Positions 1-64,000 of a stretch of 64,000 bases of DNA are shown in pieces. The notes beneath the pieces were generated by a model. It did no database searches, had not been told where the DNA came from, and saw nothing but the letters and a program-made list of their open reading frames with translations. Origin of the DNA: Pseudomonadota bacterium (GTDB lineage Bacteria; Pseudomonadota; Gammaproteobacteria; Burkholderiales; Burkholderiaceae); assembly GCA_963205525.1 (NCBI GenBank), contig CAUJJP010000217.1, forward strand, positions 1 through 64,000, in the 5' to 3' direction. Each line of letters starts with the position of its first letter. Positions within the stretch are counted from its first letter, which is position 1. A program made the position numbers and the translations under genes.

Positions 1-718
1 AGGCGGCGACCGCGTTCGCAGCGGAGGACGCGCCCTGCGCCACCTGCGCCACCTGTGGCACCTGCGCCAGCTCCGCCGCTGGCGCCGCGGGCGGGACCAC
101 GACTGCCGCCGCCTGGGTGGGGGCCGCCTGCGCCACGGCCGCCGAGGCCACCTGCACCGCCTGCACCGCCGGCACCGCCGGCACCGCTTCGGCCGGCACC
201 GGCGTGGCACCGGGCTCGGGCGGCGCCGGTTCGGCGGCGGGCGGCGGCACTGCCTCGTCCTGCGCGGGCGCCGGCCCGGCGTCGGCCAGGGACAGGCTGC
301 GCTGCGGCCACAGCCACACCGCCAGCGCCGCCAGCAGCAGCAGGCCGACGACGATCACGGCCGGCCGCTGCAGCCACCTGGCCGGCAGCGGGTCGGCATG
401 CGTCGGCTTGTCGCGAAACGGGGCGTTCAGCCCCGTCGACACCTGGTCCAGCCCGCGGCCGTCGGCACTGGGCAGCAGGGCGAGGATGGGTGCGGCGTCG
501 ACCTTCAGGACGCGGCACATGCTTTGCGCCAGGGCGCGCGCGAAGGTGGCGTCGGGCAAGGCGTCGAGCTGGTCGCGCTCCAGCGCCTCGAGCTTGCGCT
601 GCGGCACCTTGAGCGCCGCCGCCAGCACCGCGATGTGCGTGCCCTGGGCCTCGCGTGCACGGCGCAGGAGTGCGCCCGCGCTCGGCGCCTGGGGCTCGGT
701 GGTCGGCGGCTCAGCCAT
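1..718 (-). CDS. rodZ: RodZ-like cell-shape protein (partial, C-terminus off the window edge)
   Basis: RodZ links the MreB cytoskeleton to the inner membrane and helps set rod shape. The visible part has an N-terminal helix-turn-helix region (about residues 14-85, starting GALLRRAREAQG), a single transmembrane helix (about 120-137, VIVVGLLLLAALAVWLW) and then a long Ala/Pro/Val-rich periplasmic linker that runs to base 1. The conserved C-terminal DUF4115 domain would lie outside the window. The ATG at 718 overlaps the last codons of pilW, so the two are probably translationally coupled. The order ndk-rlmN-pilW-rodZ is the usual betaproteobacterial arrangement, normally continuing into ispG and hisS. 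The linker is low-complexity, so its length may vary between relatives. Confidence 0.85.
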   Translation of the reverse strand, partial: MAEPPTTEPQAPSAGALLRRAREAQGTHIAVLAAALKVPQRKLEALERDQLDALPDATFARALAQSMCRVLKVDAAPILALLPSADGRGLDQVSTGLNAPFRDKPTHADPLPARWLQRPAVIVVGLLLLAALAVWLWPQRSLSLADAGPAPAQDEAVPPPAAEPAPPEPGATPVPAEAVPAVPAVQAVQVASAAVAQAAPTQAAAVVVPPAAPAAELAQVPQVAQVAQGASSAANAVAA

Positions 719-1516
719 CGAAGCGGCCTTGTTCGAAGAGCAGCGTCTGCTGACTCTGCGGGAAGCGCTGGCGCAGCTCCTCGCCGAGCGCGCGCACGCC
801 GTCCGGGTTGCCCAGCCGCCGCTCCACCCGCGCCGCCAGCCACAGGGTCTGCGCGTTGGAGCTCGTCGGCTGCGCGTTCACGCGCTTCAGATAGGCCCGG
901 GCGCGCTCGTACTCGCCCAGGCCGTACAAGACCTCGGCCAGGTTGAAGGCGGTTCCGGGGTTGCCGGGGTCGAGCTCGTAGGAGCGCGTCAGCGCCGCCT
1001 CGGCCGCCGCCGCGCGGCCGGAGCGCGCCAGGCACACGCCCTTGGCCAGCAGCGAGCGCGCGCGGTCGGCGTAGCGCGGCTGCGCGATCGCGGCGTCGAA
1101 CTGGGCGAATGACTCGTCCCAGCGCTGCTGCTGGCACAGATACCAGCCGTAGTTGTGGTGCACGTCGGCGTCGTTCGGATCGATCTGCAGGGCGCGCCGG
1201 AAGCTCTCGTCGGCGAGCTGGGGCCGGTCCAGGCCGGCGTAGATCAGGCCGCGCAAGGCGTGCGCGTCGGCGTTGTCCGGGCGCGCGGCGATCGCCTGCT
1301 TGACCTCGTCGAGCGCGGTCTCGAGCTGGCCGCGCCCGTAGTAGCCGGCCGCGAGCTCCAGCCGCAGCCGCGCGCGCCGGTCGTCGTCGGTCATGTCGGA
1401 GGCGGTGCGCACCTCGTCCGCCGCGGGCGAGGTGGCACAGCCCGAGGCCAGCGCAGCCAGCACGGCCAGCACGAGGGCGGCCACGGGCAGCCACGGCGGC
1501 GCCAGGCGCGAGCGCA

Positions 1517-1517
<1 letters not shown>
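711..1517 (-). CDS. pilW: PilW/PilF-type TPR lipoprotein
   Basis: 268 residues. An outer-membrane lipoprotein that, in type IV pilus systems, acts as pilotin for the PilQ secretin. The signal peptide ends in a lipobox ASGC with the acylated Cys at residue 27. The rest is a run of tetratricopeptide repeats, with typical motifs such as AAGYYGRGQLETALDEV, NYGWYLCQQQRWDESFAQF and FNLAEVLYGLGEYERA. The ATG at 1517 shares one base with the rlmN stop codon, and the 3' end overlaps rodZ by 8 bases, so all three lie in one transcript. No other pilus gene is visible here, but this pilW-rodZ position is standard in betaproteobacteria. The family assignment is firm; the pilotin role is taken from homologues. 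Confidence 0.86.
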
Positions 1518-2644
<1,127 letters not shown>

Positions 2645-2652
2645 CGCCCTGT

Positions 2653-3078
2653 TCAGCGCGAGTAGACGTTCATCCCCGGGAAGAAGAACGCCACTTCCAC
2701 CGCTGCCGTTTCCGCGGCGTCGGAGCCGTGCACCGCGTTGGCGTCGATGCTGTCGGCGAAGTCGGCGCGTATCGTGCCCTTGTCGGCCTTCTTGGGGTCG
2801 GTGGCGCCCATCAGCTCGCGGTTCTTGGCGATCGCGTTCTCGCCTTCCAGGGCCTGGATCATGACCGGGCCGCTGATCATGAACTCGACCAGGTCCTTGA
2901 AGAAGGGGCGCGCCTTGTGCACCGCATAGAAGGCCTCGGCCTCGCCGCGCGACAGATGCACCATCTTCGCCGCGACGACCTTCAGGCCGGCGCCCTCGAA
3001 GCGGGCATAGATCTGTCCGATCACGTTCTTCGCCACCGCATCGGGCTTGATGATCGACAGCGTGCGTTCAACGGCCAT
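2653..3078 (-). CDS. ndk: Nucleoside diphosphate kinase
   Basis: 141 residues, full length. Transfers the gamma-phosphate from ATP to NDPs through a phospho-histidine. The start [17 protein letters not shown] is typical, and the active-site His lies in [13 protein letters not shown] chose the ATG at 3078 rather than an upstream ATG at 3099 because an AGGAGAG ribosome-binding site lies just before it and the family begins there. It is followed closely by rlmN, pilW and rodZ in the same direction. Confidence 0.96.
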
Positions 3079-3186
3079 GAAAAGCTCTCCTGAAATCAAT
3101 GACTTGGCAAAACATCACATTGTAGCGTGCAGCCCCCGCGCCGACGCCCGGCGCGGCACCCGCCGCGCGCGCCTGGCCGGCGGCGT

Positions 3187-5325
3187 TCAGCGGCCCCGGC
3201 CGCGATTGCCACCGCGGCCACCACCACCACCACCACCACCACCGCCGCCACCACCGCCACGTCGTCCGCCGCCGGCCATCTTGCGGTGGAAGGCGTCGGC
3301 ACCGATGTAGCCGACCGAAGTCTGCATGGGATCGGGCTGACCGTCGGCCGAGCGCGGCCCATGTGCCTTGCGCCCGCCCAGCGGCTGCGCCTTCTGCACG
3401 AAGCGCCGGTCGTAGGTCTGCTGCAGCGGGTTCGGGATCGGGGCGTCGTCCGACAGCTCGCGGCGCCCCTTGTTGCGCTGCATCTGGGTCTTGTCGTAGG
3501 TCTGTTGCAGCGGGTTCGGGATCGGGCCGTCGAAGTCGTCGCCATCCTCCCGGTCCTCACGCAAGCCGCGCGGCTCACGCTGATCGCGACCCCCGCGGTC
3601 CTCGTGGCGGTCGCGGCGTCCCTGCTCGCGCCCCGGACGCCGCTCGCCGCCCTGGCGGGCCGCCGGCGCCGCGCCCTCGGCGCGCGCACCGGTGCGGGCC
3701 TCCCCACGCTCTCCACGCTCCCCACGCTCTCCACGTTCAGCGCCCTCGCCGCGCCCACGATCCTTGCGTCGGTTGCGCCGGCCGCGGCCTTCATCCTCGT
3801 CCTCGCGCGGCTGCACCGGCGCCGCGGTGAGGCGCCGCAGCGTCTTCAGATCCGACTCGGAGAGGTCGACCCAGACCCCGCGCTTGAGCCCGCGCGGCAG
3901 CACGATGGAGCCGTAGCGGATGCGGATGAGGCGGCTGACGACGTGGCCCACGGCCTCGAACATGCGCCGCACCTCGCGGTTGCGACCTTCGGTGATGACG
4001 ACCCGGTACCAGTGGTTGGCGCCCTCGCCGCCGCCGTCCTCGATGCTCTTGAAGGCGGCGCGCTGGCCGTCGATCTCGACCCCTTCGAGCAGGCGCTGGC
4101 GCGCCTCCTCGGCGAGCACGCCGAGCGAGCGCACCGCGGACTCGCGCTCGACGCCGAAACGCGGGTGCATGAGCTGGTTCGCCAGGTCGCCCGAGTTGGT
4201 GAACAGCAGCAGGCCTTCGGTGTTGATGTCCAGGCGTCCGACCGACTGCCACTTGCCCTGCGCCAGCCTGGGCAGGCGCCGGAACACCGTGGGGCGCTGC
4301 TGCGGGTCGTCGAGGCTGACGACCTCGCCCGCCGGCTTGTGGTAGGCCAGCACGCGTGCGCGCGGCGGCTGGATGCGCACCCTGACCGGACGTCCGTCGA
4401 CCTGGATGCGGTCACCGAAGGAGATGCGCTGGCCGGTGTGCGCGGCCTCGCCGTTCACCGTCACCCGGCCGTCGGCGATCATCTGCTCCAGGTCGCGCCG
4501 CGACCCGACGCCGGCCTGCGCCAGCACTTTGTGCAGCTTGGGCGCGTCGGCCTCGGGCGCCAGCACCCGGCGCGGCGCCCCGGCGTCGTCGCTCGCCGCC
4601 CCCGGGTCTTCGTCGGCGCCGCCGCCGTCCTCGGCAGCGGCATCGGCGCCGTCTTCGCCGCGCTCGGCGAAGGCCTCGGTCACCTCATGAGCTTCGACGG
4701 CAGCGGTGCTGTCCGTCAGCGCCTGGGCGTCTGGCGCACCGGCCGCATCGTCGGCGTCGAAGGCGCCCGAGACGACGTCGGCAAAGCACTCGCCCACGCG
4801 CTGCGGCGTGGCCGCCGCCGCCGACTCGGGCAGCGGCGCAGCGCCCTCGCCCGCGGCCTCGCCTGCAGCCTCGCCTTCGCCGCGCCGCCGACCCCGGCGC
4901 CGGTTGCGCCGCCGACCCTCCCGCGGCTGCGCATCATCACCGGCGCCCTCGCTGCCGTCCTCGTTGCCACCGTCGTCGCCGCCTTGCGCGCCGCGCTCGT
5001 CATCGACGCGCCGCTCGGAAGCCGATGGCGCCGCATCCTGCATGGGCGCGGGCTCGGCGACGGCCGTCGGCGCCCGTACCGGCTCGGCGTCGACGGCGGC
5101 TGTCGCTGCACCAGCGGCTGGCACCTCGGCTGGCACCTCCGCGGGCATCTCGGACGGCGCATCGGCCGCGACATCGGCCGCGACAACGGCCGTCTTTCGG
5201 CGCGGCGCACGGCGCTTGCGTGCCGGCGCTGCGGCGGCATCGGTGCTGGCCTGGGTGTCGGGCGCCAGTGCGGCCGACTCGGGGGCGGTCTCGGGGGCGG
5301 GGCTGTGGTCGTCGCTGGGCATCAT
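3187..5325 (-). CDS. rluB: 23S rRNA pseudouridine synthase RluB-like, with long low-complexity extensions
   Basis: 712 residues, more than twice the catalytic core. RluB makes pseudouridine 2605 in 23S rRNA. The core (about residues 250-490) has an S4 RNA-binding domain ([20 protein letters not shown]) and the RsuA-family catalytic motif [18 protein letters not shown] with its Asp. The N-terminal 240 residues are Ala/Glu/Asp-rich with basic blocks. The C-terminal tail is Arg/Glu/Gly-rich, has two copies of [11 protein letters not shown] and ends in a glycine run plus RGGNRGRGR, like an RGG-type RNA-binding tail. The start overlaps the scpB stop (ATGATGA), as in the usual scpB-rluB pair; the second ATG (5322) is equally possible. 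Confidence 0.88.
3218..3260. repeat. CCA/GGT trinucleotide repeat encoding poly-Gly
   Basis: About nine uninterrupted CCA units on the plus strand, continuing into mixed CCG/CCA units. On the minus strand they encode the glycine run near the RluB C-terminus. Such a tract can change length by slippage in multiples of three without breaking the frame. Confidence 0.85.
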
Positions 5326-6053
5326 GGTGGCGTCTCTGTGTCGGTCGTGGCGGCAGCGGCCGAAGGTGCTGCGCTGGTTTCGTCGGCGCTGTCAGCGTCG
5401 CCGGCTTCGTCGGTGGCGTTGTTGTCGTCGGCGTGATCCGTGTCCGCAGGCTCGCCGTCCAGCGGCAGCAAGGCCTGGTCGCCGACCTTCGGCGCGGACG
5501 GCTCCTGCGCCGCCAGCAGCTCGGCAGCGGCGGCAATGCCGCCCGCGGCCTGCAGCGGCGGAAGCTGAGAGAGGCTGTGCAATCCCAGGTCGTCAAGGAA
5601 CTGCGCCGTGGTGGCGTACAGCGCGGGGCGGCCCGGCGTCTCGCGGTAGCCGATGGCCTCTATCCAGCCGCGGTCCTCGAGCTGCTTGACGATCTGGCTG
5701 CCCACCGTGACGCCGCGGATGTCCTCGATGTCGCCGCGCGTCACCGGCTGCCGGTAGGCGACGATGGCCAGGGTCTCCAGCACCGCGCGCGAATAGCGCG
5801 GTGGCTTCTCCGGATGCAGCCGTTCCAGGTAGACGTGCATCTCCGGCCGACTCTGGAAGCGCCAGCCCGAGGCCAGCGTGACCAGCTCGACGCCGCGTCC
5901 GGCCCAGTCGGCCGCGATCTCGTCGAGCAGGCCGCGCAGGGTGTCGGCGCCGACCTGGTCGTCAAACAACTGCCTGAGCTCGCGCAAAGGCAGCGGATTG
6001 GACGCACAGATGAGCGCGGTCTCCAGGACGCGTTTCGCATCCGATGTGTTCAT
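5322..6053 (-). CDS. scpB: Segregation and condensation protein B
   Basis: 243 residues. A subunit of the SMC-ScpAB condensin that compacts and separates the chromosome. Two winged-helix domains are recognisable, from [18 protein letters not shown] to about residue 180, with the conserved block [23 protein letters not shown]. The C-terminal 65 residues are acidic and Thr/Ala-rich without a known fold. It overlaps rluB at the stop. scpA is not present immediately upstream in this window; the 193 bp before it hold a hairpin and rluD. Confidence 0.92.
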
Positions 6054-6115
6054 GCCAGTCCAGGTCCAGGGGGCGTGTCGACGCGCAAGGCTGTGGCGCT
6101 CGACTCGACCGGGCG

Positions 6116-6148
6116 GGTGGAAGCCGGGCTACCCGGGCGCAATCCACC
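6116..6148. repeat. Strong imperfect inverted repeat between rluD and scpB
   Basis: The arms GGTGG...CCACC enclose an inner CCGGG-CTA-CCCGG stem. It lies in the 193-bp gap between rluD and scpB, both on the minus strand. It could be a factor-independent terminator for rluD without a clear U-run, or a dispersed palindromic unit. I saw no second copy in the window. Confidence 0.5.
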
Positions 6149-6246
6149 GGCGGGGGTGTGGGCTCAGACTCCTGCGCGACACACGGTCTCTCGCGGGCGC
6201 CCGGCACTCGGCAACGGGCTTGCGGCTCACACCTCTCGTCAGGCGC

Positions 6247-7245
6247 TCATTCTAGCGCCTCGGGCGCGCCCAGTGCATGCCAGGCGGCGGCGAAGTCGGG
6301 CGGCGGCGCGCAGCTCACGGCCAGCGGCGTACCGTGCACCGGATGGTCCAGCGCCAGCCGCCAGGCGTGCAGGCCCTGGCGCTGCAGGCCGAGCGCAGGT
6401 CGCCCGCCGTACAAGGCATCGGCCACCAGCGGATGGCCGCGCTGCGCGAGGTGGACCCGGATCTGGTGCGTGCGCCCGGTGTGCAGGGCACAGCGCAGGG
6501 CGCTGAAGCCGTCGGCGCTGACCAGCGCCTGCACGTCGGTGCGCGCCGGCTTGCCGCCTGCCACCACCGCCATGCGCAGGCGCGACACCGGGTCGCGCCC
6601 GATCGGCGCCTCGATGCTGAAGGGCGCGCCGTCGAGCACACCGTGCGCGATCGCCAGGTAGCGGCGCTGCACGCGCCGCTCGGCGATCGCACGCACCAGC
6701 GCCGTCACCGCCTGCAGCGTCTTGCCGACCAGCATCACGCCCGAGGTGTCCTTGTCCAGCCGGTGCACGATGCCGGCGCGCGGCAGCCGCGCCGCCTCGG
6801 CGTGGCGCGCCAGCAGGCCGTTGAGCAGGGTGCCGGACCAGTGGCCCGCCGCCGGGTGCACGACCAGCCCGGCCGGCTTGTCCAGCACCAGCAGGTGCTC
6901 GTCCTCCCACAAGGCCTGGATCGCCATCGGCTGCGGGTGGAAGGCGCGGCTCTCGTCGGTGGGCATGAGCTCGACCGCCAGCTCCTGGCCGACGCGCAGC
7001 TTGCGCGCGCGCAGCGTGGCCGGCACGCCGTCCAGCCGCACGTGGCCGCGCTCGACCAGCGCCTGCAGCCAGGTGCGCGAGAACTCAGGCACCCGCGCCG
7101 CCAGCACCTTGTCCAGGCGCTGGCCGTGCTCGGCCGCCGTCACCGGCGCGCTGCGCTGCTCGGGTACGTCGCGCAGGTCCTCGGGCTCGTGCGCCGGATC
7201 GGTCGCGTCGGCGGGGCCGCCCGGGGGTGCCTCCCTATAATCCAT
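6247..7245 (-). CDS. rluD: 23S rRNA pseudouridine synthase RluD
   Basis: 332 residues, family length. Makes pseudouridines 1911, 1915 and 1917 in helix 69 of 23S rRNA. It has an S4 domain (QRLDKVLAARVPEFSRTWLQ), the RluA-family catalytic motif GIVHRLDKDTSGVML with the essential Asp, and the C-terminal TGRTHQIRVHLA block. It is divergent from bamD with only 44 bp between the starts; this rluD-bamD pairing is common in proteobacteria and supports both calls. The first 30 residues are Pro/Asp/Glu-rich, so a slightly later start cannot be excluded. Confidence 0.94.
   Translation of the reverse strand: MDYREAPPGGPADATDPAHEPEDLRDVPEQRSAPVTAAEHGQRLDKVLAARVPEFSRTWLQALVERGHVRLDGVPATLRARKLRVGQELAVELMPTDESRAFHPQPMAIQALWEDEHLLVLDKPAGLVVHPAAGHWSGTLLNGLLARHAEAARLPRAGIVHRLDKDTSGVMLVGKTLQAVTALVRAIAERRVQRRYLAIAHGVLDGAPFSIEAPIGRDPVSRLRMAVVAGGKPARTDVQALVSADGFSALRCALHTGRTHQIRVHLAQRGHPLVADALYGGRPALGLQRQGLHAWRLALDHPVHGTPLAVSCAPPPDFAAAWHALGAPEALE
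7236..7241 (+). promoter_or_regulatory. Perfect -10-like TATAAT before bamD
   Basis: An exact TATAAT lies about 49 bp before the bamD ATG, at the very 5' end of the divergent rluD gene. No convincing -35 is visible at 16-18 bp upstream in this G+C-rich stretch, so the promoter call is tentative. Confidence 0.4.
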
Positions 7246-7289
7246 GGCTGCATTGTCCGCGAGCGCCGCCCGGCGCGCCTTCGTCGCCC

Positions 7290-8096
7290 ATGAGTCTGCG
7301 CCCGTACTTGCACGCCTGGCCCGCTGCGGCAGCCCTGGCCTGCACCCTGCTGCTCACCGCCTGCGCCGGCGGCTCCAAGCGCCCCGGCGAGCAGACCGCC
7401 GAGGAAGCCTACGCCGAGGCGCGCAGCGACCTCGACAACGGCGCCTACGACGCCGCGATCCGCAACCTCGCGCGCGTGGAGGCCCTCGGCGGCGGCACCC
7501 TGATCTCGCAGCAGGCGCTGCTGGACAAGGCCTACGCGCAATGGCGTTCCGGCGAGCGCGAGGACGCGATCGCGACCCTGGACCGCTTCATCAAGTTCCA
7601 CCCCTCCAGCCCGGCCTACGACTACGCGCTGTACCTGCGCGGCCTGGTCAATTTCAACGACGACCTCGGGCTGCTGGGCAAGATTTCGCGCCAGGACCTG
7701 TCCGAGCGCGACCAGCAGGCCTCGCGCGACGCCTACCAGTCGTTCAAGCTGCTCACCGACCAGTTTCCCGACTCCAAGTACAGCGCCGATGCCCGCCTGC
7801 GCATGGCCTACATCGTCAACGCGCTGGCCAAGCACGAGGTCCACGCGGCGCGCTACTACTACCGCCGCGGCGCCTACCTGGCGGCGGCGAACCGCGCGCA
7901 GCACGCGATCAAGGATTTCCAGAACGCGCCCGCGAGCGAAGAGGCCCTCTACATCCTGGCGCGCAGCTACGACAAGCTGGGCCTGACCGAGCTGCGCGAC
8001 GGCGCCGACCGCGTGCTCAAGCTCAACTTCCCCGACAGCCGCTACCTGCGCGACGGCCTGCTGCTGCCCGAGCGCGCCTGGTGGCAGTTCTGGTGA
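7290..8096 (+). CDS. bamD: Outer-membrane assembly lipoprotein BamD
   Basis: 268 residues. An essential lipoprotein of the BAM complex that inserts beta-barrel proteins into the outer membrane. The signal peptide ends in lipobox LTAC with the acylated Cys at residue 25. The remainder is built of TPR repeats (SDLDNGAYDAAIRNLARVE, ATLDRFIKFHPSSPAYDYAL, MAYIVNALAKHEVHAARYY), with the usual conserved region ARYYYRRGAYLAAANRAQ. An in-frame ATG at 7227 was rejected because it would put 21 residues before the signal peptide. It converges on the helicase gene, with 24 bp between the stops. Confidence 0.95.
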   Translation: MSLRPYLHAWPAAAALACTLLLTACAGGSKRPGEQTAEEAYAEARSDLDNGAYDAAIRNLARVEALGGGTLISQQALLDKAYAQWRSGEREDAIATLDRFIKFHPSSPAYDYALYLRGLVNFNDDLGLLGKISRQDLSERDQQASRDAYQSFKLLTDQFPDSKYSADARLRMAYIVNALAKHEVHAARYYYRRGAYLAAANRAQHAIKDFQNAPASEEALYILARSYDKLGLTELRDGADRVLKLNFPDSRYLRDGLLLPERAWWQFW

Positions 8097-8120
8097 ACTG
8101 ACGGTGCGGGCGGCGCGGCT

Positions 8121-10088
8121 TCAGGCCGTCACGTCGTCGGCCAGCAGCGCCAGCCAGTCGCGGACCTGGGATTCGTCTTCGATCTCGCCCATCGGCGGCA
8201 GGGCGGCGAGCAGGCGCGCGCCGTAGCGCGATTCGCGCAGCCGCGGGTCGCACAGCACGAGCAGGCCGCGGTCGCTCTCGGTGCGGATCAGCCGTCCCGC
8301 GCCCTGCTTGAGCGCCACCGCCGCCTCGGCCACGAAGTAGGCGTCGAACGGATCCTGGCCCTGCGCGCGCAGCTGGCGCACGCGCGCCTGCACCAGCGGG
8401 TCGTTCGGCGGCGGGAAGGGCAGCTTGTCGATCAGCACGCATTGCAAGGCATCGCCCGGCATGTCTATGCCTTCCCAGAAGCTGTGCGAGCCCACCAGCA
8501 TCCGGCCTTGGCCGTCGCCGAAACGCTGCAGCAGGGCGCGCCGGGGCTCGCTGCCCTGCACCAGTATCTGCAAGTCGCTCGTGTGCCGCTGCAGCCAGGC
8601 CTGGGCCGCCTCGGCGATGGCCGGCAGCACGCGCAAGGTGGTGGTGAGGACGAAGCAGCGCCCGCCCAGGCGATGCGCCAGCCGCGCCGCCAGGATGCCC
8701 ACCGCCGCCGGGTGGCCGGGCTCCTGCGGTGAAGGCATGCGCCGCGGCACCCAGCGTCGGGCCTGCGCCGGGTAGTCGAAGGGGCTGCCCAGGCAGAGGT
8801 GGACCGCGTCCTCCAGCCCGGTGCTGCGCGTGAACCAGGCCAGGTCTTCACCGTCGCCCAGGGTGGCGGAGGTGAAGATCCAGGCCCGTGGCGCTTTCTG
8901 GCGCTGCTCGGTCAGCATGGCGCGGATGTCCAGCGGCGACTCGACCAGGCGTGCCTGGTGCGGCGTGAGGTCGACCCAGCGCACATGGTCGGCCGGCAAC
9001 TCGGCGGCAAAGCGGCTGGCGCAGGACTGCAGCTCCTGGCAGCGCTGCACCAGACGCTCGAAGTCGGCCGCCGCGCCCTGCATGGCCGCAGCTGCGGCGG
9101 CGGCAGCGGCAGCCGCCTCACCCAACGCCGCCAGTGCCGGCCCCAGCGCCTGCTGGCATTCCTCGAAGCGCAGCTTGAGGGTGCCGCGCAGCTCCAGACG
9201 ATCGCCGGCCGCGGCCAGTCGCAGCTCGCGCGCGCGCAGCTCCAGCGCCGCCGTCAAGCCCTGCCAGTCCTGCAGTCCGCGTGCGTGCAGCAGGCCGGCG
9301 GTCAGCAGGTCGCGCGCCAGCTCCAGCACCTGGGCGCTGGAGAGTTGCTGGCCGAGGAACTGCACCCCGGCTTCGACGAGCTGGTGCGCCTCGTCGAACA
9401 CCGCCGCGTCCACCGTCGGCAGCAGCTCGGCGACGCCGCTGTCGCGCAAAGCCAGGTCGGCGAAGAACAGGTGGTGGTTGACGACCACCAGGTCGGCCGC
9501 CATCGCCTCCCGGCGCGCCGCCACGACGTGGCAGCGCGCGTAGTCCGGGCAGTCGCTGCCCAGGCAGTTCTCGCGCGTGGAGCTCACCAGCGGGATCACC
9601 GGCGAGCGCTCGTCCAGGCCCTCCACCTCGGCCAGGTCGCCGCTGCGCGTGGCCTGGGCCCAGGTCTCGACGCGTGCGAGCTGGCGCACCGCGCGCCGAT
9701 CCGGCAGCTGCGCCGTCAGGCGCGCCTGCGCCAGCCGGTGCAGGCACAGGTAGCTGGAGCGGCCCTTGAGCAGCGCCAGCGTGAGCGGCACGCCCAGCGC
9801 TTCGCGCAGGCGCGGCAGGTCGCGCAGGAAGAGCTGGTCCTGCAGGCTCTTGGTGGCGGTGCTGACGAGCGCGCGCGAGCCTGCCAGCAGCAGCGGCACC
9901 AGGTAGGCGAAGGTCTTGCCGACCCCGGTGCCGGCCTCGGCGACGAGCGAGGAACGCGACTGCAGCGCCTGCGCCACCGCCTCGGCGAGCCGGGTCTGGG
10001 CCTGGCGCGGGCGAAAGCCGGGCTCCTGGCGTGCCAGCGCACCCGCCGGGGCGAAGGCCTCGGCCACCTGTTGCCGCAGGTCCTGCAC
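8121..10088 (-). CDS. YoaA/DinG-family ATP-dependent DNA helicase
   Basis: 655 residues. A superfamily 2, XPD-like 5'-3' helicase acting on damaged or branched DNA. Walker A AGTGVGKT is at residues 52-59 and the DEAH box at 232-235. Four cysteines placed for the 4Fe-4S cluster are at 115, 175, 180 and 186. The C-terminal motifs include LVGSHSFWEGIDMPGD and KQGAGRLIRTESDRG. An Ala-rich stretch (about residues 320-345) looks like a coiled or flexible insertion. A DUF465 gene lies 6 bp upstream in the same direction. YoaA is the closer fit by length and motif spacing, but DinG cannot be excluded. Confidence 0.88.
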   Translation of the reverse strand: MQDLRQQVAEAFAPAGALARQEPGFRPRQAQTRLAEAVAQALQSRSSLVAEAGTGVGKTFAYLVPLLLAGSRALVSTATKSLQDQLFLRDLPRLREALGVPLTLALLKGRSSYLCLHRLAQARLTAQLPDRRAVRQLARVETWAQATRSGDLAEVEGLDERSPVIPLVSSTRENCLGSDCPDYARCHVVAARREAMAADLVVVNHHLFFADLALRDSGVAELLPTVDAAVFDEAHQLVEAGVQFLGQQLSSAQVLELARDLLTAGLLHARGLQDWQGLTAALELRARELRLAAAGDRLELRGTLKLRFEECQQALGPALAALGEAAAAAAAAAAAMQGAAADFERLVQRCQELQSCASRFAAELPADHVRWVDLTPHQARLVESPLDIRAMLTEQRQKAPRAWIFTSATLGDGEDLAWFTRSTGLEDAVHLCLGSPFDYPAQARRWVPRRMPSPQEPGHPAAVGILAARLAHRLGGRCFVLTTTLRVLPAIAEAAQAWLQRHTSDLQILVQGSEPRRALLQRFGDGQGRMLVGSHSFWEGIDMPGDALQCVLIDKLPFPPPNDPLVQARVRQLRAQGQDPFDAYFVAEAAVALKQGAGRLIRTESDRGLLVLCDPRLRESRYGARLLAALPPMGEIEDESQVRDWLALLADDVTA

Positions 10089-10094
10089 GGGCTC

Positions 10095-10298
10095 TCAGGC
10101 CGGCTCGGGCGGATCGAGCTCGCCTTCCAGGCGCGCGATCAGGTCGCGCAGCACGAGCCGGCGCTTCTTCAGCCGCTGCAGGGTGAGTTCGTCGATCGTC
10201 GGGTCGGCGGCACTGCGGTCGATCAGGCTGTCCAGGTCCGCATGCTCCATGCGCAGCTCGATGAGGCGACGATGCGGGGAATGCAGGTTCTCTTCCAT
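10095..10298 (-). CDS. DUF465 (YdcH-like) small coiled-coil protein
   Basis: 67 residues. It matches the DUF465/YdcH pattern: a short helical hairpin with LxxxHxxLDxxI (MEHADLDSLIDR) followed by a basic segment (LQRLKKRRLVLRDLIARLE). The function of this family is not known. It probably shares a transcript with the helicase (6 bp gap) and is divergent from the phosphatase gene. Confidence 0.8.
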   Translation of the reverse strand: MEENLHSPHRRLIELRMEHADLDSLIDRSAADPTIDELTLQRLKKRRLVLRDLIARLEGELDPPEPA

Positions 10299-10323
10299 GG
10301 CGAGCCGGTGCGTGGCCCGAGTT

Positions 10324-10329
10324 TATAGT
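10324..10329 (+). promoter_or_regulatory. -10-like TATAGT before the PP2C-like gene
   Basis: TATAGT lies about 10 bp upstream of the ATG at 10339 in the 40-bp divergent gap. If used, it would give an almost leaderless message. No convincing -35 element is visible. Confidence 0.3.
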
Positions 10330-10338
10330 CGCCCCCCG

Positions 10339-11103
10339 ATGAGCGTGATCCCGTTTCGCCTGACCGCCGCCACCGGCATCCACCGCGGTGACCGGGCCTA
10401 CCAGCAAGACCAGGTCGAAGTTCTGATGCACGGCCGGGTCGCCGGCTGTGCGCTTGCGGTGCTGGGCCACGGCCTGGGGGGCAAGAGCGGCGGCCGCAAG
10501 GCCGCCCCCCAGGGGCTGCAGACCGCGCCCCCGCTGTTCGAGCGCGTCGTCCCGGGCAAGGACGACGGCCCGGACCTGCTGAAGGCGCTGGTCGACGAAT
10601 CGCACCTGATGATCAAGCTGACCGCGATCACCGCCGAGGAGGAGCCGCACAGCACGGTGGCCGCCTTCCTGGTCGGCCCCGACCTGCGCTGCCACGCCGC
10701 GCACGCCGGCGACTCGCGCATCTACCACTACCGGGGCGCCCAGATGCTGGGCCGCACGAGCGACCATTCCTTCGTCCAGAAGCTGGTCGACGAGGGCCAG
10801 ATCAGCGAGGAGCAGGCCAACACCCACCCGCAGTCCAACCTGCTCACCGGCTGCCTGGGCACCCACCAGGACCCCCCGCACACGCCCTGGCAGCTCGAAC
10901 CGGTGCAGCCGGGCGACACCCTGCTGGCCTGCAGCGACGGCCTGTGGCACTACTTCACGCCGCAGGAGATGGGCGCCATCGTGCACGCCCTGCCACCGCG
11001 CGAGGCCTGCGAGATGCTGGTGACCAAGGCGCGTCAACGCGCGCGCGGCGGCGGCGACAACCTGTCGATCGCGCTCGTGCGGGTGGACCCGCTGCGCAGC
11101 TGA
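10339..11103 (+). CDS. PP2C-family Ser/Thr phosphatase with altered metal-binding motif
   Basis: 254 residues, the size of a bacterial stand-alone PP2C domain. Most metal-site motifs are present: QQD (Asp24), AGDSRIY (Asp125), CSDGLW (Asp200) and GGGDNLSIA (Asp240). The second motif, normally VADGMGG, here reads VLGHGLGG, so the metal-bridging Asp is His44. The next segment (AAPQGLQTAPPLFERV) also departs from the usual AADQV-like block. The enzyme may be impaired, use altered metal binding, or the bases may be wrong. Partner kinase genes are not visible nearby. A 26-bp direct repeat overlaps the stop codon. Confidence 0.8.
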   Translation: MSVIPFRLTAATGIHRGDRAYQQDQVEVLMHGRVAGCALAVLGHGLGGKSGGRKAAPQGLQTAPPLFERVVPGKDDGPDLLKALVDESHLMIKLTAITAEEEPHSTVAAFLVGPDLRCHAAHAGDSRIYHYRGAQMLGRTSDHSFVQKLVDEGQISEEQANTHPQSNLLTGCLGTHQDPPHTPWQLEPVQPGDTLLACSDGLWHYFTPQEMGAIVHALPPREACEMLVTKARQRARGGGDNLSIALVRVDPLRS

Positions 11104-11145
11104 TCGGCCGGTGCCGGCAGCGCAGCTGATCGGCCGGCGCCGGCA
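11094..11145. repeat. 26-bp tandem duplication spanning the PP2C stop codon
   Basis: Two adjacent 26-bp copies (11094-11119 and 11120-11145) differ at one base. The first copy contains the stop codon of the phosphatase gene and the second lies directly after it, suggesting a recent local duplication. Confidence 0.85.
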
Positions 11146-11155
11146 GCGCCGGCCG
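11131..11155. terminator. GC-rich hairpin between convergent genes
   Basis: A perfect 10-bp stem (CGGCCGGCGC with GCGCCGGCCG) and a 5-base loop lie between the convergent phosphatase and zapE genes. There is no T-run on either side, so termination is inferred from position and symmetry. Confidence 0.5.
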
Positions 11156-11160
11156 CGCGC

Positions 11161-12258
11161 TCAGGTCAGCGAGGTGTCGACCTCGCGCCGCGCCAGCGCC
11201 AGGTACTCGGCCGACTGCATCTCCTGCAGCCGCGAGACGGTGCGCGGGAACTCGTGCGCCAGCGGGCCCTCGGTGTAGAGCTGCGCGGCCGGCACCGCGG
11301 CCGACAGGATGAGCTTGACGCGCCGGTCGTACAGCACGTCGACCAGCCAGGTGAAGCGCCGCGCCTCGCTCGCCAGCCGCGGCGGCATCTGCGGCACGCC
11401 CGACAGCAGCACGGTGTGAAAGCGCGACGCGATCTCGAGATAGTCGTTCTGCGAGCGCGGGCCGCCGCACAGGGTGGCGAAGTCGAACCACACCACGCCG
11501 CCGGCACGCCGGCGTGCCGCCAGCGTGCGCTGCTCGATGTGCATCACGGGGTCCTCGTCGCGCGCTTCCGAGAGCTCGCCGAAGGCCTGCGCCAGCGCAG
11601 CGTCGGCCGCCGGCCCGAGCGGGCAGTGGTAGAGCTGCAGGTGCTCGAAGCTGCGCTGGCGGTAGTCGGTGCCGGCGTCGACGTTGATGACCTCCATCTG
11701 CTGCTCCAGCAGCTCGATCGCCGGCAGGATGCGGTCGCGGTGCAGCCCGTTCGGATACAGGCCGCGCGGCTCGAAGTTGGAGGTGGTGACGATGCTGACC
11801 CGGTTCGCGAACAAGGCCTCCAGCAGCCGGTGCAGGATCATCGCGTCGGTCACGTCGGCGACGTGGAACTCGTCGAAGCAGATGAGCCGGAAGCGCCGCG
11901 CGATGCGCTGGCCCAGCACCTGCAGCGGGTCCGCCGTGCCCTTGAGCTCCTGCAGCTCGCGGTGCACCTCGCGCATGAACTCATGGAAGTGCAGCCGCGT
12001 CTTGCGCGTCAGCGGCACGGCCTGGAAGAAGCAGTCCATCAGGAAGCTCTTGCCGCGTCCGACGCCGCCCCACATGTAGACGCCGCGCGGGATCGCCGGG
12101 CGCAACAGCAGCTTGGTCAGGGCGTTGCCGCGGCGCGCCTTGTAGCTCGCCCACTCGCGCTCGCAGCGCTCGAGCGCGGCGATCGCGCGCAGCTGCGCCT
12201 CGTCGGCGCGGTAGCCGCGCTCGGCGAGGGTGGCTTCGTAGAGGGCGCGGACGGCCAA
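11161..12258 (-). CDS. zapE: Cell division protein ZapE (AFG1-like ATPase)
   Basis: 365 residues, normal length. An AAA-type ATPase that associates with the Z-ring in proteobacteria. Walker A GGVGRGKS is at residues 64-71 and Walker B FDEFH at 128-132. Other conserved blocks are LHFHEFM and SNFEPRGLYPNGLHRDRILP. The frame is open far upstream, through the region antisense to lpdA. I chose TTG at 12258 because it gives the usual N-terminus (AVRALYEATLAERGY) eight bases after the lpdA stop. Transcription is probably shared with the odh operon. The TTG start is an inference. Confidence 0.9.
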   Translation of the reverse strand: MAVRALYEATLAERGYRADEAQLRAIAALERCEREWASYKARRGNALTKLLLRPAIPRGVYMWGGVGRGKSFLMDCFFQAVPLTRKTRLHFHEFMREVHRELQELKGTADPLQVLGQRIARRFRLICFDEFHVADVTDAMILHRLLEALFANRVSIVTTSNFEPRGLYPNGLHRDRILPAIELLEQQMEVINVDAGTDYRQRSFEHLQLYHCPLGPAADAALAQAFGELSEARDEDPVMHIEQRTLAARRRAGGVVWFDFATLCGGPRSQNDYLEIASRFHTVLLSGVPQMPPRLASEARRFTWLVDVLYDRRVKLILSAAVPAAQLYTEGPLAHEFPRTVSRLQEMQSAEYLALARREVDTSLT

Positions 12259-12266
12259 GCCGCGGC

Positions 12267-13685
12267 TCAGAAGTTCAGGGTCCGCTTGTCGACCGCGAGC
12301 GCGGCTTCCTTCATCGACTCGCCCAGGCTCGGGTGGGCGTGGCAGATGCGCGCGATGTCCTCGCTGCTGGCGCGGAAGGCCATCGCCACGCAGGCCTCGG
12401 CGATCAGCTCGCTGGCCAGCGGGCCGACGATGTGCACGCCCAGGATCTCGTCGGTCTGCGCGTCGGCGAGGAACTTCACGAAGCCGGTCGTGTCGCCCAT
12501 CGCACGCGCGCGGCCGTTGGCCATGAAGGGGAAGCTGCCCGCCTTGAAGGCGCGGCCGGCGGCCTGCAACTGCTGCTCGGTCTGGCCCACCCAGGCGATC
12601 TCGGGGCTGGTGTAGATGACCCAGGGCACGAGCCCGAGGTCCACGTGGCCGTGCTGGCCGGCGATGCGCTCGGCCACCGCCACCCCTTCTTCCTCCGCCT
12701 TGTGCGCCAGCATGGGGCCGCGCACCACGTCGCCCACGGCCCAGATGCCCGGCACGCCGGTGCGGCAGTCGGCGTCGACCGCGATCGCGCCGCGCTCGTC
12801 GAGCTTGAGGCCCACCGCCTCGTGGTTCAGGCCGGCGGTGTGCGGCGCGCGGCCGATGGAGACGATCAGCTTGTCCACCTCCAGCGTCTGCGCCTGGCCC
12901 TTGGCGTCGGTCCAGGCCACGCTGACGCCCTTCTTGGCGATCTTCACCGCGCCCACCTTGACCCCGAGCTCGATCTTCAGGCCCTGCTTGGCAAAGGCCT
13001 TGGCCGCCTCGCGCGCGACCTGCTTGTCCGCCGCGCCGAGGAACTCGGGCAGGCCTTCGAGCACCGTCACCTCGGCGCCCAGGCGGCGCCAGACCGAACC
13101 CATCTCGAGGCCGATCACGCCGGCGCCGATCACGCCCAGGCGCTTGGGCACCGCGTCGATGCGCAGCGCGCCGTCGTTGCTCAGGATCTTGTCCTCGTCG
13201 AAAGACAGGCCGGGCAGCGCGCGCGCGCTCGAGCCGGTGGCCACCACCACCTGCTTGCCGATCAGCACCTCGTCGCCGACGCCGACCTGCCAGGCCCCTT
13301 CGCTGCCGCCGACGAAGCTGCCGCGGCCATGGAAGAAGCTGACCTTGTTCTTCTTGAACAGGTACAGGATGCCGTCGTTGTTCTGCTTCACGACCTCGTT
13401 CTTGCGCTCGACCATGCGCTTGACGTCGATGCTCAGGTCCTTCAGGCCTATGCCGTGGTCGGCGAAATGCTTGGCCGCGTGCTCGTAGTTCTCGCTCGAT
13501 TGCAGCAGCGCCTTGCTCGGGATGCAGCCCACGTTGGTGCAGGTGCCGCCCGGCGCCGCACCGCCGCTGGCGTTGCGCCACTCGTCGATGCAGGCGACCT
13601 TCAGGCCGAGCTGGGCGCCGCGGATGGCGGCGATGTAGCCGCCGGGGCCGGCGCCGATGACGATGAGATCGAATGACTGGGACAT
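12267..13685 (-). CDS. lpdA: Dihydrolipoyl dehydrogenase (E3 of 2-oxoglutarate dehydrogenase)
   Basis: 472 residues. An FAD flavoenzyme that reoxidises dihydrolipoamide with NAD+. The FAD-binding GAGPGG is at residues 11-16. The redox disulfide is GGTCTNVGCIPSKAL (Cys49 and Cys54). The NAD-binding site is GVIGAGVIGLEMGSVWRRLG, and the C-terminal catalytic His lies in CHAHPSLGES. It follows odhA-odhB and the small PspC gene in the same direction, as the last component gene of the complex. Confidence 0.95.
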   Translation of the reverse strand: MSQSFDLIVIGAGPGGYIAAIRGAQLGLKVACIDEWRNASGGAAPGGTCTNVGCIPSKALLQSSENYEHAAKHFADHGIGLKDLSIDVKRMVERKNEVVKQNNDGILYLFKKNKVSFFHGRGSFVGGSEGAWQVGVGDEVLIGKQVVVATGSSARALPGLSFDEDKILSNDGALRIDAVPKRLGVIGAGVIGLEMGSVWRRLGAEVTVLEGLPEFLGAADKQVAREAAKAFAKQGLKIELGVKVGAVKIAKKGVSVAWTDAKGQAQTLEVDKLIVSIGRAPHTAGLNHEAVGLKLDERGAIAVDADCRTGVPGIWAVGDVVRGPMLAHKAEEEGVAVAERIAGQHGHVDLGLVPWVIYTSPEIAWVGQTEQQLQAAGRAFKAGSFPFMANGRARAMGDTTGFVKFLADAQTDEILGVHIVGPLASELIAEACVAMAFRASSEDIARICHAHPSLGESMKEAALAVDKRTLNF

Positions 13686-13695
13686 GGTGGGTTCT

Positions 13696-14007
13696 TCAGT
13701 GCGCCGCGGCCTCGTCGGGGACGAGGATCCACAGCAGGATGTAGAGCAGGATGCCGGTGCCGCCGAAGCAGGCCAGGAGGACGAGCAGCAGGCGCCAGAC
13801 CCAGGCGTCGACGCCGGTCAGCGCCGCGACACCGCCGCACACGCCAGCCAGCCAGCGGTCGCTGCGGCTGCGCCGCAGGCGGGCGACCGCGGACGGCAGC
13901 ACGCCGGCGTCGAGCACGCGCGCCTTCGCGCGCTCGAACTCGGCGTCGCTGAGCGCGCCCGCCGTGCGCAGTGCCTGCAGCCGCTCCAGCTCGTCGGCGA
14001 TGCCCAT
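13696..14007 (-). CDS. PspC-domain small membrane protein inside the odh operon
   Basis: 103 residues. The N-terminal third is a short helical SHOCT-like segment (ELERLQALRTAGALSDAEFERAKARVL). A PspC domain follows: the DRWLAGVCGGVAALTGVD motif and one hydrophobic stretch with a double helix (VWRLLLVLLACFGGTGILLYILLWILV). PspC in the phage-shock system is a membrane-stress sensor; the role here is unknown. It is 19 bp after odhB and 10 bp before lpdA, so it must be co-transcribed with the TCA-cycle complex. No pspA or pspB is visible. Confidence 0.8.
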   Translation of the reverse strand: MGIADELERLQALRTAGALSDAEFERAKARVLDAGVLPSAVARLRRSRSDRWLAGVCGGVAALTGVDAWVWRLLLVLLACFGGTGILLYILLWILVPDEAAAH

Positions 14008-14026
14008 GTGCCTCCCGGTGCGCGCC

Positions 14027-15313
14027 TCAGATGTCGAACAGCAGCCGCGCCGGGTCTTCCAGCGCTTCCTTCATCGTCACCAGGCCAAGCACGGCCTCGC
14101 GACCGTCGACGATGCGGTGGTCGTAGCTCATCGCCAGGTAGTTCATCGGCCGCACCACGACCTGCCCGTCCTCCACCACGGCCCGGTCCTTGGTCGCGTG
14201 CACGCCCAGGATGGCGCTCTGCGGCGGGTTGATGATGGGCGTGCTGAGCATGGAGCCGAAGACGCCGCCGTTGCTGATCGAGAAGGTGCCGCCGGTCAGC
14301 TCGTCCAGCGAGAGCTTGCCGTCGCGCGCCTTGACGCCGAACTCGGCGATCTTCTTCTCGATGTCGGCAAAGCTCATCTGGTCGGCGTCGCGCACGATGG
14401 GCACCACCAGACCGCGCGGCGAGCCGACCGCGATGCCGATGTCGAAATAGCCGTGGTAGACGATGTCGTTGCCGTCGACGCTGGAGTTGAGGATGGGGTA
14501 CTTCTTCAGCGCCGCCACCGCCGCCTTCACGAAGAAGCTCATGAAGCCGAGCTTGACGCCGTGCTCCTTCTCGAAGCGGTCCTGGAACTTCTTGCGCATC
14601 GCCATCACCGGCGCCATGTTGACCTCGTTGAAGGTGGTCAGGATGGCGTTGCTGGCTTGCGACTGCAGCAGCCGCTCGGCGACGCGCGCGCGCAGGCGCG
14701 ACATCGGCACCCGCTGCTCGGGGCGCTCACCCAGGCGCAGGGTCAGCGGTGCCGCGACCTGCTGCAGGGCCGGCGCGGCGGCCGGCCGGGCGGCGGCGGC
14801 CGGCGCGGCGGCGGGCGCCGCCGCCTTGGGCGCGCTCAGCGCGGAGAGCACGTCGCCCTTGGTGATGCGGCCGTCCTTGCCGCTGCCGGCCAGCGTCGAC
14901 GGCGCCAGCTGGTGATCGGCCATCAGCTTGGCGGCGGCGGGCATCGCCACACCGGCCTTGCCGCCGGCCCCGGCTGCCGCTGCAGCCGCAGGTGCGGCCG
15001 CCGGGGCCGCTGGGGCCGCTGGGGCCGCTGGGGCTGCAGCTGCAGCCGGCGCGGCCACCGCACCGGCGCTGGCCTCGGTGTCGATGCGCGCGATCGCCTG
15101 CTCGGCCACCACCGTGCCGCCGTCGCCCACCAGCAGCTCGGCGAGCACGCCGGCCGTCGGCGCCGGCACCTCCAGCACGACCTTGTCGGTCTCGATCTCG
15201 ATCAGGATCTCGTCCAGCGCCACGGCTTCGCCGGGCTTCTTCTTCCACTGCAGCAGGGTCGCCTCGGCAACCGATTCGGAAAGCTGCGGAACCTTGACTT
15301 CTACGATGGCCAT
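14027..15313 (-). CDS. odhB: Dihydrolipoyl succinyltransferase (E2 of 2-oxoglutarate dehydrogenase)
   Basis: 428 residues. Transfers the succinyl group from lipoamide to CoA. The lipoyl domain is N-terminal, with the modified lysine in ETDKVVLEV (Lys44). An Ala/Pro-rich hinge follows, then the peripheral subunit-binding domain ([16 protein letters not shown]...GRITKGDV). The catalytic domain ends with [13 protein letters not shown], containing the HxxxDG active site. The hinge is coded by near-perfect 9-bp repeats near 15000-15030. It lies 25 bp downstream of odhA. Confidence 0.95.
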
Positions 15314-15338
15314 CGTCGTTCTTTCGTCGGATGCGGGG

Positions 15339-18197
15339 TCACTTGGTGAGCACGAAGCCCTTGAGCTTGCCGAAGGCCTGCTCGATCAGCGCCTTCTGCT
15401 GCTCCTGGTGCAGGTGGGCGTAGCCGACCGCGGGTGAGGCCGAGGCGGCGCGGCCGGCGTAGCCCAGGCGCTGGCCCTCGAGCATGTTCTCGTGCATCGG
15501 GTGCTGGATGAAGAACCAGGCACCCTGGTTCTGCGGCTCGTCCTGGCACCACACGACCTCGGTCGCGTTCGGGTACTTCTTCAGCGCCGCCGCGAAGGCC
15601 TTGTGCGGGAAGGGGTAGAGCTGCGAGATGCGCAGGATGGCGACGTCGTCGGCGCCCTTCTCGGCACGCTTGCGCGTGAGGTCGTAGTAGACCTTGCCCG
15701 AGCAGCAGATCACGCGCTTGACCTTGGACGGCACGACCGTCGATTCCGGATCCGGGTTCACGGTCAGGAACTCACCCTTGGTGAACTCGCTCAGCGGCGA
15801 GGTCGCGTCCTTGGCGCGCAGCAGGCTCTTGGGGGTGAGGATGATCAGCGGCTTGCGGAACTGGCGCACCATCTGCCGGCGCAGCAGGTGGAAGATCTGG
15901 CTAGCGCTGCTGGGCTGGCAGATCTGCATGTTGTTGTCCGCCGCCAGCTGCATGAAGCGCTCCAGACGCGCCGAGCTGTGCTCCGGGCCCTGGCCCTCGT
16001 AGCCGTGCGGCAGCATCAGCGTCAGGCCGTTGACGCGCCCCCACTTGACCTCGCCGCTGGCGATGAACTGGTCGATCACGACCTGCGCGCCGTTGACGAA
16101 GTCGCCGAACTGCGCCTCCCAGATCGTGAGCGTGTTCGGCTCGGCGCTGGCGTAGCCGTACTCGAAGCCGAGCACCGCCTCCTCCGACAGCAGCGAGTCG
16201 ATGACGGTGAAGCGGGCCTGGCCGTCGGCGATGTTCTCCAGCGGGATGTAGCTGCCGGTGTCCCAGCGCTCGCGGTTCTGGTCGTGCAGCACCGCGTGGC
16301 GGTGGGTGAAGGTGCCGCGCCCGCAGTCCTCGCCCGACAGCCGCACCGCGTAGCCGCTGGCCACCAGCGAGGCGTAGGCGAGCGACTCGCCCATGCCCCA
16401 GTCGACGTGGATCTCGCCGCGACCCATGGCGGCGCGGTCGGCCAGCACCTTTTGCACCAGCGGGTGCAGCTTGAAGCCCTCGGGCACCGTGGTCAGGCGA
16501 TCGGACAGGCGCCGGATTTCAGCCAGCGGCAGTGCGGTGTCGGCGGCGTCGGTCCACTTGCGGCCCAGGAAGGGCGCCCAGTCGACCGCATACTTGCTCT
16601 TGAAGTTGGTCAGCACCGGGTCTTCGGTGTGCCGGCCCTCGTCCATCGCGGCGCGGAAGGCCTTCACCATCTGGTCCGGGCCGTCGGCCGGCAGCACGCC
16701 CTGGGCGACCAGCTTGTCGCCGTAGAGCTTGCGCGTGCCGGGGTGGGCGGCGATCTTCTTGTACATCAGCGGCTGGGTCAGGCTGGGGGTGTCCTGCTCG
16801 TTGTGGCCCAGCTTGCGGAAGCACACGATGTCGACCACCACGTCGCGCCGGAACTGGTGCCGGTACTCGGCCGCCAGCTGCATGCACAGGATGACGGCTT
16901 CCGGGTCGTCGCCGTTCACTTGCAGCACCGGGGCGTCGTTCATCTTCACGACGTCGGTGCAGTACAGCGAGGAGCGCGTGTCGCGCGGATCGCTGGTGGT
17001 GAAGCCGATCTGGTTGTTGATGACGATGTGGACCGTGCCGCCGGTGTAGTAGCCGCGCGTCTGTGCCAGCGCCAGCGTCTCCATCACCACGCCCTGGCCG
17101 GCAAAGGCGGCGTCGCCGTGCACCAGCACCGCCAGCACCTGGGCGCCGGTGGTGTCGCCGCGGCGGTCCATGCGCGCCTTCACCGAGCCCTCGACCACCG
17201 GGTTCACGATCTCCAGGTGGCTGGGGTTGAAGGCCAGGCTCAGGTGCACCGGGCCGCCGGGGGTGGAGACGTCGCTGGAGAAGCCCTGGTGGTACTTCAC
17301 GTCGCCGGCGGGCAGGGTCTCGGCCGCGGTGTGGTCGAACTCGGCGAACTAGTCCTTGGGCGTCTTGCCCAGCACGTTGACCAGCACGTTGAGCCGGCCG
17401 CGGTGCGCCATGCCGATCACGATCTCCTGCACGCCCTGGCTGCCGGCGCGCTGGATCAGCTCGTCGAGCGCGGCGATGAAGGTCTCGCCGCCCTCGAGCG
17501 AGAAGCGCTTCTGGCCGACGTACTTGGTGTGCAGATAGCGCTCCAGGCCCTCGGCGGCGGTCAGGCGGTCGAGGATCTCCTTCTTCTGCTCCGGGCTGCA
17601 GCTGGCCTTGCTGCGCACCGTCTCCAGCCGCTCCTGCCACCAGCGCTTCTCGGCCGGCTCGGTGATGTGCATGATCTCCGCGCCGATGGTGCCGCAGTAG
17701 GTCTCGCGCAGCGCCTGCATGATCTCGCGCAGCGTCATGTGCTCGGCGCGGCTGAAGTAGGTGTTCGCCGAGCTGAACGTGGTGTCCATGTCGGACTCGA
17801 TCAGGTCGTAGAAGGCCGGTTCCAGCTCGGGGATCCTGGGCCGCTCCAGGCGCTTGAGCGGATCCAGGTCGGCCCAGCGCGCGCCCAGCGTGCGGTAGGC
17901 GGCGATCAGGCTTTGCACGCGCAGCTGCTTGCGCGCGATGACGAGCTCGTCGCCGCTGGTGCGGTTGACGAAGGCATTGGCCTTGGCGCGCTGCGCGAAG
18001 GACTGGATCACCGGCAGGTGGGCGACGTCGCGCGCCTCGCTGCCGTCGACCGCGGGCACGTGCTGCAGGTTGTCGAAGTAGGTCCGCCAGTTTTCGGGGA
18101 CGCTGCCGGGGTTGTCGAGGTAGGCCTCGTACAACTCCTCCACGTACGGCGCATTGCCGCCGAACAGGTACGAATTCGACCTGTACTGCTCCATCAT
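15339..18197 (-). pseudogene. odhA: 2-oxoglutarate dehydrogenase E1, interrupted by an in-frame TAG
   Basis: The intact product would be about 952 residues, the normal size of the thiamine-diphosphate-dependent E1 that commits 2-oxoglutarate in the TCA cycle. The reading frame is continuous except for one amber codon (bases 17351-17349). Before it come 282 residues ending NVLGKTPKD; after it the same frame resumes FAEFDHTAAETLPAGDVKYH and runs to the normal C-terminus (ending KLKGFVLTK). Homologues have Leu at the stop position. There is no frameshift, and the rest shows no decay. It heads the operon with odhB, the PspC gene and lpdA. As written it would give an inactive fragment, so it may be a sequence error, a recent mutation or a read-through codon. 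I list it as a pseudogene for that reason only. Confidence 0.85.
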
Positions 18198-18410
18198 GTC
18201 TCGCTCACCTTTCGCCCCGGGTCTGCCGGGACTTCGATGGGTTGATCAACCTTCCGCGGCCCCGGCTGCACCGGTTTGCGGATTGCGACCCGCCTTGCCT
18301 CAAACGCCGGCAAGGGGACGGGGAAGGACCATTCTCAGTCAGGGCGGGACTGTACACCTGCCGCTTCCTGGACGCCCCGAATTGGAGCGCACCGAAGCTG
18401 TTAATTCCCT

Positions 18411-18441
18411 GACAGCCCTGCCGGCATCCCGGCAGACTGTC
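18411..18441. repeat. 31-bp hairpin in the divergent region upstream of odhA
   Basis: The stem pairs GACAG with CTGTC and CTGCCGG with CCGGCAG around a 4-base loop. It lies about 215 bp upstream of odhA and 33 bp before the divergent Cys-rich gene. It could be an operator or a leader hairpin of the plus-strand gene; there is no T-run. Confidence 0.5.
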
Positions 18442-18473
18442 GGTTCGATGCCACAGGTCCCAGGTCCGCAGCA

Positions 18474-18875
18474 ATGACCGGCCAGCGCGTGATGCGCCTG
18501 CGCCGCGATGCGCCGCCCAAGCCCGCCGCCGGCAGCACCTGCAACGGCTGCGGCGTGTGCTGCGCCTGGGCGCCCTGCCCGCTCGGGATGCTGGTGTCGG
18601 GGCGCCGCGTCGGCCGCTGCCGCGCGCTGCGCTGGGACGGCGAGCGCTACCGCTGCCGCCTGCTGGCGCAGCCGGCACGGGCCTGGCGCTGGCTGCCGCG
18701 GGCGTGGGCGCAAGGCCTGGCGGCACGCTGGATAGGCGCCGGACAGGGCTGCGACGCCGCGCTGTCGGCGCAGGCGAAGGACCCGGCGGCGAGCCCGGCG
18801 GCGGACTCGGCGGCAGACCCGGCGGCACTCCCGGTACCGCAGGCCACCGGCGCGCGGGTTGACCCCGAACGGTGA
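18474..18875 (+). CDS. Small Cys-rich YkgJ-like protein
   Basis: 133 residues. The N-terminal half has a tight cysteine cluster, C-NG-C-GV-CC-AWAP-C-PLGM (Cys23, 26, 29, 30, 35), and two later cysteines (GRCRALRW, YRCRLL). This suggests a metal or iron-sulfur site like that of the YkgJ family (zinc/iron-chelating domain). The C-terminal 35 residues are a repetitive Ala/Asp/Pro tail. It is divergent from odhA and precedes the binding-protein gene by 51 bp. An alternative start is the ATG at 18492. The function is not known; the gene is supported by the conserved-looking Cys pattern and codon use. Confidence 0.6.
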   Translation: MTGQRVMRLRRDAPPKPAAGSTCNGCGVCCAWAPCPLGMLVSGRRVGRCRALRWDGERYRCRLLAQPARAWRWLPRAWAQGLAARWIGAGQGCDAALSAQAKDPAASPAADSAADPAALPVPQATGARVDPER

Positions 18876-18926
18876 GTCCGGCACTGCGGATAGGATGCGC
18901 GCTTCGTCCACCTCCTGGAGCCATCG

Positions 18927-20507
18927 ATGAAGCTCAACGCCCTGCTCACTGCAACCGTGCTCGCCGCCGCCGCACTCGCCGCCAGCGCGCCGGCCAGCGC
19001 CAACACGCTGCGCTGGGCGGCGCAGAACGACGCCCTGACGATGGATCCGCACTCGCAGAACCACTCGACGACGCTCGCCATCCTGATGCACGCCTACGAG
19101 GGCCTGACCCGCTACGGCGTGAACCGCGAGATCGAGCCGGCGCTGGCCACCAAGTGGACCCAGATCAGCCCGACCCAGGTGCGCTTCGAACTGCGCAAGG
19201 GGGTGAAGTTCCACGACGGTTCGCCCTTCACCGCCGACGACGTGCTGTTCTCCTTCGCGCGCATCAAGCAGCCGCAGGGCACGATGCAGGCCTACGTCAC
19301 CGGCATCGCCGAGATCAAGAAGATCGACGACCACACGGTGGACTTCATCCTCAGCGCGCCCAACCCCATCCTGCTGCGCAACATCATCGACTTCCGCATC
19401 ATGAGCAAGTCGTGGTCGGAGAAGAACAAGACCACCAACACGCAGGACTACAAGGCGAAGGAGGAGAACTACGCCTCGCGCAACGTGATGGGCACCGGGC
19501 CCTACAAGATCACCGGCTGGACGCCCGACCAGCGCATCACGATGACGATCAACAAGGACTGGTGGGGCAAGCTCGACGGCAACGTGACCGAGGTGATCTA
19601 CACCCCGATCAAGTCCGACGCGACGCGGGTCGCCGCCCTGCTGTCGGGTGACGTCGACCTGCTGACCGACCTGCCGACCCAGGACGTCGCGCGCCTGCGC
19701 GCCGACAGCAAGCTCACCATCTTGGACGGCCCGGAAGTGCGAACCATCTTCCTGGCGCCCGACCTCGGCAGCCCGGAGCTGAAATACAGCAACGTCAAGG
19801 GCAAGAACCCGTTCGCCGACAAGCGCGTGCGCCAGGCGATGAGCAACACGATAGACCGCGAGGCGATCAAGCGCACCATCATGCGCGGGCTGTCGATTCC
19901 GGCCGCCATCATGGTCGCGCCGGGGGTGAACGGCCACTCGCCCGAGATGGACACGCCGGCCAAGGTCGACGTCGAGGGGGCGAAGAAGCTGCTCGCCGAG
20001 GCCGGCTACCCGGATGGCTTCGAGGTGCGGCTGAACTGCCCGAACAACCGCTACGTGAACGACGAGGAGATCTGCCAGGCCATCGTCGCCATGTGGGCGC
20101 GCATCGGCATCAAGGCCAGCCTGCTGGCCGAGAACATGGCCACCTTCAGCCAGAAGTTCCAGAACTTCGACTCCAGCATCTACCTGCTGGGCTGGGGGGT
20201 GGCGACCTACGACGCGCAGTACACGCTGCAGTCGCTGGTGCGCACCCGCAGCAGCGGCGCCGACGGCAACTTCAACTTCTCCAAGATCAGCGACCCGGTG
20301 GTCGACAAGCTGGTCGACGCGATGAAGACCGAGGTCGACGTCGCCAAGCGCAACGCCATGATCAAGGAGGCCTTGCAGCGCACCAAGGACGAGGTGCTGC
20401 TGATCCCGCTGCACCACCAGATGCGGCCGTGGGCGATGAAGACCAACGTCAGCACCATCCACCGCTCGGACGACCGGCCGGAGGCCCGCTACACCTCGGT
20501 GAAGTAA
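18927..20507 (+). CDS. Oligopeptide-type ABC transporter substrate-binding protein (family 5)
   Basis: 526 residues. A periplasmic solute-binding protein of the DppA/OppA type. The cleavable signal peptide ends ASAPASA-N. Family landmarks are HSQNHSTTLAILMHAYEGL, VRFELRKGVKFHDGSPFTADDV, NVMGTGPYKI and PFADKRVRQAMSNTIDREAI. No permease or ATPase gene follows; a strong terminator comes 43 bp after the stop. It is therefore an orphan binding protein that would have to use transporter subunits coded elsewhere. Substrate is unknown: peptides, glutathione or similar are possible from the family. Confidence 0.9.
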   Translation: MKLNALLTATVLAAAALAASAPASANTLRWAAQNDALTMDPHSQNHSTTLAILMHAYEGLTRYGVNREIEPALATKWTQISPTQVRFELRKGVKFHDGSPFTADDVLFSFARIKQPQGTMQAYVTGIAEIKKIDDHTVDFILSAPNPILLRNIIDFRIMSKSWSEKNKTTNTQDYKAKEENYASRNVMGTGPYKITGWTPDQRITMTINKDWWGKLDGNVTEVIYTPIKSDATRVAALLSGDVDLLTDLPTQDVARLRADSKLTILDGPEVRTIFLAPDLGSPELKYSNVKGKNPFADKRVRQAMSNTIDREAIKRTIMRGLSIPAAIMVAPGVNGHSPEMDTPAKVDVEGAKKLLAEAGYPDGFEVRLNCPNNRYVNDEEICQAIVAMWARIGIKASLLAENMATFSQKFQNFDSSIYLLGWGVATYDAQYTLQSLVRTRSSGADGNFNFSKISDPVVDKLVDAMKTEVDVAKRNAMIKEALQRTKDEVLLIPLHHQMRPWAMKTNVSTIHRSDDRPEARYTSVK

Positions 20508-20549
20508 GCCGCCGCCGACCCGCCTTCCAGCCGCGAGCCGGCACGCCAA

Positions 20550-20572
20550 GGGGCCCCGCGGGGCCCCTTTTT
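20550..20572 (+). terminator. Rho-independent terminator after the binding protein gene
   Basis: A perfect 8-bp GGGGCCCC stem with a 2-base GC loop is followed by TTTTT. It ends the plus-strand binding-protein transcript just before the amidohydrolase gene of the opposite strand. Confidence 0.9.
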
Positions 20573-20589
20573 CATGCGGCGCCGGGGGG

Positions 20590-21825
20590 TCAGAGACGGT
20601 CCGTCACCACCCGGCCGCCCTGCATCAGGAGCCGGATGCCGCGCTCGGGTGCGGCCAGCATGTCCAGGCCGGCGGCGGGGTCGCCGTCGACGATCAGCAG
20701 GTCGGCGTGTGCACCCGGCGCCAGCACGCCGAGCTCGCGCTCGCGGCCGAGCAGCCGGGCCGCCGTGTGGGTGGCGCTTTGCAGCAGGGCCAGCGGCGAC
20801 ATGGCGCTGGCGCGCAGCGCGAACTCGCTGTTCTGGCGCGCGTGCATGTGGCCCAGCAGGTCGGTGCCCAGGACCACCGGCACCCCTTCGGCGAGCGCGA
20901 TGCGCAACGCCTGCAGGCCGCGATCGGCGACCTGCTGCAGCTTGTCCAGCATCGCTGCCGACCAGCCCAGGCGCGCACCCTGCTCGGCCAGCGCGGCATA
21001 GGTGGCCAGCGTCGGCACGTAGTAGGTGCCCTGCGCCTTCATGACGCGCGCGCTCGCCTCGTCGATCAGGTTGCCGTGCTCGATGCTGCGCACCCCGGCC
21101 TGCGCGGCGCGCGTGACGGCGCGCGGCGAGTAGGCGTGCGCCAGGGCGTAGCGACCCGCGGCCTCGGCTTCCTCGACCGCGGCGCACAGCTCGTCCATGC
21201 TGTACTGGGTGCCCTCCAGCGGGTCGTTCGGGCTCGAGACGCCGCCGCCGGCCATGATCTTGATCTGGTCCACGCCCTGGCGGATCTGCTCGCGCACCGC
21301 GCGCCTCACCTCGGCCACGCCGTCGGCGACGACGCCGGCCAGGCCCAGGCCGGCGCAGGCGCAGTGCATGAGGCCGTGCACGCCCTGCGGCCGCAGGTCC
21401 GAGTGGCCGCCGGTCTGGGTGATGGACTGGCCGGCGACGAACAGCCGCGGGCCCTCGAACAGGCCGCGCGCCACCGCCTCGCGCAGGCCGCGGTCGGCCC
21501 CCGCGGCGTCGCGCACGGTGGTGAAGCCGCGCCGCAGCATGGCGGCCATGAGCTGCGCGCTCTCGGCCGCGACCAGCGAGGGCGGCGCCAGCGCCACCGC
21601 CGCCAGGTCGTGCGAGGTCGCCACCACGTGCACGTGGGCGTCGATCAGCCCCGGCAGCACGGCGCGGCCAGCGGCGTCGATCTCGCGCGCCACCTCGTCG
21701 ACGGCGAGTGGCTGCTGGGTCACGCAGGCGATGCGCCCGTCCTCGATGACCAGCGTGCTGCGCTCGCGAAAGACCGCCGCCTGGCTGTCGAACAGGCGCG
21801 CGTTGCGGATGACCTGACGCTGCAT
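20590..21825 (-). CDS. Metal-dependent amidohydrolase (imidazolonepropionase/prolidase-like)
   Basis: 411 residues. A TIM-barrel hydrolase of the amidohydrolase superfamily. It has the first metal motif IDAHVHV (His64 and His66), a central Lys in QIKIMAGGG that is probably carbamylated, further His ligands in LAHAYS and SIEHGNL, and the late Asp in VLGTDLLGH. The closest subgroup by motif is the Xaa-Pro dipeptidase/organophosphate acid hydrolase group; the substrate cannot be read from sequence. It is the last gene of the etfB-etfA-acdH-nmo operon, 22 bp after the nitronate monooxygenase gene. Confidence 0.85.
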   Translation of the reverse strand: MQRQVIRNARLFDSQAAVFRERSTLVIEDGRIACVTQQPLAVDEVAREIDAAGRAVLPGLIDAHVHVVATSHDLAAVALAPPSLVAAESAQLMAAMLRRGFTTVRDAAGADRGLREAVARGLFEGPRLFVAGQSITQTGGHSDLRPQGVHGLMHCACAGLGLAGVVADGVAEVRRAVREQIRQGVDQIKIMAGGGVSSPNDPLEGTQYSMDELCAAVEEAEAAGRYALAHAYSPRAVTRAAQAGVRSIEHGNLIDEASARVMKAQGTYYVPTLATYAALAEQGARLGWSAAMLDKLQQVADRGLQALRIALAEGVPVVLGTDLLGHMHARQNSEFALRASAMSPLALLQSATHTAARLLGRERELGVLAPGAHADLLIVDGDPAAGLDMLAAPERGIRLLMQGGRVVTDRL

Positions 21826-21847
21826 GGCGCGGTGCGCTGGTGAAGCT

Positions 21848-22801
21848 TCAGCCGATCGACAGCCTCGCGCGCGCCGCCCGGTACTCGCTGGCCAGGCGCG
21901 CGCACAGCTCGCGCGCCGGCAGCACCGCCTTCACGGCGGCGATGCCCTGGCCGCAGCCCCAGATGTCCTTCCAGGCCTTCGTGGCGCCGCCGCCGAAGTT
22001 CATCTGGCTGGGGTCGCTCTCGGGCAGGTTCTCGGGGTCCAGTCCGGCGTTGCGGATCGAGGGCTTGAGGTAGTTGCCGTGCACGCCGGTGAACAGGCTG
22101 GAGTAGACGATGTCGTCGCTGCTGCTGTCGACCACGCACTGCTTGTAGGCCGCGCTGGCGCGCGCTTCCTCGGTGGCGATGAAGGCGCTGCCGACGTAGG
22201 CGAAGTCCGCCCCCATGGCCTGCGCCGCGAGCACCGCGCCGCCGTGCGCGATCGACCCCGACAAGGCCAGCGGGCCGTCGAACCACTCGCGGATCTCCTG
22301 CACGAGGGCGAACGGGCTCTTCACCCCGGCGTGGCCGCCGGCCCCGGCGGCGACCGCGATCAGGCCGTCGGCACCCTTCTCGATCGCCTTCCTGGCGAAG
22401 GCGTTGTTGATCACATCGTGCAGCACCACGCCGCCCCAGCCGTGCACGGCGTCGTTGACGTCGCTGCGCGCACCCAGGCTGGTGATGACGATGGGCACCT
22501 TGTACTTGGCGCACAGCGCGAGGTCGTGGGTCAGCCGGTCGTTGGACTTGTGCACGATCTGGTTGATCGCGAACGGCGCCGCCGGCTGCCCGGGGTGGTC
22601 GCGGTTCCAGGCCGCCAGCGCCTCGGTGATCTCGGCCAGCCAGGCGTCGAGCTGCTCGGGCGGGCGCGCGTTGAGCGCCGGCATGGAGCCCACCACGCCG
22701 GCCGTGCACTGGGCGATCACGAGCTGCGGGTTGCTGACGATGAACAGCGGCGCGCCGATGATGGGCAGCGGCAGGTCGCGCAGGACTGCGGGCATGGCCA
22801 T
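21848..22801 (-). CDS. Nitronate monooxygenase-family flavoprotein
   Basis: 317 residues. An FMN-dependent TIM-barrel enzyme related to 2-nitropropane dioxygenase. Characteristic segments are PIIGAPLFIVSNPQLVIAQ, GADGLIAVAAGAGGHAG, LSGSIAHGGAVLAAQAMGAD and YVGSAFIATEEA. The ATG at 22801 overlaps the last base of the acyl-CoA dehydrogenase stop, so translation is coupled. Many members in fatty-acid operons may reduce or remove unwanted acyl or nitro compounds. The exact substrate here is unknown. Confidence 0.87.
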   Translation of the reverse strand: MAMPAVLRDLPLPIIGAPLFIVSNPQLVIAQCTAGVVGSMPALNARPPEQLDAWLAEITEALAAWNRDHPGQPAAPFAINQIVHKSNDRLTHDLALCAKYKVPIVITSLGARSDVNDAVHGWGGVVLHDVINNAFARKAIEKGADGLIAVAAGAGGHAGVKSPFALVQEIREWFDGPLALSGSIAHGGAVLAAQAMGADFAYVGSAFIATEEARASAAYKQCVVDSSSDDIVYSSLFTGVHGNYLKPSIRNAGLDPENLPESDPSQMNFGGGATKAWKDIWGCGQGIAAVKAVLPARELCARLASEYRAARARLSIG

Positions 22802-24576
22802 CAGAAGGCCTCCACCGGCATCGCCAGCACCGCCTCGCCGCCGCCGACCACGCTGTCGCGCAGACCCGGCACGCGGCTCAGGACGTGCTCGGCGTAGCCG
22901 TGCGCGGTGGCGATCTTGGCGCGCATGAAGTCGGCCTCCTCGCCGGCCGCGAGCCTGTCCTCGGCGGCAAGCAGGGCGCGCGCCATCTGCCAGCCGGCGA
23001 CCAGGTTGCCGGCCAGCAGCAGGTAGGGCACCGAGCCGGCGTAGGCCGCGCCGGGCTGCGCCTTGGCGTGGCCGACCATCCAGTCCACGACCTCGAGGTA
23101 GGCCTCGCGCGCCGCGCGCAGGCGCCTCAGCATGCTGCGCGCGGCGGCGCTGTCGCGCGCCGCGAGCAGCGCCTCGGTCGCCGCCACCTGCGACGCCAGC
23201 GCGCGTGCGGTGGCACCGCCGTCGCGCAGCGTCTTGCGGCCCACGAGGTCGTTGGCCTGGATCGCGGTCGTGCCCTCGTAGATGGTCAGGATCTTGGCGT
23301 CGCGGTAGAGCTGGGCGACGCCGGTCTCCTCGATGAAGCCCATGCCGCCGTGCACCTGCACCGCCAGGCTCGCCACCTCCAGGCTCATCTCGGTCGAGAA
23401 GCCCTTCACCAGCGGCACCAGGAATTCGTAGAAGGCCTGGTTCTGCGCCCGCGTCGCGGCGTCCGGGTGGACGTGGGCGGCGTCGAAGGCGGCCGCGGCG
23501 ACGCCGGCCATGGCGCGGCAGCCTTCGGTGAAGGCGCGCATCGCCAGCAGCATGCGCCGCACGTCGGGGTGGTGGATGATGCCGCCGCCGGCCGGCGTGC
23601 TGCCGTCCACCGAGCGGCCCTGCACGCGTTCGCGCGCGTAGCTCACCGCCATCTGGTAGGCACGCTCGGCAAGCGCGATGCCCTGCACGCCGACCGCGTA
23701 GCGCGCGGCGTTCATCATCACGAACATGTAGGCCAGGCCCTGGTTCTCCTGCCCCACCAGCTGGCCCACGGCGCCGCCGTGGTCGCCGTACTGCAGCACC
23801 GCGGTCGGGCTGGCCTTGATGCCCAGCTTGTGCTCCAGGCTCACGCACTGCACGTCGTTGCGCGTGCCGTCGGGCAGGATCTTGGGCACGATGAACAGGC
23901 TGATGCCCTTCACCCCATCAGGCGCGCCCACCACGCGCGCGAGCACCAGGTGGACGATGTTGTCCGCCATGTCGTGCTCGCCGTAGGTGATGAAGATCTT
24001 GGTGCCGAAGATGCGGTAGCTGCCGTCGGGCTGCGGCTCAGCGCGCGTGCGCACCGCCGCCAGGTCGCTGCCGGCCTGCGGCTCGGTGAGGTTCATGGTT
24101 CCGGTCCAGGCGCCCGAGATCATGGGCGGCAGGCAGGTCTGCTGTTGCTCGGCCGAGCCGGCGGTGAGCAAGGCCTCGATCGCGCCGTCGGTCAGCAGCG
24201 GGCACAGCGCGAAGCTGAGGTTGGCGCTGTTGAGGATCTCGGTGCAGGCAAAGCCTATGGTCTTGGGCAGGCCCTGGCCGCCGAACGCCGTCGGGTGCTG
24301 CAGGCCCTGCCAGCCACCCTCGACGAAGGCGCGGAAGGCCTGCTTGAAGCCGGGGCTGGTGCTCACCCGGCCGTCCTGCAGCGTCGCGGGCTGGACGTCG
24401 CCGCTGCGGTTCAGCGGTGCGACCACCGCCTCGTTGAACCTGGCCGCCTCCTCCAGCACCGCCTGTGCGGTGTCGGCACCGGCATCCTCGAAGCCCGGCA
24501 GGCGGGCGACGGCCTCGATGTCGGCGAGTTCGCGCAGCACGAACATCATGTCGCGGACGGGGGCGCGGTAGCTCAT
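22801..24576 (-). CDS. Long acyl-CoA dehydrogenase (DmdC-like)
   Basis: 591 residues, longer than the usual 380, as in the DmdC/FadE-like group with a C-terminal extension. An FAD enzyme making the 2,3-double bond of acyl-CoA and passing electrons to ETF. The motifs [20 protein letters not shown] and [19 protein letters not shown] are the FAD and substrate sites. The [29 protein letters not shown] region holds the usual catalytic and FAD contacts. It lies 76 bp downstream of etfA. The substrate could be a methylthio-propionyl or medium-chain acyl-CoA; the family does not settle which. Confidence 0.9.
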
Positions 24577-24652
24577 GAGGGGTTCTCCTTCGGTGGCATG
24601 GACAAAGGGCGCCGGGCGTGGCCGCGGCGCCCTCGCTTGGCAGCGATGCGGG

Positions 24653-25585
24653 TCAGAGCTTGCCGACCAGCTCGGGCACCGCCTGGAACAGGTCCGCTTC
24701 CAGGCCGTAGTCGGCGACCGCGAAGATCGGCGCCTCCGGGTCCTTGTTGATGGCGACGATGACCTTGGAGTCCTTCATTCCGGCCAGATGCTGGATCGCG
24801 CCGCTGATGCCGCAGGCGATGTACAGCTGCGGCGCCACGATCTTGCCGGTCTGCCCGACCTGCCAGTCGTTGGGCGCGTAGCCGGCGTCCACCGCGGCGC
24901 GGCTGGCGCCGAGCGCGGCGCCGAGCTTGTCCGCCAGCGGGGTCAGCACCTCGTCGAACTTCTCGCTGCTGCCCATGGCGCGGCCGCCGCTGACGATGAT
25001 CTTGGCCGCCGTCAGCTCCGGCCGGTCGAGCTTGGCGATCTCGCTGCCGACGAAGCTGCTGCGGCCGGAATCGGCCACCGCCGCCAGGCTCTCCACGGCT
25101 GCGCTGCCGCCGCTGGCCGCGGCAGGGTCGAAGGCGGTGCCGCGCACCGTGATGACCTTGATCTTGTCGGCGCTCTTGACGGTGGCGATCGCGTTGCCGG
25201 CGTAGATCGGGCGCTCGAAGGTGTCGGCGTCGACGACGCGGGTTGCGTCGCTGATCTGCGCCACGTCCAGCAGCGCGGCCACGCGCGGCGCCACGTTCTT
25301 GCCGTGCGCGGTGGCCGGGAACAGGATGTGGCTGTAGCTGGCGGCGATGGCGAGCACCTGGGCGGCGACGTTCTCCGCCAGCTGCTCGCCCAGGCTGGCG
25401 CCGTCGGCGTGCAGCACCTTGGCCACGCCGGCGATCTGCGCCGCCGCCTGCGCGGCTGCGCCGGCGTTGTGGCCGGCCACCAGCACGTGCACGTCGCCGC
25501 CGCAGGCGCGCGCGGCGCTCACGGTGTTCAGGGTCGCGGCCTTGAGGCTGCCGTGGTCGTGTTCGGCTATGACGAGTGCGGCCAT
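24653..25585 (-). CDS. etfA: Electron transfer flavoprotein alpha subunit
   Basis: 310 residues. Binds FAD and, with EtfB, carries electrons from acyl-CoA dehydrogenases to ETF-ubiquinone oxidoreductase. The C-terminal FAD domain has [13 protein letters not shown], the [24 protein letters not shown] motif and [21 protein letters not shown]. It starts one base after the etfB stop and is followed by the acyl-CoA dehydrogenase, so the whole set forms one electron-transfer operon. Confidence 0.95.
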
Positions 25586-25586
25586 C

Positions 25587-26336
25587 TCAGATCACCTTCG
25601 CTTCGTTCTTCAGCTTGTCGACCAGGGCGGCGACATCGGCCACCTTGACGCCGGCGCCGCGCTTGGGCGGCTCGGACACCTTCAGCGTTGCGATGCGCGG
25701 CGTCACGTCCACCCCCAGGTCGGCGGGCTTGACGACCTCCAGCGGCTTCTTCTTGGCCTTCATGATGTTGGGCAGGGTGACGTAGCGCGGCTCGTTCAGG
25801 CGCAGGTCGGTGCTCACCACCGCCGGCAGCGCCAGCGCCACCGTCTCCAGGCCGCCGTCGACCTCGCGCGTGACCTGGGCCTTGCCGTCGGCCAGCACCA
25901 GCTTGCTGGCGAAAGTGCCTTGCGGCCAGCCGGCGAGCGCGGCCAGCATCTGGCCGGTCTGGTTGCAGTCGTCGTCGATCGCCTGCTTGCCCAGCACCAC
26001 GAGCTGCGGCTGCTCCTTGTCGACCAGCGCCTTCAGCAGCTTGGCCACCGCCAGCGGCTGCAGCTCGGCGTCGGTCTCGACCAGGATGGCGCGATCGGCG
26101 CCGATCGCCATCGCGGTGCGCAGCGTCTCCTGGCATTGCGTGACGCCGCAGGAGACCGCGATCACCTCGGTGGCGACGCCCTTCTCCTTCAGCCTGACCG
26201 CCTCCTCGACGGCGATCTCGTCGAAGGGGTTCATGCTCATCTTGACATTCGCGATGTCGACTCCGCTGCCGTCGGACTTCACGCGTACCTTCACGTTGTA
26301 GTCGACGACGCGCTTGACCGGTACCAGCACCTTCAT
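25587..26336 (-). CDS. etfB: Electron transfer flavoprotein beta subunit
   Basis: 249 residues, exact family length. Begins [19 protein letters not shown] and contains [20 protein letters not shown] and the AMP-binding [21 protein letters not shown] loop. I chose the ATG at 26336; the frame is open upstream, but the added residues are not family-like. It is the first gene of the operon that continues into etfA and the acyl-CoA dehydrogenase. Confidence 0.96.
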
Positions 26337-26457
26337 TCGCGCAGCTCCTGTGGGATGGAAAGACAGACCGGGTCCGATTCTAGGAGCCGGGGCGGCGGCG
26401 GCCCGCACGGGCTGGCGCGACGCCCGAGCGGGCCAGGGTAAAAATCGAACGACCGTG

Positions 26458-27756
26458 CTATTTTACATCGTGCAGCGCAGCATGGGCGCCGCGATCGACG
26501 TCCACCCGAGTCAGCAGCAGGATGCCGGCGATGAAGAACAGGCCGGTGAACAGGATCGCCAGCCGATGATTGCCCGCGCTGAGCAGGGTCACCAGGCCAT
26601 AGGTCAGCGGACCGACGATGGCCGACAGACGGGTGGCAAACGCCCACAGGCCGAAGAACTCGGCACGCTGCGCCTGCGGCGCGAACAGCGCCGCCAGCGC
26701 GCGCCCGGCCGACTGGCTGGACCCCATGCACAGGCCGGCGAGCACCGCTGCGACCCAGAACAGCGGCGCCGTCTCGGCCAGGAAGGCCAGCACCGTCATC
26801 AGCACCCAGCCCCACAGCGTGACGGTCAGCGCCGGCCGGTGGCCGATGCGGTCCTGCCAGTAGCCGAAGGCGAAGGCGCCGATCGCCGACGCGATGTTGA
26901 CCAGGAACACGAGCAGCATGGTCTGGGTCTGCGCGAAGCCCAGCACCTGCTCGGCATAGACCGCGGCGAGCGCGATCACGACCGCGATGCCGGCCTGGTA
27001 GGCCAGCGCGCAGGCGAGCAGCCAGACGAAGTCGCGGTAGCGCCTGGCCTGACCCCAGGTGCGGCGCAGGCGCTGCAGCGAGGCCGTCACGCCTGCCGCC
27101 GCCGCCGGCTGCGCGAGCGCGCGCTCCTGCAGCAGGGCGAAGGTCGCAGTCGCGGCCAGCAGGTAGACCGCCGCGGTGATGAGCATGGTCACCGGCACGA
27201 AGCGCGTCGCCGTCCAGCCCTGCCCCTGGGCCCAGATCACGAAGCCCAGGCTCAGGCCCAGGGTCAGCATGCCGCCGCAGTAGCCGAAGCTCCAGCCCCA
27301 GCCGGAGACGCGGCCGAGCGCCTCGCGCCGCGCCAGCTCGGGCAGGAAGGCCGCAATCAGCGCCTCGCCCCAGGCGTAGCAGAGGTTGGAGACCACCACC
27401 GCGGCCACCGCCAGCCAGAGGTCGCCGGGGCCGGCGAACGCGAGCAGCGCGGTCGCCGCCACGCAGCCGGCGGTGGCGAGCGCGAGCAGCTTCTTCTTCG
27501 CCGCCCGCAGGTCGGCCCAGGCGCCGATGGCGGGCATGCTCAACATCACGATCAGGCTGGACAGCGCCAGGGTGAGCGTCCAGGCGAAGGTGGCCCAGTC
27601 GGCGTTGCCCGCCACCACGCCGACGAAGTAGGCGTTGAAGACCGCCGTCAGCACCACCGTCGTGTAGCCGGAGTTGGCGAAGTCGTACATCGCCCAGCCG
27701 AAGACCTCGCGCCGGCTGACGCCGGGGTTCAGGGTCTCAGGGTCGAACAAGGCCAT
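26458..27756 (-). CDS. MFS transporter of the UMF1/Atg22-like family
   Basis: 432 residues with 12 predicted hydrophobic segments. The start [27 protein letters not shown] is the Atg22/UMF1 signature. [17 protein letters not shown] is the cytoplasmic loop between the second and third helices. The substrate is unknown; yeast Atg22 exports amino acids from the vacuole. It stands alone, 121 bp from etfB in the same direction, and 140 bp after the Na/Pi gene, with a hairpin between. Confidence 0.85.
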
Positions 27757-27809
27757 CGGTGCTCCGCGCAGGCGCCCGCACAGGGGGATGCGACAGGCAG
27801 CGGTCGGCC

Positions 27810-27841
27810 CTCGGGCCTGCTGCCCGTGGCAGCGGGCCGAG
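27810..27841. terminator. Long GC hairpin between the Na/Pi gene and the MFS gene
   Basis: Near-perfect arms (CTCGGGCCTGCTGCC against GGCAGCGGGCCGAG) with a 3-base loop. It lies in the 140-bp gap downstream of the Na/Pi gene. There is no T-run, so it is a probable but unproven transcription stop. Confidence 0.45.
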
Positions 27842-27896
27842 CGGGCATTCTGTCATCCGGCACCCGCACCCGGCCGGGCCGGCGCCAGCGACCCCC

Positions 27897-29594
27897 TCAG
27901 CCTGCGCCGCCGGGCGTCGCCGACGCCGTGCCCCCGTTGCCGACGCGGACCGCGGGCACGCGCAGCGGCAGCTCGCCGGCGGCGTCGAGCACCGGGTAGG
28001 CCGCCGCCGCCACGTGGGCGTGGATGCGCGCGAGGTCGCGCACCACGTCCAGGTGCAGGGTGCTGGACTCCAGGCTCTCGCGGCGCGCCTCGCGCAGGCG
28101 CTCGAAGTGGGCCTCGGACGCCGCCTCCACCGCGCGCCGGAACGCGCTCTTGCGATCCAGCAGCGCGTGCGCCACCTTCAGGTCCTGCGACACCAGCAGC
28201 GCCAGCGCCAGCCGCAGGTCGTCCTGCAGCTGGCGGTGCAGGGTCCGGATCTCGGCCGCGCCGTCGTCGGAGAAGCTGAGTCGGCGCTTGATCTTCTTGC
28301 CCGCGAGGTCGAGCAGGTTGCGGTCGACGATGTCGCCGATGTGCTCGAGGTTGATCGCGAAGGCCATGATCTCCATCGCGCGCCTGCCCTCGGTCTCGTC
28401 CAGGCTGTCGCGCGTGACCTTCACCAGGTAGAGCTTGATCGCCTCGTGCAGGCGGTCGATGGTGTCGTCGGCGTCGGCCACCGCCTGCACCTGCTTGCGG
28501 TCGCCGTCCATCAGGGCCTGCATGGCGTCGTCCAGCATGTGCTGGACCAGGTCGCCCAGGTGCAGGGTCTCGCGCGTGGCGCTGGCCAGCGCCAGCGGCG
28601 GCGAGTCCAGCGCCGCCGCATCCAGGTAGCGCGGTGCCGCCGGGTCCGGGGGCAGCTGGGGGTCGGGCAGCAGGCGCTGCAGCGCGCGCGCGACCGGCCC
28701 CAGCCAGGGCAGGAAGACGAGCGCCAGCGCGAGGTTGAACCCCAGGTGCGCGCCCGCCACCAGGCGCGCCGGGTCGCCGATCCAGCGCTGCAGCCACAGC
28801 GCCAGCAGGCTGCTCAGCGGCAGCAGGGCCAGGGCCCCTGCGGCGCGCATGGCGAGGTTGCCGATAGACAGCCGCCGGCCGGCGGGCGAGCGCGTGCCAG
28901 CCTCCAGCACCGGGTTGAGCGCCGTCCCCAGGTTGGCGCCGAGCACGAGGGCGATCGCCGCCGCCGGGGTCAAGAAGCCCGAGCCCGCGAGTGACATCGT
29001 CAGCAGCACCACCGCCAGGCTGGAGTGCGCCGCCCAGGCCGCCAGCGCACCGAGCAGCAGGCTGCCCAGCGGCGCCGCGGTGAGCGCCTGCAGGACCGCA
29101 CGCGAGGACGGTGCGTGCTCGGCCGGCGCCAGCGACTGCAGCAGCGCGTGCAAGGCCAGCAGCATCAGCCCGAGGCCGATCGCGCAGCGACCGAGGTCGC
29201 GTGCCCGGGTGCGCCGGCCGCGCCGAAACAGCAGCACCCCCAGCGCCAGCAGCACCGGCGCCGCCGCCGAGATATTGAAGGACAGCAGCTGCGCCACCAG
29301 CGCGGTGCCGATGTTGGCGCCCAGCATCACCGCCAGCGCCGGCATCAGCGGCACCAGCCCGCCGGACGCCAGCGAGACCGTCCTCAGCGCGGTGGCGGTG
29401 CTGCTTTGCACCAGCAGCGTGACCCCGGCGCCGGCGAGCAAGGCCCGCGCGCGGTTGCCCAGCGCCGCGCCCAGCCAGCGTCGCAGGTCGCTGCCGGCGG
29501 CGCGCACGATGCCGCTGTGCACCATGTGCAGGCCCCACAGCAGCAGCGCCACGCCGCCCAGGAGGTCGAGCAGGATGGAGGAGCCCTCAGGCAT
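27897..29594 (-). CDS. Na/Pi cotransporter-family protein with PhoU-like C-terminus
   Basis: 565 residues. The N-terminal 330 residues hold two inverted repeats typical of the NptA/YjbB family, each with a QSST/GANIGT-type motif (LVQSSTATALRT, MLGANIGTALV, LVLGANLGTALNP). Such proteins move phosphate, usually exporting or importing with sodium. The C-terminal third is helical with PhoU-like segments (LGDLVQHMLDDAMQALM, EIMAFAINLEHIGDIVDRNLL). It lies between the methionine-synthase-like fusion gene and the MFS gene. A regulatory role of the PhoU part is inferred from other proteins. Confidence 0.88.
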   Translation of the reverse strand: MPEGSSILLDLLGGVALLLWGLHMVHSGIVRAAGSDLRRWLGAALGNRARALLAGAGVTLLVQSSTATALRTVSLASGGLVPLMPALAVMLGANIGTALVAQLLSFNISAAAPVLLALGVLLFRRGRRTRARDLGRCAIGLGLMLLALHALLQSLAPAEHAPSSRAVLQALTAAPLGSLLLGALAAWAAHSSLAVVLLTMSLAGSGFLTPAAAIALVLGANLGTALNPVLEAGTRSPAGRRLSIGNLAMRAAGALALLPLSSLLALWLQRWIGDPARLVAGAHLGFNLALALVFLPWLGPVARALQRLLPDPQLPPDPAAPRYLDAAALDSPPLALASATRETLHLGDLVQHMLDDAMQALMDGDRKQVQAVADADDTIDRLHEAIKLYLVKVTRDSLDETEGRRAMEIMAFAINLEHIGDIVDRNLLDLAGKKIKRRLSFSDDGAAEIRTLHRQLQDDLRLALALLVSQDLKVAHALLDRKSAFRRAVEAASEAHFERLREARRESLESSTLHLDVVRDLARIHAHVAAAAYPVLDAAGELPLRVPAVRVGNGGTASATPGGAG

Positions 29595-29741
29595 CTTGTT
29601 CAGTCATGTCCGGCGCCGCGCGCCACCCGGCACGTCTGCCTGCGGACCATGATGCCGGCGCCCGCATGCCGCAGCAAGCGCAGGGGCGGGCCGCGCCGCT
29701 GGCCCCGCCCGTGCTGCCCGCACCGCCCGCACCGCACGGGT

Positions 29742-31322
29742 TCAGCCGGAGCCAAAGCGCTGCGCCGCCTGCGCGATCGCCGCCAGCTTGGCCTCGGCGA
29801 TCTGCAGCGAGCAGATCGGGTTGTCGGCAAAGGTGGCGAAGCCGCAGTCCGGATGCAGCAGCAGGCGCTCGGCACCGAACAGCGAGACCGCGCGCCCGAT
29901 GCGCGCCGCGACCTCGTCCACCGACTCGACGCCGGCGTGCTTCTGGTTCACGACCCCGACGCCGATGCGCGCGTCGGCGGGCAGCTGCTGCAGCAAGGCC
30001 ATGTCGCCCGCGCGCGGCGTGCAGGCCTCGAGCAGGTAGGCGCCGACGCGCATCGCCGCCAGCGTGTCCACCAGCGGCGCATAGCTGCCGGACAGCGCCA
30101 CCGACTCGTCGGGCGTCCAGTTGCCGCGGCACACGTGCAGCGCGATGCGCTCGCGCGGCAGGCCCTCGATCACCGCGTTCACCAGCTCGCGCGCGAAGCC
30201 GAGTTCGTGCGCCGGGCCCTGCGACTCCGACAGCGCACCGCACATGAAGCTGCGCTGGTTCTTGGCGCCGCTGAACACCACCTCCGACAGCACCGGTTCG
30301 TCGAGCTGGACCAGCGAGGCACCGGCGTCCAGAAGCTCGACCAGCTCCTCGCGCAGCACCTGAACGATGTCGGCGGCGATCTGCTCGCGGCTGGCGTAGA
30401 CCTTGTCGGCGATGCAGTCCATCCACATCGTGCGCGTCAGCAGGTAGGGTCCGGGCAGCGCGACCTTGATCGGCGCCGCGGTCTGGCTGCGCAGGAAGTC
30501 CAGCTCGTGCAGCGCCAGCGGCCGGCGGCGCCGGATGCGGCCGAACACGCCGGGGTGGCGCACCTCGGCGGCCGGCACGTCCAGCGCCCGCAGCTCGGCC
30601 TCGAAGGCCTGCGGGTCCTCCACCAGCGGCAGCAGGTCGGTGAGCGGCACCAGCTGGCAGTTCTCCAGCCGGGTGGCGACGAAGCTGGCATAGCTGTCGC
30701 GGCGCTGCTCGCCATCGGTGTAGAGCACGGCACCGGCACGCTGCTGGGCGGCGGCGATCAGGCGCACCGCGTCGTCGGCCGTTTCCTGGAACGCGGCCTC
30801 GTCGAGCCGTCCCTGCACGTAGGCGTGCATGGCGTCCACCAGCCAGCGCGGGCGCGGCCAGCTGCCCATGCTGGTGACCGCCAGCGGCGGCACTGCCGGC
30901 GCCGGCGCCGGGGCGCGCCGCGCCCGCGGCTCCTGCACCAGGAGGGGCTCGCCACGCGCCGGCAAGGGCGCGGCGGGCGAACGCGCCGGCAAGGGCGCGG
31001 CGGGCGAACGCGCCCCCATCGGCGCAGCGGCCGAATGCGTCGGCGCGGCGGCCGATCGCTCGGCGAGCGCGCCCTTGCAGACCAGGAAGCTGCGCTGGCG
31101 GCCCTCGCGCGTCCAGGACACGAGCTCGTTCTTCGTCATCCGGCACCAGGCCGGCAGGTCCTCGTCGACCGAGACCTCGGTCGAGCGGATCTCCAGCAGC
31201 CCGCCGCGCGGCAAGGGGTCGATGTGGCGGCGTATCAGCAGCAGCAGGCCGTTGCCGCAATCGAGGTCGCCGCCGTCGAAGGAGACGTCGGGCGCGTGGG
31301 TGTGGGTGGCACTGGCTTGCAT
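29742..31322 (-). CDS. Fusion: TusA-like domain + MetE C-terminal (cobalamin-independent methionine synthase-like)
   Basis: 526 residues. Residues about 15-85 are TusA/SirA-like, with the carrier Cys22 in DLDCGNGLLLLIR; the partner residue is Gly instead of the usual Pro. A 60-residue Ala/Pro linker follows, including two perfect 9-residue repeats. Residues about 148-526 match the COG0620 C-terminal domain of MetE: SMGSWPRP at the start, and the zinc ligands HVC (in IALHVCRGNW), Glu in YLLEACTP and Cys in LHPDCGF. The N-terminal MetE domain is absent. The ATG at 31322 has GAGGA upstream, so I prefer it to the ATG at 31364. A DsrE-like and a TusA-like gene precede it in the same direction. Substrate unknown; a methyl or thiol transfer linked to a sulfur carrier is inferred. 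Confidence 0.85.
   Translation of the reverse strand: MQASATHTHAPDVSFDGGDLDCGNGLLLLIRRHIDPLPRGGLLEIRSTEVSVDEDLPAWCRMTKNELVSWTREGRQRSFLVCKGALAERSAAAPTHSAAAPMGARSPAAPLPARSPAAPLPARGEPLLVQEPRARRAPAPAPAVPPLAVTSMGSWPRPRWLVDAMHAYVQGRLDEAAFQETADDAVRLIAAAQQRAGAVLYTDGEQRRDSYASFVATRLENCQLVPLTDLLPLVEDPQAFEAELRALDVPAAEVRHPGVFGRIRRRRPLALHELDFLRSQTAAPIKVALPGPYLLTRTMWMDCIADKVYASREQIAADIVQVLREELVELLDAGASLVQLDEPVLSEVVFSGAKNQRSFMCGALSESQGPAHELGFARELVNAVIEGLPRERIALHVCRGNWTPDESVALSGSYAPLVDTLAAMRVGAYLLEACTPRAGDMALLQQLPADARIGVGVVNQKHAGVESVDEVAARIGRAVSLFGAERLLLHPDCGFATFADNPICSLQIAEAKLAAIAQAAQRFGSG
30955..31008. repeat. 27-bp perfect tandem repeat in the linker of the TusA-MetE fusion
   Basis: Two identical 27-bp units (30955-30981 and 30982-31008) followed by a partial third. 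They encode the repeated ARSPAAPLP-type linker and keep the frame, so linker length could change by whole units. Confidence 0.85.
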
Positions 31323-31403
31323 GTCATCGTCCTCGGGGCGGCGGCGGTTCGGCGCCGCCGGCACACGCCGCCGCAGCCGACCTTGCCCCTGTTGCCGGGG
31401 GTG

Positions 31404-31766
31404 TCAGTAGCTGACGCTGGGACAGCCTTCGCCCATGAACTCGACCAGCTTGGCGCCGCCGACGATCAGCGCGCCCGGAATGAGCGCGGCCTCGTCGAGC
31501 TTGCGCTTCTTGAAGCAGGGCGAGCAGACGTAGATCGTGCCGCCGGCCTTGACGAAGTTGGCCATCAAGTCCTTCAGCGGCGCAAATCCCTCCTCGTGGA
31601 TGTCGTCGGCGTAGCCGGGCTGCGCCAGGCGCACGGCCTCGATCGACAGGAAGACCATCGCCTCCTTGTCGGACGCGACGGCGGCGTTGGCAACCACGAA
31701 GGCGACGGTCGCCTTGTCGCTGTCGTTCTTGGCGTGGGTCAGGCTGACGAGGAATTTTCCGGCCAT
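31404..31766 (-). CDS. DsrE-like small protein with CSPC motif
   Basis: 120 residues. It fits the DsrE/DsrF-like fold: an N-terminal beta strand (FLVSLTHAKNDSDKATVAFVVANAA), then the conserved loop TIYVCSPCFKKR with Cys81 and Cys84, and a third Cys near the end (GEGCPSVSY). Proteins of this family carry persulfide sulfur in relay systems such as TusBCD and DsrEFH. It lies between the small TusA-like gene and the TusA-MetE fusion, all in one direction. A role in passing sulfur between those two is an inference from the order. Confidence 0.78.
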   Translation of the reverse strand: MAGKFLVSLTHAKNDSDKATVAFVVANAAVASDKEAMVFLSIEAVRLAQPGYADDIHEEGFAPLKDLMANFVKAGGTIYVCSPCFKKRKLDEAALIPGALIVGGAKLVEFMGEGCPSVSY

Positions 31767-31781
31767 GCTGCGGTCCTTTCT

Positions 31782-31811
31782 GGGGGTGGGTGGGGGTGGG
31801 TGGGTTGGGGG
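31782..31811. repeat. G-run repeat (possible G-quadruplex) in the 5' leader of the DsrE-like gene
   Basis: Six runs of 3-5 guanines separated by one or two T on the plus strand (GGGGGTGGGT-type units). It lies 16 bases upstream of the DsrE-like ATG. The G-rich strand is the template strand for the gene, so it could form a quadruplex in DNA rather than in the mRNA. Confidence 0.75.
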
Positions 31812-31818
31812 TCGCGGA

Positions 31819-32049
31819 TCAGGCGTCGTCGCGGCGCGCGCGTATCCAGTACTCGGGAGCCGCCATCTGCAGCAGCTCGTGGCCGGTCAGGCGGCAATAG
31901 GCCGGGATGTCCTGCGGCGCACCGGCGTCGCGCGCCACCAGCCTGAGCACCCGGCCCGGCATCGCGCGCAGGCGGTTGCGCAGCTCGAGCACGAGTTCGC
32001 CGCAGCCCATGTCCCCGGCGTCCCAGCTTTCGTCGTGGCTCCAAGACAT
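31819..32049 (-). CDS. Small TusA-like sulfur-carrier protein
   Basis: 76 residues. The carrier cysteine is Cys16 in DMGCGELVLELRNRL, again with Gly in place of the usual Pro, and a second conserved-looking Cys in IPAYCRLTGHELLQM. The pattern repeats in the N-terminal domain of the fusion gene downstream (AWCRMTKNELVSW), so both belong to one subfamily. I chose the ATG at 32049, which gives the usual length for TusA. The 279 bp upstream hold no gene I can support. It is the first gene of the three-gene sulfur cluster. Confidence 0.72.
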   Translation of the reverse strand: MSWSHDESWDAGDMGCGELVLELRNRLRAMPGRVLRLVARDAGAPQDIPAYCRLTGHELLQMAAPEYWIRARRDDA

Positions 32050-32328
32050 GCAAACAGGCTCCCGTGCGGTGGTGGCGGCGGCGCGCGCCAGGGGCCCGGC
32101 CGTGCTGCCGGGGCCATGTGCGGTGCTCGCCCAGGGGCGCGCGGGCCTTGGTTGCCGTCGGCAAGCTGCCGACCCATCAGCCCACCCGGGGCATGACAGC
32201 CAATGCGCGCGCGAAAGTCGGATCGACGCGTCGCCAGGCCGTCCATCATCCGCGGCACCTGCGCACGCCCTGCGGTTCCACCGGGGACGCGCGCCGCGCT
32301 GCAACAACGGCCTTGAGACGCGGGCAGT

Positions 32329-33579
32329 CTATGCGATCTGCGGCGCGCGCAGCCATTCGACCGCCCCGGCACCGGCCTGCCGGCCGCTGGCCATGCAGGC
32401 GCTCAGCAGGTAGCCGCCGGTGGGCGCTTCCCAGTCGAGCATTTCGCCGGCGCAGAAGACGCCGGGGCGCTGGCGCAGCATGAGGCGCTCGTCCAAGGCC
32501 GCAAAGCACACGCCACCGGCGCTGCTGATCGCCTCCGCCAAGGGGCGCGCGGCGGCCAGGGACAGCGGCAGCGCCTTCAGGGCAGCAGCCAGCCGCGCCG
32601 GATCGGCCATGCCGTCGGCACCCAGCACCTCGTGCAGCAGCGCCAGCTTCAGGCCAGCGATGCCGAGCCGGCTCTTCAGGTGGGTGGCCAGGCTGCGCGC
32701 GCCGCGCCCACGGTCGAGTTCGGCGCGCACCCGCGCCGGCTCGAAGTCGGGCAGCAGGTCCAGGGTCGGCGTCGCCACTCCGTCGCGTGCGATCGCGTCG
32801 CGCAGCGCGGCGCTGAAGGCGTAGACCAGGCTGCCCTCGATGCCGGTGTCGGTGAGCACGAACTCACCCTGCTGGCGCCGGCCCTCGAAACACATCGCCA
32901 CCGGCTTCACCGGCTGACCGGCGTGGCGCTGGCGCAGGTAGGCGCTCCACGGCTGGGCGAGGTCGAAGCCGCAGTTGCTCGGGCGCAGCGGCGCCAGCGC
33001 CACCCCTGCCGCCTGCAGCCAGGGCCACCAGGCACCGTCGCTGCCCAGCTGCGGCCAGCTCGCGCCGCCGAGCGCGAGCACGGTCGCCGCCGGCTGCAGC
33101 CGGTGCTCGCCCTGCGGCCCGGCCAGGCGCAGCGCGCCGTCATCGGTCCAGCCCAGCCAGCGCTGGCGCGCGTGCACGCGCACGCCGGTGGCGCGCAGGC
33201 GCTGCAGCCAGGCGCGCAGCAGGGGTGCGGCCTTCATCTCGGCCGGGAACACGCGCCCGCTGCTGCCGACGAAGGTGGCGATGCCCAGGCCCGCCGCCCA
33301 GTCGCGCAGCGCCTGCGGGCCGAAGGCGTCCAGCGCCGGCCGCAGCGCGTCGCTGGCGCTGCCGTAGCGGCTGAGGAAAAGCGGCAGCGGCTCGCTGTGG
33401 GTGAGGTTCAGCCCGCCGCGGCCGGCGAGCAGGAACTTGCGCCCCACCGAGGGCATGGCGTCGAACAGATCGACCGTCAGGCCGGCGGCGGCGACCACCT
33501 CGGCCGCCATCAGGCCGGCCGGGCCGCCACCGATCACGGCCACGGCGGGCTGGGCGATGGCGGTCGGGGCGGAGTTCAC
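32329..33579 (-). CDS. HI0933-family (YhiN-like) FAD-binding protein
   Basis: 416 residues. A flavoprotein of the HI0933/BaiN family with N-terminal FAD motif VIGGGPAGLMAAEVV, the family block GRKFLLAGRGGLNLTH, and C-terminal GGVCFAALDERLML and CAGEMLDWEAPTGGYLLSACMASG. The family function is uncertain; a reductase role is suggested by BaiN. It is divergent from ccmA with 87 bp between the starts. Confidence 0.88.
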   Translation of the reverse strand: MNSAPTAIAQPAVAVIGGGPAGLMAAEVVAAAGLTVDLFDAMPSVGRKFLLAGRGGLNLTHSEPLPLFLSRYGSASDALRPALDAFGPQALRDWAAGLGIATFVGSSGRVFPAEMKAAPLLRAWLQRLRATGVRVHARQRWLGWTDDGALRLAGPQGEHRLQPAATVLALGGASWPQLGSDGAWWPWLQAAGVALAPLRPSNCGFDLAQPWSAYLRQRHAGQPVKPVAMCFEGRRQQGEFVLTDTGIEGSLVYAFSAALRDAIARDGVATPTLDLLPDFEPARVRAELDRGRGARSLATHLKSRLGIAGLKLALLHEVLGADGMADPARLAAALKALPLSLAAARPLAEAISSAGGVCFAALDERLMLRQRPGVFCAGEMLDWEAPTGGYLLSACMASGRQAGAGAVEWLRAPQIA

Positions 33580-33666
33580 GCGCGGGTTGTACCCCAGCGC
33601 AAAGGGGCGGCAGGACGCCGCCTGCGCGTGCCGGACCGCGGGGTGGCCCGGTGTAGAGTCGCCGCC

Positions 33667-34287
33667 GTGCTGGAAGTCCAGGATCTAGAGGCCCGCCGCG
33701 GCCGCCGCGTGCTGTTCTCCGGGCTGGGCTGGCAGGCCGGGCCGGGCCGCTTGCTGCGCGTGGCGGGGCCCAACGGAGCCGGCAAGACGACGCTGCTGCG
33801 CATCCTGGTCGGACTCACGACGCCGAGCGCGGGCCAGGTGCGCTGGCGCGGTCAGCCGCTGGCGGCGGCGCGCGAGCCGTTCCACCGCGAGCTGGTCTGG
33901 GTCGGCCACGCGGCGGCACTGAAGGACGACCTGAGCGCGGCGGAGAACCTGCGCGCGATCGCCGTCCTCGGCGGCGACGACCCCTCCCCTGCCGAGGCCG
34001 GCGCGGCGCTCGCCGAAGCTGGCCTCGCCGGGCGCGAGCGGCTGCCGGCGCGCGTGCTCTCGGCCGGCCAGCGCCGGCGCGTGGTGCTGGCGCGGCTGGC
34101 GCTGCCGGCGCGGCGCGCGCTGTGGGTGCTCGACGAGCCCTTCAATGCGCTGGACGGCGCGGCCACCGACTGGCTGGCGCAGCGCGTGCGCACCCAGCTC
34201 GCCGCCGGCGGCACCGTGGTGCTGACCAGCCACCAGCCGATCCCGCTCGACGGCCTGGCCGACCCGCTGACGGTGCAGCTCGGATGA
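33667..34287 (+). CDS. ccmA: Heme exporter ATP-binding protein CcmA
   Basis: 206 residues. The ATPase of the CcmABCD complex that releases holo-CcmE. Walker A is GPNGAGKTT, the signature LSAGQRRRVVLARLAL, and Walker B WVLDEPFNALD. The GTG at 33667 is the only start that matches family length; the frame is open far upstream. It is the first gene of the ccmABCDEFGHI operon, divergent from the HI0933 gene. TAGAGT 9 bp upstream is a possible weak -10, with no clear -35. Confidence 0.92.
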   Translation: MLEVQDLEARRGRRVLFSGLGWQAGPGRLLRVAGPNGAGKTTLLRILVGLTTPSAGQVRWRGQPLAAAREPFHRELVWVGHAAALKDDLSAAENLRAIAVLGGDDPSPAEAGAALAEAGLAGRERLPARVLSAGQRRRVVLARLALPARRALWVLDEPFNALDGAATDWLAQRVRTQLAAGGTVVLTSHQPIPLDGLADPLTVQLG

Positions 34288-34309
34288 AGCGCGCCGGCAA
34301 GGCACTCGC

Positions 34310-34993
34310 ATGAACGCGGCCGGCACCGGGTCGACCCTGGCGGCGCTGTTCCTGCGCGACCTGCGGCTGGCGCAGCGGCGCAAGTCCGACGTGCTGGGCG
34401 CGGCGGTGTTCTTCGTCATCGTCGCCAGCCTGTTCCCGCTCGCGATCGGCCCCGAGCCGCAGCTGCTGCAGCGCATGGGGCCGGGGGTGGTCTGGGTGGC
34501 GGCGCTGCTGGCGGCGATGCTCGGGATGCCGCGCATGTTCGCCGACGATGCCGGCGACGGCACGCTGGAGCAGCTGCTGCTGTCGGCCACCCCGCTGGCC
34601 TTGCTGGTGCTGGCCAAGGTGGCGGCGCACTGGCTGCTCTCGGGGCTGCTGCTGGTGCTGGTGTCGCCGCTTCTGGCGCTGCAGTACGGGCTGCCGGGCG
34701 AGCAGATCGGGGTCCTGATGCTGTCGCTGCTGATCGGCAGCCCGGTGCTGAGCCTGATCGGCGCCATCGGCAGCGCGCTCACGGTGGGCGTACGCGGGGC
34801 GGCGGTGCTGCTCGCCCTGCTGGTGCTGCCGCTGACCACCCCGGTGCTGATTTTCGGCGCCGGCGCGGTGGAAGCGGCAGGCAGCGGGGTCGGTCCGCAC
34901 GCCCACCTGTCGCTGCTGGGAGCGATGCTGGCGGCAGCCAGCTTCGGCGCACCGCTGGCGGCGGCGGCGGCCCTGCGCATCAGCCTGGACTGA
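34310..34993 (+). CDS. ccmB: Heme exporter membrane protein CcmB
   Basis: 227 residues with six hydrophobic helices, normal for CcmB. Begins with the LFLRDLRLAQRRKSDVLGA cytoplasmic segment, contains GMPRMFADDAGDGTLEQLLLS, and has the conserved PLTTPVLIFGAGA helix near the end. It lies 22 bp after ccmA. With CcmA it forms an ABC-type module that drives release of holo-CcmE. Confidence 0.94.
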   Translation: MNAAGTGSTLAALFLRDLRLAQRRKSDVLGAAVFFVIVASLFPLAIGPEPQLLQRMGPGVVWVAALLAAMLGMPRMFADDAGDGTLEQLLLSATPLALLVLAKVAAHWLLSGLLLVLVSPLLALQYGLPGEQIGVLMLSLLIGSPVLSLIGAIGSALTVGVRGAAVLLALLVLPLTTPVLIFGAGAVEAAGSGVGPHAHLSLLGAMLAAASFGAPLAAAAALRISLD

Positions 34994-35046
34994 GTAGCCC
35001 GGATCAAGAGCCCGAAAACCGGTTCGGGCACAATTCCGGACCGGCC

Positions 35047-35799
35047 ATGGCACGCATCAACTGGTTTTATTTCGCTGCGCCGCAGCGCTTCCATGCCCTG
35101 GCGGGAAAGCTCCTGCCGTGGTGTGCCGCCGCCGCCGTGCTGCTCGCCGCCTACGGGCTGTGGCTGGGGCTGCTGGTGGCGCCCACCGACTTCCAGCAGG
35201 GCCAGAGCTACCGCATCATCTTCATCCACGTTCCGGCGTCCTGGATGGCGATGGTGCTGTACCTGGCGATGGCCTTCTGGGCCGCCATCGGCCTGGTCTT
35301 CAACGCCCGGCTGGCGGCCATGCTGGCGCAGGCGATCGCCCCCACCGGCGCCCTCATGGCCTTCCTGTCGCTGTGGACCGGCGCCCTGTGGGGCAAGCCG
35401 ACCTGGGGCACCTGGTGGGTCTGGGACGCGCGCCTGACCTCGACCCTGATCCTGCTGTTCATGTACATCGGCTTTATGGCGCTGCGCAGCGCGATCGACG
35501 ACGAGCGCCGCGCCGACCGCGCATCGGCCCTGCTGGCGATGGTGGGCGTGGTCAACGTGCCCATCATCTATTTCTCCGTGCGCTGGTGGAACACCCTGCA
35601 CCAGGGCGCCTCGGTGCGCCCGCTCAAGGGCTCGACGATGGCCGACGTGATGCTGGAGGCCATGCTGGTGATGGCGCTGGCGTTCTGGGCCTATGCGTTC
35701 GCGGTGGTCTTTGCCCGCGTGCGCACCATCATCCTGGAGCGCGAGCGCGGCGCGGCCTGGACGCGCAGCCATCTGCCGCGGCGCGAGGCGCTGGCCTGA
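35047..35799 (+). CDS. ccmC: Heme handling protein CcmC
   Basis: 250 residues, six membrane helices. Places heme on CcmE. The WWD-type motif [13 protein letters not shown] begins at residue 120, and the first periplasmic heme-ligand His is in [11 protein letters not shown] (His61). The second should be in the [10 protein letters not shown] loop. The 53-bp gap after ccmB is larger than the other gaps of the operon. The stop overlaps the ccmD start by one base. Confidence 0.95.
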
Positions 35800-35951
35800 T
35801 GTACTGGAAGAGTCTGGACGACTTTTTGGCCATGGGCGGCTACGGCGCCTATGTCTGGGGCGCCTTCGGCATGGCGGCGCTGCTGCTGGCGGCGGAACTC
35901 TTTGCGCTGCGCCTGCGTCGCAAGGCGCTGGCCGACGAGATCGACGAATGA
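35799..35951 (+). CDS. ccmD: Small membrane protein CcmD
   Basis: 50 residues. One helix ([23 protein letters not shown]) followed by a basic end ([13 protein letters not shown]). It stabilises the CcmC-CcmE complex and is needed for release of holo-CcmE. Start and stop overlap with both neighbours by one and four bases, a sign of translational coupling. Confidence 0.92.
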
Positions 35952-36418
35952 AACCCCGCCACAAACGCGCGCTGGCCGTGGTCGCCGGCATCGCCACCCT
36001 GGGGGTGGCCACCGTCTTGGTGCTGAACGCCTTTCAGAGCAACCTGGTGTTCTTCTTCAGCCCCAGCCAGGTGGCGGCCGACGAGGCGCCCCGGGACCGC
36101 GCGTTTCGCATCGGCGGCATGGTCGAGGCCGGCAGCCTGCAGCGCGAGGCCAACGGGCTGACGGTGCGCTTCACCGTCACCGACACCGCCAAGACGGTGC
36201 CGGTGCGCTACACCGGCATGCTGCCCGACCTGTTCCAGGAGGGCAAAGGCGTGGTCGCGCAGGGCCGGCTGGGGCCGGACGGCGTGTTCGTCGCCGAGCA
36301 GGTGCTGGCCAAGCACGACGAGAACTACATGCCACCGGAGGCCGGCGAGGCGCTGGCCAAGGCCAAGCAGGGCCAGATGCCCTCCTTGCAACAGCAGATC
36401 GACAAGGCACGGCCATGA
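35948..36418 (+). CDS. ccmE: Heme chaperone CcmE
   Basis: 156 residues. A periplasmic heme chaperone with one N-terminal membrane anchor ([18 protein letters not shown]). The covalent heme site is His123 in [12 protein letters not shown]. The body, from [13 protein letters not shown] on, is the OB-fold. The 3' end overlaps the ccmF start. Confidence 0.96.
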
Positions 36419-38394
36419 TTCCCGAGCTCGGCCACTTCGCCCTCATCCTGGCGCTGGCGGTGGTGCTGCTGGCGCAGACCGCACTGCCGCTGGTAGGCAG
36501 CTTCCGCGGCCACGCGGGCTGGATGGCGCTCGCCCGACCGGCCGCCTGGGCCCAGCTGCTGCTGCTGCTGCTGGCCTACGGCTGCCTGATCACCGCCTTC
36601 CTGCAAAGCGACTTCTCGGTCCTGCTGGCGGCCGAGAACTCCAACTCGGCGCTGCCGGCCTACTACAAGTTCACCGCCGTGTGGGGCAACCACGAGGGCT
36701 CCATCCTCATGTGGGCGCTCATCCTGGCGGGCTGGACGGTGGCGGTGGCGAGCTTCTCGCGCCAGCTGCCGGCGCAGATGGTGGCGCGCGTGATCGCCAT
36801 CATGGGCCTCATCAGCTGCGGCTTCCTGCTCTTCACGCTGTTCACCTCCAACCCCTTCGAGCGCCTGCTGCCGGCGGCCGCCGACGGCCGCGACCTCAAC
36901 CCCATGCTGCAGGACCCGGGGATGATCTTCCACCCGCCGCTGCTGTACATGGGCTATGTCGGGTTCTCGGTGGCGTTCGCGTTCGCCGTCACGGCGCTCA
37001 TCTCGGGCCGGCTGGACAGCACCTGGGCGCGCTGGTCGCGCCCCTGGACCACGGCCGCCTGGCTGTTCCTGACCCTGGGCATCGCGGTCGGCAGCGCCTG
37101 GGCCTACTACGAGCTGGGCTGGGGCGGCTGGTGGTTCTGGGACCCGGTGGAGAACGCCTCCTTCATGCCCTGGCTGGCGGGCACGGCGCTCATCCACTCG
37201 CTGGCGGTGACGGAGAAGCGCGGCGGCTTCAGGATGTGGACCGTGCTGCTGGCGATCCTGGCCTTCAGCCTGAGCCTGATGGGCACCTTCCTGGTGCGCT
37301 CGGGCGTGCTGTCCTCGGTCCACGCCTTCGCCACCGACCCCGCGCGCGGCGTCTTCATCCTCTCCTTCCTGGCCCTGGTGGTGGGCGGCTCGCTGGCCTT
37401 GTTCGCCTGGCGCGGCCCCAAGGTGGGGGTGGGCGGCAGCTTCGAGCCGCTGTCGCGCGAAGGCATGCTGCTGGCGAACAACCTGCTGCTGCTGGTGGCC
37501 ACCGCCGCCGTCCTGCTCGGCACCCTGTACCCGCTGGCGATCGACGCCCTGGGGCTGGGCAAGATCTCGGTCGGCCCTTCCTACTTCGACGCCGTCTTCG
37601 TGCCGCTGATGGTGCCGGCGCTGTTCCTGCTCGGCGTGGGCCCGGTGGCGCGCTGGAAGAAGGCCTCGCTGCCCGAGCTGGCGCTGCAGCTGCGCTGGGC
37701 GGCGGCGGCGAGCTTCGTCGCCGCCCTCGTCGCGCCATGGCTGCTGGGCAGCTTCAAGCCGCTGGTGGGCTTCATGCTGTTCCTCGCCTTCTGGATCCTC
37801 ACCACCACCGCCCACACCCTGTGGCAGCGCGTGCAAGGCCAGCCGCTGGCGCTGTGGGGCCGGCGTCTGGCCGGCCAGACCGGCAGCTGGTGGGGCATGC
37901 TGCTGGCACACGCCGGGGTGGGCGTGTTCATCATCGGCGTCACCCTGGTCGGCGGCTACCAGACCGAGCAGGACCTGCGCATGGAGATCGGCAGCAGCGC
38001 CAGCGCCGGTGGCCACGACTTCAAGCTGGTCGGCCTGGACGAGGTGCGCGGCCCCAACTACAGCGCCGTGCGCGCCACCTTCGAGGTCAGCCGTGACGGC
38101 CGCTTCGTCGAGTTCCTCCATCCCGAGAAGCGCACCTATCTGGCGAGCCGGATGCCGATGACCGAGGTCGCGATCGACCGCGGCTTCCTGCGCGACCTCT
38201 ACGTCTCGATGGGCGAGCCGCTGGACGGCGGCAGCGCCTGGAGCGTACGCCTGTACGTCAAGCCCTTCGTGAACTGGATCTGGGGTGGCTGCGTGCTGAT
38301 GGCGCTGGGTGGCGTGCTGGCGGTGGCCGACCGACGCTACCGGCTGACGAGCCGGCGTGCGCTCGAGCTGCCGGCGGCGGCGCGCACGGCATGA
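36415..38394 (+). CDS. ccmF: Cytochrome c heme lyase subunit CcmF
   Basis: 659 residues with many membrane helices. The WWD domain is [18 protein letters not shown], and the N-terminal conserved block is [18 protein letters not shown]. The C-terminal half has the large periplasmic loop with [12 protein letters not shown]. CcmF and CcmHI ligate heme to apocytochrome c at CXXCH. It starts at 36415 on the ccmE stop (ATGA). Confidence 0.96.
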
Positions 38395-38915
38395 AGCGCT
38401 ACCTCGTCCCGCTGGCGATCTTCGTCGTCCTCGCGCTCGTGCTCGGCGTCGGGCTCAAGCTCAACCCGCGCGAGGTGCCCTCGCCGCTGATCGACCAGCC
38501 GGCACCGGCGTTCAGCCTGCCGCAGCTCGCCGACCCCGGCCAGCGCTTCAGCGCGCAGCAGATGAAGGGCCAGGTCTGGGTGCTCAACGTCTGGGCCTCC
38601 TGGTGCGTGCCCTGCCTGGCCGAACACCCCTACGTCTCGCAGCTCGCCCGCATGCCCGGGGTCACGGTGGTCGGCCTGAACTACAAGGACAAGCCACAGG
38701 ACGCCCAGCGCTGGCTGGCACGCCACGGCAACCCCTACCGCCTCATTGCCGCCGACACCGACGGCCGGGTCGGCATCGACTACGGCGTCTACGGCGTCCC
38801 GGAGACCTTCCTCATCGACCGCGACGGCGTGATCCGCCACAAGCACATCGGGCCGATCACGCCCGAGGCGCTGCGCGACGAGATCCTGCCGCGGCTGAAG
38901 GCGATCGATGGCTAG
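38391..38915 (+). CDS. ccmG: Thiol:disulfide interchange protein CcmG/DsbE
   Basis: 174 residues. A membrane-anchored thioredoxin-fold reductant of apocytochrome c. The N-terminal anchor is YLVPLAIFVVLALVLGVGL. The active site is WCVPC (Cys72 and Cys75), and the conserved cis-Pro region is YGVPETFLIDRDG. Starts on the ccmF stop with a 4-base overlap. Confidence 0.96.
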   Translation: MKRYLVPLAIFVVLALVLGVGLKLNPREVPSPLIDQPAPAFSLPQLADPGQRFSAQQMKGQVWVLNVWASWCVPCLAEHPYVSQLARMPGVTVVGLNYKDKPQDAQRWLARHGNPYRLIAADTDGRVGIDYGVYGVPETFLIDRDGVIRHKHIGPITPEALRDEILPRLKAIDG

Positions 38916-39393
38916 GACTCTGATGCTGATGCTGGCGGCCTTGCTGCTGGGCCAGGGCGCGGTGGCACAGACCGCGCGCCCGCTGGCCGCCGACCCGGCG
39001 CTCGAATCGCGGGTGTTCGAGATCGCGCACGAACTGCGCTGCCTGGTGTGCCAGAACGAGACCATCGCGGCGTCCAACGCCGACCTCGCGGTGGACCTGC
39101 GCCAGCAGATCCGCGAGCAGCTCCAGGCCGGTCGCAGCGCCGACGAGATCCGCGCCTACATGGTCCAGCGCTACGGCGACTTCGTGCTTTACAAGCCGCC
39201 GTTCAAGCCGCTCACCTGGCTGCTGTGGCTGGGCCCCTTCCTGCTGCTGCCGCTCACGGCCTGGGTCATGCTGCGCAGCCTGCGCCAGCGCCGCAGCGCG
39301 CTGGCCGCCGCGGCCGCGCCGCTGAGCGCCGACGAGGCCAAGCGCGCGCAGGAGATGCTGGCCGGCGTCGACCGATCCGAGACCCCCCGATGA
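38908..39393 (+). CDS. ccmH: Cytochrome c maturation protein CcmH
   Basis: 161 residues. The signal peptide is at the N-terminus (ending GAVAQ), the redox motif LRCLVCQN has Cys45 and Cys48, and one membrane helix follows (WLLWLGPFLLLPLTAWVML). It reduces the heme-binding cysteines of apocytochrome c. It overlaps ccmG by 8 bases and ccmI by 4. Confidence 0.95.
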   Translation: MARTLMLMLAALLLGQGAVAQTARPLAADPALESRVFEIAHELRCLVCQNETIAASNADLAVDLRQQIREQLQAGRSADEIRAYMVQRYGDFVLYKPPFKPLTWLLWLGPFLLLPLTAWVMLRSLRQRRSALAAAAAPLSADEAKRAQEMLAGVDRSETPR

Positions 39394-40646
39394 TGCTGTT
39401 CTGGACCCTGGCCACCGCGATGGTGGTGGCGGTGCTCGTGCTGCTGCTGCGCCCGCTGCTGCGCACCGGCACCGCAGCCGCCGCAGGTGCCGCCACCGAT
39501 GCCGACGAAGCCACGCACAGCAACCTGCGCGTGCTGCGCGACGCGCTGGCCGAGCTGGACGCCGAACTCGACAGCGGGGCCCTCGACGCCGAACGGCATG
39601 CGCAGGCCCGCAGCGAACTGCAGCGCCGGGTGCTGGAGGAATCGCAGCCTGCAGCCACTGGCGCGCACAGGACGGGCGGCGCACGCGCCAGCGCCTTCGC
39701 CCTCGCGCTGCTGCTGCCGGCGCTGGCGGTGCTGCTGTACGCCCAGCTCGGCGAGCGGCGCGCGCTGGACCCCGCGGCCCTGCGTCCGGCGCCGGCCGCC
39801 TCGCCCGACATCGAGGCCCTGGTGCAGCGCCTGGCCGAGCGCATGCAGGCGCAGCCCGAAGACCCGCAGGGCTGGCGGCTCCTGGGCCGCGCCTACGCCG
39901 GCCTGCAGCGCTACGAGCTGGCGCGCGACGCCTACCGCGAGGCGGTGCAGCGCAGCGCACCGGACCCCGACCTGCTGGCCGACTACGCCGACGCCCTCGC
40001 CAGCACCCTGGACGGCAAGCTGGAGGGCGAGCCCGAGCGGCTGGCGCTGCAGGCGCTGGGCTTGAACCCCGACCAGCCCAAGGCGCTGGCGCTGGCGGGC
40101 TCGGCCGCCTTCGAGCGCGGCGACGCCCGGGCCGCGCTCACGCACTGGACACGCGCGCGCCGCCTGGCGCCGGACGGCAGCCCCTTCGCCCAGGGGCTGG
40201 ACGCCGGCATCCGCGAGGCCAGCGTGCTCGCCGGGCTGGCGCCGCCGGCAGCAGCGCAGCCAGCGGCCCAGGCTGCCGCACATTCCGCCTCCGCCGCAGC
40301 ACCCGGCGCGGGTCTGCAGGTGAAGGTGCAGCTCGCACCGGCGCTGGCCGCGCGCCTGCAGCCGGGCGACACCTTGTTCGTCTTCGCACGCGCCGCCGAA
40401 GGCTCGCGCATGCCGCTGGCGGTCGCCCGCCTGCCGGCTGGCGCGGGTCCGCTGCAGGTGCGGCTGGACGACGGCTCGGCGATGTCGCCCCAGACCCGGC
40501 TCTCCAGCCAGTCGCAGGTGGTCGTGGGCGCGCGCATCTCGCGCAGCGGTGACGCCACGCCGCAGCCGGGCGACCTGGAGGGCGAGTCGGCACCGGTCGC
40601 GGCATCGGGCCAGGTCGAACTGCTGATCGACCGCGTGCGCCCGTAG
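39390..40646 (+). CDS. ccmI: TPR apocytochrome chaperone CcmI
   Basis: 418 residues. An N-terminal membrane helix and short cytoplasmic loop precede a second helix (SAFALALLLPALAVLLYAQL). TPR units follow (GWRLLGRAYAGLQRYELARDAYREAV, DQPKALALAGSAAFERGDARAAL). The C-terminal globular part begins near LQVKVQLAPALAARLQPGDTLFVFARA. CcmI holds the C-terminus of apocytochrome c. It ends the operon with a TAG stop. Confidence 0.9.
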   Translation: MMLFWTLATAMVVAVLVLLLRPLLRTGTAAAAGAATDADEATHSNLRVLRDALAELDAELDSGALDAERHAQARSELQRRVLEESQPAATGAHRTGGARASAFALALLLPALAVLLYAQLGERRALDPAALRPAPAASPDIEALVQRLAERMQAQPEDPQGWRLLGRAYAGLQRYELARDAYREAVQRSAPDPDLLADYADALASTLDGKLEGEPERLALQALGLNPDQPKALALAGSAAFERGDARAALTHWTRARRLAPDGSPFAQGLDAGIREASVLAGLAPPAAAQPAAQAAAHSASAAAPGAGLQVKVQLAPALAARLQPGDTLFVFARAAEGSRMPLAVARLPAGAGPLQVRLDDGSAMSPQTRLSSQSQVVVGARISRSGDATPQPGDLEGESAPVAASGQVELLIDRVRP

Positions 40647-40849
40647 TGGGCCGCGTCGGGCAGCGCAGGCCGCGCGCGCACGGGAATCCTCCGCCGCCCA
40701 TGCCGAGCGCGGCCTAGGCTGGCATCATCCGCTGCATCGGGCCAGGGCCGCACCACGCGCGCCGGGTCTGCATCGTTGGCGCTGCGTGCCCTTTCCGCTG
40801 CAGCGCCGGATCGCGGCACGCGGTGCTGCAGCGCTGACGGGGAGTGCCG

Positions 40850-41626
40850 ATGAGCAGCTTGAAAGCCATCTTCTGGGACATCGACGGCACCCTGGCCGAG
40901 ACCGACCGCGACGGCCACCGTGTCGCTTTCAACCAGGCCTTCGAATCGCTGGGCCTGCCCTGGCGCTGGGACGAGGCCTATTTCGGCGAATTGCTGAACA
41001 TCACCGGCGGCCGCGAGCGCCTGCGCGCCGACATGGCGCAGCGCGCGGACGCCCCCGCCACCGCCACCGAGCGCGACGCCCTGGTCGAGGAACTGCACCG
41101 GCGCAAGACCGCGCGCTACGCGGCCCTGGTGCGCGAAACCGCGCTGCCCCTGCGCCCGGGCGTGCGCGAGTTGATCGACGAGGCGCACGCCGCCGGCATC
41201 CGCCAGGCCATCACCTCCACCACCGGCCGCGCCAACGCCGCCGCCTTGCTGGAACTGCACTTCGGCGCCGCCTGGCACGAGCGCTTCCCGGTCTCGATCT
41301 GCGCCGAGGACGTGGTGCGCAAGAAGCCCGACCCCGAGGTCTTCTTGCGCGCGCTGCAGGCGCTGGACCTGAGCCCGCTGGAGGCGATCGCGATCGAAGA
41401 TTCGCCGGGTGGCGTGGCCGCCGCACGCGCTGCCGAACTGCCGGTGATCGTGCCGCGCAGTGCCTACTTCGCGCACGCCACCCTGGAAGGCGCGGCCGCC
41501 ATCGGCCCCGGGCTGCACACGCGCACCGGCTGGCGCCCCGCGCTGGCGGGCGCCGACGGCCGCGTCACGCTGGACGACCTGATGGCCTGGCACAGCGAGC
41601 GCGACAGCGTTTCCCAGTTCGGCTAG
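40850..41626 (+). CDS. HAD-family phosphatase of the CbbY/Gph type
   Basis: 258 residues. A phosphatase with the DxD motif FWDIDGTLAETDRDG (Asp10 and Asp12), later motifs TSTTGRANAAALLE and RKKPDPEVFLRAL, and IEDSPGGVAAARAA. CbbY-type enzymes remove xylulose bisphosphate in Calvin-cycle operons, while others act on phosphoglycolate; no cbb genes are visible here. I chose the ATG at 40850 after GGGGAG over a GTG six bases earlier. A 203-bp gap separates it from ccmI; no gene is seen in it. Confidence 0.85.
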   Translation: MSSLKAIFWDIDGTLAETDRDGHRVAFNQAFESLGLPWRWDEAYFGELLNITGGRERLRADMAQRADAPATATERDALVEELHRRKTARYAALVRETALPLRPGVRELIDEAHAAGIRQAITSTTGRANAAALLELHFGAAWHERFPVSICAEDVVRKKPDPEVFLRALQALDLSPLEAIAIEDSPGGVAAARAAELPVIVPRSAYFAHATLEGAAAIGPGLHTRTGWRPALAGADGRVTLDDLMAWHSERDSVSQFG

Positions 41627-41830
41627 CGGCGCCGAGAGCGCGCCCACGCGGCGCAGATCCGGCGCCGCTGCCCCGCATCGAGGCGCCACCGCGGCAGTCG
41701 CACGCAGGCCCGGGTTCGGCACCGGATCGTGGGGATGCGTGCTGTTGCGGAGGCGGGGCCCGTGGTTTCAGCGGACAATACGGGTTTTGCACCGGCCCGT
41801 GCGGCCGGTCCCCCGCCGTTTCCAACCGCC

Positions 41831-42079
41831 ATGGCCACCAAACGCGCTACGACCCCCGCCGATCCCTCCGCCCCCAAGCTCCGTCAGAGCCAGGCCGAAT
41901 ACACCGCCGCCAGGCCGAACGCCGAACCCGGCGTGAAGCCGATGATGTCCAGCTCCAAGATGTACGTGTGCATCAAGTGCCACGCCAACTTCAAGACCGG
42001 CGAAGGCAAGCCCGACCCGCGTCTGCGCGGACTGGGCCGGTGCAACAACTGCCTGGGCGTGGCCGCCGCCGCCAGCTGA
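41831..42079 (+). CDS. Small protein with CxxC...CxxC zinc-ribbon-like pair
   Basis: 82 residues. The N-terminal half is Pro/Ala/Thr-rich and looks disordered; the C-terminal half has two CxxC pairs (Cys47/Cys50 in YVCIKCHANF and Cys71/Cys74 in GRCNNCLG) separated by 20 residues, as in a zinc ribbon. I do not recognise the family. The ATG at 41831 gives the shortest product with a normal start context. It stands between the HAD and EamA genes. Confidence 0.55.
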   Translation: MATKRATTPADPSAPKLRQSQAEYTAARPNAEPGVKPMMSSSKMYVCIKCHANFKTGEGKPDPRLRGLGRCNNCLGVAAAAS

Positions 42080-42163
42080 TGCCCGGCTGATGGCCTTTGT
42101 CGTCGCCCGCAGCGGGCCGCCTCCGAGGGCCGCTGCCACGGCCGCCATCGCGGGCGGCCGGGC

Positions 42164-43057
42164 TTGAGCCAGCACCTGTCGCCCGCGGCCTTCGCCACCC
42201 TGCTGCTGATCGCACTCATGATGGGTGCGAACCACGTGGCGGCGCGCCTGGCCTTCGACCACGGCGTGGACGTGCTGACCGCCGTCACCCTGCGCAGCGG
42301 CGTCACCGCGCTCGTCGTCGGCGCCCTGGTCTGGCTGCAAGGCGTTCCGCGCGCGCTGTCGCCACGTCACCGGCGCGCCCTGCCGGCGATCGGCCTGCTC
42401 ATCGCGCTGCAGAGCTACTGCCTGTACTCGGCGGTGGCGCGGCTGCCGGTGGCGCTGGCGCTGCTGGCCTTCAACACCTATCCGCTGTGCACCGCCTTGT
42501 GGGCACGGCTGCTGTACGGCCACCGCCCGGAGCGGCGCGTGCTGCTGGCGATGCCGGTGCTGCTGCTGGGGCTGGCGCTGGCGCTGGACGTGCTGGGCGC
42601 CGCCTCCGGCCTGGGGGCGGCGGCGCAGTGGGGGCGCATCGGCGCCGGCGTGGCGTTCGCACTCACCGCGTCCGCCGCCTTCGGCCTTGCCCTGGTGTGG
42701 ACCCAGCACGAGGCCGGCGACCTGGACGGCCGGCTGCGCACCGCCACCACCATGGGCCTGGTCGGCGTGCTGGCGCTGGCGGCCATGGGCATGCAGGGCG
42801 GATTCCACTGGCCGCAGGCGGCGCCGGGCTGGTGGGGACTGGCCCTGCTGACCGCGCTCTACGGCACCGCCTTCACCATCATGTTCACCGTCCTGCCACG
42901 CCTCGGAGTGGTGGGCAACTCGGCGATCATGAACGTCGAGCCGGTGTTCGCACTCGCGCTGGCCTGGATCTTCCTGGGCCAGGCGATCGCGCCGGTGCAA
43001 CTGCTGGGCGCGGCCATCGTCGTCGCCACCGTGGTCTGGCTGGGGCTGAGGCGTTGA
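42164..43057 (+). CDS. EamA-family (DMT) exporter
   Basis: 297 residues with ten hydrophobic helices in two EamA repeats. The first helix begins AFATLLLIALMMGANHVAARLAF and the second repeat contains TALYGTAFTIMFTVLPRLGVVGNSAIMNVEPVFALALAW. Members export amino acids or other metabolites. The TTG at 42164 keeps the full first helix; a later ATG at about 42218 would cut it. A hairpin and the barrel gene follow on the opposite strand. Confidence 0.85.
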   Translation: MSQHLSPAAFATLLLIALMMGANHVAARLAFDHGVDVLTAVTLRSGVTALVVGALVWLQGVPRALSPRHRRALPAIGLLIALQSYCLYSAVARLPVALALLAFNTYPLCTALWARLLYGHRPERRVLLAMPVLLLGLALALDVLGAASGLGAAAQWGRIGAGVAFALTASAAFGLALVWTQHEAGDLDGRLRTATTMGLVGVLALAAMGMQGGFHWPQAAPGWWGLALLTALYGTAFTIMFTVLPRLGVVGNSAIMNVEPVFALALAWIFLGQAIAPVQLLGAAIVVATVVWLGLRR

Positions 43058-43091
43058 TTCTGGCGAGGGCCATCGTGCTTGCAAACCCGTT

Positions 43092-43113
43092 GGCAGGCTA
43101 TGCGCAGCCTGGC
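43092..43113. terminator. Hairpin between convergent EamA and outer-membrane protein genes
   Basis: The stem CAGGCT/AGCCTG has a 6-base loop in the 67-bp gap between two converging genes. Termination is inferred from position; a T-run is lacking. Confidence 0.4.
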
Positions 43114-43124
43114 CCTTGGGGTAC

Positions 43125-44282
43125 TCAGAACTGCAGCGTCAGGGTGAGGCCGGCGGCCCAGCCGGGATCGCGGCGCACGCTGTCGCTGGCGCGCGGCCAG
43201 AAGTGGCCGACCAGCAGCTCGCCGACCAGCCAGTCGGCGTGCAGCGGTTGCTGCCAGCGCAGCTGCAGGCCGTAGTCGGTGAGGCCGACCCCGGTGTGCT
43301 GTTCGGCGGTGCCGAGGATCTCGATCGCAAGCTGGCGCTGCGAGCCGAAGCTGCGGTAGGCGCCGGCTATGCTGGCCACCGCGAGCTGCCGGACAGCCTG
43401 GGTCACGGTGGCCGAGACCAGCCAGCGCAGCGCCAGGTCGGGCTGCAGCGCACGCTCCATCGACACCGCGGTGGTCGAACCGAGGTGGTCGTCCACGGTC
43501 CAGAAGAAGGTCTGCCGAAGCTCGGCCAGGGCCCGCTCGCCCAGCACCAGCGGTTGACGAAAGCGCAGCTGCGCATAGGGCTTGATGCCGCTGCGCAAGC
43601 CCACACGCAGGTCCGTCGCCTCGAGCAACTGCACCCCGATGCCGGCAAAGAAGTGGGTGTCCTCGGTGTCTTCGTGCTGCAGCCGCTGCGGCCGGGTGAA
43701 GGCTCCCGGCTGGTCGCTGACGACCTCGCGCGGGTCATCGCGGCCGACGAAAAAATAGCTGCGTTCCTGCAGGTTGGGCAGGCGAAAGCGCGCGTTGAAG
43801 CGCAACGATGCGCTGTCGTCGCCGGGCGGCCGGTGCAGCAGGGAAAGCGCCAGCCGGCCCTCGGTGACGCTGCCGCCGTCGGCGAAGGGTTTGTCGCCGA
43901 ACCAGCTGTCCACCCCGCGCGCAAGCCACAAGGCGGTCTCGCGCACGCGCTCGCGCAGGACTGCGGCTTCGGTCTCGGGGCTGGGAGTCTGGGCGGCAGA
44001 AGGCGTCGAAGCGAAAAGCGGCCCCGGCGAGGACAGTTTTTCTCGGGTTTGCGGCCCCATAGCCGTCGCTATGGGGCAAGAAACCGAGGAAAAATGGCCC
44101 GTCGCGGCCACTTTGCAGCCGACGTATCTTCTGCTGCCCAGACTCCTTGATACGAGAGCAGATTCGACCCGCCTCTCAGTGCCGGCCTGCACGCCGGCCT
44201 CGGCGGCCACGTGTGCGGGCAGCGCGACCGCCATCGCCGCGCACGCGAGGCGCGCCAGGCGTGGGAGCAGCACCGGGGCCAT
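43125..44282 (-). CDS. Outer-membrane protein (beta-barrel type), gene carrying an in-frame palindromic insertion
   Basis: 385 residues. A signal peptide (MAPVLLPRLARLACAAMAVA...) starts it. Residues about 46-100 are coded by a 163-bp palindrome and look foreign (Ser/Arg/Gly-rich, two Cys). The remaining 285 residues have the pattern of a porin-like barrel: alternating strands such as LRFNARFRLPNLQ, THFFAGIGVQLLEATDLRVGL, RWLVSATVTQAVRQLAVASI and the C-terminal LTLTLQF ending in Phe. I do not recognise the exact family. The ATG at 44282 was chosen because it starts the signal peptide. The gene is convergent with the EamA gene and divergent from thioredoxin. Confidence 0.7.
   Translation of the reverse strand: MAPVLLPRLARLACAAMAVALPAHVAAEAGVQAGTERRVESALVSRSLGSRRYVGCKVAATGHFSSVSCPIATAMGPQTREKLSSPGPLFASTPSAAQTPSPETEAAVLRERVRETALWLARGVDSWFGDKPFADGGSVTEGRLALSLLHRPPGDDSASLRFNARFRLPNLQERSYFFVGRDDPREVVSDQPGAFTRPQRLQHEDTEDTHFFAGIGVQLLEATDLRVGLRSGIKPYAQLRFRQPLVLGERALAELRQTFFWTVDDHLGSTTAVSMERALQPDLALRWLVSATVTQAVRQLAVASIAGAYRSFGSQRQLAIEILGTAEQHTGVGLTDYGLQLRWQQPLHADWLVGELLVGHFWPRASDSVRRDPGWAAGLTLTLQF
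43984..44146. mobile_element. 163-bp imperfect palindrome inserted in frame in the outer-membrane protein gene
   Basis: Arms of about 80 bp pair over the whole length with few mismatches and short gaps. The outer ends match GGAGTCTGGGC...GCCCAGACTCC; the centre is CCCCATAGC-cgtc-GCTATGGGG; the middle has TTTTTCTCGG against CCGAGGAAAAA. Neither reading strand has a stop in the gene's frame, so the host gene stays open. Size and symmetry are like ERIC-type or MITE elements. Target-site duplications could not be defined by eye. I saw no second copy in the window. Confidence 0.75.
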
Positions 44283-44344
44283 GGCGCATGTTCGCACACG
44301 CCGCGGCAGCCACCCCGCGGGCGGCTGCCGCCGGGCCAGCGGCC

Positions 44345-44350
44345 GATAAT
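44345..44350 (+). promoter_or_regulatory. -10-like GATAAT before the thioredoxin gene
   Basis: GATAAT lies about 30 bp before the leader ORF and 65 bp before the thioredoxin start, in the gap divergent from the outer-membrane protein gene. No good -35 was seen. Confidence 0.3.
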
Positions 44351-44379
44351 TCGCGCCTGCACTTCGACCGGAGCCAGGC

Positions 44380-44418
44380 ATGAATCAGCCCGCGTGCGCG
44401 ACCGCGACCCGCGCATGA
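44380..44418 (+). CDS. Possible 12-residue leader peptide overlapping the thioredoxin start
   Basis: The ATG at 44380 has a GGAG-like site before it and reads MNQPACATATRA, then stops at TGA, which overlaps the next ATG at 44415 (ATGA). It could couple translation of the downstream gene. Its existence as a product is not shown. Confidence 0.35.
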   Translation: MNQPACATATRA

Positions 44419-44753
44419 GCTTCACCCGCGTCCACCGCGCCGACGCGCCCGCGCGCGCCGAGGTCGACCGCCTTGGCGGCGTCACGCTGCTGGAGTTCGG
44501 CACCGCCTGGTGCGGCCACTGCCAGCGCGCCCAGCCGCTGCTCGAGGCCGCCCTCGCCGGCCAGCCGGAGATCCAGCACCTGAAGATCGAGGACGGACCG
44601 GGGCGCCCGCTCGGGCGCAGCTACGGCGTCAAGCTCTGGCCGACCCTGATCGTGCTGCGCGACGGCCGGGAATGCGCGCGCCGGGTGCGCCCGACGCGGC
44701 AGGAGGAGATCGAGAGCGCGCTGCAGGCCGGGCAGGCCGGCGACCGCGCATGA
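44415..44753 (+). CDS. Thioredoxin-family protein with CGHC active site
   Basis: 112 residues, single thioredoxin domain. The active site is WCGHC (Cys33 and Cys36), the form seen in protein disulfide isomerases rather than the usual CGPC. The cis-Pro region is YGVKLWPTLIVLRDG. No signal peptide is visible, so it acts in the cytoplasm. It overlaps the start of lysR by four bases. No redox partner is encoded beside it. Confidence 0.85.
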   Translation: MSFTRVHRADAPARAEVDRLGGVTLLEFGTAWCGHCQRAQPLLEAALAGQPEIQHLKIEDGPGRPLGRSYGVKLWPTLIVLRDGRECARRVRPTRQEEIESALQAGQAGDRA

Positions 44754-45706
44754 GCACCTCGTTCAAGAGCATCCGCTACTTCATCGCGGTGGCGGAGGCG
44801 GGGTCGATCTCAGCCGCGATCCAGGACCTGCGGGTCTCGCAGTCGGTGGTGTCGGCGGCGATCGCGCAGATCGAGGCCGACCTCGGCACCCTGCTGTTCG
44901 AGCGCCGCGCACGCGGCATGGCGCTCACCCACGCCGGCCACCAGTTCCTGCGCCACGCCTACCAGATCGAGGTCGCGATGCGCAACGCGCGCGACGCCCT
45001 CGCCTCGCGCCCGCACACCGTCACCGGGCGCCTGAACATCGGCGTCACCAGCCTGATGGTGGGCTACTACCTGCCCTATCTGCTGGACCGCTTCCGGCGC
45101 GTGTACCCGCGCATCGAGGTCCAGATCACCGAGGACAGGCGCGACTACCTGGAGCACCTGCTGATCGCCGGCGAGCTCGACGTGGCGCTGGTGGTGGCCT
45201 CGCAGCTGCAGAACTACCGGGCGCTGGACACCGAGATCATCCTGCGCTCGGGCTGGCGCGTGTGGTGCCCGCTGAACCACCGCCTGGCGGGCGCGCAGAC
45301 GGTGGAGGCGCAGGCGCTTCTGGACGAGACGCTGGTGCTGCTGCAGGCCGATGAGCTCGGCGACGCCATCACCGGCCTGTGGCCATCCAGCCGGCGCACG
45401 CCGCGGGTGCTGATCAGCACCTCGTCGGTGGAGGCGGTGCGCAGCCTGGTCGCCACCGGCGCCGGCATCACCATCCTGCCCGACATGCTGTACCGGCCCT
45501 GGTCGCTGGAGGGCGACCGCATCGAGCCGCGCGCGCTCGATACCCCGCTGCCGCAGCTCGAGGTCGGGCTGGCCTGGCGCAAGGGCGCGGCCCTGCCCGA
45601 GACCCTGGACCACTTCCTGACCGCGGTGCGCCCGGCCTTCAGCAGCCAGGCGCCACACGCGGCGGCGGCACGCAGCGAGGCGCCGGCCCACCCGCGCGCG
45701 GGTTGA
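44750..45706 (+). CDS. LysR-family transcriptional regulator, next to the polyamine operon
   Basis: 318 residues. N-terminal winged helix-turn-helix (RYFIAVAEAGSISAAIQDLRVSQS) and the co-inducer domain from about residue 95 to the end (LNIGVTSLMVGYYLPYLLDRF). It is translationally coupled to the thioredoxin gene and converges on the aminotransferase gene at 45759. Control of the polyamine operon is plausible from position but is not directly supported, because the operon promoter is 7 kb away. Confidence 0.88.
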   Translation: MSTSFKSIRYFIAVAEAGSISAAIQDLRVSQSVVSAAIAQIEADLGTLLFERRARGMALTHAGHQFLRHAYQIEVAMRNARDALASRPHTVTGRLNIGVTSLMVGYYLPYLLDRFRRVYPRIEVQITEDRRDYLEHLLIAGELDVALVVASQLQNYRALDTEIILRSGWRVWCPLNHRLAGAQTVEAQALLDETLVLLQADELGDAITGLWPSSRRTPRVLISTSSVEAVRSLVATGAGITILPDMLYRPWSLEGDRIEPRALDTPLPQLEVGLAWRKGAALPETLDHFLTAVRPAFSSQAPHAAAARSEAPAHPRAG

Positions 45707-45712
45707 AGCTCG

Positions 45713-45737
45713 GCCGCGGCGCGACACCCGCCGCGGC
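45713..45737. terminator. GC hairpin between lysR and the aminotransferase gene
   Basis: The 9-bp stem GCCGCGGCG/CGCCGCGGC has a 7-base loop in the 52-bp convergent gap. It could stop both transcripts. There is no T-run. Confidence 0.4.
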
Positions 45738-45758
45738 GGCCGGCCGCGCAGCCGCCGC

Positions 45759-47048
45759 TCAGCGCCGCAGCGCGTCCAGCGAGTCGCCGATGATGGCCAG
45801 CCCCTCGTCGAGCAGGGCGTCGCTGGCGCTCAGCGGCACCAGGATGCGCACCACGTTGCCGTAGGTGCCGCAGGTGAGGATGATGAGGCCGCGGCGCGTG
45901 GCCTCGGTCGCGAGCGCCTTCGTCAGGTCGGCGTCGGGCTGCTGCGGGTCGCCGTTCTTGCACAGCTCCATCGCCACCATCGCGCCCATGCCGCGCACCT
46001 CGGCGATGCAGTCGTGGCGGCGCGCCAGCTCCTGGAGGTAGCCGGTGATGCGCGCGCCCATCGCGCGGCTGCGCGCCAGCAGGTCGTGCTGCTCGAACTC
46101 GCGCAGCACCGCCAGCGCCGCCACGCAGGCCAGCGGGTTGCCGGCGTAGGTGCCCCCGAGGCCGCCGGCGCCGGGCGCGTCCATCACCTCGGCCCGGCCG
46201 ACCACGGCCGAGATCGGAAATCCGCCGGCCATCGACTTGGCCATCGCGATCAGGTCCGGCGCGACGCCGCTTTGCTCGCACGCGAACCAGGTGCCGGTGC
46301 GGCCGGCGCCGGTCTGCACCTCGTCGCAGATGAGCAGGATGCGGTGCTGGTCGCACAGCACGCGCAGGCGCTGCAGCAGCTCGGGCGGGGCGACGTTGAA
46401 GCCGCCCTCGCCTTGCACCGGCTCCAGGATGATGGCCGCCACGCGCGTGGGCTCGATGTCGTTCCTGAAGATCTGCTCCACCGACTCCAGCGCGTCGTCC
46501 ACGCTCACGCCGCGCAGCGCGCTCGGGAAGCGGGCGTGGAAGACGTCGCTCGGAAAGGGGCCGAAGCCGAGCTTGTAGGGCGCGACCTTGCCGGTCAGGC
46601 CCAGGGTGAGCAGGGTGCGGCCGTGGTAGCCGCCGGAAAACGAGATCACCCCGGGGCGACCGGTGTGGGCGCGCGCGATCTTCACCGCGTTTTCCACCGC
46701 CTCGGCGCCGGTGGTGAGGAACAGCGTCTTCTTGGCGAAGTCGCCTGGCGCGAGCGCGTTGATGCGCTCGGCCAGCTCCACATAGGGCTCGTAGGCCACG
46801 ACCTGGAAGCAGGTGTGGGTGTAGCGGTCGAGCTGGGCCTTGACGGCGTCGACGATCGCCGGGTTGCAGTGCCCGGTGTTGAGCACCGCGATGCCGCCCG
46901 CGAAGTCGATGTAGCGCCGGCCCTCCACGTCCCACAGCTCGGCGTTGCGCGCGCGGTCGATGAAGATGGCGTGGCTCTGGCCGACGCCGCGCGGGATGGC
47001 CGCGGCGCGGCGCGCCATCAGCGATTCGTTGGTCTTGCGATCCTGCAT
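45759..47048 (-). CDS. gabT: 4-aminobutyrate/putrescine-type aminotransferase (class III)
   Basis: 429 residues. A PLP enzyme that moves an amino group to 2-oxoglutarate. Motifs: FAGGIAVLNTGHCNPAIVDAV, FLTTGAEAVENAVKIARAHTGR, GFNVAPPELLQRLRVLCDQH, LICDEVQTGAGRTG, and the PLP lysine in AMAKSMAGGFP. The start has AAGGAG just before the ATG. It is the last gene of the polyamine operon; the product of the preceding dehydrogenase step is GABA, its likely substrate. Whether it prefers GABA or putrescine cannot be read from the sequence. Confidence 0.9.
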   Translation of the reverse strand: MQDRKTNESLMARRAAAIPRGVGQSHAIFIDRARNAELWDVEGRRYIDFAGGIAVLNTGHCNPAIVDAVKAQLDRYTHTCFQVVAYEPYVELAERINALAPGDFAKKTLFLTTGAEAVENAVKIARAHTGRPGVISFSGGYHGRTLLTLGLTGKVAPYKLGFGPFPSDVFHARFPSALRGVSVDDALESVEQIFRNDIEPTRVAAIILEPVQGEGGFNVAPPELLQRLRVLCDQHRILLICDEVQTGAGRTGTWFACEQSGVAPDLIAMAKSMAGGFPISAVVGRAEVMDAPGAGGLGGTYAGNPLACVAALAVLREFEQHDLLARSRAMGARITGYLQELARRHDCIAEVRGMGAMVAMELCKNGDPQQPDADLTKALATEATRRGLIILTCGTYGNVVRILVPLSASDALLDEGLAIIGDSLDALRR

Positions 47049-47072
47049 CTCTTGCTCCTTCGCGGGTGGCGG

Positions 47073-47104
47073 TCTCGGGGTCTCGGGGTCTCGGGGCCTC
47101 GGGG
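47073..47104. repeat. 8-bp tandem G-run repeat between aldehyde dehydrogenase and aminotransferase genes
   Basis: Four copies of YCTCGGGG follow one another between the aldehyde dehydrogenase stop (47107) and the aminotransferase ATG (47048). The G runs are on the plus strand. Copy number may vary between strains. Confidence 0.8.
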
Positions 47105-47106
47105 CC

Positions 47107-48549
47107 TCAGCCCAGCTTGACCATGACGTGGCGCGGGCAGCTGTAGTCCTCCAGCGCGTAGACCGACATGTCCTTGCCGTAGCCGGAGTGTTTCATGCCG
47201 CCGTGCGGCATCTCGGACACCAGCATGAAGTGGGTGTTGATCCAGGTGCAGCCGTACTGCAGCTGCGAGGCGATGCGCATCGCCTGACCCACGTTGGCGG
47301 TCCAGACCGAGCTCGCCAGGCCGTAGTCGGAGTCGTTGGCCCAGGCGATGGCCTGCTCCACGTCGTCGACCCGGGTCACCGAGACCACCGGGCCGAAGAC
47401 CTCGCTGCGCACGATCTCGTCGTCCTGGCGCGCCCCGGCGACCACCGTGGGCTTGTAGAAGAAGCCGCCGCCGGCGATCGCGGCGCCGCCGGCCGTGACC
47501 TCGACGTGCGGCAGCTGGCGCGCGCGGTCGACGAAGCTCGCCACGCGGTCGCGCTGGCGCGCCGAGATCAGCGGCCCCATCTCGACCCCGGCCTCCTGCT
47601 GGGCGCCGGTGCGGATGGTGGCGACCGCGCCGCTGAGGTCGGCCACCAGCCGCTCGTACACCTTGCCGGTGGCGTAGACGCGGCAGGCGGCGGTGCAGTC
47701 CTGGCCCGCGTTGTAGTAGCCGAAGCCGCGCAGGCCCTCGACCACGGCGCCGAGGTCGGCGTCGTCGAGCACGATCACCGGCGCCTTGCCGCCGAGCTCG
47801 AGGTGGGTGCGCTTGATGCCGCGCGCCGCCGATTCCATGATCTTGCTGCCGGTGGAGACATCGCCGGTGAGCGAGGCCATGCGCACCCGCGGGTCGCGCA
47901 CCAGCGGCGCGCCCACCGTGTCGCCGCGCCCGCAGACGATGTTCACCACCCCCGGCGGCAGGATCTCGGCCAGCAGCTCGCCCAGGCGCAGCGTGGTCAG
48001 CGGCGTCATCTCGGAGGGCTTGAGGACCACCGTGTTGCCCATCGCGATCGCCGGGCCGAGCTTCCAGGCCGCCATCATGAGCGGGTAGTTCCAGGGCGCG
48101 ATCGACGCCACCACGCCCAGCGGGTCGCGTCGGATCATGCTGGTGTGGCCGGGCAGGTACTCGGCGGCGACGCTGGCGCCGAGGTTGCGGATCGCGCCGG
48201 CGAAGAAGCGGTAGACATCGGCGATGGCCGGGATCTCGTCGTTGCGCGCCGCCGCCAGCGGCTTGCCGCAGTTCAGCGACTCGAGCATGGCGAACTCGTC
48301 GCCGTGCGCCTCGACGGCGTCGGCGATGCGCAGCAGGTAGCCGCTGCGATCCTTGGGCGTGAGCGCGGCCCAGCCCGGGAACGCCGCCTGCGCGGCGTCG
48401 ACGGCGGCGCGCAGCTGCTCGGGCGAGGCCTCGCGCACCTCGCACAGCGCGCTGCCGCTGGCGGGGTCGAGCACGGTCTCGGCGCGACCTTCGCCGGCCA
48501 CGCACTGGCCGTTGATGAGCAACTGGGTGGGGAATCGGATGCTGGGCAT
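47107..48549 (-). CDS. Gamma-aminobutyraldehyde dehydrogenase-like (ALDH family)
   Basis: 480 residues. An NAD-dependent aldehyde dehydrogenase: catalytic Cys in [14 protein letters not shown], the glutamate in [16 protein letters not shown], and the NAD-binding region [22 protein letters not shown]. Family length and context match the PatD/PuuC-type enzyme that oxidises 4-aminobutanal to GABA. It stands between the transporter and the aminotransferase, in the right order for putrescine breakdown. The first transaminase of the pathway may be the aminotransferase here or one coded elsewhere. Confidence 0.85.
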
Positions 48550-48555
48550 GGCGGT

Positions 48556-48587
48556 GTGGGTGGGCGGTGGGTGGGCGGTGGGTGGGC
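48556..48587. repeat. 11-bp tandem G-run repeat upstream of the aldehyde dehydrogenase gene
   Basis: Nearly three copies of GTGGGTGGGCG lie seven bases before the aldehyde dehydrogenase ATG, between it and the permease gene. The pattern resembles the G-run tracts at 31782 and 47073. Confidence 0.8.
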
Positions 48588-48630
48588 TGGAACGGGCCGG
48601 CGCTGGCGCTGTGCGAAGCTCGCGCGCCGC

Positions 48631-49428
48631 TCAGCGCGGGGCGGCGTCGCTGTCCTTGGTCAGCCGCCAGGCCAGCAGGATCAGGGGCGCGGTGAGCATC
48701 ATCACGAGCAGGGCGACGACGTTGGTCACCGCGGTGTCGCGCGGGCGGCCGAGCTGGTTAAGCAGCCAGATCGGCAGCGTCTTGTCGTGGCCGGCGGTGA
48801 AGGTGGTGACGATGAGCTCGTCCACCGACAGCGCGAAGGCCAGGATGCCGCCGGCCAGCAGCGCGCTGCCGAGCTGAGGCAGGATGACGTGGCGCAGCGT
48901 GGTCAGGGTGTCGGCGCCGAGGTCCATCGACGCCTCCCACAGCCGCTGCGGCAGCCGGCGCAGCCGCGCCACCACGTTGTTGTGGACGATGACGACGCAG
49001 AAGGTGGCGTGGCCGATGACGATGGTCCAGAAGCCGGGGCTGACCTCCAGGGTCTTGAAGGCGTACAGCAGCGCGATGCCGGTGACGATGCCGGGCAGCG
49101 CGATCGGCAGCACCAGCATGGTGGTGAAGGCGTTGCGGCCACGGAAGTGGTCCCGGTTCAGCGCCGCCGCGCTGAGCGTGCCCAGCGCCATCGCGATCAC
49201 GGTCGCGAGCGCGGCGACCGACAGCGACAGGCCGATCGCCTGCCGGATGTCCTCGCGCTCCAGCGCCTTCGCGAACCAGCGCAGCGTCAGCCCGGACAGC
49301 GGGAAGGCATAGCTGGAGTCGTCGTCGTTGAAGGCGTAGACGGCGATGAACAGCAGCGGCAGGTGCAGGAAGGCGATCACGCCGTAGGCCGCGATGCGCA
49401 GCGCCAGCGGGCGGCGGTCAGAGTGCAT
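48631..49428 (-). CDS. Polyamine-type ABC transporter permease (PotC/PotI-like)
   Basis: 265 residues with six membrane helices. The permease EAA-type loop is [22 protein letters not shown], typical of the PotI/PotC group. It begins [24 protein letters not shown]. It overlaps the preceding permease gene by 11 bases. Its partner proteins are the PotB-like permease, the ATPase and the binding protein upstream. Confidence 0.9.
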
Positions 49429-50329
49429 TGAAGGCCCCCAGCCGGCGCGCGACCGACAGATAGACCGTGATCAGCACGATCGGCACCATGGTGAAGGCGG
49501 CCGCCATCGGGATGTTGCCTATCGTGCCCTGCATGGTGTAGACCATGTTGCCGATGAAGTAGCCCGAGGGTCCGACGAGCTGCGGGATGATGTAGTCGCC
49601 CAGGGTGAGCGAAAAGGTGAAGATGGATCCCGCCACCACGCCCGGGAAGGCGAGCGGCCACAGCACCCGGCGGAAGGTCTGCCAGGGCCGCGCGCCGAGG
49701 TCGCTGGAGGCCTGCAGCAGGTTGCCCGGCACGCGCTCGATCGCGGCCTGGATGGGCAGGATCATGAACGGCAGCCAGATGTAGGTGAAGACGATGAATC
49801 GCCCCAGGTGCGAGGTGGCCAGGGTGTCGCCGCCGACATAGGGCAGCGCGAGCAGCGCGTGCAGCATCCCCGCCAGGCCCAGCCGCTCCAGCACCCAGTA
49901 GATGACCCCGCCCTGCGACAACAGCACGGTCCAGGCGTAGGCCTTGACGATGTAGCTGGCCCACATCGGCAGCATCACGCCGACGTAGAAGAAGGCCTTC
50001 TCGCGCGCGCTCGCGAAGTGCGCCATGTAGTAGGCGATCGGGAACCCCAGCGCCACCGAGGCCAGCGTCACCGCCACCGCCATCGCCAGCGTGCGCAGCA
50101 CGATGTCCAGGTTCGCCGGGTCGAGCAGGTTGGCGTAGTTCTCGAGCGTGAACTCGCTGCCCACCGACATGCTCATGTCGTCGAAGGCGAACAGGCTCTG
50201 GCTCAGCAGCGACAGCAGCGAGCCGATGTAGACGACGCCGAACCACAGCAGCGGCGGCGTCAGCAGCAGCAGCAGGGCCAGGGTGGGCCGGCGGTACAGC
50301 AGGCCGGACAGGGTGCGCGTCGCGGACAT
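49418..50329 (-). CDS. Polyamine-type ABC transporter permease (PotB/PotH-like)
   Basis: 303 residues. Typical six-helix permease with the EAA-like loop [23 protein letters not shown] near residue 210. The start [30 protein letters not shown] gives the first helix. It pairs with the PotC-like gene and lies 15 bp after the ATPase gene. Confidence 0.9.
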
Positions 50330-50344
50330 GGGGCGCGGCGGCGT

Positions 50345-51370
50345 TCAGGCGTGCAGCCAGACCATGTGCGCGCCCGCCCAGTGCAGCGTCAGGCGCTGGC
50401 CGGGCTGGGCGTCGCGCAGCGCGGCCGCGGCAGCGTGGCTGTCGACCTGGAGCGCCGTCAGCACCTGGTCGCCGACCTGCAGCTCCAGACGCTGGTTGGC
50501 GCCCAGGAACTGCACCGCCAGCAGCTCGCCTTCGACGCGCAGCTGGCCGTCCGCCAGCGGCGCCCCCGGCGGCGCGACGCCGACGTACTCCTGGCGGATC
50601 GAGAAGGCCTGCGCGCGCCCGGCGATGCGCTGCGCCAGCACCGGCTCGACGACGTTGGCGCTGCCGACGAAGCCGGCGACGAAGCGCGTGGCCGGCGTGT
50701 GGTAGAGATCGCGCGGGCTGGCGATCTGCTCGATGCGGCCGTGGTTGAAGACCGCGATCCGGTCCGACATCGACAGCGCCTCGCCCTGGTCGTGGGTGAC
50801 GTAGACGAAGGTGATGCCGAGCTTGCGGTGCAGCAGCTTGAGCTCGACCTGCATCTGCTCGCGCAGCTTCAGGTCCAGCGCCCCCAGCGGCTCGTCCAGC
50901 AGCAGGATGCGCGGCCGGTTCACGAGCGCACGCGCCAGCGCCACGCGCTGGCGCTGGCCGCCCGAGAGCTGCACCGGCGTGCGCCGCTCGTGGTCGGGCA
51001 GCGCCACCATGGCCAGCGCCTCGCGCGCCCTCGCCTCGCGCTCGGCGCGGCCGACCTTTCGGATCATGAGCCCGTAGGCCACGTTCTCCAGCACCGTCAT
51101 GTGCGGGAACAGCGCGTAGTCCTGGAACACGGTGTTCACGTCGCGCTCGTAGGGCGGCGTGCCGCCGGCGGGCTTGCCCAGCAGCTGCAGGTCGCCGCCG
51201 CTGGGCTGCTCGAAGCCGGCCATCAGGCGCAGCGAGGTGGTCTTGCCCGAGCCCGAGGGCCCGAGCATAGAGAAGAACTCCCCCTCCTGCACGCTGAAGC
51301 TGACGCTGTCCAGCGCCTTCACCGCACCGTAGTGCCGGCTCACGCGATCGAAGGCAATGGCCACTGGCAT
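50345..51370 (-). CDS. Polyamine-type ABC transporter ATPase (PotA/PotG-like)
   Basis: 341 residues. ABC ATPase with Walker A LGPSGSGKTTSLRL, signature LSGGQRQRVALARAL, Walker B ILLLDEPLGALDLKLRE and the switch His in VTHDQGEALSM. The C-terminal 100 residues are the TOBE-like regulatory domain. It comes 42 bp after the binding-protein gene. Confidence 0.94.
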   Translation of the reverse strand: MPVAIAFDRVSRHYGAVKALDSVSFSVQEGEFFSMLGPSGSGKTTSLRLMAGFEQPSGGDLQLLGKPAGGTPPYERDVNTVFQDYALFPHMTVLENVAYGLMIRKVGRAEREARAREALAMVALPDHERRTPVQLSGGQRQRVALARALVNRPRILLLDEPLGALDLKLREQMQVELKLLHRKLGITFVYVTHDQGEALSMSDRIAVFNHGRIEQIASPRDLYHTPATRFVAGFVGSANVVEPVLAQRIAGRAQAFSIRQEYVGVAPPGAPLADGQLRVEGELLAVQFLGANQRLELQVGDQVLTALQVDSHAAAAALRDAQPGQRLTLHWAGAHMVWLHA

Positions 51371-51412
51371 GCGAGCGCCCCGGTTGCAGTCCGCGAGATC
51401 AGGCGCTGCGCC

Positions 51413-52564
51413 TCAGCGCCCGCCCATGATGGCGATGTAGTCCATCGCCCAGCGCGCGTAGGGCACGCACTTGCCCTGGGTCTCGCACTTGGCGGTGGGG
51501 GTGCGCCAGAACTGGATCTTGTCCAGGTCCGCGTAGCCGTTGGTCTTGCAGAAGTCGCTGCCGCCCGGGGCCTTGGCCTTGCAGGCGCGCGGGGTCACGG
51601 GCACGGCGCCGAACCACTCGGCCAGCGGCGCCTGCAGCTCGTCGCCGAGCTGGTGCTCCATCCACAGATAGGCGCAGTTCACGTTCTTGGCATTGACGTG
51701 CAGCATGGTGGTGTCGGCCCAGCCGGTGGTGCCTTCCTTGGGCACGACGGAGGCGATCGGCTGCTTCTCGCCCTTGAGCGAATTCACCATGAAGCCCCAG
51801 GAGCCGGAGGCGACCACGCCCTCCTTCTTGAAGTCGTTCATCTGCACCGTGGCGTCGTGCCAGTAGCGGTGCACCAGCTTGTTCTGCTGGCGCAGCAGCG
51901 ACAGCACCGCCTCGTACTGCTTGTCGTTGAGCTCGTAGGGGTTCTTGATGCCCAGCTCGGGCTTCTTGTGCATCAGGTACAGCGCCGCCTCGGCGATGTA
52001 GATCGGGCCGTCGTAGGCCTGCACCCGGCCCTTGTTGCTCTTGCCGTCGGGCAGCGTCTGCTCCTCGAACACCACGCTCCAGGAATCGGGTGCGGTCTTG
52101 AAGACGTCGGTGTTGTACATGAGCACGTTCGGGCCCGAGTGGTAGGGCACGCCGTAGTGCTTGCCGCCCACCGTGTGCCAGGGCGCGTTCTGCAGCCGCG
52201 GGTCGATCTGGCCGTAGCTCGGCACGAGCTTGATGTTGACCTCCTGCACCAGCTTGGAGGCGATCAGCCGGCCCGAGGCGTCGCCCGACGCGGTCACGAT
52301 GTCGTAGCCGCCGGCCTTCATCAGGGTCACCATCTCGTCGGAGGTGGCGGCGGTCTTGACGTTGACCTTGCAGCCCGAGGACTGCTCGAACTTGGTCACC
52401 CAGTCGTAGGCCTTGACGGTCTGGCCGCGCTCCACGTAGCCGGCCCAGGCGATGATGTTGAGCTGGCCCTCGGCCTTGCCGACCGCCGTCGGCGGCGCGG
52501 CAACAGCGGTGGTGGCAGCGGCTGCCGCGAGCAGCCCGGTCAGCAATGCATGGGTTCTGGACAT
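51413..52564 (-). CDS. Polyamine-type substrate-binding protein (PotD/PotF-like)
   Basis: 383 residues. A periplasmic binding protein with a signal peptide (MSRTHALLTGLLAAAAATTAVAA) and the family pattern GQLNIIAWAGYVERGQTVKAYDWVT. Further landmarks are MVTLMKAGGYDIVTASGDASGRLI and WGFMVNSLKGEKQPIA. I chose the ATG at 52564 with AGGAG before it; a longer frame to 52741 is open but would put 59 extra residues before the signal peptide. It heads the transporter and catabolic operon. The ligand is most likely putrescine or spermidine. Confidence 0.9.
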   Translation of the reverse strand: MSRTHALLTGLLAAAAATTAVAAPPTAVGKAEGQLNIIAWAGYVERGQTVKAYDWVTKFEQSSGCKVNVKTAATSDEMVTLMKAGGYDIVTASGDASGRLIASKLVQEVNIKLVPSYGQIDPRLQNAPWHTVGGKHYGVPYHSGPNVLMYNTDVFKTAPDSWSVVFEEQTLPDGKSNKGRVQAYDGPIYIAEAALYLMHKKPELGIKNPYELNDKQYEAVLSLLRQQNKLVHRYWHDATVQMNDFKKEGVVASGSWGFMVNSLKGEKQPIASVVPKEGTTGWADTTMLHVNAKNVNCAYLWMEHQLGDELQAPLAEWFGAVPVTPRACKAKAPGGSDFCKTNGYADLDKIQFWRTPTAKCETQGKCVPYARWAMDYIAIMGGR

Positions 52565-52695
52565 GAATCGGTCTCCTGGTTGTCCGGCCGCGGCGCTCGC
52601 CGCTGGACCATCGCGCGGGCCCGGGGCAGGCCCTTCGTCCGCCAAAAAATGGTAGGCGCCGGCGGACGGTCGATCCAGACCGATCAGGCAAAACA

Positions 52696-52739
52696 GTCGT
52701 TCTGAAAAACAGAAACGACATCCTTCAGTTTCTCGAAAC
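52696..52739. promoter_or_regulatory. Two inverted repeats upstream of the polyamine operon
   Basis: GTCGTTCTG-aaaaa-CAGAAACGAC lies at 52696-52719, and GTTTC-TC-GAAAC at 52728-52739. Both lie 130-175 bp before the binding-protein start and near the A+T-rich stretch. They have operator-like symmetry; no regulator can be named. Confidence 0.45.
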
Positions 52740-52741
52740 AA

Positions 52742-52860
52742 GGGTTAACACCTAATTTGAGAGGCGATAAACCCAGTTTGCCTACATTCAAAACCTGTAT
52801 ATCCATCTTGTCTAACGATAGTATTTATGTAATTTCTGAATTTTAGATCGCTTTGCACGT
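52742..52860 (-). promoter_or_regulatory. A+T-rich promoter region of the polyamine operon
   Basis: This stretch is far richer in A and T than the rest of the window and is coding-free. On the minus strand a TAGACA-like -35 and a TTGAAT-like -10 are 17 bp apart, a moderate sigma-70 match. It probably drives the operon. The remaining 52861-53121 holds no gene I can support; it lies just before the LuxR gene end. Confidence 0.45.
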
Positions 52861-53121
52861 TGAACCCCGCACAGGCCCAGGACTTGTGGGTGACTGGACA
52901 GGCGGCATCAGAACGGCGTCGGTCGCCGGTCGGGCTCGCTGCAAGCACAGTCGGGCGGCGTTTCGAGTTCACCGATGGCCGCCTTCCGGGGAGGCGCCAG
53001 ACCCATCGCGGAGGAGCCGCGCGCATTCACGGCCGGCGTCGGTCTCGGTGTGGGGGACGAAGCCGGCCGCCCCGGCAGCCAGCGGATGATCGGCCTGGCC
53101 CGTGCCGGTCGCTGCGGCGTC

Positions 53122-54027
53122 TCAGGTTCTGCGGCTCAGGAAGATCGAGAACAGCTGCGACTGCGTCGACACCTCGAACTTGGCGTAGAGGTGGCGTCGG
53201 TGCACCTTGACGGTTTCCTCGGAGATGCCCAGACGCCTGGCGATCAGCTTGGACGAATTCCCGCCGAGCATGAGATGCATGACCTCCCGTTCGCGCGCGG
53301 TCAGTCCCGAAGTGGCGGGCAACTGCAGCGTCGCCGGCGACTCGCCGTTGCGCTGCGCGGCCTCCTCGGTCCGGCCGCGCCGCGCCATCAGGGCCAGCAC
53401 CCACGGAGCCACCAGGCGCAGCGCACCAAGCTGGGACGGCGTGAACCGTTTCGGGCCCCCGAGCGACAGCGAGAGCCAGCGGCGCGCCCCTTCGGGTACG
53501 AGGAACTGGACCTCCTCGACCATGACGTTGAGCCGGAAATAGTGGCGGTAGTAGTCGGTGCTGGCGAACTTGTCCGGCGCCACCTCGTCGAGTGTCACGA
53601 AGCCCTGTCGCAGCAGGTCTGGCGTGTCGCGCACAGCGACGTAGAAGGGGTCGATCAGATACGCCGTGCGCAGGTAGCCTTCGAAACGCTGCAGCGCGTC
53701 CGCGGGCCCTTCGCACACGGCCAGCACCGACGGCGGCGCGCGCAGGTCGAAGCGCATGCAGACCCAGTTGCCCAGCGGCACATGGGCGCCGAGCGTGCGC
53801 ATGAGGCGATCCCAGAAGCCGGGCTCGTCGAGCGTGCGGATCAGCGAGCCGACCGCGTGGTGCCAGTTCAACGCCGCCAGCGCATCGGTGGCGACCGTGC
53901 TGTGTGACGCCGATGCCTTTGCCGCGCGCGCCTTGGACGCGTCCTTCGGCAGCACGGGCACGGGCGCCAGCAGGCGCGAGAGGGGCCGCGGCGGCGGCGA
54001 TGCGCGCGATGCCACGTCGCGAATCAT
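53122..54027 (-). CDS. LuxR-family transcriptional regulator
   Basis: 301 residues. The C-terminal 65 residues are a LuxR-type helix-turn-helix (LTAREREVMHLMLGGNSSKLIARRLGISEETVKVHRRHLYAKF). The N-terminal part is a sensing region of unknown ligand with a conserved-looking AYLIDPFYVAV block. No phosphoacceptor domain is visible, so it is probably ligand-responsive rather than a two-component regulator. It is downstream of, and in the same direction as, the aminopeptidase operon, 162 bp after DUF1302, so it could be part of that operon's control. Confidence 0.85.
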   Translation of the reverse strand: MIRDVASRASPPPRPLSRLLAPVPVLPKDASKARAAKASASHSTVATDALAALNWHHAVGSLIRTLDEPGFWDRLMRTLGAHVPLGNWVCMRFDLRAPPSVLAVCEGPADALQRFEGYLRTAYLIDPFYVAVRDTPDLLRQGFVTLDEVAPDKFASTDYYRHYFRLNVMVEEVQFLVPEGARRWLSLSLGGPKRFTPSQLGALRLVAPWVLALMARRGRTEEAAQRNGESPATLQLPATSGLTAREREVMHLMLGGNSSKLIARRLGISEETVKVHRRHLYAKFEVSTQSQLFSIFLSRRT

Positions 54028-54188
54028 AGCCGCGGGCTGTGCACCACCAGCACCGCGCCGCGACCGCTCGTCGCCGACCCTGCGTCAGCGGCGGCGCCGG
54101 CGCCGACGAAACAAGCGCGAGTCCGGCGCCGCCCCAAGTCCACCGCTGCCGGCGCCTGTCGAGCTCTGCTCACCCTAGGCCGCGCCGG

Positions 54189-55886
54189 TCAGAAGTTGCG
54201 CGACAGGTAGGCACCGAAGAAGTCGCGGTCGCCATAGGGTTGATCGAACGAGGCGCCGCCACCCCAGTACCTTGCGGCGTTCATCCCGAACTGCCAGCTC
54301 GCCGGGTTCTGCGTGAAGTTCAGATACAGGTTGGCGCTGCGCGCACCCTGCATGAAGTTGGCCATCATCGTCGGCGTGCGGCCCTTCAGCGCATGAAAGT
54401 AGTACAGGCCCGGCGTGACCTGCCAGCCAGCGAGCACGCTGCCGTCGTAGGTCCAGCTGAAGTCGAAATTGATGCCGGCCGAGGTCTTCGTCCCCGCACC
54501 GTGGACGGTCGCGCCGCCATCGTGCGACCAGTTCCACAGGCCGGCGGCGGGCAATTGCTGGATCGCGTCACCGGCCGGCGAGCGGCGGCTGTACACCGAC
54601 CTGACACCTGGCATGTGCACCACCACCGCCTCGGCCAGCAGCATGGCGTTGTCGGCCCCCAGCAGCCCGAGCACGCCGCCATGGTCGCCCGGCGTCAGGC
54701 TGAGCAGGCCCGTCAGGTGCCATTGGAAGCGCTTGCTGTCGATGAACTGCTCGCAGGGCCCGGCGTAGAAACCGTTGACATTGTCGCCGGCCATGCCTGG
54801 CGTGAAGCAGCCCGACAACGCTACGGCATCGCGCGGCCGGTACGACAGCTCCGTGCCCACCGCCCAGTTGCCCACCGGCACGCTGGCGCTGACACCGAGC
54901 AGCTTGCGGTTCTCAAGGAAGCGCCATTGCCCGCCCGCTGCACCGAACTGCAGGTTCGGCATCTTGTCGTGGTAGTTCATCGCGTAGAAGCCGAAGTTGG
55001 CCGCGCTGCCGTCGGGTTGCCAGCGCAGGGCTGCACCCCATTGCCCGCCGTGCCGGGGTTCGTCATCGGGGGCGATCGGAATCGTCGGCGACGGCGGTAG
55101 CCCGGCGGCCGCGGCGGGGTCCGGGCCGAGGTAGATCGGCTCGCGTCCACGGTCGTAGATGTCGGCCACCGACCAGTAGCCGCCGACCGGCGCCACCTTG
55201 GTGCGCTTCCAGCGCAGCTGCGCGTAGCCTTCCAGCGACCAGCCTTGGCCGAGCGTGGTGCTCACGCTCGCGGTGGGCACCGGCAGGAAGGCCTCCTTGA
55301 GCTGCGTGCCGGGTTGGCTCAGGCGCTGGTAGTCGAACGGGTTGGACGCGTTGATGCCGCCCGGCAGGAACAGGCTCTCGCCCCAGTTGAGGAACTGGTT
55401 GCCCAGCCGCAGGGTCACGCGCTGCCCGCCGAACTGCAGGCTTTTGCCGACCCACAGGTCGAGCAGGCGCAGGTCGCGCACGATCTCGCGGCGTGCGGCA
55501 TCGGACAGCGGGGTGCGCGCCGTGTGGCCGGCGCGGGCGTCGGCCAGCCAGCTCACCCGGCCGAGGAACTTCCAGTCGTCGGGCAGGCTGATCAGCAGCT
55601 CGTGATTGCCCTTCAGATAGGCCGCGAACGGATCGCCCCTGCGATAGTTCAGGTTGCCGTCGTCGCCGCCGCCCCAGCCGAACGGATCGGCTGCGGCGCA
55701 GTACGTCGGGTCGCCGACCAGGGCGCATTGCGGGTTGCCCGCGCGCACACCCAGACCCATGGTGATGGTGGAGTCAAGACTGCCCTGGATGCCTTCGCGC
55801 TCGAAGGTGAAGGCAGCAGCCGGGGCGCTCCCGGTGATGGCAAGTACTGCAGCCAGCGCGCGCAGCGCAAGAGGTCTAGCGTGCAT
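54189..55886 (-). CDS. DUF1302 outer-membrane protein
   Basis: 565 residues, family length. A signal peptide (ending APAAA) precedes the DUF1302 pattern FTFEREGIQGSLDSTITMGLGVRAG. Repeated strand-like segments follow (RVTLRLGNQFLNWGESLFLPGG is the family hallmark), and the sequence ends in DRDFFGAYLSRNF with terminal Phe. DUF1302 and DUF1329 genes usually occur together in Burkholderiales and Pseudomonas; their role is not established, though an outer-membrane channel is suspected. It is the last gene of the dmpA-DUF1329-MFS-DUF1302 operon. Confidence 0.87.
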   Translation of the reverse strand: MHARPLALRALAAVLAITGSAPAAAFTFEREGIQGSLDSTITMGLGVRAGNPQCALVGDPTYCAAADPFGWGGGDDGNLNYRRGDPFAAYLKGNHELLISLPDDWKFLGRVSWLADARAGHTARTPLSDAARREIVRDLRLLDLWVGKSLQFGGQRVTLRLGNQFLNWGESLFLPGGINASNPFDYQRLSQPGTQLKEAFLPVPTASVSTTLGQGWSLEGYAQLRWKRTKVAPVGGYWSVADIYDRGREPIYLGPDPAAAAGLPPSPTIPIAPDDEPRHGGQWGAALRWQPDGSAANFGFYAMNYHDKMPNLQFGAAGGQWRFLENRKLLGVSASVPVGNWAVGTELSYRPRDAVALSGCFTPGMAGDNVNGFYAGPCEQFIDSKRFQWHLTGLLSLTPGDHGGVLGLLGADNAMLLAEAVVVHMPGVRSVYSRRSPAGDAIQQLPAAGLWNWSHDGGATVHGAGTKTSAGINFDFSWTYDGSVLAGWQVTPGLYYFHALKGRTPTMMANFMQGARSANLYLNFTQNPASWQFGMNAARYWGGGASFDQPYGDRDFFGAYLSRNF

Positions 55887-55942
55887 GAGGTCTCCTCGTG
55901 CTTGTGGGAATGGGACGCGGTGTACCGGTCCGGATGCGAGTT

Positions 55943-57109
55943 CTAGGCCGGCACGCAGTCCGCCGGTCGGCGGGCGAACGCGAGCCAGGTCGCGCCCAGC
56001 GCAGCGAGCGCGAAGGCGCTGGCGCTGGCCACGGCGACGACGAATCCGTGTTGTTCGGCGAGCGCGCCCGCCACCAGCGGCGCCAGCGCGAGGCCGAAGC
56101 CTTGCGCCGCCGGCGTCAGGCTCACCGCGCGGCCAGTCGGATCCCAGCGGCCCAGCACCGCCATCTGCACGACCATCAGCAGGTTCCACAGCACGACGAA
56201 GACGGCAAGGTCGGCCAGGTAGCCCAGGCGCCCGCCCTGGCCCCACAGCAGCCCCAACGGCACGAACGCCGTCAGCGCGAGCCCGATCACGAGCACCCAG
56301 CGCTCGCCCCAGCGGCGCGTGATCCACGGCGCGCTGAGCGAGCCGAGCAGCGCCGGCACGTTCGACGCGGCGAGCCAGTGGCCGAGCTCGTCGGGCGTCA
56401 TGCCGGACTCGACGCCGGCACGCTCGATGAACGCCCAGTACGCACCGATCGAACAGAAGAACAGCAGCACCGAGGCCGCGATCGACCAGGCCGCCCGGGA
56501 CAAGCCGCCCGACCCGGCCGCTTCCGCGCTGCGCAGCAGCGGCAGGCGCGACCGCGCGGTCAGCAGCGCCGCCGCCGCGGCGAGCGCCGCCATGCTGCCG
56601 TAGATGCTCCACAGGCCGAAGGTCCGGGCCAGCGGCCCGAACGCGAGCAGTTCGACCGCGCTCAGCACGATCTGCGCGCTGACCGCCCACGAGAACGCGC
56701 GATCCGGATCCGGCGCGCGTCCGAGGACCGCGACGCCTGCCGGCATCGCCACGCCCGCGGCGACGCTTGACGCCAGACGCAGCGCCAGGAAGACCGCGTC
56801 GCTCCACGCCATCGCGCTCAAGGCGTTGAGAACGGCCAGCGCGGCGAGGCCGCCAGCCATCAGGCGGCGCGCGGATGCCCGGCGCATCGCCCATGAACCG
56901 AACAGCGCCGTGACAGCAACGCCGAAGGTCTCGGCCGATGCGACCCGGCCGAGCTGCTCGGGCGTCAAGCCGCGCAGTTCGGCGAGCTGACCGATGATCA
57001 CCGGCAGGCCGAGGAAGGCCGCTGCCCCGGCGCACACCGCCGCGATGGCCGCGACCTGTGCGCCCGCATCGGCGGCGTCGGCAGCGACAGTCCCCTGCAA
57101 TGCGTTCAT
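55943..57109 (-). CDS. MFS transporter
   Basis: 388 residues, 12 hydrophobic helices. The start is chosen at the ATG at 57109, giving MNALQGTVAADAADAG; the frame continues upstream without a start that fits. Landmarks are AFLGLPVIIGQLAELRG, FGSWAMRRASARRLMAGG and the long loop TARSRLPLLRSAEAAGSGG. Ends with a TAG stop. It lies 20 bp after DUF1329 and 56 bp before DUF1302. It may import the product released by the aminopeptidase; this is an inference. Confidence 0.82.
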   Translation of the reverse strand: MNALQGTVAADAADAGAQVAAIAAVCAGAAAFLGLPVIIGQLAELRGLTPEQLGRVASAETFGVAVTALFGSWAMRRASARRLMAGGLAALAVLNALSAMAWSDAVFLALRLASSVAAGVAMPAGVAVLGRAPDPDRAFSWAVSAQIVLSAVELLAFGPLARTFGLWSIYGSMAALAAAAALLTARSRLPLLRSAEAAGSGGLSRAAWSIAASVLLFFCSIGAYWAFIERAGVESGMTPDELGHWLAASNVPALLGSLSAPWITRRWGERWVLVIGLALTAFVPLGLLWGQGGRLGYLADLAVFVVLWNLLMVVQMAVLGRWDPTGRAVSLTPAAQGFGLALAPLVAGALAEQHGFVVAVASASAFALAALGATWLAFARRPADCVPA

Positions 57110-57129
57110 GGCATGTGCTCCCACCGGAC

Positions 57130-58530
57130 TCAGCGCTCGCTCAGCGCGCGCAGGTTGTCGGCGGTGAAGAAGTCGAGCTGGAAGCGGTGGTCGGGCGAAG
57201 TCAGGTACCAGCGCGCCTCCTTGCCGGTGCCGGTGAGGACGAAGTCGGCCAGGTAGCGGTCCTGCTGCACGTCGTACTGCACGAACATCGAACTGACGCA
57301 GGCCCCTTCCAGCTCCCAGGCTGGGAACAGGCTGGCCTCGCGCACTTTCCACAGATTGCCCAGCGCGTCGTAGTCCTCGGCGACGACGATCAGCCAGCTG
57401 TCTTCGTCGATGTAGAAGGTGCGCCTGGGCATCGTGTGACGCACACCCGCCTTCACGCTGGCCTCGACCACCCAGGTCCGGTGCAGCTCGTAGCGACGGT
57501 AGGGCGCCGCGACGAAGCCGTCCTTGAACACGTCGGCGACCTTGCCGCCCGAATCGGTCAGCCTGAAGGTGTTGTAGGGGACGTAGACGTTCCTCCTGCC
57601 GACGAGCTTCCAGTCGAAGCGGTCGAGGTTGCCGGTGAACATCTGCGTCTGGTCGATCGTGTACTGGTTCTCGTAGCCCATCTGCGGCGCGTCGTAGGCG
57701 TAGGTCGGAAGCCGCCGCACGCGGCGCTGGCCCGGGAAGTACCAGTACGAGTCGAGGTCACGGTTGTCGAAGAACATGCGCGACATCAGCGCCTGCCCGG
57801 CCTGCGCGGCCGGCGCCGTCATCTTGAAGTGCACCCCGCCCAGCACGTTGCCGACATCGGCCGGACTGGTCGAGCCTTTGCCGCCCCAGGGGTAGTAGAA
57901 GTGCTGCGGTGCAGTCAAGGTGACCCAGTGGCTGCCCGCGCTGCGCGGCGAGACCATCGTCGTCGACGCCGGCAGATCAACGCCGACCCCCTGGTAGCGC
58001 ACCAGGAAGTTCCACATCGCCTGCGCACCGTTGTCCGGCAGCGGGAAGGGCACGCCGGGCAGCACGGCCTTGGCCAGCGAGTTGCCGTCGGCGCCGAGGC
58101 TGGCCTGGGTCACGTTGCGCCTGGTGTTGGCCGCCACCCACTCGGGCGCACCGCAGCTGCGGTGCGAGGGGTACACGTCCATCGTGTAGCCCTTCTTCTG
58201 CTTGAGCAGGTGGAGTTGCCCGGGCGTGAGCCGGTCGGCGTGCTTGTCGGCGCCGGCGGCGTCTATGCTGAGCGCCGGCCGTTCGTCCCTGTACTTCCAC
58301 GCGCCCAGGCGTGGCTTGCCGGGCGACCAGGGGCCCTGCGGCCTGTCGGCACCCTCCCACGCCGGCACGCCACCGCCGGCGGCACGTTCGCCGCCCAGCG
58401 GCGTGAGCTCGGTGCCGAGCTTATCGGCGTCCTGCGTCGAAGCCGCCTGCGCAGCGCCCGCCGCGAGGAACAGGCCCAGCATGGTCGCGCCGACCAGACG
58501 GGCGGCGCCATTCGCGCGCTGATGGTTCAT
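57130..58530 (-). CDS. DUF1329 periplasmic protein
   Basis: 466 residues. A signal peptide (ending GAAQAA) and DUF1329 landmarks: LGTELTPLGGERA, QLHLLKQKKGYTMDVYPSHRSC and MFFDNRDLDSYWYFPGQRRVRRLPTYAYDAPQMGYE. Family members resemble outer-membrane lipoprotein carriers such as LolB. Its start overlaps the dmpA stop by four bases (ATGA). The partner DUF1302 gene is two genes downstream. Confidence 0.87.
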   Translation of the reverse strand: MNHQRANGAARLVGATMLGLFLAAGAAQAASTQDADKLGTELTPLGGERAAGGGVPAWEGADRPQGPWSPGKPRLGAWKYRDERPALSIDAAGADKHADRLTPGQLHLLKQKKGYTMDVYPSHRSCGAPEWVAANTRRNVTQASLGADGNSLAKAVLPGVPFPLPDNGAQAMWNFLVRYQGVGVDLPASTTMVSPRSAGSHWVTLTAPQHFYYPWGGKGSTSPADVGNVLGGVHFKMTAPAAQAGQALMSRMFFDNRDLDSYWYFPGQRRVRRLPTYAYDAPQMGYENQYTIDQTQMFTGNLDRFDWKLVGRRNVYVPYNTFRLTDSGGKVADVFKDGFVAAPYRRYELHRTWVVEASVKAGVRHTMPRRTFYIDEDSWLIVVAEDYDALGNLWKVREASLFPAWELEGACVSSMFVQYDVQQDRYLADFVLTGTGKEARWYLTSPDHRFQLDFFTADNLRALSER

Positions 58531-59705
58531 CGTTTGTCTCCGGTGTTGTTGAGTCCCGCCAGCGGGCGGTAACGGTCGAGCAGATCGAGCAGGCGCGCCG
58601 GATCGATCGCCTTGAGCGTCGCGCCGGCCGGCTTGACGCAGGGCATGTCGCGTGCAGCCAGCATCGCGTTGAGAACGGCCTCCTCCGTCGCGTGCGCGGC
58701 GGCCCGGCTCAGCGCATCGCTGAGGTTGTCGTCCAGGAACCCGAGGCTCTTGACGGACTCGCCGTGGTGCATCTCCGCCGGGCTCCAGCGGCGGCTGCCG
58801 CAGGTACTGAACGCGAGCATCAGGTCGCCCGAGTTGACGCCGCCGGTGGTGCCGGTGCGCCCGATGCCCAGCGCGCCACGTCGGGCCAGGCGCTGCAGCT
58901 GCAGCGGATGCAGCGGCGCATCGGTGGCGATGACGACGATCACGGAACCCGTCTCGCCCTGCCCTTGCTGGCTCAGGAGGGCGTCCTCGGGCCACAGGCG
59001 TCCGACGGGCACGCCGAGCACGGTGAACTCCTCGCGCACGCCGAAGTTGGCCTGCACGAGCACGCCCACGCAAAACGGGCGGCCGTCGATCGTCACGCGG
59101 CGCGACGATGTCCCGGTACCGCCCTTGAACTCGTAGCACTGCATGCCCGTGCCACCGCCGACATTGCCTTCGGCCACCGCCCCGCCGCGCGCACTGTCGA
59201 GCGCCGCGAGGACGTCGGACTCGCCGATGTGCAGCGCGTTGATGTCATTCGTGAGCCCGTCGTAGGTTTCGGCCACCACCGGCAGGTACCAGTGGTGGCG
59301 CGTACGCATCGCGCTCACGTGCTCGACCATCCAACGCGTCAGCCCGTGATGCACCATGCCCACCGAGTGCGTGTTGGTGAGCGCGATCGGGCCGGTGAAG
59401 TGGCCCGCGTCGTGAATCCAGTGGCTGCCCGTGAGCTCGCCGTTGCCGTTGAGCGAGAACTGGGCGGCCCACACGGAGCGATCGGGCCGGGCCTTCCCGC
59501 ACGGAAAAATCACCGTGACGCCGGTCCTCGCCGGGCCGCGGCCGCTGGCCGGATCGTCCGCCGCGTCTATGCGTGTGAAGGTCCCGACCTCGACGCCATC
59601 GACGTCGGTGATCGCGTTGCAAGGCCCGGTCTCGCCGACGAATGGCAGGCCGAGCTGTCGACCGCGTGGACGGGGATTCAGGACCATGTCGACACCTGCG
59701 CTCAT
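58527..59705 (-). CDS. dmpA: DmpA/BapA-type aminopeptidase (P1 family)
   Basis: 392 residues. An N-terminal-nucleophile hydrolase of the DmpA family, which cleaves itself before the catalytic Ser. The self-cleavage motif is GVNSGDLMLAF, with Asn291-Ser292. Other family blocks are SHWIHDAGHFTGPIALTNTHS, GNVGGGTGMQCYEFKGGTGTSSR and GVLVQANFGVREEFTVLGVPVG. Known members release N-terminal beta-alanine or D-amino acids from peptides; the specificity here is unknown. I chose the ATG at 59705; the frame is open upstream through a 63-bp tandem array with further in-frame ATGs, so the true N-terminus may be longer. Confidence 0.85.
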   Translation of the reverse strand: MSAGVDMVLNPRPRGRQLGLPFVGETGPCNAITDVDGVEVGTFTRIDAADDPASGRGPARTGVTVIFPCGKARPDRSVWAAQFSLNGNGELTGSHWIHDAGHFTGPIALTNTHSVGMVHHGLTRWMVEHVSAMRTRHHWYLPVVAETYDGLTNDINALHIGESDVLAALDSARGGAVAEGNVGGGTGMQCYEFKGGTGTSSRRVTIDGRPFCVGVLVQANFGVREEFTVLGVPVGRLWPEDALLSQQGQGETGSVIVVIATDAPLHPLQLQRLARRGALGIGRTGTTGGVNSGDLMLAFSTCGSRRWSPAEMHHGESVKSLGFLDDNLSDALSRAAAHATEEAVLNAMLAARDMPCVKPAGATLKAIDPARLLDLLDRYRPLAGLNNTGDKR

Positions 59706-59890
59706 GAGACAAGCTTCCCCCTTGAAGGGCTGCGGTGTGAGCGCTTGGGAGCGGCCCCGCGCGCTCATCAGAAAACCTTCGCCCTTGAAGGGCTGCGGTG
59801 TGAGCGCTTGGGAACGGCCCCGCGCGCTCATCAGAAAACCTTCGCCCTTGAAGGGCTGCGGTGTGAGCGCTTGGGAACGGCCCCGCGCGC
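59698..59890. repeat. 63-bp tandem array, each unit carrying a ribosome-binding site and ATG in the dmpA frame
   Basis: Two identical units (59759-59821 and 59822-59884) plus a third, diverged copy next to dmpA. Each has the 13-base palindrome GCCCTT-G-AAGGGC and codes on the minus strand for ARGRSQALTPQPFKGEGFLM, ending with a GAAGG-like site and ATG. The frame is continuous with dmpA, so copy number can alter the leader and the number of starts. Confidence 0.85.
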
Positions 59891-60010
59891 TCACGGGCCG
59901 CACGTCGGTATGGCCTGGAGCTTAGGTTCGCGGTCTGGCGCGCGAAATTACCGCAAGGTGTTACCCGCTGGGGGTAGCTACGGCGCGTGGCAGCGGTGCG
60001 GTGCTATGCG

Positions 60011-60940
60011 TCAGGCGACGCCGTGCGCCTCGCGCAGGCACTGGAGAAACGCTTCGCCAACGCGCTGCAGCGGCGGCTCGCGGCGCCTGATCGCGCTATA
60101 GCGGCACGGGTAGTTCAGCAGCTTTGGGTGGATCGCGCGCATGCGGTCTTCGCGCACGAACGGCTGCGCGTAGTGATCCGGGAGGAAACCGAGGAAAGCC
60201 CCCGAGAGGATGAAATGCGCCACACCTTCCTGGTCCGATGCCGAGGCGGCACGCGTCAGGCCGCGCGCGTGGGCCAGCGCCATGTTGGGCGAGTGATAGT
60301 CCAGCCCGGCAAGCTCGGCGCCGCGCAGTTCGGCCCAGCTGCGCCTGCGCTGCGGCACGTCGTACCAGGGATGCTCGCGGCCGGCGTAAAGAAGCATGCG
60401 CTCGCCGAACAGATGGTCATAGCCCAGGCTCTCCGAGCGGCGGTGCTCGGGGATGAGGCCCAGGTGGAAGCGCCCGTCCATCACGCCGCGCTCGATCGAA
60501 GCGATGGTGCCGACGTGCAGCCGGATCGATACCGCCGGCGCGCGTTCCCTGAACGACGCGATGGCGCGATCGATCCGCGCGGCCGGATTGGTGACGACCT
60601 TCTCGAACAGCGCCACGTGGACCTCGCCGCCGATCCTGCGTCCGATGTCGTGCAGTTCGGACCGGAAGGCGTCGGTCGCCTGCAGCAGGCGTTCGGCGGC
60701 CGCGTACACGCGCTCGCCTTCGGGCTTGAGCGCGAAGCCGGACCGGCCGCGCCGGCACAGCACCATGCCCAGCCGCTGCTCCAGGTCCTTGATGTGACGA
60801 CTGATCGTCGAGACGGCGATGTTCAGCTCGAGCTCGGCGGCAGCCATGCCGCGGCAATCGGCGACGGCGCGGAAGACCCGCAGCAGGCGCAGATCCGCGT
60901 CGGCGATGCGCCCCAGGATGGCGCGTTCTCTCGATTGCAT
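60011..60940 (-). CDS. LysR-family regulator of the dmpA/mmsA region
   Basis: 309 residues. The helix-turn-helix is at the N-terminus (LRVFRAVADCRGMAAAELELNIAVSTISRHIKDLEQRLG) and the co-inducer domain fills the rest (HVALFEKVVTNPAARIDRAI...). It lies between the dmpA operon, which it precedes in the same direction, and the divergent mmsA, so it could regulate either or both. Confidence 0.88.
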   Translation of the reverse strand: MQSRERAILGRIADADLRLLRVFRAVADCRGMAAAELELNIAVSTISRHIKDLEQRLGMVLCRRGRSGFALKPEGERVYAAAERLLQATDAFRSELHDIGRRIGGEVHVALFEKVVTNPAARIDRAIASFRERAPAVSIRLHVGTIASIERGVMDGRFHLGLIPEHRRSESLGYDHLFGERMLLYAGREHPWYDVPQRRRSWAELRGAELAGLDYHSPNMALAHARGLTRAASASDQEGVAHFILSGAFLGFLPDHYAQPFVREDRMRAIHPKLLNYPCRYSAIRRREPPLQRVGEAFLQCLREAHGVA

Positions 60941-61058
60941 GGATCGTCAAATGAACGGAGATGATCGGTGATTGGATTCAAGCACGGCGTCCGACACCAT
61001 GGCAAACCACGCCAGGCCATCGGAGCGGTCGGCTGACCACCAGACACCGGAGCACGCA
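60941..61058. promoter_or_regulatory. Divergent intergenic region between lysR and mmsA
   Basis: 118 bp with both promoters expected here. It is less G+C-rich near 60945-60985. LysR-type operators usually show T-N11-A symmetry in such gaps; I could not choose one site with confidence. No gene is seen in it. Confidence 0.35.
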
Positions 61059-62555
61059 GTGAAGACCATTGGACACCTCATCGACGGAAAGCCCGTGAAC
61101 GGCGACGGCCGCAGCGCCGACGTCTGCAACCCGGCGACGGGCCGGCCGGTGGCGCGCGTCGCTCTGGCGGAACGCCAGACGGTGCAGCAGGCCGTCGACG
61201 CTGCGCAGGCGGCGTTCCCGGCCTGGCGCGACACGCCGGCGCTCAAGCGCGCGCGCGTGATGAGCGCACTGAAGTCACTGCTCGAGGCGCACGCCACACA
61301 GATCAGCGAGCTGATCACCGAGGAGCACGGCAAGGTGCTGGCCGACAGCCTGGGCGAGCTGCAGCGCGGCATCGAGAACGTCGAGTACGCGTCCTATGCG
61401 ACCGAGCTGCTCAAGGGCGAGCACAGCCGCAACGTCGGGCCCGGCATCGACTCGTGGAGCGAACACCAGGCGCTGGGCGTCGTCGCCGGCATCACGCCCT
61501 TCAACTTCCCGGCGATGGTGCCGCTGTGGATGTGGCCGATCGCCGTCGCATGCGGCAACACCTTCGTGCTCAAGCCGTCGGAGCGCGACCCGTCGAGCGC
61601 GCTGCTCATCGCCCGGCTCGCGCTCGAAGCCGGGCTGCCGCCCGGCGTGCTCAACGTCGTCAACGGAGACAAGGAAGCGGTCGACGCGCTGCTGACCGAT
61701 GCGCGCGTCAAGGCGGTGAGCTTCGTCGGATCGACGCCGATCGCCGAGCACGTCTACACCGTCGGCAGCGCCCACGGCAAGCGCGTGCAGGCGCTCGGCG
61801 GGGCCAAGAACCACGCCGTCGTCATGCCGGACGCCGACATCGACAACGCCGTGGTCGCGCTCACGGGCGCCGCGTTCGGCTCCTGCGGCGAACGCTGCAT
61901 GGCCATCCCGCTGGTGCTGGCAGTGGGAGACGCCACGGCCGACGCGGTGGTCGCCGGGCTGCAGGCTCAGATCGCCGCGATGAAGGTGGGACCCGGCATC
62001 GACCCCGGCAGCGACATGGGTCCGCTGGTGACGCGCACGCACTTCGAGCGCGTGCGCGCCTATGTCGACCAGGGCGTCGCCGAGGGTGCGACGCTGGTCG
62101 CGGACGGACGCACGCTGAGGGTGAGCGGCAGCGAGGACGGCTACTTCCTCGGGCCCTGCCTGTTCGACCATGTGAAACCCGGCATGGTCATCTATCGAGA
62201 GGAGATCTTCGGGCCGGTGCTCGGCGTCGTGCGCGTGCACAGCCTGGCCGAGGCGATGGATCTGATCGATGCGCACGAGTACGGCAACGGCACCTGCATC
62301 TTCACGCGGGACGGCGAAGCCGCCCGGCACTTCAGCGACCGCATCCAGGTCGGCATGGTGGGCATCAACGTGCCGCTGCCCGTCCCGGTCGCCTACCACT
62401 CCTTCGGCGGCTGGAAGCGCTCGCTGTTCGGCGACCTGCACGCCTACGGGCCCGACGCCGTCAAGTTCTACACCCGGCGCAAGACCATCACCCAGCGCTG
62501 GCCATCGACCGGCGTGCGCGAGCGCTCGGTGTTCAGCTTTCCGTCGAACCGCTGA
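61059..62555 (+). CDS. mmsA: CoA-acylating methylmalonate/malonate-semialdehyde dehydrogenase
   Basis: 498 residues. Converts malonate or methylmalonate semialdehyde to acetyl- or propionyl-CoA with NAD and CoA. The catalytic Cys is in [12 protein letters not shown], and the family block is [19 protein letters not shown] with [16 protein letters not shown] chose the GTG at 61059 after CCGGAG because it gives the usual length and N-terminus ([12 protein letters not shown]); an ATG at 60972 would add 29 unusual residues. Divergent from lysR. It may use the malonate semialdehyde made from beta-alanine. Confidence 0.9.
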
Positions 62556-62630
62556 GCACGGCCGCGCGGCGGGGCGTGATCGAGCCGGATCGCGGCCGGG
62601 CCGGGACAGCCATGGCAGCCGGCACTCGCG

Positions 62631-64000
62631 CTACAGCACGCCGGTCCTGAAGTGCTGCTGCAGGAACTGGCGGAAGCGGCGCACGATGGCCAGCGCGTCG
62701 CGCAGGCGGTCACGCTCCAGTGTGCTCAGGTCGGCCAGCCGCAGCAGGTTGTCCACCGGCTGGCCGAGCTGGCGCTGGGCGAGGTTGTTCTTCAGCTTCA
62801 GACCCATCAGGACGTGCAGGGTCTCGCCCAGGTCACGCGCCAGCGCAGCGTCGATGTGCCCGCCCTGGACCAGCAGGCGCAGTCGCTCGGTGGTGGCCAG
62901 CGGCGCGAGCTGCGCCTGCAGCGCCAGCGCGCGCACACCATGCACGATGGGGAAGGTGCCCAGCTTCTTCAGGTCCAGCGGCGCGTCGGACCGCGCGCGC
63001 GGCGCGGTCAGCCGCGCCCACCAGCCGACGGCCGGCTCCTCGAACTGGTCAGCCGCGGCGGCAAAGCGGGCCAGAAAGGCGTCGTTGCCGGGCAGCATCT
63101 CCCACAGGTGTGCTCGCACGCTGTCAAGCAGCGTGGCGTCGCCGGCCACCGCCGCCGCATCCATGAAGATCGCCAGATGCAGGGTGGCGTCGGCGTCGCT
63201 GCCGTAGATCCAGCCGCGGATGCGCTCGCGCCAATGCGTTGGATCGCCGCGCCACACGGGATTGCTGAGCATGATCCCGCCCGGACAGGGCGGCCAGCCG
63301 AAGTCGCACAGCACCTGGCTGAAGGTCTGCGCCAGCTGCGCCAGCGCGCTGCAGTCCACGCCCTCGCGCACGATGAGCGCGTTGTCCTGGTCGGTTTTCA
63401 GGATCTGCTCGCCGCGACCTTCGCTGCCCATCACCAGCAGGCAACTGTTGGCGACCAGCTCCGGCGGCGCGACGAGCTGCCAGGCGCGGGCGATGACCTG
63501 GGCGTCGAGCACGCGCACCATGGCGCTGATGAGCTCGATCTTCACGCCGCCGCCGTGCAGCAGGGCGACCAGCCCCTCGACCTGCAGCGCCGCAGGCTTG
63601 AGCTCGGCCAGGCTGGTCGCCTGCTCGACCTGCAGCGCAATCAGGTGCGAGTGGTTGGAGACGAAGCTCATCAGATCAAGCTGGCCGAGCACGCCGACGA
63701 TGGCGCCACCATCGCGCACCAGCACCCTGTGCACGCGGTGGCGCAGCATCAGCAGCAAGGCCTCGAACAGCTCGGCGTCGGCGTCGACGGCGATCAGGTC
63801 GAAGCGCGCCACCTCGCGCACCGCGATCTGCTGCGGCGCCAGCCGCTGGCCGCCGGCATCGCGGTGCAGCAAGGCGTCGCGCAGGTCGGTGGTGGTGAAC
63901 ATGCCCAGGCGTTCGCCGTCGCGCACCAAGGCGTTGGTGTGGCCGGCCTCGGCCATCGCGGCGCACACGCTGACCAGATCGGCCGCACCGTCGACGTGGA
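62631..64000 (-). CDS. CBS-domain/DUF294 nucleotidyltransferase-like signalling protein (5' end off the window)
   Basis: The gene runs off the right edge; about 456 residues are visible. The visible N-terminal part is a CBS pair (HTNALVRDGERLGMFTTTDLRDALL, then LLMLRHRVHRVLVRDGGAIVGVLGQLDLMSF). The middle is a DUF294 nucleotidyltransferase-like domain (VMGSEGRGEQILKTDQDNALI). The C-terminal region has the DUF294-type helical domain (GHIDAALARDLGETLHVLMGLKLKNNLAQRQLGQ). A cyclic-nucleotide-binding domain often precedes it and would be outside the window. It converges on mmsA. The biochemical role is unknown. Confidence 0.82.
   Translation of the reverse strand, partial: HVDGAADLVSVCAAMAEAGHTNALVRDGERLGMFTTTDLRDALLHRDAGGQRLAPQQIAVREVARFDLIAVDADAELFEALLLMLRHRVHRVLVRDGGAIVGVLGQLDLMSFVSNHSHLIALQVEQATSLAELKPAALQVEGLVALLHGGGVKIELISAMVRVLDAQVIARAWQLVAPPELVANSCLLVMGSEGRGEQILKTDQDNALIVREGVDCSALAQLAQTFSQVLCDFGWPPCPGGIMLSNPVWRGDPTHWRERIRGWIYGSDADATLHLAIFMDAAAVAGDATLLDSVRAHLWEMLPGNDAFLARFAAAADQFEEPAVGWWARLTAPRARSDAPLDLKKLGTFPIVHGVRALALQAQLAPLATTERLRLLVQGGHIDAALARDLGETLHVLMGLKLKNNLAQRQLGQPVDNLLRLADLSTLERDRLRDALAIVRRFRQFLQQHFRTGVL

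What the first reader, a model, noticed from the sequence alone, without database searches (positions are those of the whole stretch)
43984..44146. 163-bp palindromic element inserted in frame in an outer-membrane protein gene
Two arms of about 80 bp pair across the full length, and the element sits between the signal peptide and the barrel part of the protein without breaking the frame. It adds about 55 residues (46-100). Its size and symmetry are like ERIC or MITE elements, but I do not recognise this sequence. In-frame palindromes that add coding sequence are known mainly from Rickettsia (RPE).
Basis: partly seen in the sequence, partly recalled or inferred. Interest (0 to 1): 0.8.

Follow-up and report, generated by a model that had tools for sequence, protein, structure and literature searches.

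The report
In-frame palindromic MITE of IS1182 transposons
The palindrome is one copy of a short mobile DNA family that shares its ends with a known transposon family (IS1182) and, because it adds exactly 55 codons without a stop, can sit inside genes without breaking them; in one relative it sits inside many conserved genes.

Summary
43985-44145 is a near-complete palindrome (fold z -11.6) in an outer-membrane protein gene; listed homologues lack it, and taking out 165 bp leaves an intact frame. It is one copy of a 161-bp family found in 48 of 399 genomes of the family of Rubrivivax albus, with tens of copies in some. Its ends match IS1182-family insertion sequences, so it is most likely a MITE moved in trans. 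It inserts at CTAG with a 4-bp duplication: net +165 bp = 55 codons. Only two of six frames are usually open, and they fit the two phases in which CTAG can occur inside a gene. In Extensimonas sp. H3M7-6 copies lie in frame inside dapF, glmS, pdxA (twice), sua5, dnaX and others; 53 database proteins, about 36 domain types, carry the encoded peptide. Near-identical orthologues with and without the insert show recent movement. It works like the Rickettsia palindromic elements, in other hosts and with a transposase family named. The arms covary strongly; why the hairpin is kept is open. Against: most copies lie outside long ORFs, the window's own frame was found in no other database protein, and translation and transposition are not shown.

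The parts
43985..44145 (.). 161-bp core of the palindromic MITE (GAGTCTGG...CCAGACTC)
   Evidence: Fold z -11.6; full-length relatives at up to 91% identity elsewhere; core length 161 in 89 of 99 copies that the end pattern picked out
43981..43984 (.). left 4-bp flank CTGG, probably a decayed target-site copy (family consensus CTAG)
   Evidence: 71 of 99 copies have CTAG on both sides; non-CTAG direct duplications in L071, L252, L254; letters
44146..44149 (.). right 4-bp flank CTTG, probably a decayed target-site copy; differs from the left flank at one base
43985..44002 (+). terminal inverted repeat GAGTCTGGGCGGCAGAAG; its first part is shared with the ends of IS-sized IS1182-like elements
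   Evidence: L173, L175, L176, L180
44128..44145 (-). terminal inverted repeat, other end (CTTCTGCTGCCCAGACTC on the + strand)
44055..44076 (.). apical hairpin CCCCATAGC-CGTC-GCTATGGGG
   Evidence: apical helix 98.1% of cells paired in 36 family representatives
43125..44282 (-). host gene, outer-membrane beta-barrel protein of 385 aa (ORF could start at 44381)
44202..44282 (-). signal peptide (MAPVLLPRLARLACAAMAVALPAHVAA); cleavage site inferred by eye
   Evidence: sequence; helix 6-19 in the model
43983..44147 (-). 55 codons contributed by the element, residues 46-100, frame B1 (RSLGSRRYVGCKV...SAAQTP)
   Evidence: no helix or strand at residues 20-101, pLDDT under 50 at 20-81, means 52 and 73 at 81-90 and 91-100
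43131..43871 (-). beta-barrel part, residues 138-384
   Evidence: AlphaFold2 model, strands between 138 and 384

Best explanation
The palindrome is a non-autonomous transposable element (MITE). Step 1 (inferred from shared ends): an IS1182-family transposase made elsewhere in the cell recognises the ~20-bp terminal repeats and moves the element. Step 2 (shown by flanks and by filled/empty orthologues): it goes into CTAG or a near match and duplicates the 4 bp, a net gain of 165 bp = 55 codons. Step 3 (shown by sequence): CTAG can occur inside a gene only in codon phase 0 or 1, since phase 2 reads TAG; the element is open in one orientation for phase 0 (frame A0) and in the other for phase 1 (frame B1), so about half of insertions into genic CTAGs should leave the gene open. 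Step 4 (inferred): the ribosome reads through and makes a protein with a 55-residue, probably unstructured insert; insertions in loops or linkers survive, closed-frame insertions into needed genes are lost. In the window it sits in frame B1 between signal peptide and barrel of an outer-membrane protein, where it should do little harm. The hairpin is kept by selection or by copying between arms (covariation shown, reason not).
For: Family: 48 of 399 genomes match at E<=1e-3, 34 of them over 100 bp or more; 26 of 87 in one genus at 1e-6; G457 has 40 scored places of 107 candidates. Ends: four units of 1512-1555 bp with CTAGGAG[TC]CTG[CG]GCGGCAGA at both ends around an IS1182-like transposase homologue, longest frames 467, 440, 376 and 284 aa, so one or two intact and the others decayed; two 1534-bp copies in G136 with the other end type, transposase 383.8 bits to NF033551 IS1182, cut-off 270. 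Target: 71 of 99 copies CTAG/CTAG, 3 direct non-CTAG duplications, a fourth in L283. Net length: 90 of 104 end-paired copies 165, 97 of 104 a multiple of 3. Frames: A0 and B1 open in 48 of 52 G136 copies each, the other four in 0, 1, 4 and 5. In-gene: Pfam or PDB matches on both sides of, or across, the insert in a GDSL lipase, DnaX, GlmS, PdxA (two inserts), Sua5, DapF, a cystathionine-lyase relative, TauE and LysE. dapF has a single locus in that genome. Peptide A0 in 53 proteins, 44 of them internal. Sua5 and PdxA orthologues 95-97% identical differ by exactly 55 or 62 residues at the insert.
Against: Insertion sites are depleted in long ORFs (>=250 codons: 34% of 93 sites, 77% of 1860 control positions), so most copies are intergenic. 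The window's own frame, B1, was found in no other database protein (1 of 18 candidates, itself). The window's flanks are not an exact duplication. One database DapF (P0143) carries the peptide and then loses the DapF sequence. Codon-position counts show no amino-acid-level selection on the insert. 7 of 104 copies have a net length not divisible by 3. The length statistics come from patterns that demand well-kept ends, so decayed copies are left out. The window's own genome is not held, so no IS partner was seen there.
Confidence: 0.86

Rival explanations
1. The segment is an ordinary, if odd, native part of this outer-membrane protein, and the palindrome is a by-product of GC-rich coding sequence.
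For: The N-terminal linker of this protein family varies in length and sequence (16 homologues read).
Against: The same 163 bp occurs at up to 91% identity at unrelated sites in other genomes; of 120 listed homologues only the window's own entry carries it; fold z -11.6.
Confidence: 0.01
2. A REP/BIME-like or ERIC-like intergenic repeat not moved by a DDE transposase (for example moved by a RAYT), which only by accident lies in open frames.
For: Mostly intergenic; strong stem-loop.
Against: Ends and CTAG target shared with IS1182-like elements; 4-bp direct duplications; frames A0 and B1 open in 29 and 30 of 36 divergent copies, where a neutral simulation at 20% change gives about 0.36 (the rows are related, so this is not a formal test).
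Confidence: 0.06
3. The insert is removed after transcription: RNA excision at the hairpin, or ribosome bypass from the duplicated CUA codon at one end to the CUA at the other, so that the proteins carry no insert.
For: Conserved hairpin with covariation (37 of 58 pairs changed on both sides); the A strand folds better than its complement in 36 of 36 representatives, and G-U departures outnumber A-C ones 61 cells to 14 (the structure was derived on this strand, which favours it); in frame A0 the duplication gives the codon CTA on both sides.
Against: Lengths in multiples of three and stop-free frames would not be needed; in the closed-frame pieces scanned no Pfam domain was cut by a closed-frame copy; no stop after the take-off codon as in T4 gene 60 (recalled, from no call).
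Confidence: 0.04
4. The insertions in conserved genes are pseudogenes or assembly chimeras of a decaying genome.
For: P0143 DapF loses its sequence after the insert; contigs of G457 often end at the repeat.
Against: The genes are otherwise open over their length; dapF has one locus in G136; the same RimM and NAD(P)H-hydrate dehydratase inserts occur in two database clusters each; H3M7-6 is a cultured isolate (passages of PMC11936349).
Confidence: 0.05

Closest known systems
Rickettsia palindromic elements (RPE), 105-146 bp (passages of PMC2229807, and PMC10969869)
   Same: Palindromic, about the same size, an encoded peptide, found in frame inside conserved protein genes and also between genes
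   Different: Other hosts (relatives of Rubrivivax and Extensimonas); ends tied to IS1182; 4-bp CTAG target duplication, which PMC2229807 lists as '?' for RPE; two open frames fitted to the two phases of CTAG. RPE sequences were not compared.
IS1182-family MITEs of Methanosarcina acetivorans, 160 and 169 bp, partner ISMac2 (one table passage of PMC3852290)
   Same: Partner transposase family, length, inverted repeats of 25-26 bp, direct repeats of 4 or 0
   Different: Archaeal; the passage seen says nothing on in-frame gene insertion. Sequences were not compared.
Correia/NEMIS 107-bp species, ERIC/RU-1, YPAL/RU-2 (passages of PMC2229807)
   Same: Short mobile hairpins with open frames that are in places fused to genes, some conserved
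   Different: Other hosts; 5'-TA-3' termini listed for Correia and ERIC. Sequences were not compared.
Coding palindromes of Nematomorpha mitochondria (abstract of PMC6649704)
   Same: Long inverted repeats inside translated genes
   Different: There both arms encode conserved native sequence; here the palindrome is an inserted mobile element

Membership tests
MITE (non-autonomous DNA transposon) | Short, no transposase, terminal inverted repeats | tested here: met
   161-bp core, inverted ends
MITE (non-autonomous DNA transposon) | Dispersed, many copies at unrelated sites | tested here: met
MITE (non-autonomous DNA transposon) | Target-site duplication | tested here: met
   4 bp: CTAG in 71 of 99; direct CAAG, CGAG, CCAG and CTTG; exact gain of 55 or 62 residues against near-identical orthologues. 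The window copy itself is inexact (CTGG/CTTG)
IS1182-derived MITE | Ends shared with an IS1182-family element | tested here: met
   NCBIfam was run only on the G136 transposase, the window-type ones were reached by homology through the fragment in L165
IS1182-derived MITE | Moved in trans by that transposase | not testable with these tools
   needs an assay
Rickettsia palindromic elements | In frame in conserved protein genes | tested here: met
Rickettsia palindromic elements | Sequence kinship with RPE families, rickettsial host | not tested
   RPE sequences were not compared and no rickettsial genome was searched
REP/RAYT palindromes | GTAG or CGTC tag at one end (title in the listing, PMC3733652) | tested here: not met
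   Both ends are CTAG, symmetric and shared with a DDE-type IS
ERIC | 127-bp enterobacterial consensus | not tested
   no sequence comparison; length differs (161 bp core here)

The most novel reading that the evidence does not exclude
In frame A0 the 4-bp duplication places the same codon, CUA, on both sides of a very stable mRNA hairpin. The ribosome could hop from one CUA to the other (or the hairpin RNA could be excised), so that proteins such as DapF or GlmS are made without the 55 residues; the element would then be a mobile, genome-wide bacterial counterpart of programmed translational bypassing, with the open frame as a safety net.
Probability: 0.04. Interest if true: 0.95.

Novelty: new variant of a known kind. 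Interest (0 to 1): 0.76.

Why it matters
How palindromic elements enter protein genes without killing the cell is best known from Rickettsia, where the passages I read name no transposase. Here is an independent case in culturable, free-living bacteria with a named transposase family, a defined target and a simple frame rule. That makes it testable how a transposon gets into needed genes, whether the inserts are translated and tolerated, and whether mobile DNA seeds new protein segments.

Tried and rejected
Rfam gave only matches below the gathering scores. Plasmid and phage collections: the window element gave only short chance-level matches; against plasmids another copy and a typed end gave none. 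I first expected an IS5-type partner because of the CTAG target; the transposase scores as IS1182. The pattern showed no IS-sized pair in G300 or G201, and it cannot match the second end type, so its zero in G263 and G136 means nothing. R. albus, which has a relative of the host gene, has no full copy, only chance-level matches of at most 39 bp. An empty site for the window's own gene could not be shown at DNA level: the nearest relatives' linkers do not align, and in the 87 genomes the four with hits matched mainly through the element's peptide. Long spanning ORFs without Pfam support (for example L193) were not counted as genes; L024 (MoeA wholly downstream of the element) was dropped. The closed-frame Pfam test used 20 pieces from 10 loci; short pieces of L133, L141, L148, L282 and L283 and other frames of L138, L139, L269, L272, L284, L290 and L291 were not tested. 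L282 looked like a closed-frame break but is a short copy in frame, net 75 bp. Amino-acid selection by codon position was looked for and not seen. Papers: the searches showed no description of this family; they cover only the held open-access library, and of the hits I read an abstract (PMC6649704) or passages (PMC10969869, PMC11936349, PMC2229807, PMC3852290) only.

Full report
What is there. The stretch 43984-44146 folds end to end with -110.4 kcal/mol, better than all 200 dinucleotide shuffles (z -11.6). Its arms pair over about 80 bp with a few small bulges. It lies in a minus-strand gene whose likely start is 44282 (385 aa). One search found 437 homologues and listed 120; a BLAST of the 55-residue segment against these 120 finds it only in the window's own database entry, P0001, whose annotated start lies inside the element, plus one weak hit at E 0.011. 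Removing the 161-bp core and one 4-bp flank gives ...VESALVSSPETEAAVLRERVRETALW..., in frame. An AlphaFold2 model on 46 sequences has strands between residues 138 and 384 and a helix at 6-19; residues 20-101 have no helix or strand, with pLDDT under 50 at 20-81 and block means of 52 and 73 for 81-100.

It is a family. No whole genome is held for the window, so I worked from relatives. In the family of Rubrivivax albus 48 of 399 genomes hold a match at E<=1e-3; only two candidates per genome were scored, 34 of the 48 have a match of 100 bp or more and 14 only shorter ones. In one genus 26 of 87 genomes match at 1e-6, the best copy at 91%. G457 has 40 scored places among 107 candidates. A class-level search with another subtype, that of G136, found 3 of 369 genomes, G136 included; the query differs, so this only suggests that the family is concentrated near these relatives. 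Alignments show two end types, GAG[TCG]CTG[GC]GCGGCAGAAG (the window's) and GAGCCTGTCGGACTTGG, around a shared interior, and a third interior in a few copies.

Target and length. Among 99 distinct copies picked by their ends the core is 161 bp in 89, and 71 have CTAG on both sides. Of the other 28, three have the same non-CTAG tetramer on both sides (CAAG, CGAG, CCAG) and one an inverted pair; a fourth direct pair, CTTG, is in L283. So CTAG is mostly a duplicated target, and the net gain is 165 bp. By a stricter count of end pairs 90 of 104 copies are net 165 and 97 of 104 a multiple of three (75, 102, 165, 186, 204); 7 are not (89, 163, 164, 166). Both counts leave out decayed copies. The window's own flanks, CTGG and CTTG, are not identical and suggest an old insertion. 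CTAG is rare in this window: 11 seen, 166 expected from base composition.

The transposase. In G136 two 1534-bp elements begin and end with CTAGCAGCCTGTCGGACTT. The 452-aa transposase of one scores 383.8 bits to NCBIfam IS1182 (cut-off 270) and matches Pfam DDE_Tnp_1. A remnant in G206 has the window's end type beside an IS1182-like fragment. A search with that fragment hit 11 of 399 genomes at E<=1e-50. Of its 17 fetched loci four, in three genomes, have CTAGGAG[TC]CTG[CG]GCGGCAGA at both ends of a 1512-1555 bp unit; the longest frames inside are 467, 440, 376 and 284 aa, so the last two at least look decayed. The partner family is therefore IS1182 for both end types. That its transposase moves the short element is inferred. 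IS1182 MITEs of 160 and 169 bp are on record in Methanosarcina acetivorans (one passage of PMC3852290).

In-frame life. Of 52 G136 copies, frames A0 and B1 are open in 48 each, the other four frames in 0, 1, 4 and 5. CTAG inside a gene can stand only in codon phase 0 or 1, because phase 2 reads TAG; A0 and B1 are the frames met at phases 0 and 1. Across 36 representatives (of 53) A0 is open in 29 and B1 in 30; a simple neutral simulation gives about 0.36 at 20% change, but the rows are related, so this is an indication and no test. I scanned 42 translations of open spanning ORFs, several of them alternative frames of one locus. Matches on both sides of, or across, the insert were found for a GDSL lipase in G457 (target CGAG) and, in G136, for DnaX, GlmS, PdxA with two inserts, Sua5, DapF, a cystathionine-lyase relative (L271), TauE and LysE. 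A sodium-solute symporter (L143) has two Pfam stretches, but its PDB match after the insert is weak (E 0.094). L282 has NTP_transf_3 cut at a short copy (net 75) and stays open for the rest of what reads like GlmU (name by eye). About fifteen other loci have a domain on one side only and are weaker (for example Mur ligase, PfkB, DegT, Prs). dapF has one locus in G136. In the table of 26 insert cases in 25 genes, strong and weak together, 22 stand in phase 0 with the A0 peptide, three in phase 1 (window, L298, L147) and one, the GDSL lipase, in phase 2 with CTCG flanks; only open ORFs were chosen, so this describes and does not test. As a check, 20 pieces from closed-frame joined ORFs of 10 loci were scanned: five loci had a domain essentially whole on one side (MCP, aldo-keto reductase, YjgF, RuvC, EamA), one was cut (L282, in fact in frame), and four gave no domain.

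Database proteins. The A0 peptide, searched as residues 246-304 of the DapF reading, gives 53 proteins of 90 candidates in a database of 5.8 billion. By my count 48 carry Pfam domains of 36 kinds; named or domain-typed ones include TsaD, RimM, a GidB methyltransferase, SerB, an Mpl ligase, a KDO transferase and a sulfate adenylyltransferase subunit. In 44 of 53 the peptide is internal, in 5 near the N end, in 4 near the C end. Nine names say Extensimonas, the other organism names are Burkholderiaceae or Pseudomonadota MAGs. Contig lengths 529358 and 140759 with the name Extensimonas sp. H3M7-6 identify G136 as that strain, an isolate from polluted soil described as E. soli (passages of PMC11936349; the words 'transpos' and 'insertion' do not occur in its main text). 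Sua5 of G136 and P0155 are 94.7% identical where they align; one has 62 extra residues at 147, the other 55 at 262. PdxA of G136 has two inserts, P0123 (96.5%) only the second. This shows recent movement. Against the reading: DapF P0143 loses its sequence after the insert, and the window's own frame B1 found only itself among 18 candidates.

The hairpin. On 36 representatives the 58 pairs are formed in 96.9% of cells; 37 pairs have changes on both sides (shuffles 17.6), and sliding the partner by 1-3 columns drops pairing to 30-45%. The interior covaries as well as the ends, which a transposase-binding site alone does not explain; hairpin-templated correction or selection on structure would. 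The A strand folds better than its complement in 36 of 36, but the structure was derived on that strand. Differences by codon position of A0 (in-gene 23, 47, 53; other G136 copies 31, 71, 61; window type 63, 99, 55) give no sign of amino-acid selection.

Where it sits. Sites are depleted in long ORFs: joined ORFs of 250 codons or more at 34% of 93 sites, against 77% of 1860 control positions. The family is mainly intergenic, with a gene-borne minority that is large in H3M7-6.

Verdict. This is most likely a MITE of IS1182-family transposons that works like the Rickettsia palindromic elements: in frame, stop-free, and present in conserved genes. It is a new variant of a known kind. Literature searches that showed no description of it. 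RPE facts come from passages of PMC2229807 and PMC10969869; the original RPE papers were not read.

Noticed in passing
P0143 (database protein): A dapF reading with the A0 peptide at residue 188 that loses the DapF sequence afterwards: a broken gene or a chimeric contig.
   Followed up: partly
L165:1236-3183: IS1182 transposase remnant with the window-type end, apparently followed by an intruding IS5-like transposase gene (named by eye).
   Followed up: no
L133:1129-2827: An IS1182 copy inserted exactly at the CTAG edge of a MITE copy, so the two lie side by side.
   Followed up: no
L109, L117, L125 (net 204); L282, L291 (net 75); L122 (net 102); L292 (net 186): Length variants of the element, all multiples of three.
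   Followed up: partly
L058, L053, L209: A third interior type with the same ends but different, still pairing, middle arms.
   Followed up: partly
window 1-64000: CTAG is strongly under-represented (11 seen, about 166 expected from base composition).
   Followed up: partly
window 44303-44331: A 13-bp hairpin (92% complementary, 3-nt loop) just upstream of the likely host gene start.
   Followed up: no
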